Assembly: GCA_015179045.1 (NCBI GenBank)
Contig: WHUZ01000087.1
Location: 186,001-250,000, forward strand
DNA: 64,000 nt
Direction of reading: 5' to 3'
Source: Kalaharituber pfeilii
Lineage: Eukaryota; Ascomycota; Pezizomycetes; Pezizales; Pezizaceae
The notes beneath the pieces were generated by a model. It ran no database searches. It was given only the letters and a program-made list of their open reading frames with translations, and had not been told where the DNA came from. Below are positions 1 to 64,000 of this stretch, piece by piece. Every line of letters starts with the position of its first letter. The first letter of the stretch is position 1. The translations under genes and the position numbers were made by a program.

Positions 1-1691
1 TTGTAGCATTAGGCTCAATCACCATATATTTTGTTAGCTTTTTCTCCAGAAACAATACATGATCCATCACAGTCTTGTGTGTATGTGGAGTCAAAATTGC
101 CTTATCCAGAGCAGTTCGCAGTACTATTTGCTTTGATGGAGTATCTAATATAGAGAGATCTGAATTGGCCGTCATTGTCGCTTGAACTTGAGGAGGAATA
201 ACTTTGTCGGGATCAATAGGCTAGCATCCAGACCCCCGCCATGTACCCAAAATAGTATCGGTAGTAAAAGTAGATTGTCTGGCACCACAAAGAATTTCTC
301 AGAAGTCAGGTTTGTGCAAAATATCACGAGGTTTTTGATATATCTAATCTTGTAAGCTATTGCAGTAGTGTCTTTGGAGAGGAGAGAAACATCCAACATC
401 AAGAGGTTGCATTAAATGAGTTGAATATGGGGGAAGACAAAGCATTTGAATCCGGTGATTGAGTGCATATTCAACGACTTGGTAAGCGACATGGGAAGAG
501 TGACCATCAACAATTAAAAGGCGCCAAGGATATTCGGATATATTAGAGGGAGGTAAGGTCAGTGAATCGCTCGAAATAATTATACTGCGTTTGTCATGTA
601 TAGTGCTTGTAGGAAGGCCGGTTGCTATGGGGGTGCCGGCGGTAGAGGCGGTGGAGGCGGTGGAGGTAGTGGAGGCGGTGGAGGCAGGGGCGGTGGAGGC
701 AGTGGAGGCAGTGGAGGTAGTGGTAGAGTTCACGGGGCGAGTATATGGCTCAAAGTGATATTTTATAAACTCAACACCTAGTTCATCATCCATGTATCCA
801 CTAGGCGAGCGTCCAAAAATTGCAGGAAGTTTATGGACACCCTCAGTACCGTAGTAGCCTTCTCTATGGGTTTTCGCCTGCCAGACAAGGTATGGAGGAA
901 TGATGTGACTAGCAGCATTTACTGTCTCTATGACAGTAACAAATTCTCGATTGCCATCAGTAATTGCAATTTTTTGCCTTGGACCTGCTCGAACAATACA
1001 TTTCTGCCTGCCAGTTGCAATGCCCATAATAATACCCTTTTCATTATAGTTGCAGAGGTTGTCAGGGGTGATCTTAAGTTGGCGCATTGTAGTTCGGAGT
1101 GACCGATAAAATGCCTTCTGCGCTGGAATATTTGTCCCTTGCGAATACCGAATGCGCTCAAGATATTGTACATATTTGCTGTTAACTATGGGATGTCGAA
1201 GTAAAAACCTCTCATGCCACCGATCTCCTGGAACTGCATTGCTAAACCTTCGCTGCAGAATTAAAACAGATAGATCTCAGCATTCGCAAATGAACTGGAA
1301 AGCCCATATCACTCATTGTAAGTGCCCAGGCCTCTAATGCATTCTCTTCACCTCTAGTAAGCAATTGCTGCTTTTCGCGAGCCTCCTTCCTTCCTTTCTG
1401 TACCCCATCGAGTCGTCTACGTAATGTAATAGCTTTTACATCAAAGTAGGAAGCAATTTTTGGTATTGACTCTTCCCGATGTTTGTATGCATAAGCGATT
1501 GCTCGGTTAATGTTTTCAGGCTTACTTTCCTGTCGCATAGCTATTAACTGCGGGTAAAACGAGTTCAAAATATGTAGAATTCGCTGAGATATGCAGGATA
1601 ATCGTGGTTGAAAGATGAGGAGCAGGTTGCCGAAGCGGGGGTGAAAATGTAGGATCGTTACAGGGGGGCGGATCGTTACCACATCGGGCAC
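1..1691 (-). pseudogene. Decayed pogo-like DDE transposase, runs off left edge
   Basis: The minus strand reads as a pogo/Fot-type transposase. From 1690 to about 1262 it gives an N-terminal helix-turn-helix region (SIPKIASYFDVKAITLRRRL). After a frameshift near 1262 the frame running to position 1 carries a CENP-B-like segment (WHERFLLRHP), the catalytic core (LIVDGHSSH, then PPYSTHLMQPLDVGCF) and the family C-terminal block (PIDPDKV). Stops interrupt it at 344-346, 299-301 and 221-223. The first catalytic block reads YNEKG where the family usually has MDEKG, so the first Asp appears to be Asn (AAT). A Ser/Thr/Ala microsatellite is embedded between the first and second catalytic blocks. GATCGTTAC motifs at about 1650-1680 may mark the 5' terminal repeat. 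The other end is outside the window. It is non-functional; the family call is confident. Confidence 0.8.
612..737. repeat. GGC/GGA-rich triplet microsatellite inside the transposase
   Basis: About 120 bp of imperfect GGCGGTGGAGGT-type triplets, encoding Ser-Thr-Ala runs on the minus strand. It lies in frame between the first and second catalytic blocks of the pogo-like transposase, where the family has no such insert, so it probably expanded after the copy stopped being active. Confidence 0.8.
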
Positions 1692-1854
1692 GTTAATTGG
1701 CTTTCAGTGCGGGGTTGATGGGTTGGCAACTTGAGGCTCTTTGTAAGTAATGATCCCAACACGACCGTGGTACCACTGCATATTATCAACATTGTTGTTG
1801 CAATATTCCACTCGTCGTGTCGCAGGTCTATTAAATCAGTTTAGTATTACATTG

Positions 1855-4800
1855 ATGGACGCCTTCACAATCTCGACCGGAATTGCCGGCTTGCTCTCAT
1901 TTGCTCTCGAGATCACAAAGATTCTAACCGAATACACCAACCAAGTCCAATCTGCCCCGAAGGATGCTCAAACATTGCTAGTGGAGATCAATGCTTTGAG
2001 TCATGTTCTTCAACAGCTAACGGCATTTCTGAAAAAGGAAGACCGGAAGGGGATTTTTCAACCCACTTCAATCCTATGCAATGTCATTGGTATCTGCAAG
2101 GGCAAAATCGAACATTTATATTCAACCCTTGCCAAATTTCGGTCCGGAGGTTTCAAAGACCGACTCAGGTGGCCTTTTCATAAGCAAGAATACCTTGAGG
2201 TTACCTCAACCTTACATAATTGTGCCCAAATAATCGAATTTTCGCTTACCATTGCGAATTGGTAAGCTTTATAGTATAAACTATTCTAAATCTAACTAAT
2301 ATTTAATAGTGAATTACTTTCAAAAACCTCCGAAGAAGTAATGATGGCACTATCAGAGCGAAAAGAGAAGATCGACTCTCTGCTGCCATTATTGGATGCC
2401 TCCACCGCAGCAGCTGCTGAGATGAAGAAAATGAGCGCCAATATAGAAGAGGTTTTGAGCTTTGTATCGAAAGTTGATAAGTTAGCAATGGAGCTGCAGG
2501 AAATTAAGAGTGGGGTTCAGATTATACAGCAAAATATGGATGGTATGGAGTTTATAAATCTCTTTTGTTACTTGTTTGAATTTATGTGCATGTGCTAACT
2601 TCCGGCTTCTTCCCCTCAGCGGAGAACATAGAGAAACTTCTTGCCTGGTTGTCACCACTTGAGCCACAAAAGCGACATCAGGATGTCAAGAACAGCAGAC
2701 TAGAGAATACAGGAAACTGGATTCTCCAGAGTGACGAATTTCAAAGATGGTTAAAAGGCCAACAAAACAGTGAAAGCAATCAGGTTCTGGGCTGCTATGG
2801 TGAGCCAGGAGTCGGAAAGACCATTATTACGTAAGTATACATACTATTTCTACATCAGCGACTTTAATACTAAAGGAATATATAAAGCTCAATTGTTATC
2901 GACTACATCTCTGCCAATCCAATAGGACAGCAAATGAGTGATGTATATCTATACTGTGACTATCGAGACCGAAAAGAACAGAATTTGGTACACATTATTG
3001 GCAGTTTTGTCAAACAATTAGTCTTGCAGTTTTTATCCTCTGGAACTCAGTTACCTCAGTCAATTCACAATTACTTCAAATCCGCCAACGAGAGGAAAGA
3101 AAGTTTAGCTCTTGACAAAGCACTTTTGATGCTGAAACATCTTTGTGCAGAGCTGGATAAAATCTTCATTCTACTTGACGCACTTGATGAGTTACAGGAC
3201 CAGACAAGATTGGATTTTCTCAAGGCAGTAAATGAGATTTTGCATTCACAGAGTTCCAGTTCGAAAAACCAATCCACAAACCCGAATGTGCATTTATTCT
3301 TTACCGCACGTCCACATATTCAAGACCAGGTTAATCGTTGCCTGTGTAATGCTGGTACGTTGAGAATAGTAGCTCAAGAGGAAGATATTCAAGCATACAT
3401 CAACTACCGCATTGACAGAGACACCATCGACAACGGCGAAGATGCCATGAATAGTGAGCTCAAAAACGAAATACTGAAGCTGCTACCGACGAAAGCAGAG
3501 GGAATGTATGTTCAGTTCCAAAGCGTTACATACCTTGTATAAACATATCTAAACTTTGGTATCTAGGTTCTTGCTCTCGGTCTTGCACATCGACATGATC
3601 TTAGATGAGGTGACTGTGGCTATGAGAAGAAATGCTCTACACAGCTTACCTCTGGGTCTTCATACAGCATATGATGGAACCATACTGAGGATGCGGGACT
3701 CACAGAGTCAATCCCGATACAACCTAGGCATAAGAGCGCTCATGTGGACATACCTAGCTGAGCGACCATTGAAGGTCATAGAGCTCTGCCATGCACTCTC
3801 AGTAAATGATGGGGATAAGAGTCTGGATCGCAACAACATTCCCTCTGCAAACATAATACTGCGCTGTTGCTGTGGGCTGGTGACTATAGATGATGAAACG
3901 TCAACAGTTCGTCTGGTACACTACACCCTTCAGGAGTATTTCAAATCCCACGATGAGAAATACTTTCCAACTGGCCATAACCAGATTGCAAGGACCTGTA
4001 TTATCTACCTGGACTTCTCTGAACTAACTACGTACCATTGGACAGAACATGAGAACTGGTCAGGCACCTTCTATTGTTCAGAAGATGCGCTAACGGACGA
4101 CTACGCTTTGTTTGAGTACGCATCTTCTCAATGGGGCCATCATGCACGAAAGCAGTGTGATGAAACTACTTGCAATCTTGCTGTTGCCATGCTTCAACGT
4201 GAATGCTGCCCCGCCCTTATGGAACTGGATTGCGACTTCCATGATTGGAGAATGAAATGCAGATTATCAAGCTTGTCTGCTGTTGCTTCGTTCGGAGTCG
4301 AGAGCATCTTCCGCGCTCTACTGCAGATTTCGGATCCGAATGAGGACGGTAGCTGCGGCGGCACGGCGTTGCTCTACGCTGCAGCACAGGGCCACGAAGC
4401 TATAGTCCGCTTGTTGCTTGAGCGAGCTGATGTTGACGTCAATATAGGGGTAAGCGACAGTGGAACCCCATTGTCGTGTGCCGCCTTAAACGGCCATGAG
4501 GCGATAGTCCGCTTATTGCTTGAGCGAGCTGATGTGGACGTCAATATGGAGGGAGACTACCATGGAACCCCATTGTGGTGTGCAGCCTCAAGCGGCCATG
4601 AGGTGATAGTCCGCTTATTGCTTGAGCGAGCTGATGTGGACGTCAATATGAAGGGAGGCTACCGTGGAGCCCCATTGGGGTATGCAGCCTTTGAAGGCCA
4701 TGAGGCGATAGTCCGCTTATTGCTTGAGCGAGCTGATGTGGACGTCAATATGAAGGAAGAATATGATGGAACCCCATTGTGGGGTGCAGCCTCTAACGGC

Positions 4801-5359
4801 CATGAAGCGATAGTCCGCTTATTGCTTGAGCGAGCTGATGTGGACGTCAATATGATAGGAAGATACAATGAAACCCCATTGTCTGGTGCAGCCTTCCACG
4901 GCCATGAGGCGATAGTCAGATTATTGCTTGAGCGAGCTGATGTGGACGTCAATATGAGGGGAGAGTACGGTAAAACCCCACTGTGGTATGGTGTTGGGTG
5001 CAGCCTCAAAGGGCCATGAGGCAATAGTCCGCTTATTGCTTGAGCAAGCTGATGTGAACGTCAATAAAACAGGATCTGACGGTGAAACCCCATCGATGGG
5101 TGCAACCTTAAATGGCCATGAGGCGATAGTCCGCTTGTTGCTCGAACGACCAGACCTTGACATCAACTTCCCGGACGAATTTGGCGAGACACCTCTCTCT
5201 ATAGCAATTGACCAACAATACCTCCCAATAATTAAGTTGCTCCGTGATCGAGGTGCACAGTTAGCCCCCTCGCCGACCACATCTTCCGTTAGTCAGAAGC
5301 GAAAACTGAGCGTTAATGCCGACCAGGTGTCCCATAGGAGGTCGAAATCGCCTCGCTAG
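1855..5359 (+). CDS. NACHT-ankyrin NLR-like protein with frameshift in the repeat domain
   Basis: STAND/NLR-like protein, a family linked in fungi to non-self recognition and programmed cell death. Proposed exons: 1855-2261, 2310-2542, 2620-2830, 2888-3505 and 3567 onward. The introns are 48-77 bp with GTAAGC/GTATGG/GTAAGT/GTATGT donors and CTAAC-like branch sites, and all phases agree. Residues 1-210 match the fungal N-terminal STAND domain (HeLo-like). The NACHT P-loop GEPGVGKT is near residue 274 and Walker B ILLDALDEL near 378. A winged-helix-like VHYTLQEYF lies near 607, and ankyrin repeats start near 757. The frame ends at 5019 (973 aa) because a 10-bp insertion near 4985 shifts it. The other frame continues two more repeats and a basic tail to 5359. 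It may be a truncated allele. No promoter element was recognised. Confidence 0.85.
4366..5225 (+). repeat. Eight near-identical 102-bp ankyrin repeats
   Basis: The anchor GGCCAYGAG starts at 4390, 4492, 4594, 4696, 4798, 4900, 5012 and 5114. Spacing is exactly 102 bp (34 codons) except 4900 to 5012, which is 112 bp. Each unit encodes the ankyrin core GHEAIVRLLLERADVDVN with very few changes; variable codons cluster in the loop after it. Such uniformity implies recent amplification or gene conversion. Confidence 0.95.
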
Positions 5360-5379
5360 ACTCCAGTTCTATTTCACAA

Positions 5380-5818
5380 ATTGCCTCTCAATACTTTCAT
5401 ACCCATGTCATGCACGAAGGAGGATGAAAGGGAAAGGATTCAGATGTTCGTAGGGGTAGGGGGCGGAAGCTCTGAGAGAAGAGTGGTAGGGAGGAGAGGG
5501 TGGTCGCGTGTTTTGCTTCTGTTTCGATTGCTTGCTAGTTTACTTGCTTTTGTACTGCAATGTTATTTGTCCTTATCATAGTGCAGCAGCGTGATGAAGA
5601 AACAATTACTTCAGGAGAGAAAGTCAGCACATGCAATATGTTATGGCGCGTGAATTGTGAGGATACACTAGGCTACTTAACATTCGGGTTCGTCGAAACC
5701 TCTAACCTGAAGACACCATTTTGTATATCTTATTGTTCGTGCTTCGATAGATACGACTGATATGACTTTTTGATATAAACCGGCCACTAACATTTATTTC
5801 TGGAACAAATTACCGGTA
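5380..5818. other. Intergenic, nothing recognised
   Basis: Downstream of the NLR gene. Only short open frames without recognisable domains and a purine-rich patch at 5410-5510. I see no gene or repeat. Confidence 0.5.
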
Positions 5819-5819
5819 G

Positions 5820-6560
5820 TATTTTATTTTATTTTATTTTTTTTATGTCATTAATCGCATGCCGCCCTAAGGGCTATGGCGATATCTAGTTACATATGAA
5901 ATAAAAGGAAAGTTAGATATGAAAGTAGAAATCCCCGGAAACTCCTGTGTGAAGGGAAAGTGAGAATAAACAATAAGGTGCCGGCGGCGCTCATTGGTAA
6001 TGCGGGTGGCTCGAGCTCAAACGAGCCAAGATCATGCTAGTGTTTTTCTTGCCAGCTCGCTAAAAGGCTTAGCCAGTGCAAGGTTTAATATAGTAATAAT
6101 TGGAGACTTGGAGCTCATTCTGACCTACCAACAACTTTGAAATGCTCAATTTAGCTGATAGTAGTGAGAAAGATGAAAATTTAGCTTAGTTTAGTTTAGT
6201 TTGTCAATATTATATAATATAATCAATCTACTGTAGGCTCGAGCTCATGCCAGGCCAGCTCGTGCCGCTCACTAGTCGTACACGCTCGTCCGCAACCACT
6301 TTTCCTGCAAGTGTCACTTTCGCAATTTCCCTCTGTGTCTCCAAGTATACCACCACAGAACTAGTCTTCTTTGCCTTCCTCCACTAGGATTGATTTCCTC
6401 CGCAGCCATCTGATCCCTACAATCTTTCCTATGTCTTTATTGGAGGCCTCCAATCATCTTCTGACATTCCCCAAGTCTTTCCTCAGGGCTATGCCGTGGA
6501 TGACAACGCTGTGTTTCGAGGTGGTGTTGTCGGGGAGGCTACCTATAAAAAAACAATAAG
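5820..6560 (-). mobile_element. LINE A, ORF1-only type, 5'-truncated and interrupted
   Basis: Read on the minus strand, the element ends with the A hairpin (TATCGCCATAG...GCGATTAATG) and an A/T-rich tail at 5820-5880. A 3' UTR with the CCCGC-type hairpin lies near 5975-6000. The C-terminal part of LINE ORF1 (VIHGIALRKDLG, then GIRWLRRK) is read at 6560-6300, with stops. The 3' UTR is separated from ORF1 by about 270 bp of foreign sequence (about 6002-6275) whose ends carry GGCTCGAGCTC and whose boundaries I cannot fix. No RT sequence is present, as in the other ORF1-only copies here. Confidence 0.7.
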
Positions 6561-6773
6561 CTATGCGGTTGCTGCGTATGGCGGTAAAGCTATTCACGAA
6601 GGAAAGAGATAGAGAGATATTGAGCGAGTAGTTGCGAGAGATGGGACACTTATATAGATGAATTGTAGACATACATAGAAAGTAGTATAACACAAATGGT
6701 TACGAGACTGAACACAAAGTAAATATCAGCACTGGGTAACAACAAGTGCGCGATAGCTAAAACAGATGAAACA

Positions 6774-6776
<3 letters not shown>

Positions 6777-6806
<30 letters not shown>

Positions 6807-6834
6807 CACGTGACACCGCATGCAGATGGCAGGG
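6777..6834 (-). mobile_element. Hairpin-only retroposon, family B
   Basis: (TA)n and poly-T are followed by CACGTGACACCGCATGC and GGCAGGGC, the reverse complement of the B tail with its inner hairpin deleted. It is flanked by a 14-bp target-site duplication CAGATGAAACATAT at 6763-6776 and 6835-6848. Confidence 0.8.
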
Positions 6835-7126
6835 CAGATGAAACATATGAAACGAACTACATATATGAAACTGCAACACAGGTGCAACAGATATGTGTTT
6901 CAACACTCTCGCTCAGACGTTGCAGCAAAGGTCATGGGCAAACCTGATGCGCTTCACATGTTTGAGTGTTTTGGTGCAGAGGTCAGAAGGGTTAGTATCT
7001 GTCTAGAAGTAGTCAAGGACGAAATCACCAGCAGCAAGGTATTCTCTAGTAAGGTGATAGTGAACATCTCTATGCTTAGTCCTCTGGTGTTGCCCTAGAT
7101 TGTTGAATATGTCAATGGAGGACGTA

Positions 7127-9570
7127 TTTTTTTTTTTTTTTTTTTTTTTTTATATCAGTACTCGCATGGCGCCCTAAGGGCTATGGCGAGGTATTCAGTT
7201 ACATAGGAAATAAAAGGAAATAAGATAATTAACATGTAGATGCCCACGGCTCTCTCTGGTGGTGTGGGTGATGAAAAACCAGCAAAGGAAAATACATTTT
7301 GAGTCCCACAGCTCTCGCTAGTAGTGTGGGTAGTGCCAAAGTCAGCATTTTTTTTTTTTTTTTTTTTTTTTTTTATATCATTACTCGCTTGCCGCCCTAT
7401 GGGCTATGGCGAGGGCCTTATTTAACAAGGAGTGAAAACAAACAAAAAGGAAACAACTAGACACATGTGGTACCCGCGGTGATCCTACGTAATGCGGGAG
7501 AAAAGATAACTAAGTACATGTGGCACTCGCGGTGCTCGTGAGTGATGCGGGTGGAAAGGGCCAGTCTGTCCATCCTATTTCCGTCCCCTGTCCCGTTCGT
7601 ACTGGTCCGCTTTTAACCAACGTCCTCCAAGTCTCACTCTCCCCACCTCGATCGGCTTCTCCAGGTATACCACCACCGAACTGGTCTTCTTCTCTTCTTC
7701 GACCAGTATTGTCTTCCTTATGAGCCAGCGAATCCCTACCGTCTTTCCTAACTTGTTGCTTGCTTCCAGCCATTTCCGGACCTTGCCCAACTCCTTTCTT
7801 AGGGCAATGCCGTGTACGACGATGCCGTGTGCGGTGGTGGAGGCATCGGGGGTGGCTGTGGAAGTTGCGGATGATGTCCTAGGGGGCCGGGGAGGGGCGC
7901 TGGAGTTTTTTGTGGGGCCTGGGGAGGGATCGGGGGTCTGTGGGCTGGTGGGGGGTTGGGGGTTTTTCCCCTTGAGGTGGTTTGGAAGGCTGTTTCTTGA
8001 CTCGGCAGCCTTTGTCTCTTCGGGGTGGGGGGGGGGGGGTGGTGTCACAGTCTCGGGGGCCCCTCAGTGTTGGGTGCCGTCTTCGGATGTGGAGAGGGTC
8101 CCGCTGTAGCGGCTATCTTCCCCGCCTCTTTGTCATTGAGCTGTCGCTTCAGGGCGTAAGGGACCTGGGGAGATGGCGCCTTCCCTTTGCGTTTCTTGTT
8201 GGGCCTTTCCGGTGTTGGTGATGAGCTGGACCCCGATGGCTGCGGTGGCTGTGGAGGTGGGGGGGGCCCCTGTCGGGGGTGTGTCTACCGGAGGCGTCTC
8301 CATCCACGTGATGGGGCTGAACCCCAATTTCTGTGGCGGTGGTGGTGGTGGTGGCATGATTGGTCTTCCTACTTCCGTCCTCTGCCCCAATCATACTGTT
8401 CCACTCGCAACTATCGTCCTCCGAGCCTCATTTTCCCGACCTCCGTAGTCTTCTCCAAGTAGACTACCGCTGAACTTGTCCTTTTTCCCTCGCCAATCAG
8501 TGTGTCCTTCTTCCTCAGCCAACGGATCCCGGTCGTCTAACCTAAATCCTTGTTGTCAGACTCCAACCATCTCCGGACCTTCCCTAAGTCCTTCCTCAGG
8601 GCTCTTCCGTGTATGACGATGCCGGCTTTGGAGGTAGTGGTGGCATCGGGGGTGGATGGTGGGGGGGGGCTTGGTCTTTTGTGGGCGGGGGAGAGGGGGG
8701 GGGGGGGGTTCTGGGTTTTTGGGTGGTCGCGGAGCCTGGGGTGGGCTCGGGGTTCAATGTTTTGGGTGGGGTGGGGGTGCCAGCATGGGTGCCGGCGGTG
8801 TGTGGGGTCCCAACCGTTGGCGCGGTGGCGATCCTCCTTATCGTCTAACCTGCGCTTGAATGCATATGGGTCCTGAGCAGACGCAGCTTTTCCCTTGCGC
8901 TTCCTGCTCTGGGTCGTGACCTCCGGTGTGGTCGCAGTCGCCATACGTGGCTCTCCGAGTGTGTGGTGACCGTTGTGCTGAAGCCTAATGCTTTGGGGGT
9001 ATGTCTGTCTTCCGAGGAACTGGTGGGCTCCACCGTGTCGACGGTGAAGAGTGGGCTGAGGCCTAGGACTCCGGGGGGTTGAGAGCGGCCGGTGGGAGGG
9101 GCTCGGCGGCTGGTGGGGGAGATGGGTCGGCAAGCCAGTCTGGGAGGGGGTGGTTTGGCCCTCCTACGTATACCATTATCGTGGTGCCCCCATTAAAACG
9201 TATCCATAGGCATGATCCTTTCATTGGGGCACGGGGGCTGCTTGTCCTGAATTTCCACAGTGTGGCGAGCACCAGACCCCATGAGACGGCCGCATCTAGC
9301 AGCGTCTCGGTCAGGGTCTCCTAGTCTGGTATCTGGAAACTCGCGCCAGTCTTTGGAGGAAGGGGGATGGTGGTCCTCCATCGCGGGTGGAAGGGGTGGC
9401 GGGGGGGAGCTGGTCCTCAGCTTCTTCTTGCCTTTGGGCATTTGTGGTGGGTGGGTGGTGGTTCGGCCCCCTATCGGGTCTTGGCGTGTTGGCGACGGAG
9501 CGGCGACTTCCTCAAACTTCGCCCCACGGGGGAAACTTGGGGGAGTGGGTATTTGGGAATGAAAATTAGA
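7127..9570 (-). mobile_element. LINE A, ORF1-only type, split by a sister copy
   Basis: The 3' part is 7127-7347: poly-A tail, A hairpin and a 3' UTR with two CCCAC...GTGGG hairpins. ORF1 resumes at about 8351 and runs to about 9560. On the minus strand it starts with a basic/Pro-rich N-terminus (MPKGKKKLRTSS near 9441), has a SRKRKGKAASAQDPYAFKRR block, a Pro-rich linker and the HGRALRKDLGKVRRWLES block, and ends QYDWGRGRK-stop at about 8367. Frames are broken in several places. No endonuclease, RT or RNase H is present although the 3' tail is identical to that of RT-bearing copies. ORF1 of such LINEs is assumed to be a nucleic-acid-binding gag-like protein. Confidence 0.65.
7348..8350 (-). 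mobile_element. LINE A, ORF1-only copy nested in the 3' UTR of another
   Basis: Poly-T at 7348 is followed by the reverse-complement A hairpin, a 3' UTR with two tandem CCCGC...GCGGG hairpins (7455-7555) and the ORF1 stop at 7575. ORF1 is open from 8048 to 7575 (157 aa): a Pro-rich linker, then VVHGIALRKELGKVRKWLEA, TSSVVVYLEK and a VRLGGRWLKADQYERDRGRK terminus. It continues frameshifted to about 8340. It sits just downstream of the ORF1 stop of the enclosing copy. TSDs are not clear (perhaps 3-4 bp). G/C homopolymers are long throughout. Confidence 0.65.
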
Positions 9571-9747
9571 TAGAAATACTCAGCGCGCTGAGTGCTTTCG
9601 ATCTATGTAGGTTTCGCGGGGGGGGGGGCGTTGTGGTTGCGGAGTCGCTTCCAAACGCTCGTCCTGTCAAGGTGGTTGTCGGTGCCCGCGCCGTCCAGGC
9701 GGCCTGAATGTTATTGGTCGCATGCCGCCCTAGGGACTATGGCGAGA
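9571..9747. other. Junction with a degraded A hairpin
   Basis: GC-rich linker. At 9716-9745 it contains a reverse-complement A hairpin (CGCATGCCGCCCTAGGGAC, TATGGCGAGAG) without its poly-T. It is probably an old insertion that lost its tail. Confidence 0.5.
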
Positions 9748-10011
9748 GTGGGAGAGGATGATCGAAAGAGCCAAGGAGGATGCAGTGGCCAGCTTTACAG
9801 ATGGCAGGTCGGAAGAGTTGGGAGGTGGGTGGTGCTGGAGGCAAGTGGTAGCAGGCGAGGATGAGGGGAACCGGTGGGTAGGCACAAAAGTTCCCTGTAG
9901 GACGGAAAGGTCGCAGGCATGAGGGAGCCCTCAAAACCAGCGATGACAGAGCCAAGGTGTTGCTGCTCGCTGACTGACAGGCGGGGATCAGTGCAGTCAA
10001 GGGAGCGAAAA

Positions 10012-10731
10012 GGTGATGGGGAGGGTGGAGGGGGAGTTGCTGATATTGACAGATTCGAGGCATGCGATCAGGAGAATGAAGGCGATAGCGAGAGGAGACC
10101 CAACACACGACGGCGCGACGAACAAGTTGAGAAAAGCCTGGGAGGAGAGGGTGGGGAGGGGGGACATAGACGTGGCGATTATGTGGGTGAAGGCTCATGT
10201 AGGCATAGAGGGGAACGAAGAGGCAGACAGGGTGGCGGGTTGGGGGACAGCACTGCAATATAAGGCGGAGGTGGTCACAGAGGCGGGGCAGAGACAGAGG
10301 CTCAGGAGAGAGAGAGCGGAAGAGAGGAACAGGTTAGGCTTGGCGTACAGACCTTTAGAAAGGGTAGGCAGGGAAGTTAGCCGACTAGCGGGGCTCCTGG
10401 GAGGGAAGGGGCTGAGGGCGTGGAGGTGGAAGATCGGGGAAGGGGATGGGCCAGAATGCAGATGGTGTGGAGAAGCTGAGGAGACGACCGCCCATTTACT
10501 GGGTGAGTGTAGGTTATGGAAGAGGAGGTGGCCAGGGGGTGAAGAGCATGTGAGGAACCCTCCGAAGAGGAGGGAAGGGGAGAGAGACAGGCTAGATACT
10601 CTTATAGAAATGTTGGGGGAGTGAGGCGGGGGGAGGAGGGGGGAGCAAGGAGGGGATATATTGTTCTAACTCTCTCGAATGTAACTAGCACAACATCGCC
10701 ATAGCCCATAGGGCGGCAAGCGATTAAATGA

Positions 10732-10764
<33 letters not shown>
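10012..10764 (+). mobile_element. LINE A 3' fragment inserted in LINE B
   Basis: Flanked by an 11-bp TSD GGGAGCGAAAA at 10001-10011 and 10765-10775. It contains the end of ORF2 and finishes with the A hairpin (ATCGCCATAG...GGGCGGCAAGCGAT) and poly-A. The homologous LINE B copy near 32820 has no insertion there and serves as an empty site. Confidence 0.9.
10013..10624 (+). CDS. LINE A ORF2 C-terminus: RNase H and zinc knuckle (partial)
   Basis: 203 codons are open from the truncation point to the native stop. The N-terminus is cut inside RNase H: the third catalytic acid is present (ILTDSRHAI, about residues 10-20), then the last block WVKAHVGIEGNEEADRVA (residues about 62-80). The tether RAEERNRLGLAYRPL follows, then the zinc knuckle CRWCGEAEETTAHLLGEC near residues 150-168. 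RNase H of Tad-type LINEs removes RNA during reverse transcription; the terminal knuckle likely binds nucleic acid. With no RT and half of RNase H missing, the fragment cannot act alone. The first Met is not a native start. Confidence 0.8.
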   Translation: MMGRVEGELLILTDSRHAIRRMKAIARGDPTHDGATNKLRKAWEERVGRGDIDVAIMWVKAHVGIEGNEEADRVAGWGTALQYKAEVVTEAGQRQRLRRERAEERNRLGLAYRPLERVGREVSRLAGLLGGKGLRAWRWKIGEGDGPECRWCGEAEETTAHLLGECRLWKRRWPGGEEHVRNPPKRREGERDRLDTLIEMLGE

Positions 10765-10767
<3 letters not shown>

Positions 10768-11754
10768 AGCGAAAAAAACTAGCAAGGCACCTGGAACGCG
10801 TGGTGGAGGTGATGGTCGGAAGGCGGCGGAGATTGAGGGATGCTGAGGCAGTGAACCTTGCGTGGGTGAAGGGGCATGTGCAGAAGGCAGATGATATCAT
10901 TGATATGGTGAACAAAGGGGCCGGGCGCATGAGTAATGACGGGCAGGCCGCGCAGGGCGGCTTGCTTTAAGGAATAGTCCGGAAGAAAAAGGATGAGAAG
11001 GAACGAACTGGTTTTGGGAAGTGGGAGTTTGTGAAGTAGGGTAGGAGAGCACCCGCAAACTACACCTGGCTGCGGACTGGGAAAGTGGGGCCAGTTTAGT
11101 GGTGAGGAGGTGTGCTGCAACTGCGGGGAGACAGGGAGCCCAACGTACATTGTGTTCACGTGCGATGTGTTCACGTGCGGTGAGCTAGAGCCGCCCATGT
11201 GGAAGAAAAGCGGCGCGACGCTCACCTGGCGGGGCTGGGAGGACTTAGAGAAGAAAGGGTGGAGGCCGGATGACGAGGGCAGCCCCGCAGAGGAATGGGC
11301 CGCCAACTTTCTGGGTTTTAACCGAAGGGCCAGAGGTTACGTGAGGCGCCCTGTATGTGTATGTAGAGTAGCTACACAGGTAAGTGCATACAATACTACA
11401 TTTATTGGATAGCGTCGCTCACGTGACAGTGCATTAAAATATGGAAAGCTCATGCAGTAGACAAAGTGGATACATTAGGACCTCTTCCTTTATGTGACTT
11501 CCACAAGCATTCTACAAGCACACATGTATACAGAAGGAGGCCATATCAGAATATTCAATACATAACTGACTACGATCAAGTACTATATATTACCCGCAAC
11601 CCATCGACCAATTTCCCCATAGCCGTTTCGATGTCAACATCACTAACGTGCTTAGATAACACATTTCATACCCATTTCATTCCCAAATGCGCTTCCCGGG
11701 CAGTAACTACATCCCTTGTGACCTGCAGTGGCATCAATCCTGAATTTGGCATTC

Positions 11755-13338
11755 TTTTTTTTTTTTTTTTTTTTTCATTACTCGCATGCCGCCTGTAAGG
11801 CTATGGCGAGGTTTCCTAACTACTATCCTAACTACCTAATAACGTGAATAGAACTAAAATGAAAGGAAAAATTCAGAATTGTGCCCTGAGTCTTCCCCTG
11901 CCCATTGTAATGCCTTGGCTACCTCTGCGATTTCTTCGCGCCCCTTCGGCTGTCTCAAGCTGTCCGCCCCGTCCGGCAACCTGTTTTTCCATGGTTTGCA
12001 GTCGTTGGTTATATGCGCAAGGTTCTCCGGAGCTTTCCCGCACCATTTGTATTCGGGAGAATCCACCTTCCCTATTCTATATCTCTATTTCTTTAGTCCT
12101 TTGTTTCCTAGGATGCCCGCCAGTGTTGCCACCAGCCGACGATTGCCTAATTCCTGTAATGGTCGATAGGATAGTCCTAGGCGTTTTCTCTCCTCCGCTC
12201 GGAGTGCCTTGCTTTCCTGCCTTATCCCCGCTTCGGTCACTAACTCGTCTTCGCACTGCAATGCCGTGCCGATCTTGGCAGCTCTGTCTGCTTCCGTATT
12301 TCCCTTCACGTCCTTGTGTCCTTTGACCCACGTGACCGCGAGATCGAGGTTGCCCTTTGCTACTCTCCTCTCCCACTGTTCCCGGACTGCCTGCGATGCT
12401 CCATCCACCGTTGGGTCCCCTCTGGCTATCTTTTGTAATCTGGATATCGCCGTGCGGGAGTCCGTGACGATTAGGATTTCCCCTTCATGGCGTAGGGCGT
12501 GGCTGATGGCTATCATCTCTCCATCGTTCACCGTGCTCTGTCTACCTAGGTAGTACGCTTGGTCTGCCTGTTGTCTGTATGTTCCTGCCCCTGTGGAATT
12601 GTCTATTCGGCTCCCGTCTGTATACACGCTCTCCCACCCTTCCTCCTCCTCTTTCTGGATAGCTTCCTCCCATTCTTCCTTGCTCAAGTCGCTCGGTTGA
12701 AATGGGAATGTGTGTAGGGGTAAGGGTTCATGGTGTGCCAGTGATCCCCGAAGGTATCTTGTATCGGGTTGCGGGTCCCTAACCTCCTCCTGCCAGAATC
12801 TCAGTGTTCGAGCCTCCACTCTGTCTCTTTCTCCGCTCACAAATGTCTCTACTGACTCCAGATTGGCTAGCCCTTCCACTACGTCCCTCCGTGTCCCCCA
12901 AGGTGCTCCAGTGATGTCTCTGGCGACGTTGTATTGCCATCCTTCTAATTGCTTGATTTTCTTCCCCACCGGTGCCCCCTTGGCGTAGCTCGCCCAAGCC
13001 CAGCTACCATATGTAGCGATATTTCTGGCTATGCTAGTGTAGAGTTGTCTTCTCTTGCTCGGTGGTATGCGCGTGAGTCGGGATGCTATCTTCCACGCCG
13101 CCTTCCCCAGGTGTAGCCGCCTTTCAAAGTGGTCGTCGTATTTGAGTTCCCAGTCAACGTTTAATCCGACCAGCCTGTAGCTTTCCCCTTTGGTTCCGAT
13201 TATTAACGACTCGGACTTCCGCGGGTCCAGTTCAAAGCCTTCCTCTTTTGCGTCTTTGATTAATTGTCGTCTATGGCTGTCTATATCTTTCCTCAGTTGT
13301 GTCATGGATCGGTGTGATATCACGCTGTGAAAATCGTC
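11755..13338 (-). mobile_element. LINE A, 5'-truncated at the RT YVDD motif
   Basis: Flanked by a 13-bp TSD GAATTTGGCATTC at 11742-11754 and 13339-13351. The 3' hairpin (CTCGCCATAGCC, AGGCGGCATGCGAG) and poly-A are at 11755-11815. The 5' truncation falls inside the RT active-site codons: the element begins DDFHSVISHRS. Confidence 0.9.
11860..13338 (-). CDS. LINE A ORF2 fragment: RT thumb/connection, RNase H, zinc knuckle
   Basis: The longest open frame is 13368-12085 (427 codons; the first ten are host sequence). From the remains of YVDD it reads through the RT C-terminus (LDPRKSESLIIGT, KRRQLYTSIARNIATYGSW) into RNase H with all four acidic positions visible: YTDGSR, NDGEMIAISHA, VTDSRTAIS and GNTEADRAA. 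A stop after GNKGLKK near 12085 breaks it. The rest (about 12084-11860) holds the knuckle, whose first Cys is Tyr (EYKWCGKAPENLAHITNDC). RT palm motifs A and B are absent, so it is a dead copy, but it preserves the RNase H domain well. Confidence 0.85.
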
Positions 13339-13431
13339 GAATTTGGCATTCGGCACCCTTATGATCAATCCTATCCCGCTGCCGTCGGGTTCACTTCACA
13401 TTTGTAGTTCACATTTGTAGTACCACTGAGA

Positions 13432-13467
13432 CTCGCCATAGCCTAAAAAGGCGGCACGCGAGTAATG

Positions 13468-13498
<31 letters not shown>
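13432..13498 (+). mobile_element. Hairpin-only retroposon, family A
   Basis: A 36-nt core CTCGCCATAGCC...AGGCGGCACGCGAGTAATG followed by about 31 A. Perfect 12-bp TSD GTACCACTGAGA at 13420-13431 and 13499-13510. Nothing else of the LINE is present; the insertion begins exactly at the outer stem. Confidence 0.9.
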
Positions 13499-13501
<3 letters not shown>

Positions 13502-13510
13502 CCACTGAGA

Positions 13511-14566
13511 GTTCCAGTTGTTATCGTGCACACCTTTATTCTTGTATCGTTTCTCGCAGAGTGCAGGTGTAAACATCAATGCCTTGCAAGTCAATTGCAG
13601 CGTTCGGAGGTCAATTCACTTCAATCATCGTTATAGAACAATCGCTATTTGTTCGAGTGGATCCATCACTCCCATAGGACAGCTCATGTCGACAGGCGAG
13701 CCATCATTTTCGATCACAGAACTGTGCTCTAGAACTTCAGCAACAGTGATAATGAAGAGGCTCTACTCATAGAGACAAAATGAACAGACCTGAGGGTAAC
13801 ACGCTTCATGTCACGGGAGTGCTTTCTCCCATGTGATCTTAGTGGTTGTAAAGTTTATATCATCCCTTCGTGAGTTTTTTTGATCAGGGACAATAAATAC
13901 TGATGGGGTCAATAACCCACTTCGCTCCAATCGGAGTTAATTTCAAATAGACACTCAGTTCGATGTTTCCGTGGGTTAGCAACAATCCAGTTATATGCTT
14001 TGTAAACATCATCGGCCTGTTTTGTAATGTCCTCGCCGCTCGTGGCGCTCATGAGATCCCAGAGCGCCATCATTTGCATTCTCATCACTGCAGGTTGTTT
14101 GCGGGCTGCTGCGACCCAGCTTTTTAAGTTTTGTAGACATAGTCATCGGTTGCGTTGGACGCGATGCTAGCATGGTTTGTGGAGTGCCCTCGCTATTCAT
14201 ATGAATAAGGCGCTCGAGTCTGAGTACAGAATTCGCCACCTAACTGTATAAGGTTGTGTAATGCGATTTTGGATTCCAGAAGGAGACCTACTGAGGTAAT
14301 GTCGGATGGGGTGATGGCGGTCATGTCCAGTGTGTAGCCAAGCCACGGGCGCGGAAGGAATGTTATTAGCAGAGGACATTGTAATCCGTGAAGTGGGGTG
14401 GTAGGCGTCCCAGTAGGCTGTTGCTTTCTGGCAGGAAGTTAGGCTTGGTAGAGAAATGGATTCAGATTGAATTAACAATGCGAATAGAGTATCGATGAGC
14501 AGCCGTGAAAGATAGATCTCGCTTAGAAGTCTTGAGCGACGCAGTCGAAGTGTAGCGGAATGGGCG
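13511..14566. other. Intergenic, nothing recognised
   Basis: Short open frames only. A small palindrome TCACGGGAG...CTCCCATGTGA lies near 13808-13840. No gene or transposon was recognised. Confidence 0.5.
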
Positions 14567-14577
14567 ATAGAAGAATG

Positions 14578-14587
14578 TTTTTTTTTC

Positions 14588-14618
<31 letters not shown>

Positions 14619-15483
14619 TCATTACTGTGTTTCACCACATCTCGACGCACACCACAATTCGACGCACTTTCCCACCAAAACTAGCCACGCAGAAGAGCGT
14701 GTACCTCAACCACTAGAGCAGAATTTTGTAAGCGCTATTTAGAGACAGTAAATAAATACTTGTTCTTCATGTTTAGCACCTCTGCCTGCTCAAAGCAAGC
14801 ATTCTCAAGGAATTATGGCACCGCGAAATTTGTAACAATGTCTTGGCATCTATTTGTATGTGATTCTCATACAATATTTCAGCGGACTGAACATACTATT
14901 CTTTGTTAGCACTATCACACCAATGGCGATTGTCTTGTGATCAAAGGGCCTCCCCTAGTTGTAGATTGATTCACTTGATTTTATTCAGTCCATTTTAATA
15001 TATTGCATAGTTGGCATGCTGATATATATTTTCAGGTGCTCTTCCGATATTATTCATATGCAATATTTCTATGGGAATGAAAATATTTTGAACAGCTCAA
15101 CAATTACTTCAAAGATTATGTTGACGCCATTCATGTATATCTCCATAGTGATAGGTTATCCAAATGAAATGTTTAAATATTTTTATTGAATTAATTGCAG
15201 GTGCAGTGGGTAGATTTCCATATCTGCAATTTTACCGCAAAAATATATGCCAAGACTTATGTGCAAATGTGCAGAGATATAATTCATTCATAACTACCTA
15301 TTTTTAGAAGTAGAGATGCAGGATCTGAAGAATGATGCTTGCTTTAAGCCTCCTGAAAGGCGCATGGAAAAGTAGGTTCTGTGCGTGGGGATATACAGGT
15401 TCTCATTCGCTCAGTTTTGGTGGGAAAGTGCGTCGAATTGTGGTGTGCGTCGAGATGTGGTGAAACACAGTACTCGCATGCAT
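14578..15483 (-). mobile_element. Ultra-truncated family A insertion (3' stub only), split by a MITE
   Basis: TSD ATAGAAGAATG at 14567-14577 and 15484-15494. On the minus strand the insertion is poly-A preceded only by about 18-20 nt (GCATGCGAGTAATGATAT), i.e. the 3' arm of the hairpin. A TA-flanked MITE (14625-15470) later split this stub. Confidence 0.8.
14625..15470. mobile_element. Tc1/mariner-type MITE with 58-bp perfect TIRs
   Basis: 846 bp. Terminal inverted repeats 14625-14682 and 15413-15470 match over 58 bp (start CTGTGTTTCACCACATCTCG, inner end CCCACCAAAACT). The TSD is TA (14623-14624, 15471-15472). Removing the element restores the LINE A motif ATCATTACTCGCATGC. The interior is AT-rich with no transposase, so it is non-autonomous. 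Confidence 0.9.
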
Positions 15484-15494
15484 ATAGAAGAATG

Positions 15495-15783
15495 AGCATG
15501 CTGAGAATGAGATGTCAAGGCCTATAACTTGGTGGAAGAGAAGAGTTGGGTGACTGTAGTGTGTAAAGTGGAGGTGAGAATCATGAAATTATAGCCATGA
15601 GAGAAAGATGAAATGATTCCACCAAAATTATAAGGATGGTGTACAAAAATTAATATGATGGTGACAAGTTCGTAACTATAAATGTAAAGAATAAACGACG
15701 TAGTACGGGCATGTAAGTAAGACAACTATCAGTAATGTGGTAAATGAACAACGCAATAGAAAGATGAGACTAATGCACCGTCC
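15495..15783. other. Intergenic, nothing recognised
   Basis: AT-rich unique-looking sequence without recognisable features. Confidence 0.5.
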
Positions 15784-15935
15784 TTTTTTTTTTCTTCTTT
15801 AAGATAAAAAAAGTATTACTCGAAAAAAAAAAAAAATCATTACTCGCATGCCGTCCTATGGGCTATGAAGAGATTACATACAAAGGAGAGATAGGAAAAT
15901 GACAGAGCAGATATAAAGTAATATAAGCAAAGACA
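15784..15935 (-). mobile_element. LINE A 3'-end fragment
   Basis: The reverse-complement A hairpin TCATTACTCGCATGCCG, then CCTATGGGCTATGAAGAG, precedes a short 3' UTR remnant (ATTACATACAAAGGAGAGATA). The tail side is a mixed T-rich/A-rich tract containing a second GTATTACTCG. It appears to be two overlapping old insertions. Confidence 0.6.
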
Positions 15936-16585
15936 AAACTAAATATTAACGAGCTATAAGTTCAAAGTACTATTCTTGAAAATTTTATTATTACTTTTTA
16001 AACTAATAAATATTATTTAATAATTAAAAAATTAAATTTATATTTTTATATATATTATAGTTTATAATAGTTGATAATTTATTTAAAAAATATGTATAAT
16101 TAAATATTTGTTTATATAAATTTATTATATATTTCTATTTTAATAATTTATTATTTTTAATTAAATTTTATTTAGTATCTATTTAAAATTAATAAACATA
16201 TATATTCTAAAGATATATTTTAATTATTATATTTATATAAAATTATAAAAATATTTTATATTATTTAAATTTCTTATTTCTCTAATATTAAGAGAAATTT
16301 ATAATTAAATCTTTATATATTTTATATAAAACTAATTATAAAGAAATAATATAATTTTTTTTTTTTATTATACTAACTAAACTTTAAACGAAAAAGTAAT
16401 TTATTATAATTATAATATAAATATCTTACTTTTAAATTAAAAAAAATATAGCTTTTTTATCTTTTAAAGTAAATTTTAACAATATTTATATAGTATATAT
16501 ACTATATTATTATCTATAACTATATACTGCTACATATTTATTACTACTAAACGAGTAGCTTTCTATATATTTATTCAAAAAAAAA
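15936..16585. other. Extremely AT-rich island
   Basis: About 620 bp with almost no G or C, rich in TA dinucleotides and runs such as TTAATAATTAAAAAATTAAA. There are no coding frames. The composition contrasts sharply with both flanks. It resembles a RIP-mutated remnant; mitochondrial-origin or spacer DNA is also possible. Confidence 0.8.
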
Positions 16586-16683
16586 AAAAAAAAAGATTAA
16601 AGAAGAACAAAGAGATTATCTGCTTAACCTAAACTTGGCCAAAGTCAGGTTTGGGATAATACTACTCTATGAAGAGCAGTAGT

Positions 16684-16739
16684 CTTTTTTTTTTTTCATA
16701 AAACGTATCCCTGCTTTCAGCTGTTCGCCATAGCAGGGC
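16684..16739 (-). mobile_element. Hairpin-only retroposon, family B (diverged)
   Basis: Poly-T then CATAAAACGTATCCCTGC, AGCTGTTCGCCATAGCAGGGC. The architecture is that of family B. Only a weak duplication (AGTAGTC / TGTAGTC) flanks it, so it is probably old. Confidence 0.65.
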
Positions 16740-17172
16740 TAGATCTGTAGTCTAATTGCATTGTATAGGTTAGCTTATATTGCTTTCCATGGCTCCTAAT
16801 TAACGCCTTAGCATAGGCACAAAGTACTCACATTCAGTTTTTTTTTTTAATATCATTACTCGCGTGCTGCCCTGAGGACTATGGCGAGATATCAAGTACA
16901 AAGGAGAAAATGGAAGTAAAGTGAAGCAAACAGGCACCAAACACAATGTTTGCAGCTACTAACTCGCGTACTACTGATCTACCCACCTCAAGAGTTCTAC
17001 CAATGGGTCCTCTCTCCTTCTCTTGTTTCCGGTGGTCTGTGCATCGCTTCCAGCCTGCCAGACCACCTCCTCCTCCAAACCCTGCACCTCTCCCATATGT
17101 GTGAAGTCGTTTCCTCCTCGTTCCCGCACCACCTGCATTCCGGTCCGTTCGCTTTGCCGACCTCATGGCTCC

Positions 17173-17514
17173 TAGTGTTTGCATCGGTTACAAGTACTTG
17201 TCGGTTTAACTTGTCGGTTTTTCGGTACAAGTCGGGTTTTCTTTGAAAAAAAAAAACCGACTTGCCCAACAAGTTGGTTTTTTCTAAATTCAAAATCTTG
17301 GACCGACAAGTTGAAACAGATACAAGTTGAAAATTTTATATTTCACCATACAAATATCCCTGTCCAAGTCGGTTTTTGGCTCTATTTTCAACTTGTCGGA
17401 CAAGTTTTTCTCCAAAAAAAAAACCGACTTGTTAGAGCAAGTTGGTGTCAGTCCAAAGTGAAAACTTGTACCGAAAAACCGACTTGTACCGACTTGGACC
17501 GATGCAAATACTAC
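17173..17514. mobile_element. hAT-like MITE made of ACTTGTCGG repeats
   Basis: 342 bp with terminal inverted repeats starting TAGTGTTTGCATCGGT (left) and TAGTATTTGCATCGGT (right). The flanking duplication is TGGCTCC (17166-17172, 17516-17522), perhaps 8 bp with one mismatch. The interior is a chain of inverted and direct copies of ACTTGTCGGTTTTT, so most of it can fold on itself. No coding capacity. Confidence 0.7.
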
Positions 17515-17701
17515 TGGCTCCACACCCGCAGGCGCTTGCACCCCAGCACACCCGCCAGGGTGCGTACTCCAAAGCCCAGCCTCTGTAGAGGCTTGTAGCT
17601 CAGTCCCAGTCCGTTTCTCTCTTCTGCCCGCTGTGCCTTAGCCAGCTGGCACATGCTTGCCTCTGTGACCATCCCATCCTCGATCTGGGCTAGCCGTAGG
17701 A

Positions 17702-17842
17702 TCGGAGGGTACATTAGGTGCCCAATGTGTATACGTAGCGAGTGGGGTAGATGGGTAGTTGCTTAACCTGACCCGGACATATAGGTCCCTGCCATAGGCT
17801 GGTAGTCTGTATGCGGGTTTACGTGACTCAAAAAAAGAACAA
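17702..17842 (+). mobile_element. LINE B 3' UTR and tail
   Basis: The sequence ends CCCTGCCATAGGCTGG, TAGTCTGTATGCGGG, TTTACGTGACTC followed by an A-rich tail. The preceding 90 bp (GTAGATGGGTAGTTGC, GACATATAGGTCCCTG) match the 3' UTR of the LINE B copy near 33520. It splits the LINE A host. The 5' boundary is approximate. Confidence 0.6.
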
Positions 17843-17892
17843 AGATCCTGGTACTGTAAATAGGTGCCGATCCTCGCCGCTCTGGAGAACTC

Positions 17893-18852
17893 ATGGGCAT
17901 CCCCGGTACTGACGATCAGATAGTCAGGATTTTCATAGATCGCAACTTCCTGTCACACGACGCAGGGCCTCTAAGTACTGCGAGGAAACCCAAGAGTCTA
18001 CTCATAGGGAGAGAGGAAGCAAGGACAGCCATAGACCGAGCCCTTGCACGAACCAAGTCTAGGTCAGCACCAGGGCCAGACGGAATGCAGTATGGCCTTC
18101 TAAAGACTATAAGAAAGACCACCTTATGGACCGCACTGAGGGAGGAGATTGTCGATTATATTAATGGGAACTACCAGTTTGCCAGGGGGTTCGATGTGGT
18201 TATGATACTGAAGAAAGGGAGACCAAGCAATGAACCGGGAAGATGGAGACCGATTACACTGCTGAATACGGTAGCCAAAATCGGACAGAAGGTTGTCGCT
18301 GGGTTAGTACAAAGGAAAGACGACCTCTTTCGAGACACACAACTAGGCAGCCGCCCTCATCGCGGAGCCGAAGACTTACAGCGACAGACACTAAAAGAAA
18401 TAGACAAACGCCTTGAAGGAGGAGAGTGGACAGCAATAGTCGGAGACGACATAAAGTCCGCCTTTAACTTCACCCGGAGGGAAAAAGTGGTCACTAGAAT
18501 CGAAAAGGTCAACCCAGACCTAGCAGCATTCGTCGAAGGCTTCATGCAACCAAACGACTTCAGGATAACATGGAACGGGAAGGTCAGGGGCATGGGAAGG
18601 ATGACAGATGGAACTCCCCAAGGCTCACCCCTATCTCCAGTACTATTCCTGGTAGGAGTAGCCCCGGTGGCGGAAAAGGCTGAGGAGCGACAATTCACCC
18701 GGTCATACGTCGATGACTTTCACTGCGTGATATCTCACAGGTCCATGAGACAATTAAGAAGAAATATCATCACCCACCGACAAAAGCTGGAAGCAGAAGC
18801 TAACCAAGAGGGCTTGAGTTGGATCCTAAGAAGGCTGAAACACTCATCATAG
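17893..18852 (+). CDS. LINE A ORF2, reverse transcriptase domain
   Basis: 319 codons covering most of RT. Motifs: RSAPGPDGM (residues 57-65), RWRPITLLNTVAKI (117-130), palm motif A GDDIKSAFN (184-192), motif B GTPQGSPLSP (240-249) and catalytic motif C YVDD (272-275). All three catalytic Asp are present. In LINEs this enzyme copies the element RNA at a nicked target (target-primed reverse transcription), recognising the RNA 3' end, here presumably the conserved hairpin. The endonuclease domain is missing because of 5' truncation. A one-base shift at a G-run near 18814 moves the reading into the next frame. The start codon is just the first Met after truncation. Confidence 0.9.
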   Translation: MGIPGTDDQIVRIFIDRNFLSHDAGPLSTARKPKSLLIGREEARTAIDRALARTKSRSAPGPDGMQYGLLKTIRKTTLWTALREEIVDYINGNYQFARGFDVVMILKKGRPSNEPGRWRPITLLNTVAKIGQKVVAGLVQRKDDLFRDTQLGSRPHRGAEDLQRQTLKEIDKRLEGGEWTAIVGDDIKSAFNFTRREKVVTRIEKVNPDLAAFVEGFMQPNDFRITWNGKVRGMGRMTDGTPQGSPLSPVLFLVGVAPVAEKAEERQFTRSYVDDFHCVISHRSMRQLRRNIITHRQKLEAEANQEGLSWILRRLKHSS

Positions 18853-20185
18853 GCGTCAAGAGCCCGAGCTACCGACTGGTCGGACTACAAGTCGACTGGG
18901 AGATGAAATTCAAGGACCACTTCGGGAAACGTCTCAACCTAGGGAAAGCAGCCTGGAGGGTAGCGACTCGCCTAACACAACTCCCCCCAACCAAGAGAAG
19001 ACAACTGTATACCAGCATAGCCAGAAACATCGCCACATATGGAAGCTGGGCCTGGGTGGATTACGCCAAAGGCTCCCCATCCGAACACAAAATGAGACAA
19101 CTAGAAAGATGGCAGTACACGGTGGCCAGGGACATCTCCGGAGCACCCTGGGGCACCAGGCGAGACATCGTTGAAGGCATTACCAATCTGGAGAGTATCC
19201 AAACATTTGTGGCTGGTGAGCAGGACAGAGTAGAAGCCCGCACTCTACGCTTCGAACGCGAACCTCTCCGGAAACCTCAGCCAGACACACGATACCTGAG
19301 AGGGTCACTTATCCACCGAGATCCCCTTCCCATACACATCCACTCTTTCCACCCACGCGATCTGACGTCAAATGAATGGGAAAACATAATTGGCAGAGAA
19401 GAGGACGAAGGCTGGATTAGCATATACACAGACGGCAGCCGCATGAACGGCATCACAGGTGCAGGGGTAGTACAACAGGACACAGACACAGACTCCTCCT
19501 TCTACCTCGGACATAGGAGCACGGTGAATGACGGCGAGCTGATAGCTATAAGCCACGCGATGGACACCCCCGGGGAACTTCTGATACTCACGGACTCCAG
19601 GACAGCAATAGCCAAACTGCAAAGCATAGCCAGAGGTGACCCAACCCCGACGGTTCAGCACAAGCGGTCAGGGAGAAATGGGAAGCCAGAACCGCAAACG
19701 GAGATCATGACCTGGCCATCCTTTGGATCAAAGCACACGTCGGCATCTCAGGCAACACCAAAGCAGATAAGGCTGCGAAGGTCGGCACCGCCCTTCAATA
19801 CCAGGACGAAATCGTCACCGAGGCGGGCATACGACAACAAATGAGAGCCTACAGAGCAGAGGAGAGAGATCGCCTGAAGCTCGCGTATCCACCACTACAA
19901 ACGCTAGGGAGAAGACATCTGACGGCCACCTTGGCAGGCATACTAGGAAATAAGGGGCTCAGGGAATGGAGGTACAAGATAGGGAAGGCAGACTCGCCCG
20001 AATGTCGATGGTGCGGACGGGCACCGGAAAACCTGAGCCACATCACGACGGCCTGCTCGGCATGGAAGAAGAGAATACCTGGAGGATTAGAGGACCTGAA
20101 AACACCGCCGAAGACAAAGGGGAAGGAAGAGGGGGAGGAAGGGGACCTTTTGACGGAAATCTTGACATGGGCGGGGCAGGACTAG
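18819..20185 (+). CDS. LINE A ORF2 continuation: connection, RNase H, zinc knuckle
   Basis: This continues ORF2 after the frame break: LDPKKAETLIIG, LYTSIARNIATYGSWAW, then RNase H (YTDGSRMNG, NDGELIAISHAM, LTDSRTAIAKL). A second frame break at a C-run near 19651 puts the last RNase H block (IKAHVGISGNTKADKAAK) in another frame. A third open frame (19841-20185) gives the tether RAEERDRLKLAYPPLQ and the zinc knuckle CRWCGRAPENLSHITTAC. Each break is restored by a single homopolymer base, so the copy could be young with sequencing errors, or recently dead. Confidence 0.85.
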
Positions 20186-20347
20186 CGGAGTTATCATGCC
20201 AGTGTTACTATAATATTTCCTATTTTCTCACCTATATGTACTTACTTAAACCTCGCCATAGCCTTTCAGGCGGCATGCGAGTAATGATATTAAAAAAAAA
20301 AAAAAAAAATCATTTCCTGTTATCCCCTTGTGCCCTTTGACCCGCAA

Positions 20348-20391
<44 letters not shown>

Positions 20392-20661
20392 ATCATTAAT
20401 CGCGTGCCGCCCGGGGGCTATGGGGATGTTACGTACATAGGAGATAAGTTAGAAGAAGAATAGGAAAAACGAGATCATTGAATAGTTAGCATGAGGAATT
20501 AGTAGCCTGTCCCATCCTTAGCGTTCGATCCATCTCATCAGCTCCGCCAGCCGGTCCCCCTCTCCTTCGCCCTGCTCTGGAAGTCGACGTAATGCCTTCG
20601 GTCCGCCTGGCCATTTCCTTTTCCATTGCCTACATCTGTCCCATATGTGTGTCGTCGTCTC

Positions 20662-21923
20662 GGGATGACTCGGGACAGGTACTTTTTACCTGTCCGCTCA
20701 GGGACAGGTAGTTCCTTGTACGGTAAGCGGATCGCCAGTGGCGTGCGCTAATATGCAGAGTTTTCAAGGGTGGCGACCTCGCATGTACCGGAGTACAACT
20801 TCATGTATATCGAAGATATTGGTTGCTACCCACTCACAGCTTTTCTCTTTCGCCTCTGCTGTCGCAGAATCATTTACTAGTTACCACTTGATAGCCAGGA
20901 CGTGGTGGTCTTTCAATAAACCCAACTGCCACTACCCCCGAAGTTAGCCATACATCCATTAAGTCTACCAGTAATGCAGACCATTTATTATGTACTTGTG
21001 TTGTTGCTGCGTCCTACTATAGTAAATGGCTGAATAATAAGTAAAAAAAAGCTGTTAACGCAATTTTGTAAATACTTGGCTGAAGAGCTTTAATAGTATG
21101 TAAGGCTCTTGAAAACTGTTCTGGCATATATTTTCTGCTTATTCAATAACTTGCCATGCCCACTCTCATTCAGCATTACCTAACTTTTAGCATTACCTAT
21201 CATCTCGGTCTTATTCTTCTTACCAATACCTATCTCCTATGCATATCTTTTTATACCTAAATAGGCAATATTAGATATGATATTCCTGAACTTCATTGAA
21301 GTACTCCAATCACTGAAGAGCAGTACGCTTTTAGTAATGATGTATTACATCGTCTTCAAGACTATGCATCAGTTACTTGGGTGGCAAGCGATCAATGATA
21401 TTAGAAAGAAAAAAAAAAATAGTGAGAAGGCAAAGCTTTTTGCATGTTTGTAGCATACTCATACCAGCCACACGCAATGAATGTTCACCAGCACACCTGC
21501 TAGTCATGCTGCTCAGCCAATTATCTAGCAATTTGTACCACCAGCTTCAAATCAATTTCGTCAGAAAAAGACCAAGGGAAAAGCTAAAGTGCATGCTATG
21601 ACCTCTGCTGAGTTGGCTGAATGAACAGCTGCTGCAAGAAATACTAGAAAGCGCCATAGAGAAGGCTCCTCAGGTGTAGTTGAGCTTGAAGAGGATACGC
21701 AAGCTACGCAGGATATTCTTGTTGCATCAAGGTCCCATGTATCTTCCACTGCACCTATTTAGATGTTCAGGTATTGTACATAATATCTTGGCTTAGGTAC
21801 CTCTGAATCGTAACCCTTGAAAACTTCTGCATATTAGCGCACGCCACTGGCGATCCGCTTACCGTACAAGGAACTACCTGTCCCTGAGCGGACAGGTAAA
21901 AAGTACCTGTCCCGAGTCATCCC
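20662..21923. mobile_element. Mutator-like (MULE) element with 98-bp perfect TIRs
   Basis: 1262 bp. Terminal inverted repeats begin GGGATGACTCGGGACAGG and match perfectly for 98 bp, then about 12 bp more after a one-base gap. The 11-bp TSD GTCGTCGTCTC is at 20651-20661 and 21924-21934. Each TIR contains its own hairpin (GGACAGGTA...TACCTGTCC). The interior has no intact transposase. The segment at 21540-21760 reads KAKVHAMTSAELAE and EGSSGVVELEEDTQ with in-frame stops, possibly a transposase C-terminal remnant. An A-tail remnant lies at 21350-21420. Confidence 0.85.
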
Positions 21924-21947
21924 GTCGTCGTCTCCTCCTCTTCCCCG

Positions 21948-22413
21948 GGAACACCGCCACCTCCCCACCAACCAATCCTGATGCCACCACCAAAGGAAAA
22001 GCCGGCATCGTGATACACGGGATCGCCCTACGGAAGGACCTAGGGAAGGTTAGACAATGGTTGGAAGCCGCGAATAAGGAATTAGGGAAGATATCGGGGA
22101 TTCGCTGGCTGAAGAAGAGGACCACGCTGGTTGAGGAAGGGAAGAAAACCAGCTCGGCGGTAGTTTACTTGGAAAAGGAGACGGATGTTGAGAGGGTGAG
22201 GCTCGGGGGACGTTGGCTTAGATCGGTCCGGTATGAGTCGGAGAGGGGACGGAAGTAGAACATACCGGGACTGCCACCCGCATCATGGAGAAGTTTCGCG
22301 GGCACTACATGTAGTTAGTTGACTTCTTTGTTTTTGTTTTCTCTTTTAATAAAGACCTCGCCATAGCCCATTGGGCGGCCTGCGAGTATTGATATAAAAA
22401 AAAAAAAAAAAAA
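21948..22413 (+). mobile_element. LINE A, ORF1-only type
   Basis: 466 bp with TSD TCTTCCCCG at 21939-21947 and 22414-22422. It carries the last part of ORF1, a 3' UTR with an ACCCGCATCATGG...CGCGGGCACTACATG hairpin, and the A hairpin CCTCGCCATAGCCCATTGGGC plus poly-A. No ORF2 sequence lies between the ORF1 stop and the tail. Confidence 0.9.
22010..22258 (+). CDS. LINE A ORF1 C-terminal domain (partial)
   Basis: 82 codons: IHGIALRKDLGKVRQWLEA, NKELGKISGIRWLKKRTTL, EEGKKTSSAVVYLEK and VRLGGRWLRSVRYESERGRK-stop. The same domain recurs at 6300-6560, 7575-7850, 8367-8640, 36061-36276 and 52690-52900, so it is the conserved part of this ORF. The fold mixes predicted helix and strand with a basic end, which suits an RNA-binding ORF1 protein, but I recognise no named domain. 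It is the cleanest reading of the domain in the window. The true start is lost by 5' truncation. Confidence 0.7.
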   Translation: MIHGIALRKDLGKVRQWLEAANKELGKISGIRWLKKRTTLVEEGKKTSSAVVYLEKETDVERVRLGGRWLRSVRYESERGRK

Positions 22414-22565
22414 TCTTCCCCGCACCACCTGCACTCTGGTCGGTCCGCCTTGCCTAGCCTGTAGTTCCATGTTCACAGGCCTTTCCCGCCCATCAGGCCA
22501 GACAGTGTTCGTACTCCATGTCCCTGCCTTTGTAAGGCTAAGTTCCGGCCTATTCCTTTCCTCCG

Positions 22566-22614
22566 TTTTTTTTTTTTTTTTTTTTTTATATCATTGATCG
22601 CTTGCCGCCCTATG
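22566..22614 (-). mobile_element. Ultra-short family A insertion
   Basis: Poly-T, then ATATCATTGATCGCTTGCCG and CCCTATG, i.e. on the minus strand only CATAGGGCGGCAAGCGATCAATGATAT (cut here in the loop) plus poly-A. It interrupts LINE A coding sequence. The duplication is imperfect (TCCTCCG / TTATCCG). Confidence 0.65.
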
Positions 22615-22790
22615 TGCTTATCCGCTCGCTGTGACTTGGCGTGCTGGCGTATCCCTGCTTCCGAGACTAACTCCTTCTGGTACTGCATGAATGTGCCTAT
22701 CCTGGCCACCTCGTCGGCCGCCTCATTGCCCGGTGCCCTTTGACCCACATCACGGCCACGTCTAACCCCCCTCTCGCTACATTGTAGGGG

Positions 22791-23012
22791 GGGGGTTTCG
22801 AGTTTCCAAAGGCCAACTGGTATTTACTGTGCTTTTCTGGGCTCTGTAAGGCTAGCACTGCCTTGTGACCATTTCAAGCTCCCCTGCGCAATTTTCATGC
22901 TGTGGGATTGCCCCACACGCGCTGTCCACAGGCTCTACCACTGTACGAAGGTTGCAGGTTAGGGCAGTCATTTCACTTGAACCAACTCAGCGCACCACCC
23001 TAGTGAGTACGA
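22791..23012. other. Unassigned GC-balanced stretch
   Basis: Begins with a run of nine G and includes a small palindrome GTGGGATTGCCCCAC near 22910. No gene was recognised. Confidence 0.4.
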
Positions 23013-23014
23013 TA

Positions 23015-23125
23015 CTCTACTTGCCATAGGCTTGTCACATCGTTTCCACCTTAGAAGTTAAGCACCTTCGCTAGCCCGCGACTTTGGATGAAGTCACTCC
23101 GACCGCTGGCACCGACGTAAGCATC
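23015..23125 (+). ncRNA. 5S rRNA-like sequence, probably pseudogene
   Basis: Elements in 5S order: TGCCATAGGCTTGTCACATC (5S: CCATAGG), AGAAGTTAAGCAC (the conserved internal promoter region AGTTAAGC) and GACTTTGGATGAAGTCACTC, which resembles TACTTGGGTGGGTGACC. Spacing fits a 110-120-nt 5S RNA, but the 5'/3' ends do not obviously pair and several conserved bases differ. It could be a decayed 5S copy or a 5S-derived retroposon head. Confidence 0.4.
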
Positions 23126-23532
23126 CGTCCTCTCGGACCGTTAGACTCCCCACAAGCCCAACGCCACAGCTCGCTCTGTATTTAGCAAAGCTTCCCGTTA
23201 AAAACGCTGTAAACAGGGGTTGAGCGGCTCAAGGAACTGATAGGAAACACAGAGGAAGAGCACGGCACGGAAACACTGAGACACAGGGATCACAGATCTG
23301 GCATTCGCTGAGGTTGTTCTAGTTACAAAAAAGTGGAGCGGAAGGGCCCTCTCAAAAAGTCACCCCAGGACACTAACTAATTTCATGAGAATGTCATATA
23401 CAAACGGGAGTCAGCGTTTGTACCCATGCCGTTTGCAGTTTACTTCATGCATACCATTTCATGTATTCCTCCGTTTACTTTATGCACCTATCCCCCTGCA
23501 ACACCGTCCCACAGGAGGGTCACGCCTGGGGC

Positions 23533-24285
23533 CAGTGTTCCCAACGGGCCGGCCTAGGCCGCCCAGGCGCCATTCAGGCCATTCAGGCCATTCAGGCCGG
23601 TCCAGGCCATTGAGGCCATTCAGGCTACAGTGTGAGTTAAGTTATACAGTAGCTATATACAGAACGTACTCTAAATTCTACTCTAATGTTTAGGATTTTG
23701 CTTGCTGATTTTACACCGCCAGTATCGCTTTCCATTAGCCATGCACAGCTTCACCATACTGTCAAATCCAACTTTGTCGCACCAGATTTTTGTAACCCAA
23801 ATTCCAGAAGACTCGATATCGGCATCAGATGGGACTGCAGGGAATCGTCGATGCAAGATCAAAACTTGAACTGCACTATGGAGAGTGAAAATAGTAGAAT
23901 ACTAAAGGAATCATCATCGCCAGTACCGGTGGTTGGAATGTCTGTCTCCCTGCAATACTAATAAGAAATTAGTATATAGTCAAGCGATACAAAAAAAAAT
24001 TACTTACCTGAATACCTGCGAAAAGCGCTGCTCAATAAAAAAAGTCTAGATAGTTATCCGAAAATATTGAAAGGTTCATATTAAATCCGTGTCCAAGTAA
24101 CCTGAAGGTGGCCCCTGAAATAGCCTCATAACCAGCCCTCCTGCCCCTGAAATTGCTTGAACGGCCTGAATGGCCTGGACCGGCCTGGACCAGCCTGGGC
24201 GGCCTGGACGGCCTGGACCGGCCTGGACCAGCCTGGGCGGCCTGGTCGGCGGCCTGGTCGGCGGCCTGGCCGGTTGGGAACACTG
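23533..24285. mobile_element. hAT MITE with 8-bp TSD
   Basis: 753 bp with terminal repeats CAGTGTTCCCAACGGGCC (left) and CAGTGTTCCCAACCGGCC (complement of right). Perfect 8-bp TSD CCTGGGGC at 23525-23532 and 24286-24293. Subterminal arrays of GGCCATTCA (left) and GGCCTGGACC (right) could be transposase-binding repeats. The AT-rich middle has no transposase. Confidence 0.9.
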
Positions 24286-24689
24286 CCTGGGGCGAGTCTA
24301 TTGGAGCTTATCAACCACGTGCTGGGACCCTCAATGCAGCTACTACGTCTCGCCCCGGGCCCTAACAGCTTCAGATGGCGATGATGCCGTTGGTCTGTCC
24401 TAACTGCCAGTCCTACCCAACACTAATCAAGGCCCAGTAATGGCCGTGGGAACAACTCACATTCAGAGCTTAAAGTACTTTACTTACTTACGGCTAGGAA
24501 CTAAGCACTTGTTGAGAGTATCACCAGATTAATCAGTTCGCTAGTGTTACCCGCAGCTGCCGTAAACTCGCTTTTCGAGTACATAATCCGTCTGCAACTA
24601 CTTGGGCGCGTAAATTGCCCACTTTGTTTGTACCACCTTGTATGTTAAGCAAGTTGAGCATGCATACTGGTGTTAATAGGTGAATCGAG

Positions 24690-25830
24690 ATGCTGACAGT
24701 TAGGCAGTTCAGGTTTACTGGTAGCAGTTGGGTGGTGGCGGTTCAAACGCTATCGTTCAGCGCTTATAGTTCAGTAATAGTAGTATAGTGATTGTGAGTC
24801 AATGGCTGCGGATCAGCAGGAGTGGTTCTGCGGTTGCAGTTCCATAGCAGTCATTCAGCAGCTATAGCTCAGGAATTATAGTTTGGTGGTAACAGGAGTT
24901 TTGGCAGCAACATTTCTGTGGTTACAGAGTTTGGTAGCGACGGTTCAGCTGCTGCAGTTCGATAGTCATCATTTGGTGTTGGAAGTGTGATCATGCTTCA
25001 GTGATTGCAATTCCATAGCTGCAGTTCAGCAGCAGTAGTTCGGCTATAATGGTACGCGTACGGCACTAATGAGTTCGGTTGCAATAGTCTTCCAATGATA
25101 TTCACGATTATGATTCGCCGATGATGATTCCGCAGTGGCAATTCAATAGCTCTGGGTTGATAGAGAGTTCAGCAGCTAAGGTTCGATAACTATTGTTCAC
25201 CTGCGATTAGAGAGCTAATGGTTCCGCACCTATAGCTCCACATAGTATGTTTCAGCGACTGTTCGGCAACTGGTTTGGCCGCCGTTCGGTTGCTGTGATT
25301 TGGCATCCATGGTTCGGCTGCTGTTCAGCAGCTACCATTCGGGAGCTATGGTTTTGCTGCGGTTTAACACCTATGGTTCGACCGTAGTTGTTTGGCAACT
25401 ACGGTTCCATAGCTAGGGTTTGGCTATAGTGTGGCAGCTGCAGTTCAAAACCTACAGTTCTTTTTTTTTTTTTTTTTTTAATATCACATAACCCCGCTTG
25501 TAGCTCTTCGCCATGGCAGGGCAAACCTACAGTTCAGAGGATGTGATTTGTCAGTAGCAGTCCAACAGTGCGGTTGCTCAGCGGCCCTCGTTCGGCACCT
25601 GTAGTTTCGACACGTGCGGTTCGGCATTGGTTCAGTCGCTGAGTTCGAGAGCTGTAGTTCAGCAGCTGCAGCCCCACCACTGCACTTCTACAGCTACAGG
25701 CTCGGCAGCAGTGGTTTGGCAGCTATTTTTCGACATCTGCGCCTCACAGCTATGGCTCTGCTGTAGTTTGGGAGTTAACGTTCAACAGCTTTAGTTTGAC
25801 AGCTGTAGTTCGAAAGCTGCAGCTGAGAGA
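24690..25830. repeat. Degenerate 16-18-bp tandem array (GTTCRGCAGCTRYAG-like)
   Basis: More than 1 kb of diverged units built on GGTTCAGCAGCTATAG / GTTCGGCAGCTGCAG, repeated with drift over the whole interval and interrupted at 25461-25522 by a family B retroposon. There is no coding frame through it. Confidence 0.7.
25461..25522 (-). mobile_element. Hairpin-only retroposon, family B
   Basis: On the minus strand: GCCCTGCCATGGCGAAGAGC, TACAAGCGGGG, TTATGTGATATT and poly-A. Perfect 13-bp TSD AAACCTACAGTTC at 25448-25460 and 25523-25535. Confidence 0.9.
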
Positions 25831-26082
25831 AATAAGTCCACCCCTGTCTCATTTTCGTTTCGTGATTTGGTGGGATTTCGTGATAGCAAGGGATATGTGA
25901 GTTGCACAAGGGATGAACGCACCGTGACATGTCAGTACAGCAAGGTAAGACTCCTGTATCGTCCTTGCATGTAGATAGCCTCATAAAGTGAATAACGTAC
26001 CTCCCCCCTCACTCATACATATATGCATAAGCCTGGAATGCTGTCAGAAGACTGGTGCAGTCCCTACCGTACAGTCTACTGT

Positions 26083-26165
26083 GCACATCATACCGTCCCC
26101 TGTAGACACTGCACAGTCCCCTGTAGACACTGTACGTCCCCTGTAGACACCGTACAGTTCCCTTA
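26083..26165. repeat. Minisatellite, 20-23-bp unit, about four copies
   Basis: Tandem copies of GTCCCCTGTAGACACTGTAC, the last diverged (GTTCCCTTAGACATCC). Confidence 0.8.
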
Positions 26166-26701
26166 GACATCCCTGCAAGCCCGGCAGGCAAGATTGGCCT
26201 GTCCAGAGAGGTCTGGCCAGCGTGTGTTGTATTTATGATCAGAATCCTGAAAGATATGCGTTTGCGACGCCGTTAAGGACCTTCCCCGAGCGAGCTACAG
26301 CCGCCGATGAGCTCAGCTCATAACCCAAGCATGCCTGTTAAAGTCTTGCCGACAGCAGCATTTCCCCTACAATATCTCGTCTAAAGCGGGGGCAAACCAA
26401 TTGCAATATTCTCTCAACATTTATGCATCTGCACATCATGCCAACCATTCTTGAATCATGTGCGCGCTTCCTCTGAGCTAGAGTTATTGAAGTGTCTGGG
26501 ATCGACTAGCTTGAAGTATGCGTGTTTATGCAGCAGAGATTAATATCGACGTTTCAACAACATTGATTCGAGGTAATTGCGGAGAATACCTCCGGGCACC
26601 AGGTCAAGTACGAACTTGCCGATCATGGCCTGATTCGCTATCGCTTCTAACCCACTGACGTCATATATTATCCATGGAAATCCTTCCAAGCCCAGAGGCT
26701 C

Positions 26702-26837
26702 TTTTTATTTTGTTATTTTTTTGTCACGTAACCCCGCATACAGGCTGCCAGCCTATGGCAGGGGCCCAGCAATAGCGAGTAGCGATAAGCGGGGTTGTGT
26801 GATATTTAAAAAAACAAAAAAAAAGCCTATGGCAGGG
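26702..26837. mobile_element. Family B retroposon nested inside a family B retroposon
   Basis: The outer copy is minus: poly-T, GTCACGTAACCCCGCATACA, GGCTGCCAGCCTATGGCAGG; its flanking repeat is weak (CCAGAGG). The inner copy is plus, 26764-26823: GCCCAGCAATAGCGAGTAGC, GATAAGCGGGG, TTGTGTGATATTT and A-tail. The inner copy has a perfect 14-bp TSD AGCCTATGGCAGGG at 26750-26763 and 26824-26837, which is itself part of the outer hairpin. Confidence 0.85.
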
Positions 26838-26971
26838 AAAGTCCAGAGGTCGCAGTCGAGGTAATTGAACAATCCCGCTTCGTCATGTCCTTCATAAGTC
26901 AGTTATAAGAAGATCAAAGATTGTTTTATTATCTTGAATCAACTCTTCACCTAGACAAAACAAGTCTGAGA

Positions 26972-28822
26972 ATGGCGTCCAACATAACGATTACTCATGA
27001 CAGCATCGGTGAGGAAATAACACGCCGGCACCTTGAACAGTCACTTCCTATACTGCAATTGAATCTTACGGCGGAGGAACCACCTACCGATCTATATGGG
27101 AAACTGAAGAAATGGAGTAAGGACAATGAAGCCACAATCAAGACAGCTGTCAGCAAGAGTATGTTTTTCGCAGTCCCATAGTGCATGCTACTATATCACG
27201 ACCGTTCTGACATGTGAGGTGTATAGAGGCCTACTGTGGACCGTACGGGTTAGACAGTTTCCAAAACATGGAGTTGTTCTGGGGCTCAGAGCTGATGGGG
27301 AAGTGAACTATCAGGAGCAATATTAACTGGGAATGTACTTTCCTAGCCTTCATGGAAAGTATTACGATGTATTTAAGGTAATATCCAATTGTAACCATCT
27401 ATAAGCCTTGTTTAATTGTTAATTCCATATTTTGTTTGATACAGAGATTATCCCACACCAAATCCGCCCGCAACCACCGCTGACGCGGCCCTCGAACAGA
27501 TTGAAGCAGTGGTTAGATTGCCCCTTTCGGAAATTGGCTTGCAGTTGACTTATGTACGAAAACGCTTATAGGCGAAGTTGTGGGGTATGGGTTTTGACCT
27601 GTATTGTGGTAAGTGCCTACCGCAGTCGCCTTGTGAATATCATCACGCAGAGGTTTTAATGAATCTTGAACTTAGATATGGTTGAGGTAAAATATTCCCG
27701 TGAGAGATCACACTGATGCAAAAATATGCCCAAGGTTGAGTTCTTGTGCACATCAGTTACTAACGATAATATACTTCTCACTTGGAACGGCGATATAGAA
27801 AACTCCTGTTGATACCACGAAGCCCTATAATGGAGCCTATTGTGGAGGGTTTTATTCTTTAGATGACAAAAATCCATTCATAGGAGTTGCCTTTAAAGTA
27901 TGCCACTTGGCCTCTGAGCTCTTCTAAAACCACTAACACCCCTCTCCTTCTACAGGGAACTAATGCTGCGAGAGCCGGCGAGGTCAACGTCAATAAGGCT
28001 TACAAAACAATATCCGAGGAGGGTTATGTCTTTGGCACTTCCGTTTCCGAGGGGGTTTTCACAGGATTGTTCAAACCTTTTAAGGACACCCCAGTCATCC
28101 CAGCAATACTGACTCTTCCTGTTCCCACCCCAAAAGAGGAAATTGCTTACGGTAAGTGACCAGTGACAAAACATTAGGCAGGCATCACGTCTAAAGGCTA
28201 CATCAACAGATCTTATACACAAGGGGCTGAATAACCGTATTAAGTTGTACGGTAATAAGAGTGTGAGGGTCCATGTTACTGTTCGTACACTTCTTCCATT
28301 GTATCTACAGGAAGGCTCCAAGTCTCTCTAATTATTTACACTTAGGGACATTCATTGGGTGGATCCTATGCAAATCTTTGCTTCGCTCAATTACTTCAGG
28401 ATCTAGGCTCAACGAACCCACAACCCCCTGCCAAGGGTTTGGGGGACCTGTATACTTTCGGGTGTCCACGGATAGGTCTACTAAACTTTGGGCTCGCTAT
28501 TCCAAAGCATCTTAAGCTTCACAAAGCAACCACTGGGTCATCTTGGAGGATTGCTAACCGCGGGGACCTTGTTCCTGAAATACCACCTACATCAGAGTCA
28601 GATGAGATATTCTTTCACCTTGATGTCGAATATAAAATCAGCAACGAATGTTATGTTGAGCACATTCATACAAAGCCAAAAAAGATTAAGTCGGAAATTA
28701 CGAAACTTGATGCTAGGGTTGCGGGGAAATCGACAGCGGAACTCTGGATAATGGTACTGACTAATGAAAAGCACGGTATGAGGCATTACCTTAAGCACAG
28801 AAAGTATCGGAGCGCATGCTAA
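26972..28822 (+). pseudogene. Class 3 lipase-like gene, several stops
   Basis: Exon-like blocks match a fungal class 3 (alpha/beta-hydrolase) lipase: MASNITITHD from 26972, then GVVLGLRADGEVNYQEQY, HGKYYDVFK, YPTPNPPATTADAALEQIEA, IGLQLTYVRKR, PYNGAYCGGFYSLDDKNPFI, VAFKGTNAARAG and the nucleophile elbow GHSLGG at 28346. A likely acid NRGDLVPEIPP follows near 28560. Intron-like gaps with GTATGT/GTAAGT donors and YAG acceptors separate them. In-frame stops occur at 27324 (TAA), 27569 (TAG) and 28343 (TAG, directly before GHSLGG). If functional it would hydrolyse acyl esters, probably secreted or membrane-associated. The stops argue for a pseudogene, but a different intron layout is not excluded. 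Confidence 0.6.
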
Positions 28823-30425
28823 TATTACGACTGACAGGCCCTGATTCCTACCACGCGTCACTGAAAAAGGCTTTGGAAAAATAAAAAATAGTGACTGGGG
28901 TCTGAGTCCGTGATGAAAGTGACAATGTTTGGGGCATTCGAGTTGCGAAAGATATGCTCTTTTCATATTTGTGAGAACTTGAATTTTGTTTGTGACAGTA
29001 AATATCCGCACTTGAATTAAAATTAAGTGGATTATTCCAAGATAGTTGAGGCAACTCTGTGACGAAATGAGGAGAGCTTTTGGCATTAAAGTAGTTCTGG
29101 GTGGCATCAACAGGTCTGTAGACCAAAGGATCTGTATTATATGACTTCAGGCTCTACATGTTTGCAGACGTTGGTCTATTCTGTGAAGGCAAAAATACAT
29201 GAAATGTTTGATCAGTCTGGTTTGTGCATTGGATTGCAGGTATTACAGCGATGAACAATACTTACGTAAAGAAGAGCCGAAGAAAGACTGCTATAGTACC
29301 TCACGGTGGCAGCCACGCCTCACGATCTTGCAATTGCGCCAGTTCGATTTTAATTTCACTAAGACCCATTGTGGTGACGACGACGGGATGGGTAAAGGGA
29401 AGCTTGGCATGGAAGGCACGTGGAGATAAGGGGAGCACGTGAGGCGTTCATGGCTATCATATGTATATAGACTTTCTCTACTGTAGCTCATACAATCAAC
29501 AACCTTCTCTTCTGATCTTTTCGCACTCGCACTCGCACCCGGTCGTACGTTCGCTCCCCCAGTTCTCACCGTTCCGGTCCATCCAAAGTCAGTAGTGGAT
29601 ACTATCTGTCTATTTACACCATGTTCCACCAGCAGCCGGGACACCTTTACCACTATAATCAACCACCTGACGGAGTCTACCAGGCTAGTAGAAAGGCGCA
29701 GGGGCAGCAGAAGAGATCTTGAGAGAGTTTGCGATCGGCAGTGAGTTTGGTGAGAATGGCTTCCCCTGTTGCGCTGAAAAGCCAAATGCTTCCCCTTTCG
29801 ACATCAGTAATACATTCCTAATTGTGTTCTCACCTCTCCTATTCTGTAGTGGAGAGTATCGATCTTCACGCCTTTTTTTTTCTTTATTTTTTGGGGGGGG
29901 ATCACGGATTCACGGTGCGATGAAGGCTCAACGGCATCCACTGTTTCGCACGGGTACGGGTATCTAGCGCTGGCGGAACGAAGTCTGAAGGGCGGTCTCA
30001 ATAGTCAAATGTCAAGGAAAGGATCTGTGTGGCCCGTAGTCTTGTCTGCGATCTCTGGTCTGTCTGATCTATACCTGCGTATCCATGTCTGTGCCTGCTT
30101 GCTTGTGTGCCCATACAGTCCTATCTACATCAATTTATAGACCACCTTCACCTTCCAACTGAGCCTATACATCCACATCTCGCTTGCTAAATATGAGCTT
30201 GCTTCCTTAGCATATATACCCATCATCATATAGCCCTACCGATGAGTGGCGTTCTGGCCGTTCCGGCCCGCGTTTAGCCCTATTCTTTCCATCGGTACCG
30301 AGGTTACCACCACAACGGTTTCTAAGATGATGTAGTAAATAGAGCGTGTAACTTAGAACAACGCTTCGTGCTTGAACTTGGAGAGGGCAGCTCTTGCTGG
30401 CCCTTCTTATAGTCAATTCTGCGTC
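28823..30425. other. Intergenic, nothing recognised
   Basis: No coherent coding region. Short frames at 29200-29440 and 29291-29785 lack recognisable domains. A T/G homopolymer patch lies at 29870-29900. Confidence 0.45.
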
Positions 30426-30430
30426 CCTTC

Positions 30431-30505
30431 CACCTATTGTCTAACCTGCTATGATATCATGATGTTGCACCTATTGTCTTACTTGCTATGAGATCATGAT
30501 GTTCT
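30431..30505. repeat. 37-bp tandem duplication
   Basis: Two copies of CACCTATTGTCTAACCTGCT...ATCATGATGTT starting at 30431 and 30468, with a few differences. Confidence 0.75.
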
Positions 30506-30682
30506 ATCCCTCAGCCACTGCCTCGCATCATCTAGAAGTCCATCTGGTAGCTCTACCCCTAGAGGTCCGTTCAGTGGCTTTGCTCCTAGAGGTCCGCCCG
30601 GTGTCTGACACTGTGCTAAGACCATGCCGTCAGATCCTTGCAATCCACATCCGTCCCCGACCCATGTTTCATTGCCCAACTG

Positions 30683-31645
30683 CAGCTACGAAATGTCTCT
30701 CTATCCACTCAGTTTTTTCTGACTGGATGCAGGTAGGGGTAACCGATGCGCGCTAGCTACTCCGTATAAAGCGACCGCCAATCTAGTAGTACGTACATCC
30801 ATGCTCCAATCCAAGCAAAGGATAGATTGAAACCGTTGGAAAAAAAAAAAAAAACTAATCGATACTTCTCATGCTGCCTCACCTCTACCCACTGGTATTA
30901 CTTCAGCTCTCACATTCTCGCCTCCTACTGCCTCACCTCACATCTCCTCACCTCACCTCATATCGCCTCACATTGCCTCGCGTCACATCGGCTCGCTTCA
31001 TACGCACGTGTTTTTAAATTGACGACAATGTCCGCATCACTCCTACGTGCCCGTAAAGTTCTTGCTGCTATGCCGGCTGCATATTTGAAAAGGCCAGAGA
31101 AGGAGGAACGCTATGGGCTAAACCCGAGTGCTGCGAGACCTCGACTACAAGCTTATGCATTTTCTTAAAGCTTCTTGATTTTGGTAGCAAGTGGCTCCAT
31201 ATTCAAGAACGTTATGATATTGCTGAAAGTCGCACTCGGGGTGATATCATTCTGCACTGATGGCTGAAAGTGGCTGAAGCACCAGAGAGTTCACAGAGGA
31301 AAGTGACTTGACGGAGGAGAGTGACTGAAACGCCGGCATATCAAGAAATTCAGGAGCGCGATGACAGTGCAGACAACCACACTCAGGATGTTATTGATCT
31401 GCACTCATGCAGGATAGTTAAGAAGGATACTGAAGTAGATATCCAAGTATTGCAGTAGGTGGCCGGGCAGTGTCGTAGATAAATGTGGGCATGAATCTGA
31501 GCATGGGTTATACGTACTACTAGATTGGCGGTCGCTTTAAATACATATATAGCTCAAGTAGCGTCGCTTATCCCTACCTACATCCAGTCAAAAAAAGTGA
31601 TTGGACAGAGACATTTCGCTGCAGCTGTCGGTTGATCAGGTCGAA
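30683..31645. repeat. Long inverted repeat (about 110-bp arms, about 720-bp spacer)
   Basis: The left arm 30683-30798 and the complement of right arm 31512-31640 share CGAAATGTCTCT, GACTGGATGYAGGTAGGG and AAAGCGACCGCCAATCTAGTAGTACGTA (split here at 20 bases when read). It is probably a MITE or a decayed DNA transposon. The spacer includes CCTCACATCG-like repeats (30920-31000) and a short frame MSASLLRARKVLAAMPAAYL. Boundaries and TSD were not determined. Confidence 0.6.
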
Positions 31646-31708
31646 TTGTCACTTGCAGCTTTACAGGTGAATATGAGTGGATATCCCCTTCCAGGGTATG
31701 CCCTGACA

Positions 31709-31765
31709 CTCGCCATAGCCCTCAGGGCGGCATGCGAGTACTGATTAAAAAAAAAAAAAAAAAAA
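31709..31765 (+). mobile_element. Hairpin-only retroposon, family A
   Basis: A 38-nt core CTCGCCATAGCCCTCAGGGC...GCGAGTACTGATT and poly-A. Perfect 11-bp TSD ATGCCCTGACA at 31698-31708 and 31766-31776. Confidence 0.9.
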
Positions 31766-31789
31766 ATGCCCTGACAGGGGGGGCTGGAG

Positions 31790-31836
31790 GGAGGTCACGT
31801 AACCCCGCAAACAGGCTACAAGCCCATGGCTGGAAT
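31790..31836 (-). mobile_element. Family B hairpin, tail lost
   Basis: GGTCACGTAACCCCGCAAAC, AGGCTACAAGCCCATGGCTGG. The sequence is family B on the minus strand, but poly-T and TSD are not clear. Confidence 0.65.
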
Positions 31837-31839
31837 TCT

Positions 31840-32213
31840 CCATTACCGTGAATTGAGGCCTCTGCAGTACCCTCGGTTGGCTTTTCGGCCTTGGGGCCTC
31901 TGCCGGAAATTTTCTCTTCCTTTTTCCGTTCCACCTCCGGTTTTTTCTCCTTATAAGAAATAATTCCCGCGAAGAAGGAAGTCTCCTTGCTCTTCTTGGC
32001 TGAGTTAGAATGCTTCACCTTCTTTCCCTTCTTGTCACCGCCTTTAAGCTCAGCGCTGCTGGAAGGATCAGAACTGCCACCGGACTTGGCCTTCTTCTTT
32101 GCCTTTTTCTTTGCCTTCTTCTTGTCTCCATTCTTTTTCTCCTTATTTTCTTCCTTCGTCTCCTCTTTCTCCTTCTTTTCTTCTCCAATGATAGTTTTGG
32201 ACAGCTGCTTCAA
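31840..32213 (-). CDS. Lys-rich open frame, uncertain
   Basis: An open frame from 32213 downward, extremely Lys/Glu-rich (KKAKKKAKKKAKSGG; GDKKGKKVKHSNSAKKSKE; EVERKKEEKISG). Past 31840 it runs into the family B retroposon, so the real C-terminus is lost or the frame is spurious. It has no recognisable domain. Low-complexity basic segments like this occur in nucleolar or ribosome-biogenesis proteins, but also by chance in A-rich DNA. It may be a captured exon next to LINE B. I give no function. Confidence 0.25.
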
Positions 32214-32452
32214 TGAAGGTTTTTGGAGGAGCAGCTGGTTGGCGTGACGAGGTTTGAGAGGAGGGCAGGCAAGTTCTTAATTGATTAAGTGGGGATAGAG
32301 AGGCGTGGGAGGTGGGTGATGTTGGAGGCAGGTGATAGCAGGTGAGGCAGAGGGAAGCCGGTGAGTAGGCACAAAAGATCCCTATGGGACGGGGAGGTCG
32401 CAGGCATGGGGGGGCTATCAAAACCAACATTGGCAGAGCCAAGGTGTTGCCG

Positions 32453-32669
32453 CCAGGGGGGAGGCGAGCGCTATTTAGACCGGACAACACAGGACAGGAG
32501 CAGGGAGACACCCTCGTAGCACTGATGGATTGGTTGGAACAATATATAGGGACTGGACTACTAATACTTACTTTCAATTTCTCGTTCTACCTCATTCTCT
32601 CTCACCATTCATGTAACTAAACCACGCCATAGCCCATAGGGCGGCATGCGAGAAATGATATTTAAAAAA
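32453..32669 (+). mobile_element. LINE A-tailed insertion in LINE B
   Basis: TSD GGTGTTGCCG / GGCGTTGCCG (one mismatch) at 32443-32452 and 32670-32679. It ends CACGCCATAGCCCATAGGGC, GGCATGCGAGAAATGATATTT and A6. The body encodes ALMDWLEQYIGTGLL in one frame. Confidence 0.8.
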
Positions 32670-32705
32670 GGCGTTGCCGCTCGCTGACTCACAGCCTGCA
32701 ATCAG

Positions 32706-32802
32706 CACTGTTCCCAACCGGCCTGGCTTGGCAGGCCGGAAACCGCCTGGGGCGGCCCCGGCGGAGCTTTTGATGGCCTGGGCCGGCCCGTTGGGAACAC
32801 TG
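32706..32802. mobile_element. 97-bp hAT-type mini-element
   Basis: The ends CACTGTTCCCAACCGGCC and (complement of right) CAGTGTTCCCAACGGGCC match the TIRs of the 753-bp hAT MITE at 23533. The interior is GC-rich and foldable. The LINE B copy near 9985 lacks it. The TSD is unclear (CAATCAG on both sides, offset). Confidence 0.7.
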
Positions 32803-32865
32803 TGCAGCCAATCAGTGCGGTCAAGGGAGCAGAAAAAGCCAGCAAGCGAAGGACCTCACCCATGG

Positions 32866-33062
32866 TTTTTTTGTTTTTTTTTTATTTCAATACTCGCATG
32901 CCGCCCTATGGGCTATGGCGAGGGTTTATTAAGAGAAAGAGAAAATAAAAACAGCCGATAATTACATGTAGTGCCCGCGGTGCTCGTACATGGTGCGGGT
33001 GAAGTGTCAATACGGGATGGGGTGTCCTTCACTTCCGTCCTCTATCCCATTCGTATTGTCCT
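32866..33062 (-). mobile_element. LINE A, ORF1-only type, 3' end in LINE B
   Basis: Perfect 14-bp TSD GACCTCACCCATGG at 32852-32865 and 33063-33076. On the minus strand it holds the ORF1 last codons (EYE-type end near 33040), the CCCGC hairpin UTR and the A hairpin CCTCGCCATAGCCCATAGGG, with a T/G-interrupted tail. Confidence 0.85.
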
Positions 33063-34043
33063 GACCTCACCCATGGTGGAGCTGATAGCCGAAAGGCGGT
33101 AGAGGTTGAAGGATGCTGGGGCAGTGAACCTTGCGTGGGTGAAGGCGCTTGGTGAGATTGAGGGAAACGAGAAGGCAGAAGAGATGGCGATAGAAGAGGC
33201 CAGACACATGAGTTCTGACGAACAGGTAATGGAGGGTGGCTTACATCAAGAATATTTTTGAAGAGAGAACAGGGGAGGGAATGAATTGGTGTTGTGAAGG
33301 GGAACTTGTGAAGTGGAGTAGGAGGGGACTCACAAACTACATGTGGCTACGGACTGGGAAAGGTGCTATAAAGAGGAGGAAGATCAGGAGTAAGGGGGTG
33401 TGCTGCACATATAGGGAAATAGGGAGCTCAACGCAGATAGTGTTCGAGTGCGGTCAGTTAAAGCAGGCCAAGTTGGAAGAAAGCCGCGCGCGAGGCCAGT
33501 ATGTGATTTTAGTGTAGGTAGACAGGTAAGTGCCCAGGTATGGGTCCCTGCCGTAGGTGGTAGCCTGTATGCGGGGTCCGGTGATCATAGTGATGTGTCG
33601 CGTAGCTCAATGCCAAGTTTGCATTGGTGCACGGGGTCTTGGCGTCTCAGCCCTCCAGTTACAACTTACACAGACATGCACACATTAAGAGAGTGGCCCG
33701 ATGCTGAACATAGAATTACAAGTAGATAGGCAATGAAGTTTCCAAATTCAATTGGTAATTAAGCCAATTTTATTCATACTATATATAACACTTGAGCATA
33801 TTATGAAATCTTAATATTAACTACAGCTTATAATTAGCATTAATACCCCCCGGCGGTGTAACTAGAATGGGTATGAACTGCAGTCAGGCTTGTATGTAGG
33901 CTTCTCATGGCGCCTCACCAAATTTTTTTCCCCTTTTTTTTTTTTTTTTTTTTTTTGGTTGTCTGTACATATATGTGCACAAGGCCCTGTTTTAGAAGAT
34001 GTCACCAAAATTAGGATAACAATCGAATACCAGTAAACCTATA

Positions 34044-34342
34044 GTAGACTCATAATACAAGAATGCATGTTATCGACTAGGGTGGAGTGAGTATCTTCTG
34101 ACATCAAATATATTCTTATTAGAACTACGTATAAAAAAGAAACAAGAAAGGTTGAGGAATACAAAAGAGTAGTATAACAGATACAAGAAAATATAGAAAA
34201 TAGAGATGTTTAGAATTGAGAGAAATAAGGTCCGAAGAAAAGGATAACTTTGAGAGAAAAATCAGTAATTTTGTTCTGTCTGCCTTTTGGCATTCTTTTC
34301 AGCTATTTGAGCACTTCAGATGCGATACCTCTATTTATACTA
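34044..34342 (+). mobile_element. Diverged copy of the 37793 pogo-type MITE (left part)
   Basis: AGTAGACTCATAATACAAGA followed by blocks shared with 37793-38194 (AATAAGGTCCGAAGAAAAGG, CTTTTGGCATTCTTTTCAGC). It is interrupted at 34343 by a Tc1/mariner-like element and may continue after 35521. Confidence 0.55.
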
Positions 34343-35519
34343 TGGTGGAGTGCACCAGTAAGGGACCACCTGTAACATTCGGCCGCCTGCTGACTAATAC
34401 ACCAAATTCATGACCCATGTAGCTCAGGCTGTCCCGCTCGCCTACTCTCTTTGTTCCTCTTGAGACTTTTGGGCACCTCATATCTCCACATCGCAACGGT
34501 TTTTAATTTCCGATAACTTGAATTAAGCTTCTACAGGTGAGTGCGATTTCATAGCTTCTATTTATCCATGAATATTAACTAAATATGTGCAGTTCTACTG
34601 ATATTCCGGCATATACCATAATGGCTCGTCCTACCAAGAAAAGAAGAGCTATATTAAATGCTGTTGCTGCTAGGAAAGAGAAAAGAAGAGCACTTTTGGT
34701 GGAAGTAGATGCCGGCGAGCCACCTGCAATAGAGATGGACATCCCCAGACCACTTGTATATAGTGAAAGTGAGGAGTCTTCGGTGGATGAGTCTGAGAGT
34801 GATCTAGAAGAGGAGGAACAGAATGAGCAGGAGGTTCAAGACTTGAACATGGTGGTAGATGTTTATAAAGAGCTCATGAAAAATATAGTGGATGTAGATT
34901 TTTCTACTATTGAGTTCAAATATCAACGTGGAGTACAAGTCTCTTGCCAGACTCTATGGCGGCATAAAAAAGTAGAACAAAACTTGCAGCACTCAGCTAC
35001 TGGATGCCGACAATTAACAGCTTACTTTACTACACTAACAAATAAAGCGGTTGAGGCGACTTCAAGTTCATCTACAGACATCATATTGGAGCCAAAATCT
35101 GAAGTAGAAATGCGAAAAGAAATACTTTTAGCTGGAGTTCGGGAGCTGCGGAAGAAATTAAAATGGTACTGATGAGTTTACACAACGTGTATATAAGAGT
35201 CATCGAAGAGTTGAGTAGATCTTTTCTCTATATAGTAATTTTTTCTTTCTGCACTAGTACTAATTCTGCAATCTTGGCAATCTTGGCATGTAACAATTAA
35301 AAGGCTTCCCATACAAAGTGCAAATTTTTTAATCTGCTATTTCTCAACATCACATTAAATTTTTTTTAATTTGGACAATGAAGAGTTGTAGAGCAAGCGA
35401 AATAGTACATGCCTACATTGTTTAATTTTTTATCAGATGTGGTTGGGTGATGGAATAGAGTTGCAAGTTCCGGTTCAGTATTTTGGTCGCGGATGGTCCC
35501 TTACTGATGCACTCCACCA
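34343..35519. mobile_element. Tc1/mariner-like element carrying an ORF
   Basis: 1177 bp. Terminal repeats TGGTGGAGTGCACCAGTAAG (left) and TGGTGGAGTGCATCAGTAAG (complement of right) extend to about 28 bp. The TSD is TA at 34341-34342 and 35520-35521. It encloses one open frame (34621-35172) and no DDE transposase. Confidence 0.75.
34621..35172 (+). CDS. Basic/acidic ORF within the Tc1/mariner-like element
   Basis: 183 codons from MARPTKKRRAIL; an in-frame ATG 36 bp upstream is also possible. There is a basic N-terminus (KKRRAILNAVAARKEKRRA, nuclear-localisation-like), an acidic stretch (EESSVDESESDLEEEEQNEQ), then a segment reading YQRGVQVSCQTLWRHKKVEQ and HSATGCRQLTAYF. That last pattern resembles segments I associate with fungal transposon-borne ORFs that bind DNA, but I cannot name the family. 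The frame is intact and has normal codon content, unlike the decayed transposases around it. It could be a truncated transposase N-terminus or an accessory gene. The mobile context is firmer than the function. Confidence 0.5.
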   Translation: MARPTKKRRAILNAVAARKEKRRALLVEVDAGEPPAIEMDIPRPLVYSESEESSVDESESDLEEEEQNEQEVQDLNMVVDVYKELMKNIVDVDFSTIEFKYQRGVQVSCQTLWRHKKVEQNLQHSATGCRQLTAYFTTLTNKAVEATSSSSTDIILEPKSEVEMRKEILLAGVRELRKKLKWY

Positions 35520-35816
35520 TACAGGTATTCCTTATTGATAAGCTTACTCTTATAGACCTAGTGCAAGAATTGCATTACTATATTGGGTAGCGCCCTGCAT
35601 TGAGACTTGGTTGGGGAAATCTGTACGCGGAGTAGGGGGCGACATTTGGTTCGATGACTACGCACACCATTAAATGGGTACATGCACGTTCTGCCCCATA
35701 GTATGCAGCGAGTTTGAAGGTATTCTTTCCACCTCCACCACTCCATCGTTCTCCCGCAGCTCTACCGCTTCTACCACTCTACCACTCCTACTGCCCGCAT
35801 TGCTACTTTTTTGTTT

Positions 35817-35882
35817 TTTTTTAATATCATTGATCGCCTGCCGCCCTGTGGGCTATGGCGATGAAGGTACAAAGAAGATAGT

Positions 35883-35916
<34 letters not shown>

Positions 35917-36640
35917 TATCAATACTCGCATGCCGCCCTATGGGCTATGGCGAGGGTTTATTAAAACGAAAAGGAACTAAAAACAGCCGATAAGTACATG
36001 TAGTGCCCGCGGTGCTCGTACATGATGCGGGTGAACTGTCAATACGGGATGGGGTGTCCTTCACTTCCGTCCTCTATCCCATTCGTATTGTCCTGCTCGA
36101 AGCCATCTTCCTCCCAGTCTCACCCTGTCTACTTTCGATGCCTCCTCCAAGTACACCACCACCGAGCTTGTCTTTTTTCCCTCCTCTATCAAAGTTGTCT
36201 TCTTCCTCAGCCATCGAATCCCCGTGATCTTTCCTAGGTCCTGGTTGGCTGCCTCCATCCATCGTCGGACGTTCCCGATAGTGGTATATAAAAAATTGGA
36301 TGAAATAACGAAGATAAAGTGAAATAGAGAGATATAAAAGAGTCCTGTCCCCGGTGTCCGTCAATGTCCGTCACTGTTCCATCCATCCCAGCAGTGCCGC
36401 CAGTGGGTCCCCGGCTTCTGACTCCCTGTCCCCTTTGGGATTCAATATCGCGTCGCGGCCCCCGGGCCATTTCTTCTTCTATACCCTGCATCGGTCTAGC
36501 ACGTGGGCCGTTGTCTCCTCCTCTTCTCCGCACCATCTGCATTCTAGACCATCTGCCTTGCCTAGACCGTAACTCCACTGTCAAAGGCCCTTGCCGCCAA
36601 GGAGCCCTGCGAGCGTTTGGCACTGCTGCTACTGGTAATA
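35817..36640 (-). mobile_element. LINE A 3' fragment with nested insertion
   Basis: Tail and hairpin at 35817-35865 (complement: ATCGCCATAGCCCACAGGGC, GGCAGGCGATCAATG). The ORF2 end resumes at about 36291-36640 with zinc knuckle and tether in broken frames. It is interrupted by the ORF1-only element 35891-36276. The host target may be GCTAC near 35810 and 36615. Confidence 0.7.
35891..36276 (-). mobile_element. LINE A, ORF1-only type, with (TA)n tail
   Basis: Perfect 14-bp TSD GATAGTGGTATATA at 35877-35890 and 36277-36290. On the minus strand it has ORF1 C-terminus (WLEAANQDLGKITGIRWL; VRLGGRWLRAGQYEWDRGRK-stop at 36061), the CCCGC hairpin UTR, and the A hairpin CCTCGCCATAGCCCATAGGG ending in A5 and (TA)n instead of pure poly-A. 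Confidence 0.9.
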
Positions 36641-37114
36641 CTGCTCGCACTGCGCACTACTGTTACTACTCCTACCGCCCGATCACTCTGTCACACTCTA
36701 CATATCCTAGCCTAGCTGTGCTACTAGTAGATGTCCACTTGCATATATCTATTGCATCAGTTGCACGCAACATAAAACCAAGTGGTGAAGGGATATTGCA
36801 TAAGGGATGTATATACTCTATTCCATTTTAGGTTCCACTTGTGGCTAGACTCCTATGTACTATATACCATATTTGACGATTACTAAACGGCGACAATTAT
36901 GACCACTCTCCATATAAAACTCCTGATCTTTAACTCTATGAAACACCATAATAAAACATCACATAAATAGATATCACTTTGTAACTTTATTCTTCATTGT
37001 CTGATTTCTCATTTTACAATGTGAAACTAAATTTCTCTATTTATTTTAGTTGCGCTTTAGAGCATTGAAGTTGGGGTGCAATTTACTCCACGTTCAGATG
37101 TCTCCAACCATACT

Positions 37115-37165
37115 CCTTTGTTTTTCTTGATTACATAACCCCGCATACAATCTACGACTGGAGCA
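37115..37165 (-). mobile_element. Family B tail remnant
   Basis: TTGTTTTTCTTGATTACATA then ACCCCGCATACAATCTACGA. It matches the complement of the B 3' end with a degraded hairpin. No TSD was recognised. Confidence 0.5.
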
Positions 37166-37265
37166 AGGAAAGAATATTCCTTATATTAGTACCGAAAGTC
37201 TACTACAGGTATTGCAACGTAATCGACAATTTTACATTTATATGTATACTTTAGTTGATTACAAA

Positions 37266-37322
37266 TTTTTTTTTTTTTTCAATATTACGTAACGCTGCTT
37301 GCAGCTGTTCACTATAGCAGAG
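37266..37322 (-). mobile_element. Hairpin-only family B, diverged
   Basis: Poly-T, CAATATTACGTAACGCTGC, TTGCAGCTGTTCACTATAGC, AGAGC. It has family B order and length; TSD not visible. Confidence 0.6.
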
Positions 37323-37792
37323 CGGGTTCATTATATAGCCTGGTTTTGTTGTTACACATATAAATCGGCTACGAGTAGCGGCTCAGCGGAGATACGTGGA
37401 TATAACTTTTTTTAAATAAAAGCCCTTTATAGACTTTGTCAACCACGTGATTCTCAATTCCAACTAGCTGAGTAATCCTGAGTTCAATTCGCTCAGAAAT
37501 AGTCATGAAGAAGATTACGTGATAACATACATATTACACGAATCGCCAGTAGCTGGTATGGACCCTAGAATTCCCTCCGCAACAATAATACCCACCTGCT
37601 TCTTCTCCAACTGTAAGCAATTGATACCTGCAGGGTTATGATGTCTTAGTTATAACGCAGCTGCGATCCTTCTAAATACGGTCAATTCGGGCTGTAAGCA
37701 TCTGCTTGAGACCAGTGGAGGTTGCTTATAACCGGAAATGGCTGAAGGAGCTATGCTCAATAAATTTTCGTTGCGGGGTAAAAGTCCCAATA

Positions 37793-38194
37793 CAGTAGAC
37801 TCGACATAAGAATGTCATGCGGCCGGAGAGGGGGATAAGCTTTTATCAAATGTACAGATTCTTATACAGAACTAAGTACAGGAAAGGCTCTAAGAGATAC
37901 AGATAAGGTGCGGAACATATAAGAGGTGGAAAATAGGTTCAAGGAAGTACAGGAAACAGAGAAGATGTCTACAACTAGACAGAATAAGGTTCGGAAAAAA
38001 GCTCAGAGGATGACTTGGAGGAGAGAAAATTGATAACTTTTCTTTCTTTGCTTTTCGCATTCTTCTCAGCTGTTTTGATCACTTTTAATGCGACGCTTCT
38101 CGTAGCACGTACGGTGACTAAGCAGAAAACTTACGAATATCCCTTATATCAAATATAATCTCATGTCGGACATGCTGGTACTGAGAGTCTACTG
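37793..38194. mobile_element. Pogo/Tigger-type MITE
   Basis: 402 bp. The ends CAGTAGACTCGACATAAG and (complement of right) CAGTAGACTCTCAGTACC share ten perfect bases. The TSD is TA at 37791-37792 and 38195-38196. No coding frame. Related to 34044-34342. Confidence 0.75.
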
Positions 38195-38559
38195 TATTAC
38201 TCTGCTTCGTGGCTGAAATCACTTCTGCACACAGTCCAATCAGTCAAAATACGACCCTCAAGTAGACAACTCGCGATTGTATTTCCATCAATGAGCAGAA
38301 AAATAAGAAATTCTGTAGTAATGAGAGTTTTTTATTTTCCCTCACAAAACCCATGGCACTGGAATTTGTTGCTTATAAGGCCAAGTTCAAGCTTATATCG
38401 GAGGTTGCTATAACCCCAGTTGACTCTAGGGAATTGATATCGGACTAGGGTTGACTATTTATGTGGTGCCGTGAGTGGGATCTTATTCACTTCTCACATC
38501 ATTTTTTGACTTAGCTATTCCCTCCAAAAGCTTGCTTCTCCGATCAAAGTTTGGCGGCA

Positions 38560-39056
38560 GCGAAAATTGGAGCTTTACTACCCTACCAGGACGAACTAGT
38601 CACAGAAGCCGGGATGCGGATGGAGGCGAAGCCCGACGGGCGGAAGAAAGAGACAGACTGGGGGTGAAGTACAAACCACTACAGCGGCTGGGGGAACAGA
38701 CAGCCACGCTGGAGGCGTTGCTAGAGGGGAAGGGCCTAAGGGCCTGGAAGTTCAGAATTGGCAAGGCGGAGAACCCGGAGTGTCGGTGGTGTGGGGAAGG
38801 GGAAGAGACGGTGAAACACATCTGGGAAGGATGTAGAGTCTGGAGGCGGAAGTGGCCAGGGGGTCAGGAGGCAGTGAGGGAACCCCCGGAGGGGAAGGAG
38901 GACGGCGGAGACCCACTAGTAGCGACGCTGTTGTGGGGGGGACGTTAGAGGCTCATTTCTTTCGCGTATAGTCCATTTATTTCCCTTATTTCGTATGTAC
39001 CTAACCTTTCCATAGCCCAGGGCAGCATGCGAGTAATGATACGAAAAAAAAAAAAA
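38560..39056 (+). mobile_element. LINE A 3' fragment
   Basis: 9-bp TSD TTGGCGGCA at 38551-38559 and 39057-39065. The ORF2 end is followed by a degraded hairpin (CCATAGCCCAGGGCAGCATG, CGAGTAATGATACG) and poly-A. Confidence 0.85.
38600..38948 (+). CDS. LINE A ORF2 C-terminus with zinc knuckle (partial)
   Basis: An open frame through the tether (RRAEERDRLGVKYKPLQRLG), the KGLRAWKFRIGKAENPE block and an intact zinc knuckle CRWCGEGEETVKHIWEGC, ending LLWGGR-stop at 38948. RNase H is missing because of 5' truncation; the first codons come from other frames or host DNA. The C-x2-C-x-H-x-C pattern is the same as in the copies at 10500 and 20000. It is non-functional alone. Confidence 0.75.
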
Positions 39057-39337
39057 TTGGCGGCAACTTAAGCTGCATAATTGTAACTTTCGGCGGTGCG
39101 GATATACACGAAGTAAATTTCCTATTGAGGATACCGGTAGCTAATCGCTGTTAGCATTGGTGATGATCTACGAGTTCTATAACACCTCATACCATAACTA
39201 ACCTGAATTAGGCTGGTCACAGAAAGTTGGGCAGCTAGAGGAAAAGCACTGACAACAGCGCTGTATATTTCCAGCGGTCCCTAACGTGGTGAGTAGGAAA
39301 AGGAGAAGGCAAGGAACGGATCATTCTTCCCTTTTTG

Positions 39338-39390
39338 TAAGTGGTCTCGTCATATTACGCGGTACACAAGTAATGATATTAAAAACAGGA
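39338..39390 (+). mobile_element. Degraded family A tail
   Basis: GTCTCGTCATATTACGCGGT then ACACAAGTAATGATATTAAA. It resembles the A 3' end with a damaged hairpin; no TSD was recognised. Confidence 0.45.
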
Positions 39391-40495
39391 GTGGCGACCG
39401 TAAACTCCTTCAGGACCTTTGACAGCAACCAGGAAAGGTTCAGCCGGCTGCATCGATAAGCACTGGAGAATCGACACACTGCAGGAAAACGTAGATAAAA
39501 CAGAGTGATACAAATCTCTACAACGGTATTTTTCTTTGGAATCTGCCTGGGAGCCAATTTGAGAATTCAAAAAAATTCAAAAACTCTGCCCCATATTTTT
39601 CAAATGATGCCTAATCAGGCATAACACCGACACTGATAACCCCTCAATGTGCAATCCCGCCGGACCGCAACGTCGAAATTTGTAGCCTGACTTGTTTTGA
39701 AATCCCCTCTACACCGATGTATGTCATCTCACCCCCAATGCCAGTGATTGGCCAGCCAGCACATGATATCATTGAACAGCGCAAGTTCTCAAAAGAACAC
39801 CACAGGGTAACCGCTGAGAACTCCAGGAAATCTGCTGGGATTGTGATGAGTGCTTTCTATGTTTGAACCCCCGTAAAAACGTGTACGTGGTCATGCAAAT
39901 CAGAAACCCAGCCAATGTTGATTCATCCTTGCCCTACTATGAGACCATTTCCTTATGTAGCCCGATCATAGTCCATAATGATCCCTGGATATTTTGAGAT
40001 GTCTTTACGGCCTTCCATCGGCTGGCCTTGGCCTTCGTATGCACGTTTGATGACTGTTGGGCGCTTCTATAAATCTCAATTCAACTAGCGATTTCAGCCG
40101 GAAACTGCGGTTTATCCAAGTAATATGCTAACTGTGTGAGGGTATTCAACAATGATAGACAAGGGATTAGTTCGGTTGCAAACCGTAAGGCAAACTAATT
40201 TGTGGCGACCACGTGCAGATCACATGGAGCGGGGTGGGCAGCCTTACCCTCAATTCAAGCGCAGCCTTGTGCACGTAACACAGAGCTAGCCTATATTAGG
40301 CGCAGATGCATAGATGAAGTCTTTAGCGCCCTAGCTCTAATCCAAGAGTAGAAAATCCTTTCATTACCCTATGATTCATTTCATCCCGTTCAACTGTTGC
40401 ATTCGAGTTGGGGCCTGCCGCTCGCCCGACATTGTGCCACTACCAGCGCCGCAGCCGCCCAGAGTTCACCATCAAGGAGCTCTGTGCTGGATTCC
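39391..40495. other. Intergenic, nothing recognised
   Basis: Short frames only, no recognisable domain or repeat. Confidence 0.45.
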
Positions 40496-40509
40496 GACAT
40501 GTAGTCGTC

Positions 40510-40770
40510 TCGCCATAGCCCACCGGGTGGCATGAGAGAAATGATATAAAACAAAAAAAAAAGATATAGCCGAGGTTGAACCTCGGGCCCCATTTTGAAA
40601 TTGGCGGTGGAGTGTAAGATGACGTTTCTATTACATAGCGGACAGCTTCTTAGCCCCCAGGGCCGCACACGAGTAATGATATCTATATTTTGTTTACCTC
40701 GCCATAGCCCTTATGGCGGCATGCGAGTACTGATATATAAAATATATATATATATATATTATTTCTTTTT
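40510..40770 (+). mobile_element. Cluster of three family A tails
   Basis: First: 40513-40562, TCTCGCCATAGCCCACCGGG with A-rich tail. Second: about 40648-40685, diverged, TTAGCCCCCAGGGCCGCACA, CGAGTAATGATAT. Third: 40696-40765, CCTCGCCATAGCCCTTATGG, CGGCATGCGAGTACTGATAT, with a tail of (TA)n. They lie within 260 bp in the same orientation. Confidence 0.7.
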
Positions 40771-43650
40771 AAAAAAACAAAAAAGTCATATATGGTGAGA
40801 TCAGATAGTGTGAGGAAGCATGTCAGTCACGTGGAAGGCTGAACTTGAAAACCCGTTGCATCTACAATCAAGGATATCTAAGGGGTATCTGACTGTGACG
40901 CGTGCTAATCTGGTCACTCTAATGGCAAACCCATATTCTCGCATATAAATACGTAAGCTGTCGACAACGTGTGAGTTGGTATCTGGCCCGGTTTTCGGGT
41001 ATTGAGGACAAGAGGAGTGAGTCATTTTGTCCGCTTTGATGTTTCTGTCAATAGAGTACATAGTAGGATACTTTGGCATGTACGCCAGGATCTCAAACAC
41101 CAACGCATGATCAAAAGAGGCAATAGACAACCGCTCAAGTAACACGCGCAATTGCATCAAAGCCAACATAAACCCTCGGCAGCCAGAAACTCCTCGACTC
41201 TACCAAGATGAATTCGTCAGCCGCACTGACCCCAGAAGACCTCCCTTGACACGCCTCGCCTTGAGCCCGTGTCATTCTCGCTGCGCTAGTGTTTCGCACT
41301 GACTTGTATAAACGCTAAGCCCCGCAGCCTGCATCCGTCTAACATGCACCTACCTTCACCTTCCTCAAGCTTTGATGACGAATCGAAAAACTACACGACA
41401 GCAAAAACATCGAATGGAAGCCTCGTCAAGAAAACCACTACAGAGTACGACGAAAATGGAAGTAAGAGGCACGAGAACGGGGGAAGGCAGTCGGGAATAA
41501 GACAATTTGAACCTCGGACTGTTTCAGGAATACTTTTACCAAACTAGACTGGAAGTGTGCTTAGTATACCTCGCTCTGCTCAGCAGCTCAGATCTGCTAT
41601 GGTCCTATGGAGGACTTGGGATGTACCACGTGCTTTTACCTTTGCATTTTTGTTCGTTACTCGCATACCGCCCCATTGGGCTCCCTGCACCACGCTCTTA
41701 CTTTGACTTGCGTGAAACCAAGCCACGCGTGGGCACAAATGAAAAATCATTTCGAGAACACAGTTAGATTGATTTCAAATGATAGCATCACAAGAGCAAT
41801 TAAAACCGTAGCTCGGTGATGTAGTTTTCCCTCATGATACCCGACAATGAAAATGTTCATACAAGAGCTGTTCCTCCAAAGAATGCCATGGTGGAACATG
41901 ATCGACAATCATTGAACAAGAACCTGCAAAATATAAAAATAAACAATCAACGAGTATCATTCCACACCCGCTGTCCAGGTAGACTCCCGAAGGGCGAGAC
42001 AAAGGCAGAAAGAAAAGGAGAGCAGAATTCATAAGTCAAGCAATAGTTGTCAAAGGAAAGGTGAGAAAAGTAGAAATCCCTTCAAGGCAGTGGAAGAGAA
42101 AGCAACAATGAAAGCAAGCAAAGATAGGGACGCTAATCAGCAAGGGACAAGAAAGTCAGCGGCCGAACACACTATCTACTTGCGCCGCGATAACCTTAAG
42201 CCATGGTGACTCAAATATGTACATGTAGGTATATGTTCTTCTTGACAGCTCCACAAGTTGTAGTATACAACATATTCCTACAGTGTATCGAACTTCGTTC
42301 TGCCTCCAACTTTCCGAATCGTTCCGCAAACTCGATCGTGAGAATCGTAGGAGAGTCAGATGCATCCAATATAGGAAGTTCATGATGTTCGCCAAAGTGC
42401 AAAATCGAAAATGTGCGGCTGTGAGACGTCCGCTGTTGAAGCTGGGTCGGTTGTATGATGGTGGAGGCGCTGCAAGGAAACGAAATAAAACCAAGTACGA
42501 AAGCCCTCCGTTGAAAGGAGTTGTCGTAGATCCAATGCCCGAAAGTGATGAACATAGTTATTCAACGTTCGTAGCTCCAGGCATTCATATGTATTCCGTA
42601 TCCGACCTCCCCCAATGCCATCAGATGCAACTCCAAGATGCCCATTACCGTACACGTGTGCAGAGTGTTCAATGCTTGCATCATATGAATCCTATCCGTA
42701 AACTTCTTTCCCGGTCGGCACTCTGTACACTTGGTTTGTGCTCATCTCTTTGAGGTCGAGGAGCTGGCCTGCAGGTTGGCACCTTGGCCTTGTCCTCCGC
42801 CTGCTTTATTATTACTTGTATTTTTGGTGTTGCTGTTGGTGCTATCAGATGTGCTCGAACCAGGATGCCTAACACGAAAGTTGTGGAAATATTCCTCATT
42901 GCTGCTGGCTCTCAGCCATTGGTCAAGCATCGCAGATTTGCCACCCAGGTGCCCCTAATTAAACCTGTGAGTAATAATTCTAGAGAGTTTGGTATTTAAA
43001 AATCAATATCAATATCCTGTGACATAGGGGAAGGACTTGAAGGCGTTGGGTGGGAGGAAGATTAAAAGTAGGTCAATAGCTCATCAGAAGGATTGTATGG
43101 GCTCAAATGCAAAGGCTTCACTTGGGTACACGTACAAAATTATTTCTTGCTTGAGTCATGTTGAGTTTGGTAGGGATAGGATTACGTGGAGATGTAGGGT
43201 TGTTGGCGCTATTGTTGCTTTGGAACTTTTCACAGTCAAGAGCTTAAGTATAAACACAAATGTGAATGCTCTGCGTCCGAGGTGTGGGGGGCGATGTGAT
43301 GCGGGCCGGACGTGGATCTGGAAGGATATTAAATGGTTGGTCTTCCCTGTAGCAGAGGGGGCAGAGGAAATGGCGTGTTGGTGACGACCAAGAGTGCAGC
43401 ATACGAGCTGCTTTTAAATAGATCGACCTCAAGGAGTGGATGTTTCGTGACATGAGCCATTTACAGATAAACGCTCTGACAAACCAACTGACAGGGATCA
43501 ATATACCATGGCGCAGTTGGCTGGGGAAGATAGGGAGAGAATCGGAGGAGGGATGCAGGTTGTGTCAGGAGGCGGAGGAGAGCCGGAGCCGAGGGCGGCA
43601 GGGGCCGAGGGCCTTCTAGTGGCAGCATCAAGTACTTTGTGGAGGCGGTG
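40771..43650. other. Long stretch without assigned gene
   Basis: Open frames at 40801-41169 (-), 41344-41547 (+), 42283-42753 (+), 42211-42655 (-) and 42742-42930 (-) lack recognisable domains and overlap one another. The minus-strand pieces (SSNEEYFHNFRVRHPGSS; GHWIYDNSFQRRAFVLGF) might be exons of a decayed gene, but I cannot support it. A degraded A hairpin (GTTACTCGCATACCGCCCC) lies at 41655-41690. Confidence 0.4.
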
Positions 43651-43662
43651 GTGGAAGATCTG

Positions 43663-43734
43663 TTTTGCTTTTTTTTGTTCTGATTTTTGGTCACATAACC
43701 CTGTGTAGGCACTACCAGCCGATGTCAGGGAACA
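43663..43734 (-). mobile_element. Hairpin-only retroposon, family B
   Basis: T-rich tail, GGTCACATAACCCTGTGTAG, GCACTACCAGCCGATGTCAG, GG. TSD GTGGAAGATCTG / GTGAAAGATCTG at 43651-43662 and 43735-43746 (one mismatch). Confidence 0.8.
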
Positions 43735-43746
43735 GTGAAAGATCTG

Positions 43747-46700
43747 AAAGAGGAGAGGTACTATGGGGCACTGGGCCAATGTGTCCGTAGCACTTTTTCC
43801 CACCTCATTGATTGTGTTTCGACATATGCATACGGGTAATGAAAAAGAAAAAAATGAAAAAAGTGGGAGGCCCGAGGATATTGAACATAACGTATGCTAA
43901 TACTTTCCCAGGGTTGGGAGTTGATTCTGCTTGGTTGTTTTCCTGCTGCGGACGCCATCCTGTGGGTGTTCAAATTGAAGTTCAAGGCGTGGGCAGCGAT
44001 AGGCCCGGGGCTCCGCCCGCTCAGGGGGCTAAAGCTTCGGCTCTTTGCCCGCCGGGGCCAGGGTCACCGAGGATGGGAACTGCAGTGTACACGGATGAAC
44101 CAGGAGTGGAGTATTTTCAATCGACTTCAATAAGCACGGCATTGAATTCGAATTCCTCCTTGTGAATAGTAATGCTCTCCAGAGATCCAAGATGAGCACT
44201 CACCTTGCAAGAATATAACGCACTCAATTGAGCGTTAAGTTATCCCGTCATGATACTTTGTGCACGAATTCGGGACAAGTATTCCGTCTTAGCATAGCAA
44301 TGCATCAGAGAGACGTACCTGTTATTTTGTCAATTGTATACCTACCATCAAATTGTCCATGTTATTGAAATGCCGGCGGCACACAGGGTGCAAGCAAGGG
44401 TTTGTTCGTAACTATCCTCTAGCAATAGTGCAGGAGAGTACATTGACCACGGCGAAAAATGAAGCCATCAGCATTATTTCAGGATATCTTTGTCCTTGTT
44501 ATCCATCAATCCAACGCCTCGTATTGTGGCTGTACGTTGAAAATTCCGCGCAACAAAAATCGGGTGGATACTTGACGGCTTAGAAATTTCTGATACTGAT
44601 GGCACAGTTCATTCAGCGGATCAAGGCGGGCTCCAACGAGCAATCTTATTCGCAAAGTGCGGGTGTTGCTAAAGAGCTATGCTCAAAAAATACCCGAGTG
44701 GTTGAACGCAAAATTGCCATGCTGAATTGTGGACCACACTTCTTGCACCAGCCTAGGCTGTATGACCTTGGTACTTGAAAGCTTCTATATTGCATTGCTT
44801 TCACAGCAAATCTGGGTGTGCCTCTCTGTTAGGATCGGCCTATTGTGGCTATGAATGTCTGCGGTACGGGGTATGGGGCAGTTGGTGATCCGGATCCGCT
44901 TCGCTAAGGAATATCGGCCAAAGAATGACTCAAGGACTCAATTTTGGGAGCCATAGGCTGGCGCTGTGAGTGAGGCAGTGAATGATGCGCTGGCACACCT
45001 GTTATGAACATTCACCTTGTGTCAGTGCGCCTTGTTGGCGAGGTGTATTTCCCTAACAAGCTTTTTTGATGTAAGACACCATTAATCACGTGATATATGC
45101 ATTGTTGCCTAATAGCCAACCTCGCAGGCATCAATCTTGGCATTTAAATTTGGGCTGCGCACGCGGCTGCCCCACTTCGAACTCAATTGCATGAAACCTG
45201 AGGAAATATCAGTTGGGTTAGCCTTCCCAGTCCGCCTCGCGAGTAGCCTTATATTGAGCTTACCCTATGCATCTAAGTCGCGACAGATCATTTCCTTGTT
45301 TTGCTTTCTTTTTTTCCTCTTTTTTGCCTTTCAATTGGATGTCGCGATGGTAGCGGAGTTGTGCCTCTAGGTTGCATACGATTGTCTCTAGCGTGCGCTG
45401 GGCGCGGCACGGGATAAAAGGCCGAATTGTGATTGAATTCTAGCTAATCATGTGAGGAATTAGCGGTCGCCGACAAGAGAAGGCCGACTTGCAGAAGCCA
45501 GATTCGGAGACGTGAAATAAAAGGTTCGCAAACTCTTCACCGGAAGTAGGACCCAAAACCTCCGTCAAATCGTATAAAGAGGCCAGCATGCAAGTAACCA
45601 GCTGGCGCAGAATTGTTCAAGGCTATTTGCTTGAAAGTTTCACCGGGCGTCCATCACTGCTTGTAGTTTATGTTGACATTGTGACCGAAGTATCATTGAG
45701 ATGCATTAGCAAGATATTAAAAATCAAATGAATTATGAGTAAGGAGTACCGATGTACTTACCACAAACTAACGTTATTTTGCATTCTAGTCAGCTATCAG
45801 TCAAATCCGATGAGCCGCGCAAGGGTGGATGGAAGATGAACGGACTGTCAATGAAATTGATTCTGGATAACGAGTTGAGAGATATTCCGTTTCGCTTATC
45901 TGAGAAATTGGGTCAGACTAACAGCCGATATTCAAGAGCACTCAATTATATATGTGCTCGAGAGCTTACGCTCACAAGCAATAGGGCTTTCATACAGGGC
46001 GTGCTCGGTTTCTATTAGCCCGTCATTCCAATCTGCAAATTTTAGAGGTGTAATTACTATGTATTTTCCATTTGAGGCGACTCTGGAACCGTAGCCTAAA
46101 GCAGGCTACGGTCGAGCTTGTCCCATCGGGACTAGCGCAATATCCGTATCGTCCCATATCCCAGTTGACTGAGTGGAGCGTTCCAAATATGGAACCATTC
46201 GCATTGTCCAGTATGAACGGATATCCAATCGTACTGGATCCAATATTGTTAGAGGTTCGGTTGTAGGCTTTGTGAGGTATTGTCGGTCGGTACCATCTAT
46301 AGTAGTACATCCAGTATGGGCCAGCCCTCCTACTGCGTTTGTGAGTATCATGCTACCATGAAGCCGACTATATATACTTACTGTTCCAAACACCAATTCT
46401 CTTATACCGGCACCCTGCATCTGAAGTTGCAATTCCACCACAGAAGTCTCCTTTAACCACCGGATGTTTTTACACTGAATACCATGCAGTGCGCACATCT
46501 AAGTCGTTGGAGACCTCTACTCTTTATAGATTGGAGCTAGAGGCTGGTACCGCTATAACGGATGCATTTATCTCGACCGGAATCGTCTCAATGGGCCAAT
46601 AAGTTTGTGATGTGTAATCTGCTAATGCGAGCCGCCAACCCTAAGGTTCACTGTTGATGCAAAGTGACGAAGCAACAAGCGGGGTCAATGTCGACATCAT

Positions 46701-48693
46701 CACTATAGGGATCTTCTTGTACTGCAAGCTGCTTTTAGGCTTTGGACATAAAACTTACCCAACATCCGAAATCTATTCCACAGCGCGGGGACCACAGCTG
46801 CACACTTCCCTACTGTTCATGATTGAAAAATAGCCGTTAACCTTCTTAAGTGACCCTCGGGAACATTTCTTAGAGCGCTAGCTAGACTGTACTTTTATAC
46901 ATAATCAGCCAGCTAACAGTATTTCAGCCCCGGCTTCATGAATTCCTGAGTGAACCAAGGCTGCCTGAGTAAGTCTTACGTAAATTAGGCGTCAGGACTT
47001 AATTTTTGCAGCCTGATCCAGGGGAACTTCGTAGATGTGCTCGTATAGTACCTCTCAGAAGAACAGCTTTGAACCTATGGTAGCTATTGGTAAGATAAAT
47101 CAAGAAGCGTCCTTGCTCATTTTGTACATCCATTTGCGGATTGAACAATAAGTCATCTCTCCATTGAAGTAAAGTTATACCTGACACATGTTCTCTTAGA
47201 ACTGAAAACTAGAGAGGACCGCAGTAATTATGGATCAGCCTATCGCTACAAAACCTTCATTATGGTGGTTATTTTTGAGTAGGCAAACCTCATGTAGGTA
47301 GTCCGCGATTCAGTACGGATATCAGTGTATATCGTTTCGCGTCCTAATTACAGTGAACCTTGAGGAGTAACACTCTGTAGCGCTAGCGGTACCATAGGAT
47401 GGCGAAGTGGGTAGATTGTGGAGGAGGTAGTGGAGTCCCTGTGCTGAAATTCGAGGAAAGAGGAGGTTGACGGAAGGTACGTAGTGAAGAGGCTCCGATA
47501 GCGGGGTTGTGTACGTAGTTTCTATTCACGCATGTTAGTCATGCCTCCAGCGGGGCTGTATACGAGTACCGGACAAAAATAGAAACAGGAAAAAAGGTAT
47601 AGCGCTACCACACTTTGACGATTTTAACAAACCGACTCTGGGGTCTTCGGATTTATCGGCAGTTACTTCTTAAAATTGTCCAGGATAGTGCAAGGATCGC
47701 CATTCCCCCTTCCGCTATGTGCGAAGTTCGACTGTTTTTGACGGTCATGAGCTCACGGGTGACAATGGAGCCTAGAATCAATCTTTCTGGTCCGAGAAAT
47801 TCAAAAGGAGTGCTAGCCTACATGAACGTCCGCCCATGTGGATAATAACACTTAGTGTCTACACCAATAACAGTCCATGCCCTTCCGATGTGTCGACAAA
47901 GTTCGCCGAAGACTTGCCGAGAAACCGGTTCGACTAATATAAAATATGGAAAAGGATGACTACCTCTAGATCAATATCTCTGGGAATAAAGGGTTCAGTG
48001 GTGCAGCTGCATTACAGCACGTGTCCAGCATTAGTCTTGAAAGCATTAAGAATAATTTCTCGGAAGAGAATAGAGAGTTCCGAGAGGACAACAAGTGCTT
48101 TGCTTGCGGCAGCTACTGATCGTCTACATGAGTAATACCTGGTTACGAGACTAGAGTAATACTAGCCTATAGATCCTATTTCTGGAAGTGGCATTACTGT
48201 ATTCCGCGCCACGACGCCGAAAGGAGATTTCTTATTACATTATTCTTCGCTAGCAAGGAGCAAAGAGGGGATTGAAACGTCATGATGTAGGAGAAAGTAG
48301 CATCTCTTGCCCACAAATGGTTCGAACCCCTCATGACGTTGTAGCTGGTAGCAAGCCCGCAACGTCCTCGAGACCGGGGGGAAATTACCCCGAAACTCTT
48401 AGTTACACATGCTCTGAACTGGGGACAATATACATTCCCCTACTCACTGTGGCATCCCGCGAAAGCGTAATGGTATTCTCTGAATTTAGCAGATCTCAAG
48501 TCACTCTTCAGTTGCCGAACTGTTCCGTTAGTGTCTGGCTCTTTATGGCGTGGTAATCACCCAAACTGGCGCCTCAGCTGCAACTGAAGTCATGAGTAGC
48601 TAGTTTTTTCTACTATCTTCAAAGAATCAATTGAATTGTTGTCATTGGAGGAGTGTCCCCGCTACCTCCAATTCACACTTCTCTTCAACCTAC
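43747..48693. other. Nearly 5 kb without recognised gene
   Basis: Only short frames. 45752-46018 (+) has an acceptor-like TTGCATTCTAG before it and reads SVKSDEPRKGGWKMNGLSMK, function unknown. The stretch 46090-46500 contains several short palindromes (GTAGCC...GGCTAC). A palindromic segment around 48275-48345 superficially resembles a tRNA. Nothing else is supported. Confidence 0.4.
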
Positions 48694-48701
48694 AGCCTAA
48701 C

Positions 48702-48704
<3 letters not shown>

Positions 48705-48732
<28 letters not shown>

Positions 48733-48772
48733 TCACATGACCCCGCGTGCAGCTGTTCGCCATGGCAGGGCC
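48705..48772 (-). mobile_element. Hairpin-only retroposon, family B
   Basis: Minus strand: GGCCCTGCCATGGCGAACAG, CTGCACGCGGGG, TCATGTGATT and poly-A. Perfect 11-bp TSD AGCCTAACCTC at 48694-48704 and 48773-48783. Confidence 0.9.
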
Positions 48773-49027
48773 AGCCTAACCTCCAATCATCGCCTATCAG
48801 CATCATTGGCCAATCCCGCGATTTGTCGCCGACAGCCCTCAGATGGGGCACAAACACTGGCACGGAATCTCCACTTACGGCTACCTAGCTCATGCACGCT
48901 CCCATTATACATCCCACCGCGAACTCTTTCATTCGACATTGGATGCGTGGCCCCACACCAATGATCATCTACCACGTTGATATATCTTGGCCGGCAGGTT
49001 GGCCGCAATTCTAGCCTAAAAGACTTT

Positions 49028-49086
49028 GCCCTGTCAGGCCCGGGACCAGGCGGCCTGATCGGCGACCTGGCCGGTTGGGAACACTG
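49028..49086. mobile_element. Solo right end of the hAT MITE family
   Basis: GGCGGCCTGATCGGCGACC then GGCCGGTTGGGAACACTG matches the right terminus of the 753-bp hAT MITE. No left end is found nearby. Confidence 0.65.
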
Positions 49087-49177
49087 CCTCATAGTGTAGA
49101 CTTAGATTCGGAGCGAAATCTCTAAGTGATTGTTATGTCCAACATATGGCTCGGCCTTTGTTTGGTTTTGCCTAGCA

Positions 49178-49285
49178 TCTAGCTACCATGCTAAAATACA
49201 ATCACTTCTTTTTCTCTCTTGTTTTGCCGCATGAGCTACCATGCTAAAATACAATCACTTGTTTTGCCGCATGAGTCAAGGAGGT
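49178..49285. repeat. Imperfect tandem duplication
   Basis: AGCTACCATGCTAAAATACA, ATCACTT and GTTTTGCCGCATGAG occur twice; the first copy has an extra CTTTTTCTCTCTT. Confidence 0.75.
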
Positions 49286-49452
49286 CTGCGCTGTCGGAGG
49301 TCAAATCGCATGTCCAAATTTTAACATGGCCATGTAGTAGAGTTGGCCAAAATATTCTTTGATAGAGATGTAGGACGGTCAACCAGACAACGCCCTGAGG
49401 TCAAAGGCCTAGTTCGTTGAAGGCCAATGTGCATTTAAATGCCCTATAAGTA

Positions 49453-49540
49453 TCGCCATAGCCCCTATGGCGGCACGCGATTACTGATATTAAAAAAAAA
49501 AAAAAAAAAAAAAAAATTAGAAATAAAAATTAAAAAACTA
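49453..49540 (+). mobile_element. Hairpin-only retroposon, family A
   Basis: The core TCGCCATAGCCCCTATGG, CGGCACGCGATTACTGATAT is followed by a long A-rich tail (49492-49540). Perfect 11-bp TSD CCCTATAAGTA at 49442-49452 and 49541-49551. Confidence 0.9.
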
Positions 49541-49702
49541 CCCTATAAGTAAAAGCTTATAGGCGTTCTAGTCTTTGTCCATCCGAAAATCATAGAGAGA
49601 AAATCTTATAAAATTTGAGATACAAGTCGTTTCATAGGGACGATATAGATTTCTACATCTGCAAACTCAAACTGCCTACAAGTCCACGTGCCTTCACGCA
49701 CT

Positions 49703-50113
49703 ATGACATATCGCAACCCGGACGAGAGAACGGATGCTGAGGAATCCCAATCCATCTCCTCGGCATCCCGTCCAAACATCCACCTCATCGTTCAGAACCT
49801 CACTTCACAATTGTTCTGCTTCCTCCAGTCCCAATACATCATCACTCGGGTTACGCATAAGAACCACATCTACTTCGAATGGCATCCATCTTCTTCGATC
49901 TTTCCTCCTCCGAAAGATCAGGTCCTTCCTCTCCCAATGCACTTCGTGCATAGAAAGGTGGGAGAGCTGGTCCAAGTCTGGATCAGTCATGGGTATCATG
50001 ACATGAAACAGTTGCCGGAGGTGGTGATACGGGATATCAGGCCAACTGTGGATAGGGAGGTCAGGAAAGTGCTTGGGGACAAGGCGGTCGATGAAGTAGT
50101 TAACAGGCGTTAG
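49703..50113 (+). CDS. Hypothetical protein, 136 aa, single exon
   Basis: An intact frame from the first ATG (MTYRNPDERTDAEESQSISS) to TAG at 50111-50113. There is a Ser/Glu-rich start, then an ordered region with alternating hydrophobics (HLIVQNLTSQLFCFLQSQYI, THKNHIYFEWHP, PPPKDQVLPLPMHFVHRKVG, LVQVWISHGYHDMKQLPEVV) and a charged helical end (PTVDREVRKVLGDKAVDEVV). No signal peptide or membrane segment is visible and I recognise no family. Codon content looks like host coding DNA rather than transposon. The next feature downstream is a family A retroposon 105 bp past the stop, likely in the 3' UTR. It may be a lineage-specific gene or the last exon of a longer one. Confidence 0.5.
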   Translation: MTYRNPDERTDAEESQSISSASRPNIHLIVQNLTSQLFCFLQSQYIITRVTHKNHIYFEWHPSSSIFPPPKDQVLPLPMHFVHRKVGELVQVWISHGYHDMKQLPEVVIRDIRPTVDREVRKVLGDKAVDEVVNRR

Positions 50114-50217
50114 GCACTGCAGTCCTATTACTTACTACCTTACTTCTGTAGATTTGTTCGCTTTTGTGACAGGTTCTTTGTAGTGCATTTCTGGCATGGT
50201 AATGGCGTTTCATGTGC

Positions 50218-50277
50218 TTTGTTTTTTTTTTTTTTTATATCATTACTCGCGTGCCGCCCTATGGGCTATGGCGAGGT
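50218..50277 (-). mobile_element. Hairpin-only retroposon, family A
   Basis: Minus strand: ACCTCGCCATAGCCCATAGG, GCGGCACGCGAGTAATGATA, T and poly-A. Perfect 13-bp TSD GCGTTTCATGTGC at 50205-50217 and 50278-50290. Confidence 0.9.
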
Positions 50278-50299
50278 GCGTTTCATGTGCATAGAGACA

Positions 50300-51430
50300 A
50301 ATAGGTAATTGTTTACATAGTGAATACACATATATAAATATCCTAGGCATCTCTACTCGGCTAACTACATAATCCCGCCTGCCACGTGTTGCATCCCAAC
50401 CTTTTGCATTGTTTAGACCATGACAACAAAGTGACACCTAGGAGGTTGTACGTCCTAATAAACCTATGAACCCAATGGCTAGACTAATTCCCAACTCTGA
50501 GAACTCCGAAATGCAATTACAACACCTTCCACGCAGGCTCCAACGCAAGCAAATGGCTGTCTGCTCAACCATAAATAAAACTATCACGCTCCAATATGCC
50601 AACTTCAACTCATTTCCTTGCGATTTGTATTAGCATTGGCCATTGACGTCAAATAATCAGGAACAAAGTATACTAGTATTGTTAGAGATCTGCAGTAATG
50701 TCCGGTCGGATTTGACGGCCTGGAGTGTCGGATGACAGTGGGGGCAATGATGGAGTCTAGTAAGGGCCAAGAGCAACCTCATGTTCTATGTATATAGATA
50801 CCTCACCTTGGCTGCTCCGCCTACGGAGAATTAACAATCATATCTTCTACATAAAGTTTAACAAGTATGTATGAATACAGTACTACATGTAAACTCCTGC
50901 GGTTGCAGAAAGTAACCAATCGACCTACTGTTCCGCTGCACAGGTAGGTTAGAAGCAGTGCGCATTTCCAGCAGTAGGACTTGCGCTGCGTATGTCAGAT
51001 GACCCTTTGGCACCTACATGAGGCCAAACTAGGAAGATAACCCGCATGCGGGACTGAGGCTATCCTGCCTGGCAAGATCTCAGCTTCCTGGAGATCTGGA
51101 GATGATCATGTGTAACAAATTTTCGACCTCCAACCTGGGGCAATTCCAGTTCAGGTACCTTGTGGCCATGTCACTTCACACTCTTCACTCTGGTCTCTCT
51201 CAATACTGCCGTACTAGACTACGTGAGGGCACGGCCAAATGCGTGAAGCAAACTACGTACGAAACCAGATCCATGAGGACCCAGCCGAGCCTCTTCACGG
51301 CATCCTAGCCTTATCGCAAGGCCTCTCTGTCACTGCCTGTACGAACGCCCTAATGCTCTCCGCCCCGTCCTTCGGAGCGGCACCCACTCCCACCTCCCAT
51401 GATGAGGCAGTCGGCCCCAATCATTCATAG
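50300..51430. other. Intergenic, nothing recognised
   Basis: No recognisable gene. Short frames at 51102-51430 have no domain. Confidence 0.45.
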
Positions 51431-51439
51431 CCCCCTTCC

Positions 51440-51487
51440 ATCCAGTAGATACGAGTAATGATATTTCTTACATTAAAAAAAAAAAAT
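51440..51487 (+). mobile_element. Degraded family A tail
   Basis: TCCAGTAGATACGAGTAATG then ATATTTCTTACATT and poly-A. Only the 3' arm and tail remain; no TSD was recognised. Confidence 0.5.
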
Positions 51488-51493
51488 CCTGTG

Positions 51494-52388
51494 AGACGCT
51501 ACCCCTCCTGATGCCTCATAAACATACAGGCACCCTAGGCCTTCCTTTACCTTTGCAAACCGTGTCAGCCATCTCTTCCATCGCCCCTTCCCGGCCACAT
51601 AATCAGGCTTTTTCAGCTCGGCCTCCCCACCGCCTGAGACCCCACCCTCTAGGCTCCTATTCAACCTTCTCAGCACCTTTGCCTACTGCCTGATGAGCGC
51701 AGGGGAGGATGCCGCTGCATCCTTTTGCTGGTGAAAGTGAGCTAGAGATTTTTCGGCAAATAATTCTGCTGTTCTTGGATATATAGAATAGTCACCCTGT
51801 TGGTGAGCGGTGGGCATGCCTATGCAGCCAGGGAGCGCGCCCCAGGTGGACAAAGACGCAGTGCCATATGTTAGGTAGACTAGTGCTAGCGAGAACGCAG
51901 ACGTACACATATAAAGATGCTTCACTCCGCGTTGTGGTAAGGCAATGCGGTTGGCGTCTTGTCGCTCTTTCAATCTACTCTAATTCTGGTCTCCTATCAT
52001 ACCCTCTCGCATCCTTCACACTGTTGTATGTACATGCATATAAATCAATAGATCCGTCTACACGCGAAACCTAGGATCGCATGCCCGCATCTAATAGCTA
52101 TTGTCGTCCCGCGACCTGCCCGTAGTGAACGAGCTTGCAACTCACCACCCTCACAGCGATGGCCCTTGCCTCTGAGAGACAAGTATATGATAGCTATCAC
52201 GACGTGAAGTTTATTCTACTTGCCATATTGAGCCAAATGCAAAGTCTATTGCGATCCGAATATGGAAGAACAAGTGGCAAGAACACTTTACTCCTTACAT
52301 CACTGCACTACAACGTCCGCTTTCTCTGTCCCAAAGTGCTCCAAGGAGAGTTAAGTTCATAATACCTATAGGAAAATAGGCAAACTTA
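51494..52388. other. Intergenic, nothing recognised
   Basis: Short frames only on both strands. Confidence 0.45.
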
Positions 52389-52399
52389 ATTCACAGCCA

Positions 52400-52450
52400 A
52401 TGCCCTGCCATGGCGAACAGCCGCATGCGGGGTCACGTGACAAAAAAAAA
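52400..52450 (+). mobile_element. Hairpin-only retroposon, family B
   Basis: ATGCCCTGCCATGGCGAACA, GCCGCATGCGGGG, TCACGTGAC and A10. TSD ATTCACAGCCA at 52389-52399 and 52451-52461; the right copy is shared with the next element. Confidence 0.9.
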
Positions 52451-52462
52451 ATTCACAGCCAC

Positions 52463-53056
52463 GGGGCCCTGGGCGGTGCCCCAAAGCACCTACTGGCATG
52501 AGACTAAGCACCTACAACGCCTTCGGTCGGGACCCCGGCGACCCCCACGGGCAGCACCGCCACCACAGCCGCAACAAAGCCCCCAACCCCGACACCGACA
52601 ACGAGACTCCCGAAACCAATCACGGACTCAAGACCAAGACCAAAGACCAGCAAGCCCCCCGCCTCCTCGCCAAACACCGACGCCACCACATCGACATTCG
52701 GCGTCGTAGTACATGGTATTGCATTGAGGAAAGACTTGGCGAAGGTGCGGAAGTGGCTGGAGTCCGGGAACAAGACACTAGGCACGAAGACTAGCTCGGT
52801 CGTGGTGTACTTGGAGGCAGCGACGGACATAGACAGAGTCAGGCTAGGAGGGAAATTGTTGAGGACAACTCAATACGAGCCAGACAGGAGAGGGAAATAG
52901 GCTGTATTGATTTCATACCCTACCCGCACCATGTACGAGTATCGCGGGAACCACTTGTAGTTAGTTACTGTCGCGATTTTTTCTTTCTTTAATTAACACC
53001 TCGCCATAGCCCATTGGGCGGCATGCGAGTACTGATATAAAAAAAAAAAAAAAAAA
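52463..53056 (+). mobile_element. LINE A, ORF1-only type
   Basis: 594 bp with TSD ATTCACAGCCAC at 52451-52462 and 53057-53068. ORF1 is frame-broken: a Pro/Arg-rich linker, then GVVVHGIALRKDLAKVRKWL, LEAATDIDRVRLGG and QYEPDRRGK-stop at about 52900. The TACCCGCACCATG...CGCGGGAACCAC hairpin UTR and the A hairpin CCTCGCCATAGCCCATTGGG with poly-A follow. Confidence 0.9.
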
Positions 53057-53473
53057 ATTCACAGCCACTCTGGTAGCTGCAGATGTAAGCACAACCATGA
53101 GGTTCGCTCCCAGAGTTTGGAGGTTCAGAGCATACCCATGATTAGGGTTTAATTTGCACAGCCTTTTTGCCCTATCTTGCGCGCCAGCAATACCTGCAGG
53201 AAAATTAATATCCAACTGAAAAGCTTGGAGCCTTAAATCTTCCACTCCTCAGCTCTCCCGAAAAAGAAGAATCATCAAATGGAGAATGGTCGGAGAAGCG
53301 CTTGTGGGGGTGAAGGCGTGTGCAAACGTAGTAGAGTATATACGCACCAGCGTTCTCCACCCCGCTCCCGCGTACTGCAGCCGCGAGACGCCAAGTATCA
53401 AAGTGACATCGTGATTGGTGCATGTGGTTCGTTCTTAGCTTTTTGGCGCCGTAATGCGGTACGTATACGAGTA

Positions 53474-53645
53474 CAGGTGACTCTGGCTATAATGAACCTC
53501 CTTTTAGTGAAACCTGGCTATAGCGAAGGGATGGGCGAGATTCTTTGTATATGCAGGCAAAGAAGTGCCCTCGCTATAGTGAAAACTAGTTATAGTAAAG
53601 AAAATCGGTCGGTTTCTTGGTCTTCAGTATAGCCAGGGCCACCTG
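53474..53645. mobile_element. Pogo-type MITE
   Basis: 172 bp. The ends CAGGTGACTCTGGCTATAAT and (complement of right) CAGGTGGCCCTGGCTATACT. The TSD is TA at 53472-53473 and 53646-53647. Internal copies of GCTATAGTGAAAAC-type motifs. No ORF. Confidence 0.8.
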
Positions 53646-53699
53646 TACGCCACTTACTCCACCTCAGTGCGCACCAAGACATGATGGGAAGTAGATCTA

Positions 53700-53764
53700 T
53701 TTTTTTTTTTTTTTTTTTTTTTTTATATCATTAATCGCGTGCCGCCCTAAGGGCTATGGCGATA
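53700..53764 (-). mobile_element. Hairpin-only retroposon, family A
   Basis: Minus strand: TATCGCCATAGCCCTTAGGG, CGGCACGCGATTAATGATAT and poly-A. Perfect 11-bp TSD AAGTAGATCTA at 53689-53699 and 53765-53775. Confidence 0.9.
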
Positions 53765-53993
53765 AAGTAGATCTAGCAGGACGTCTCTCGATCCGATGGA
53801 CAAGGTGTAACACAAGGCTGATCAGAAAGTAGATAATAAGCCAATCGAGTTTCGCATTGGAGATGCGGCTTCAACAGATCGGAAGAAAGGAAGTTAGATC
53901 TTATCGCGTACTCGCTGATTCAGTGCTAATATGACGAAGCAGGGAGAATCTCGGAAGCTATATGCGTAAATGTAGAAATCCAAAAGATCTTCT

Positions 53994-54052
53994 CTCCTGC
54001 CATAGGCTGGCAGCCTGTATGCGGGGTTACGTGACTCACAAAAAAATAAAAA
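53994..54052 (+). mobile_element. Hairpin-only family B
   Basis: CTCTCCTGCCATAGGCTGGC, AGCCTGTATGCGGGG, TTACGTGACTC and an A-rich tail. TSD not convincing. Confidence 0.7.
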
Positions 54053-54059
54053 AACTTAT

Positions 54060-55327
54060 TCTTACTGTAACATCCCCGCACTGTGGCTATCACTTCCTGG
54101 CGAACTCCAGCTCATCACCTCTAGTTCAATCGGAATCCGCTAACACTCCAGTAATGATTTTTGTTTCGTGACTTGTTCTCGTTTTTTCGTTTCCAATGGG
54201 CACCAGATGCAAAGATTTCTTATCCGTATCTCGAATGCAGCTGCAAGGTTGGAAAAATACAGACCAGGTGAAGCTTGATTCAGGTGCAGCAGAACAGGTC
54301 TGCACAACGCACGATCCCAGTACATCGGTTGCCTGTGCCGTTGTTATCGCAGAATGCTGCAACCTCGAGGGAGCAATTTAAAGTAGCAATGCCCACTTGA
54401 TCTTTAAGCGACAACTGTGCGGGGTAGAAAATCAAGCACTGTAGGTCTCATCCGATAAGCCTACATATTATTATCATACCTCGTAGTAAGTGCAGAAATG
54501 GGAAGGCACATTAGGTAACATTAACATCAAACGACAGGCAATTGCTATACCGTTTGCAAAAGAGGTACGCTGGCATTTCCCTCTTTGAATACAGAATTTA
54601 GCATCTAGTTCCCGAACGCATTAAGACAGCGTAGATTCAAAATATCTCTCATGATAGGCAGTCATGTAGCCAATTTGATTCCGAGTACATCATCTACTCG
54701 CGAGGCGGTAACGAACATTCTAGTTTCCTCTACATACGGTCTCAATGCCCGCCTTCTGTTTTTCTGTCAATCTACTTGACACACCTCTCCATCTTTACCG
54801 CCCCCACGTGCAACCTTGCCAGCATACATGTGCCAAAATGGACTATTCTATTCATAGCTCCAGCAGCTTTATGGTCACATGACATCAGCACCACCTTCCT
54901 GGTCCCAGAATTCCGCTTCATTGGTTGCAACCGACAAGAAGCGACTTTCCATACCGCATTATGAGGCTACATTTGGCGACTATGTGGAGGGATGGGTTGT
55001 TTGAATCTCGGGTTCGTTCGCCGCTTAGTCTGACTCTCAGAAATTGATTTATATGAAATACTGCAAGTACATGCTGGTTGCCTAGTCGGCAAATGACCGA
55101 TTAGCAGAGGGTTTATACTGAAATTGGGGGTTCAGTATTTCTTATTTAGGGACTGTGATTAGGTAGTACATCCGGCATATTCTATCACATTTTTCAATTA
55201 TTTCAGTTGAACAAGAAATTTTGACCACTTAAAACATCCGTTCCCCAACCTGCGGTGGTACTCCGTACATTAATCGGGAACGTTACCGTCGCTTCCTTGT
55301 CCCCTACCCAGCCTTGTTTGTGTTCCC
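54060..55327. other. Intergenic, nothing recognised
   Basis: Short frames without domains. A weak open frame at 54196-54381 (GTRCKDFLSVSRMQLQGW) is not supported by anything else. Confidence 0.45.
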
Positions 55328-55339
55328 GAGCTCGAGCTT

Positions 55340-55403
55340 ACCTTGCCATAGCCTATCAGGCGGCACGCGAGTAATGATATTAAAAAAAAAAAAAAAAAAA
55401 AAA
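55340..55403 (+). mobile_element. Hairpin-only retroposon, family A
   Basis: ACCTTGCCATAGCCTATCAG, GCGGCACGCGAGTAATGATA, TT and poly-A. Perfect 12-bp TSD GAGCTCGAGCTT at 55328-55339 and 55404-55415. Confidence 0.9.
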
Positions 55404-55415
55404 GAGCTCGAGCTT

Positions 55416-58400
55416 TGTTGGGGGGAATTCTCCATGCAGGGTCGCAATCACAGCTGGCGCCTGGCGTTGCGCATTTGCGCATGCGATTCACTGCATACTT
55501 GTATTATAGGCAGTCACGTAATGTTACATGTATTTAAACTCTCCATCTGCAGCTAACTTGACTTGAAGCCGTCAAGCTGTAAAGCGGCGTAAATATATTT
55601 CCCCGAAATATTACACTTTACTATATATACTCCCGGACTGCACTGAATTCTGCTGCATGCATCGGGGAGTCAATATCAATCTACCTCTTACATGTTTAGA
55701 GGCCAGAGTAAAGAGCAGCGAACCGCCGAGTTCTCCACTCAATTTGCTACATTCCACTGCATAGCGCTCATGATGTTTTGTGCAGACTACCGCAATGGGT
55801 AATATGAATTTTGACTTTGCGCTACACCCCTACTAATTGTCGCGACAACCGGAAAGTAGCAACTCTTTCTTCAACAACGAAAACAGATATCAAACTAATC
55901 TTCAGTTCCGGTTTTCTCACTAACCGTGTTTATCAGAATATTGAAATGGAAGGCTGGAAATATCATCAAAATGTCTATTTTTCCCATGTCTTTACCGGAG
56001 TCGGGGGGATAGATGACCTTCCTCATTTTCGGCTCATGGAGTTGATTACTTTACTTACATCACAACCCTTGTCTATCACCAGAAGTGTACCACGAAATAT
56101 TTAGTCCGGTGTGCACATTGCCAATAGAAACATAAATCGTTATACCGCAAGTTCCTAAAAAATTCGAGAATCTTACATTGACTTTTCTGAGAATTGTTGA
56201 CAATTAGAGGGATTTTGCAACGTGCAGGTAAAGTTGTTGGATTAATTATTAAGCAAAGTTGCCGTAACAGCGAAGTGTTTGTGGCGCAGTTAAGAGCATA
56301 TATACTGTACAGCAGCAAGTATACCGGTTAAACCCCTTTTCTGGAGATAACTTGGATTTCATACCAAATCATTTTTTTATATTGCGCTTCCGTCAATAGT
56401 ATGTTTAGACACTCCTCTGGATTAGAATCAAAACGGCTTCTCAAGCAAGTCGTGAAGCGAGAAATGCCAGCCAAACTCCACCTCTTAACCACTCGAAATG
56501 CACCCCCAGTTGAGCCGCAACGAGCCAAATTGAACGTTGTAACAAGAATTTTACCCAAGTCGCTATCCCAAGTCGCTATCCCAAGTCGCTTGCAAAATCC
56601 CTATTGCTGTTACGGTTATTTTTGCGCTTAAATAATCATGCTTTAAATTACTTTACCAACATGTGGCAAAATCCCTCTATTTAGCAAACTCATTAGAAGA
56701 TATTGTACCAAAGTCAAAGACCTCAGTCTGAGACTGAGCCTGCGCCTAGATATCGATTTTCAAACACGTTTCAGATGATTCTTTGGCCGGACCTCTTCGG
56801 TGACGATGTGAAGCTGACACCGCACAAACGAAGGGGCTTGGCAGGAGACTAGGTAATAAGTAACGGATATGAAACTTCCTTTCATAATCCCAACTATTCC
56901 AACATGCTTCATAGCAGTCACAATGATGTGGGTAAACTATGGTATTATAATGGGGTATTACTAGTAGGAGGCTCAGGCGTGAGAATTTGGGGACGGATTA
57001 GTACGATCAGGTTTGCTAAGAGCTTTCGGTAGCCGAATCGGGATTCATCGCGAAACCGTTGTAGTTAGTGACGTGATATGGAAGGAGGTGAAACGGTCAA
57101 AAACAATGTTTTTATGTCCCATGTGAGCTGGCTGTGACCATGACGGGGCTAGGCTTTGAAGTTCGTTTTTCAAAACAATGCCTTTGTTCACAGTCTTAAT
57201 ATGATCAGGTCAAACATTTCGGATGGAGCTCCCTTTCCAGAGCAATAGTTTTGACCGGTGAAACTGCTCAATTAGATAAGCTTATACTACTAGATGAGAT
57301 ACATTTGGCGCTCGATCTCGAGCTTGGCAAGATGAGATTGTGCCGCAGCACTAGCTAATTCTCCGGTGCAGAAGTAGGAGATGCAGCTTCATTCAGTTCC
57401 TTTTGTTTTTATGTATGTGATTTCAGTAGGGAATGGATTTCGTAGCGCCGATTAAGTCCATGTAGCAGCGAACGGACAGACGTTGACAAGTTTCTTGTCG
57501 CTAGGGGACCTTCCCTATGTGAAGTGGCTGACAGCTTAGTTACTTCCAGTTTCTCGTGAGAAATTGGTGCTGACGCGCTACCTGCACGTGCTCGACGGTC
57601 GGAAATTGCAGAATACCGTGAGACTAAATTATTTGGCTGGGGGGGAGTAAAGCAGCGAGTATATTTACTACAATAAGCAAGTTAGGCTGATCGGGAACGG
57701 GAAGGTACACTTTGATGGCACTAATGAATTATGCATATCCGTGGTGAATGTGTGGTACAGTATTGGTACAAGGCAGAGCATTCCCGCTGCGCTTGCACGT
57801 GCAAGCGCCGAGTATATGAAAGCCCGCAGAAGGCCTTCAGCAACCGCTGCAGAATACGAGATTTGTGGAACGCGAAGATAAACTTTTCAGTACAGCCTAC
57901 ACTTCAACCCGAAATCGTTTCAAAACTGCTACCGCGGGGGACTACGGTACCAGCAGGATTCCTGTAACCACCACACTAAACTTCCACAGGATCCCATTAC
58001 CTCAGTCCTGTCAAAATACCCAGATTTTAGTGTATTTGCTGCCGTTTCCCCAGACCATGGTACCTTCTCCCGTAAGTCTGCGCCGTACAAAAATAAAATG
58101 TCTGTGTGCAAATGTCATACTTGGGTACCTGAGCACTTGAAGGATTACCGTAGTACTTCTAGCGTACTTCTAGATCTTTTTTTGGGTCACCCAAGGCATG
58201 AAGGTTCCCAGGGTCGCACCACAACCCTTGTCGAGATCAAGGCTTATGATTGATCACATCTCCCTTCGAAATGCAGCAGAGCCTCGTTAGCTTGACCATG
58301 AGGGGTCTAGTGCGGCATCGATGTCTAACTAGCGAAAACTAAGCCATCATAAACTCACTAGGGTTACCGACCAGAACGCGGCTGAGGTAGTAGACATGGG

Positions 58401-58870
58401 CGCTTACCCTAGTGTTGTTTACACGAGTGTCTACTGCATCCCGGTTCATGGTGGGGGGAACGTCTTCTAGAAGGAGACATAGAGACACTCACGCTTACCA
58501 CCACCACTATCACCACGACTATCACCGATGTATGGCTCAAACATATGTAACCATCGGGACGCTCCCCCGGCGTCTCTCCCATATACCCCGGCTGTTCCAG
58601 TATACCCACCTTTAGCAATTTCTTTACTTGTGTATTGTTTCGTTTGGTACATATTGACAGCGTTTACCCGTTTCCTGGCTATAGATTTGGTTTTCAGTGG
58701 ATTATCTTTCCTTTCTAGCGGTCCTCTCGATAGCAATCGTTGATTCGAGTTGCCTGGTCTTTTGAGAGGCGAACAAGAAAGAGAAAGAATTATAACCGAC
58801 ACCAAGAAAGGAGCAGGAATTGGATAATTGTGGATACAAGCTGCTAACCTTGGTCCCCCAATATCTACAA
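55416..58870. other. About 3.4 kb without recognised gene
   Basis: Short frames only. A small tandem repeat CCCAAGTCGCTATC (about three units) lies at 56556-56592 and a perfect palindrome CTTGCACGTGCAAG near 57794. Confidence 0.45.
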
Positions 58871-58875
58871 TAAGG

Positions 58876-61630
58876 ATGTCGACAGCGACAGAATACGTAT
58901 ATGCATCGCCCATATCTAGCAGAAATATCCCCAGAGGATATTTAACCCCGCAAGCAGCAGCCTCATCAGCCACAGCAAAACATTACCAAACGAAAATCAA
59001 CTTCGTCCCCTTCGAATCCGGCACAGTTGTTCGAGCTCCGCTGGACTCGTCGATAGTAGAGCAACAGATGAGGATGTTTATGGTTGAGAGGCGGGGGGAT
59101 CGTTCAGTGGATCATCAGTGTCAAAGAATTCGAACTCAACTTCGCCACAGACGTCGACGCCAGTGGACGTTCCTCCGTTGCCGGAACGACGAGCAAGAAA
59201 TGTGTCTCCGGTGGTGGGTTTGAGGCGGTCGCCGATGGTGTCGAAGAATTCGACTCCTCCCGCAGTTCGATTAGGCCGCAGGGGGTCGCCGCCTATGAAG
59301 GGGGCGTCTTCAATATCTTCAACCAATGAGCAGGCATCAGCATTGAGCTCAAGGGAAGCGTCTCCGAGCCAAGCACGGAGCCCCCAAAGACTGGCAGTTG
59401 ATACTGCGCTCCAGAGCCGGAGGAGCATGTCATTGGAAGTTGAAGGTAATTCTCCGCTGACACAAAGGCCACGAGCAAATACAGACACCAGGGTCCAATA
59501 CCCCCCATTCGGATACATGACGCCACGGAATGCCTCCCCTACCCCCGAATACCGCCCCGCTGTCCCAGAAAAAGACAATATTGAACATAGCCGTTCGAGG
59601 TCGCTATCCCCGCCTGCGCTGGGGAAAGCAAAGGAGGAAAAGCCCGAGAAGCGACGGAACGTGTTTGGGTTGTTTCCCTCTGAGAAGAAGGACGGTAGCG
59701 AGAAGAAGGGGATGGCAAACCACATTGCTGCGGTATTCCACCGTGAGCGGAAGCCGTCTTCTTCCGGCCCAATTCAGGGCGCTGGTAGTTCCAGCGAGTC
59801 GGCAGCGATGAGCTCCCGCTCTGCCCCAACTCCGGCTCCGGCAACGTACTATACACCCCCGATGATGGGACTCTCCCCCCGCAGCCGTGGCTCAACAATA
59901 TCACCAGTCCCCCAGTACAGCAACTCGGTTTCCACGCCAGGAAGATCTCCTTACACACCCCCACGGTGTTTCCCGGTTGCCAATGCATTCCCGGGACAAC
60001 TCCGCTAGCACCACCTCAAGCTCCTCCACCTCTCACTTCCGAAATCCTTCCTCCGCCCTCGCAAATGCGGTGTGGCAAGCGGACTCGAACTCCGATATCG
60101 ACCTCGATGAGACCATGGCGAAGATCTGGGGCACATATAATGCCAGCAAGCGCAGCCCCAGCCCCAGGGGATCCCCTAGGCTGCAGGGGAAAGAAACCGA
60201 AGCAGAACATTAAATCAGGTGCAGAACGGTTTCCCGAATCCGTCACCGCTGTTGCCACCCGTTAACAAGGAGGCATACCGGAAGCGCACACTTCCTGCGG
60301 CCCCATTGAGGAAGCCAGCAACTGTGGTTGAAGAAGAGTTAGAGCCAGTTGAGCCTCTACTCCCCGTTGTGTATGTTCCGGACGAAGTTGAATCCCGGAA
60401 AGCTTCTATTTCCTCCAGCACAGGGGGACATCATCTGGCTTCGAACCTCTTCGGCCAATTGCCATGATGCCAATGTCACCAAAAAGACTCGCAGATCGCG
60501 TCAGCCAGCGCCTCTCCGTCTCAATCCCCCACGTTGGGCGCAGAATCAATGAAAGCACCTCCGCCCCAGGTACCGCTGCCGAATTCTATAAGGCCGGCGA
60601 AATGCGATATTACCTGGAGTTGCCAACGGGGCTTGGGGAATTCCAGCTCGACAGCGCGCTCGAGGCGCAGGAGCAAGACGAGGACGACATCCTCATGTGG
60701 CTCGACTCGCTCAAGGTTGAAGAGCCAGCGGAGGCGGCACCGGAGAAAAGCGACCATTCTGCACCGGAACAGCGCCCTGCAGAGGTGCTTCGCCCAGAAA
60801 ATGCGCATCCCCAAGGCACTCCCCAACTCGTCATTGACGCGATCTCCCCTGTGGGGAAGGAGAAAGCTCAGTCCGATAACGCGAAGGGATCGAGACCTAA
60901 TTCACCATCATTCATTCCCAGGAAACCAGTGCCTTCCGGTGTTCCCAACAATAACTTGCTCTCACCCCCGGTCCCGCAGCAAGCCGGGGGTATGCCCTCC
61001 CCTCCAACCCCCAGTGACTACTCCGGTGCCTTCCAAGGCCGTATCTCCTTCGCCTCCTCCGTGGGCGACGCTTTCAAGTATGACTCGTACGCCGAAGAGG
61101 TCGAGAGGCTCTCCTGGCGCAGTAGCAGTGCTGCCTCAGACCTCAGCGAGCATGTCACTGTCGCAGGTCTTCGCCTTCACGGAATCCCTGCCTCTGCTGC
61201 TGTCACTTCTTCCGTAACCAGTTCCTCTGGGTCATCACCGCAAACGAACCCCGGTTCCACTTTCTCTTCTCCAAATCCAAGTGACTACTCAACCACTCCG
61301 TCATCCGGTAGCCTTTGCCGCTCTGATATTGATGCCATTCTGGGTGCCGCTCCAATGAAGAAATCGGAGCCAAGGTTCAACGTATACATTGACGACGACG
61401 CATCCACTGGCATGCTGAGCTCAGAGATTGAAGCGATCTTGTTGGCTCAGATGAGGAGAGAGGAGGAGGAGTCCAAGCAGACACAAGCTGAGAGGCAACG
61501 AGACGACGAGCTGGATAAAGAATATATCAAGCGGATGGAGGCTAGGAGGACGAGGTATGTTCGGGGGAGGAATTCACAATTCGAGGAGGATATTTTGTTT
61601 ATCCTCAAGAGTGAGGATATTATTTTCTAG
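58876..61630 (+). CDS. Ser/Pro-rich protein, frame broken in the assembly
   Basis: Starts MSTATEYVYASPISSRNIPR at 58876 and ends FEEDILFILKSEDIIF-stop at 61630, about 910 residues if joined. Coding passes through five frame segments, breaking near 59095 (run of six G), 59962 (five C), 60200 (G/A runs) and 60432 (five G). Three of the breaks are cured by one homopolymer base. The body is low-complexity and Ser/Pro-rich with basic patches (SPPALGKAKEEKPEKRRNVF; FGLFPSEKKDGSEKKG). Acidic segments follow (DSNSDIDLDETMAKIWG, QDEDDILMWLDSLKVEE), then a charged coiled coil at the C-terminus (AQMRREEEESKQTQAERQRD). It looks like a disordered cytosolic or nuclear scaffold or regulator, but I recognise no family. 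No intron was needed. Confidence 0.6.
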
Positions 61631-62440
61631 ACAATCTGAAGTCGCCATTGCAACCATCTACATATTACTGGACTCAATCCTTTCGTTACGATGTACTCTG
61701 CCCTGTCCTCCTATAAATCTTTTCCTTTGTTTCTTTTCTTATTTATCTGTTTTATCCTATATTCCTAATTTCTAGATTTATATCATGGTTCTCACTGGTG
61801 TTGTGTATAGAAGGACGGAGCAGTTTGGACTCATGTACAAAATCACGGAGTTTTGCTTTCTCTTCAGGTCGTCACGATGATACAGCATTTCCTTACTCCC
61901 TACGTTCTTTTTTTTTTTTTTTTTTTTTTTGTTGGGGGGCGGGGGCGTTTTGTTATTCCATTATCTTGCTATTACGTATTTTTCCTACTGTTTTTACTAT
62001 CTTTCTTACTTTGTATTGCTTATTTCCTATTTCTCCATATTCTGTTTTATATCACTGGTGACGTTGGGTATAGCGATGATTGAACGAATTTCCTTCCTGT
62101 GGTGTGGTGGTCTCTCTTGGTTTTGCGGGTTTTGGAATTTTGAGAGTGCGCGGCGGCTTGGTTCGGTTTTTACTTGGTTACACTAGTAGATAGGAATAAT
62201 CGCTTACATGGTGCGTGAGGTGGAATAAAGAGTGGATTAGTATGTTTCAATCAATTTCATGTTCATATTCTGCCCCGGGAAACTTCAAACTTGGCAGGTC
62301 GCTATTTTTGTGTGGGAGGTATGTATGGGACAGACGGGATGTGGACGGTTGTCTTGGCAGGTGCACGGACATTTGAGTTCGGCTACGTCATTCGCTTGGC
62401 GTCAACCAGTCTATTGACAGAGTGCACGGTCCAATCTGAG
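61631..62440. other. Intergenic, 3' flank with T-run
   Basis: A poly-T tract at 61909-61930 followed by G/T-rich sequence, without an A- or B-type hairpin. Short frames only. Confidence 0.45.
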
Positions 62441-62443
62441 TTC

Positions 62444-62521
62444 AATGCACTAGTCTAGTTGCGAGCACCTTATGCACCTGCGAATGCACTAGTCTAGTTG
62501 CGAGCACCTTATGCACCTGCC
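62444..62521. repeat. 39-bp perfect tandem duplication
   Basis: The unit AATGCACTAGTCTAGTTGCG...TTATGCACCTGC starts at 62444 and 62483; only the last base differs. It lies about 440 bp upstream of the next gene. Confidence 0.9.
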
Positions 62522-62762
62522 GATAGCGCAAGCTTTGCACAGCTGAAGTGGAGCTGATCTGCAAGATTCAGCTCGTTCAATTTCTTTGACAAAAAACATC
62601 TATACTTCCAGTATAGTTGCATGTGAAGCCCGTGTGCGCGGCCAGAGTGTGCACTAACCATACTATCTATTCAGCTCGATTTGAGTCAATCTCTTCATCA
62701 GCATCTTCAATCAGCCCCACCTGCTTCCCAGCCATTGAGCCTGTATCACATCATTGTTCATG

Positions 62763-62772
62763 ACTATATATT
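62763..62772 (+). promoter_or_regulatory. Possible TATA box
   Basis: ACTATATATT about 190 bp upstream of the ATG at 62960, followed by a pyrimidine-rich leader. Suggestive only. Confidence 0.3.
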
Positions 62773-62959
62773 CACACGGACGCACTCCCTCTAGGACCAA
62801 CTGAACATATTCCCTTCGCAATCAACAATATCGTCTCGAGTGCTCTCACTACCGCGCTCTTAAATCTCTCACAAAGCTACCGAGTCAAACACCTCATCAC
62901 TTCATCCCATCAACAGCATATGCTCTGCGAAGACGAGTACCTATTCTCATGAGGCGCTC

Positions 62960-63813
62960 ATGAGCCTTCCCAAATCCTCTGCTGTCGATAACACCACATC
63001 TACTCTGATTGGCCCTGACTTCGGTTTCTGTGCCATCAATGGGACCTGCGACAACGCACAAATCATTTATTATGCTCACACCCAGTCTGAACCTGGAAAA
63101 AGAAGAGTGGAGCTCCCGGTTGTGTGGGGTTCGCAACTGTTGTTGGGGGGCGATTTCAAGCAGTAACATTATCGAAGGAAATTTATGCTGTTTGCGGCTT
63201 CTTGAAGGGTAACGGTCGAAGAATTGACTTCAAACCAAGTGAGCACAGCATCGCTGTAGCGCAAGTTGGGACGGACAAAGAGCCTGGTAGTTCAGTGGAG
63301 TTCTTTGTTGACCACGATGGGCAGCCCAAATTCAGACCTGCAAAGACACCCATTAAGGTTGCAAAACCTGGCATGTTTTACATTATAGTGACTGAAGAGG
63401 CGGTTAGTGACGGTGCGTATCACGTTCATAATATACATCATTGCGTACCACTTGATATGAAACTAATCCCTATCACCGAATTTACAGAGTCTTTATTTGT
63501 TGGTTATGGCCGAATTATTATAGCCGATACCGGGACGGGTGACGATGAGAATATCTACCCGCTTGCTGTTAGGAGCGTCGGCTTCGACCACGTGTCAAGA
63601 GTTATGCCACACTCATATATCGTCCGATTCCAACCTACCGACACGATACACACCGCTATCGCTCAATGTGAACTTGGTGACATAGTTCCGGAGGGACTTA
63701 CCAACTCACATGAACATAAACTGAAGCCAGCAGAGCTGGTCTACACAATTTATATGTCGGACGGCACATGGACAAAATGTGAGCCCCAGACCTGGAGCAT
63801 TGGGAAGGGATGA
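62960..63813 (+). CDS. Hypothetical protein, one homopolymer frame break
   Basis: Begins MSLPKSSAVDNTTSTLIGPD at 62960 and ends CEPQTWSIGKG-stop at 63811-63813. The frame changes once, at a run of six G (63145-63150); one more G joins both parts into about 284 residues. Features: GPDFGFCAINGTCDNAQIIY near the start, then IYAVCGFLKGNGRRIDF, EFFVDHDGQPKFRPAKTPIK, VAKPGMFYIIVTEEAV and VLTSHEHK-like charged ends. Predicted mostly beta, no signal peptide or membrane segment visible, no recognised family. Single exon. The break is more likely a sequencing error than decay, since the rest is clean. Confidence 0.6.
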
Positions 63814-64000
63814 TAAGCTGCCTAAAACCCAGTGGAATTCTTAATGGGGTGAGAGGGGGACTGTGGGGGAAATGATTATTCTTTTTTATGTCTTTCCGTT
63901 GAGATTCGTAGTCAAACTGACCACCTGGGGGAGCATACGGGTGGAGGGTCGGCGGCTAAGTATGTACCTCATAGGCAAGCATTTGCTTGGCGGTAATTTG
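63814..64000. other. 3' flank to window end
   Basis: No feature recognised. Confidence 0.4.

Follow-up and report, generated by a model that had tools for sequence, protein, structure and literature searches.

Hairpin-and-poly-A retrocopies with a fixed 5′ end in Kalaharituber pfeilii, probable by-products of LINE retrotransposition

Introduction

LINE copies are normally shortened at scattered points, and the cause of this shortening is unsettled. Truncated LINE members measure 100 to 1,000 bp in the available text of one account (PMC3747384). Such 5′-truncated copies comprise a LINE 3′ end, an A tail and target-site duplications (TSDs) and lack the 5′ part, as do the hairpin-only copies (stubs) described here. 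However, their ends are scattered, whereas the stubs end at a fixed point at the base of a hairpin.

Stringent-type LINE-tail SINEs, represented by eel UnaL2 and zebrafish ZfL2, likewise have a LINE 3′ stem-loop as recognition signal, according to the available sections of PMC4176376. These SINEs carry a promoter-bearing head, whereas the stubs consist of the tail hairpin alone. The MGL chimeras of Magnaporthe (MINE: WEIRD-MGL) also derive from a fungal LINE whose reverse-transcription (RT) events fall at sites with predicted hairpins (PMC2104539, in the part available). MINE differs in that, in the same part of PMC2104539, the event is a template switch to other RNAs at GCC*A/U and the LINE parts span 230–5461 nt. 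Half-LINEs, which retain ORF1 only, have a coding region and the stubs have none; their likeness to the present material lies in ORF1-like frames without RT just upstream of A and B hairpins. HAL1-like is taken here to be the name for such ORF1-only elements.

Both truncated LINE copies and SINEs with LINE tails are familiar elements. A search of titles and abstracts in the open-access literature brought up no account of hairpin-only retroposons, in which a retrocopy consists of the recognition hairpin alone, its end fixed and its copy number high; this is not a claim that they are absent from print. To our knowledge, these hairpin-only copies are the shortest retroposons. In the DNA analysed here, a hairpin plus poly-A alone integrates between TSDs, and in two families that differ in their hairpins the copies end at the outermost pair ± 3 nt. 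Because the stop is sharp across many natural insertions and their hairpin variants, the origin of the 5′ end becomes testable as a choice between loaded RNA and enzyme release. The lower size limit for LINE mobilisation is thereby placed at about 36–45 nt of hairpin plus poly-A. Being shorter than most repeat-annotation filters, the stubs would probably escape annotation.

Hairpin-only insertions in the window

The window, the whole stretch of DNA that was analysed, is a 64-kb piece of contig C347 in a genome of 78 Mb and 360 contigs. By Pfam, it codes for a LINE RT and RNase H, a protein with ankyrin repeats and part of a DDE_1 transposase. The first-pass annotation had described six family-A sites, each a hairpin plus poly-A between perfect TSDs of 11–13 nt, and all six are present in the sequence:

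13432..13497, + strand: hairpin-only A copy, 36 nt plus 30 A; 13-nt TSDs at 13419-13431 and 13498-13510
31709..31765, + strand: hairpin-only A copy; 11-nt TSDs at 31698-31708 and 31766-31776
49453..49540, + strand: hairpin-only A copy, its tail A-rich but irregular; 11-nt TSDs at 49442-49452 and 49541-49551
50218..50277, − strand: hairpin-only A copy starting ACCTCGCC; 13-nt TSDs at 50278-50290 and 50205-50217
53700..53764, − strand: hairpin-only A copy closed by an A-U pair (ATCGCC..GCGAT); 11-nt TSDs at 53765-53775 and 53689-53699
55340..55403, + strand: hairpin-only A copy starting ACCTTGCC; 12-nt TSDs at 55328-55339 and 55404-55415

At 49453 the hairpin and the perfect 11-nt TSD stand and the clean tail does not, as an irregular A-rich stretch lies between the poly-A run and the duplication. 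The A hairpin folds into an outer stem of 5 bp and an inner stem of 4 bp. A second family, B, with a 7-bp outer and a 3–4-bp inner stem, is represented in the window by the following copies:

25461..25522, − strand: hairpin-only B copy (GCCCTGCCATGGC...); 13-nt TSDs
48705..48771, − strand: hairpin-only B copy; 12-nt TSDs
52400..52449, + strand: hairpin-only B copy; 12-nt TSDs
26764..26823, + strand: diverged B-like hairpin-only copy; 14-nt TSDs; inserted at the edge of a hairpin of type C

Hairpin-free scan and duplication controls

A de novo scan that assumed no hairpin searched for a poly-A run with a perfect repeat of at least 11 nt, around inserts of up to 400 nt, in 264 kb of DNA (the window and C1:80001-280000, in which positions are given below as C1 local). 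It returned 35 pairs, among which all 23 inserts of 50–77 nt were a hairpin plus poly-A (9 of family A and 14 B or B-like, three of the B inserts having a common duplication and flank and so representing one event). No inserts of 78–125 nt were found in these 264 kb, and ten further inserts were longer LINE 3′ ends or sequence without relation to the hairpins; the remaining two, of 30 and 18 nt, are described below. The copy at 49453 is absent from the scan because of its irregular tail.

When repeats of at least 9 exact nt were accepted, 24 inserts of 50–69 nt were recovered, 23 of them hairpins, versus 0.45 per swapped-flank control run. In the hairpin-anchored analysis, a stem-base duplication (score at least 10) was present in 42 of 133 filtered copies versus 0.11% of 2638 swapped pairs. 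Chance duplications are ruled out by these swap controls.

Truncations within the hairpin are rare, with two cases in the 264 kb. These inserts, at C1 local 6019 and 15602 (TSDs of 14 and 10 nt), start inside an A hairpin. They are 30 and 46 nt long, with starts at the 3′ arms of outer and inner stem; both are possible structure-induced RT stops.

Distribution of 5′ ends

A mismatch and A-tail filter left 133 copies (81 A, 42 B and 10 of a third type, C) and dropped 196 of 329 raw hits, 191 for mismatch or lack of an A tail and 5 as overlaps; at least two of the hits removed, at C1 local 83433 and 68421, look hairpin-only. Family A was divided into 19 hairpin-only copies, 27 long copies and 35 without a class call, and family B into 23, 6 and 13, respectively; 58 of the 133 copies, including all 10 of type C, gave no duplication at score 10, so that the class shares rest on the others, and three of the six long B calls depend on a 10-nt match. 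Two class changes were made by hand: L028 was taken out of the called classes, and one low-complexity duplication was accepted. TSDs range from 10 to 16 nt, and their median of 13 nt in hairpin-only and long copies alike argues for the same machinery behind both.

The truncation point of the stubs does not vary, all lying within 3 nt of the stem base, whereas longer copies of the same families scatter. Among family A copies with a score of at least 11 and ends within 300 nt, 18 of 32 ended no more than 3 nt from the stem base, the other 14 being scattered (uniform null p 1e-21). As the idea had arisen in the window, the count was repeated with the window left out: 12 of 25 ends then fell at the stem base or up to 3 nt from it (p 9e-14 against a uniform null), and the other 13 lay at 51, 67, 75, 102, 111, 114, 156, 161, 173, 225, 267, 274 and 278 nt. 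The sharpness of the 5′ end at the outer stem, first noticed in the six window copies, is thus borne out by the 5′-end plots of the sample both with and without the window: a stem-base peak, then scattered ends from 51 nt upwards. The zone from 11 to 50 nt holds two entries, each with a second duplication at the stem base. At distances above 300 nt, about 2.6 false matches per control run were obtained versus 14 real ones. In family B, 18 copies (16 events) within 300 nt ended at the stem base versus 1 elsewhere.

Apparent ends run from −3 relative to the first stem base to +2 in family A and to +3 in family B; positive offsets arise where a duplication continues into the hairpin through letters in common.

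Ordinary random 5′ truncation, biased to short copies, would find a precedent in LINE copies at large, which are usually truncated at varied positions in the available text of PMC3747384, and longer truncations occur here too. Nevertheless, a stretch of 7 nt holds 18 of the 32 family-A ends and no copy is placed at 11–50 nt only. Random truncation therefore fails to account for the starts, as the first-pass annotation had argued, and the probability left to it is close to negligible.

Relationship to resident LINEs

The window holds three LINE copies that carry the A hairpin at or near the 3′ end, the first with Pfam matches to RVT_1 and RNase_H:

17893..20281, + strand: parent-type LINE; RT frame 17893-18852, RNase H frame 18819-19844, 3′-end A hairpin 20252-20281
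11781..13368, − strand: second LINE copy; RNase H frame 12085-13368, 3′-end A hairpin 11781-11810
10013..10724, + strand: third LINE fragment; RNase H frame 10013-10624, then A hairpin 10695-10724

Across the 264 kb, six of 10 merged RT/RNase H matches have a same-strand A hairpin 292–624 nt downstream. The remaining four comprise one match to a mixed RT/DDE protein, with no hairpin, one fragment with the next kept A hairpin 10 kb away, and two that are followed in the filtered set by a B hairpin, at 820 and 5770 nt; in the 820-nt case, an A hairpin removed by the filter sits between the match and the B hairpin. The 3′ end of the stubs resembles that of the resident LINEs, with the hairpin and a TAATGATATT-like tail common to the RT/RNase H copies. 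Where a copy reaches at least 2 nt past the stem, the letters at −2 and −1 are the usual LINE letters (AC, AT or CC) in 6 of 7 cases; as a control, LINE letters occur in 3 of 10 cases in which those letters belong to the target. The proposed LINE origin of the family-A hairpin is upheld both by the position of A hairpins 3′ of RT/RNase H matches and by these LINE-like extra letters.

The order RT then RNase H, a trait of Tad1-like fungal LINEs, is present, and Tad1-like is used here as a presumptive clade name for the resident LINEs. The nearest named relative of the window RT is from Kalaharituber pfeilii itself (74% identity over 37% of the query), and a search for the RT in plasmids gave no match. 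The genome holds at least 128 RT matches. Several of these have equal scores and frames of 1098 codons, and for this reason the LINEs look recently active.

The first-pass annotation had also suggested a discrete ultra-short SINE-like RNA. A source of this kind would be one or more small polyadenylated RNAs with a start at the stem base, transcribed from separate genes and reverse-transcribed in trans. In family A, the hairpins themselves do not support a single such RNA. The 19 hairpin-only A copies include both closing-pair types and 14 distinct cores, and they form no group distinct from the LINE hairpins (permutation p 0.20, in a test whose long-like rows include copies without a class call, picked by upstream motif). 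A single tiny master RNA for family A was rejected on this core diversity and intermixing. No tRNA was found in the window, and an Rfam search of it gave no match, its one weak hit (RNase_P, 16 bits versus 100) being taken for chance; a tRNA or known RNA family in the window was rejected on these searches. The pol III promoter or small-RNA head of a SINE is absent, and 36–45 nt would be too short for boxes A and B. With so many A source variants and no room for an internal promoter, a SINE source is improbable overall, and it is most plausible for one subtype of family B, considered below.

A TGTA or AATAAA-like motif just upstream of the hairpin marks 21 of 27 long A copies, 2 of 19 hairpin-only A copies and 0 of 6 long B copies, with a background of 13%. 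This motif is read here as part of the poly-A signal. As it is largely missing from the A stubs, self-propagation of the stubs is unlikely. In the window, TGTANNTA or an AATAAA-like motif lies shortly before A hairpins, for example at 7162, 10698 and 20255, and the remaining 3′ UTR differs between copies. We take TGTANNTA to resemble a PUF site or a poly-A efficiency site.

ORF1-like matches were also observed 100–200 nt upstream of A or B hairpins, with no RT between:

window 7587-7922, − strand: ORF1-like match
window 21938-22246, + strand: ORF1-like match
window 36073-36354, − strand: ORF1-like match
window 52616-52894, + strand: ORF1-like match
C1:80001-280000 local 150016-150549, − strand: ORF1-like match

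An ORF1-like frame is also present in two long B copies of the A-type (defined below). A Pfam scan of one ORF1-like protein gave no match. These RT-less loci are apparent half-LINE (ORF1-only) elements that use the same hairpins.

Stem structure in RNA and cDNA

As RNA, the hairpins are only modestly more stable than shuffled sequences (z −1.2 to −2.7 for four A sequences and −1.1 to −1.4 for three B sequences). In family A, the closing pair is C-G in 55 copies, A-U in 25 and a mismatch in 1 (81 copies). In a selection of 30 distinct A sequences, pairing holds in 97% of cells and two of 9 pairs covary; compared with 500 shuffles, three of five measures were reached by none and the other two by 485. 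From the closing-pair counts and the stem covariation, family A copies begin at the outermost covarying pair. Covariation is weak in family B, where 96% of cells pair in 24 selected sequences versus 95% in shuffles. A conserved 3′ hairpin with compensatory changes, a trait of stringent-type LINEs, is accordingly present in A and weak in B.

The end could alternatively be cut in the cDNA, if single-stranded cDNA folded as a hairpin and a 3′ exonuclease trimmed it to the base before joining. The LINE RNase H could bare the cDNA, and the hairpin forms in three of four family A cDNAs, at −6.4 to −7.2 kcal/mol; the fourth, at 55340, has no outer stem as DNA. The B stem relies partly on G-U pairs, and all three real B cDNAs tested are weak (−2.1, −2.8 and −4.9 kcal/mol) and no better than shuffles, 184, 199 and 185 of 200 being at least as good. 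Family B nevertheless has the same end point, and trimming of the cDNA is very improbable. With a covarying A stem, weak B cDNA and both families ending alike, RNA structure rather than DNA structure is favoured as the determinant of the end.

Origin of the fixed 5′ end

The stubs are very probably by-products of LINE retrotransposition with a 5′ end set by an RNA hairpin. The LINE RNA ends in a short hairpin and poly-A, and the LINE protein is proposed to hold it by this hairpin. Decay from the 5′ end would trim this RNA back to the hairpin, which bound LINE protein or structure would shield. In yeast, protein-bound hairpins shield 3′ mRNA fragments from 5′–3′ decay. The protected stub, polyadenylated and accompanied by its own RT, would then be used normally at a nicked target, and copying to its very end would yield about 36–45 nt plus poly-A. 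Having no room for a promoter and, in family A, lacking the usual TGTA/AATAAA-like motif, the stubs are probably dead ends. Zebrafish LINE ORF2 proteins bind their own 3′ stem-loop, as reported in the available sections of PMC4176376.

The main rival places the stop in the enzyme. The RT would start on full-length LINE RNA, copy the tail and the gripped hairpin and drop off, and repair would seal the 5′ junction, somewhat as a polymerase may fail at promoter escape. This would give the same peak without a pre-cut RNA, and the extra 5′ letters look LINE-templated, as though the template reached at least 2 nt past the stem. In addition, the Magnaporthe LINE RT switches templates at specific sites beside predicted hairpins, in the available text of PMC2104539. 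Those sites are, in the same text, GCC*A/U, a motif that here sits inside the 5′ arm and not at the base. Furthermore, once the hairpin had been copied there would be no hairpin structure ahead, and for both families to end so precisely, to about 3 nt, a special release step would be needed. Release of the RT is therefore the less probable account, although one to be taken seriously.

The first-pass annotation had envisaged an RT with a habitual stop at the base of the stem; such a stop fits the ends, but LINE RNA already trimmed to that point, an option the annotation had not named, would fit them equally, and in sequence terms alone trimmed RNA and an RT letting go may both be accommodated. 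A trimmed template is favoured because an RT that had passed the copied hairpin would meet none of it at the base. Uniform trimming would be expected to give similar shares of stubs per source, against which stand 19 hairpin-only versus 27 long copies in A and 23 versus 6 in B. The template-trimming step, taken singly, is accordingly put forward tentatively, with doubt slightly the heavier; the whole explanation, a LINE by-product made from a trimmed, protein-protected template, is the best available and could equally prove right or wrong.

Copies of every length with exact hairpins number 1537 for A and 2522 for B genome-wide. Extrapolated from 8 of 30 A copies in the sampled L loci, rather than counted, about 400 of the 1537 exact A copies would be hairpin-only; a similar extrapolation from 18 of 27 sampled copies gives about 800 of the 1215 exact copies of the G-type of B. 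The broader proposal, that protein-protected mRNA decay stubs are retrotransposed at scale, with more than 1000 hairpin-only copies on extrapolation, and that the hairpin both licenses and delimits the copy, is doubtful.

Source of family B

By the first stem letter, exact B copies include 1215 with G (G-type) and 1152 with A (A-type). CAGGG stands just upstream in 737 of the 1152 A-type copies, as in the sampled long copies. The base upstream of the 1215 G-type copies is A in 139, T in 548, G in 290 and C in 238 (by subtraction), with none dominant and T favoured (45%). In the sample, G-type B comprises 18 hairpin-only copies (16 events), 7 without a class call and 2 nominally long, the last two being one duplicated pair with a 10-nt match.

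It is for G-type B that small RNAs with their own genes are most plausible as a source, as this type gave no credible long copy in the sample, its only nominally long copies being that duplicated pair, and it has no dominant upstream base, versus CAGGG in the A-type. Against such a source, the excess of T upstream may point to a template that was longer or to preferred targets, and among the matches listed a LINE on contig C235 appears to carry a G-type B hairpin at LINE-like spacing:

C235 618589-619512, + strand: RT
C235 619513-620337, + strand: RNase H, open frame of 952 codons
C235 620969-621007, + strand: G-type B hairpin, after the RNase H

Residue 277 and the hairpin are 632 nt apart in C235 versus 603 nt in the window LINE with its A hairpin; by arithmetic, roughly 0.05–0.15 cases of such spacing would arise by chance among the listed places. 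B hairpins were paired with RT and RNase H over the listed places, about 100 per search, in which RT and RNase H were the best-scored candidates. The C235 LINE, which seems to end in a G-type B hairpin, is a likely candidate source of family B and makes a SINE-like source for G-type B less likely. The suggestion that the 41-nt G-type B hairpin is now its own SINE-like element has correspondingly lost ground, and family B is probably a LINE by-product like A.

Same-strand B neighbours at other spacings were the following, together with others at about 1.7 kb on C48 and C90:

C2 447752-448498, − strand: RT, with a B hairpin at 446903, − strand (811 nt)
C2 37227-38216, + strand: RT, with a B hairpin at 38314, + strand (98 nt)
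C8 124587, − strand: RNase H, with a B hairpin at 123367, − strand (1177 nt)

Among the places listed, CAGGG-type B had no LINE partner at the expected spacing. The intermixing test for family B gave p 0.21, with little power from 6 long copies.

Unoccupied sites

The flanks of 41 of the 42 hairpin-only copies were joined (one flank was too short), and the sampled DNA was searched for an empty relative. Eleven passed a loose filter; one of these was a self hit and three were one duplicated event in a repeat array. Clean empty sites were found for B copies at C1 local 88330 (95.6% over 160 nt), 46874 (90% over 152 nt) and 178823 (84% over 89 nt). Among the matches listed, the B copy L029 has a clean empty relative in L024, at 97.7% over 128 nt. 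The empty relatives of family A copies are more distant (L014 and L025, of which L014 is among the matches listed).

Older hairpin copies themselves serve as targets, at the edge or inside, as at window 26764-26823 and in L052, a family A copy whose target is another hairpin copy. A hairpin-only B copy also appears to be nested in the 3′ UTR of a longer B element (C1:80001-280000 local 198830 and 198915), its 14-nt duplication being the host element's own TTTCTTTGTTTGTT.

Genomic setting and other inserts

Hairpins of type C (CTGCCATAGGCT..AGCCTGTAYGCGGGG) lie in the window at 17789, 26729, 31800 and 53997; a duplication was detectable in none of the 10 C copies of the filtered sample. Two further coding features complete the window:

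3556-5019, + strand: ankyrin-repeat gene with near-identical repeat units
344-1087, − strand: DDE_1 transposase fragment

On contigs C1 and C2, the listed exact A copies crowd the first 0.55–1 Mb, with one more near each far end. Among these listed copies, the pattern suggests repeat-rich and repeat-poor compartments on both contigs. At C1:80001-280000 local 26065, the insert between 13-nt duplications is 18 nt long, a T followed by A17, and is possibly a poly-A-only retroposition.
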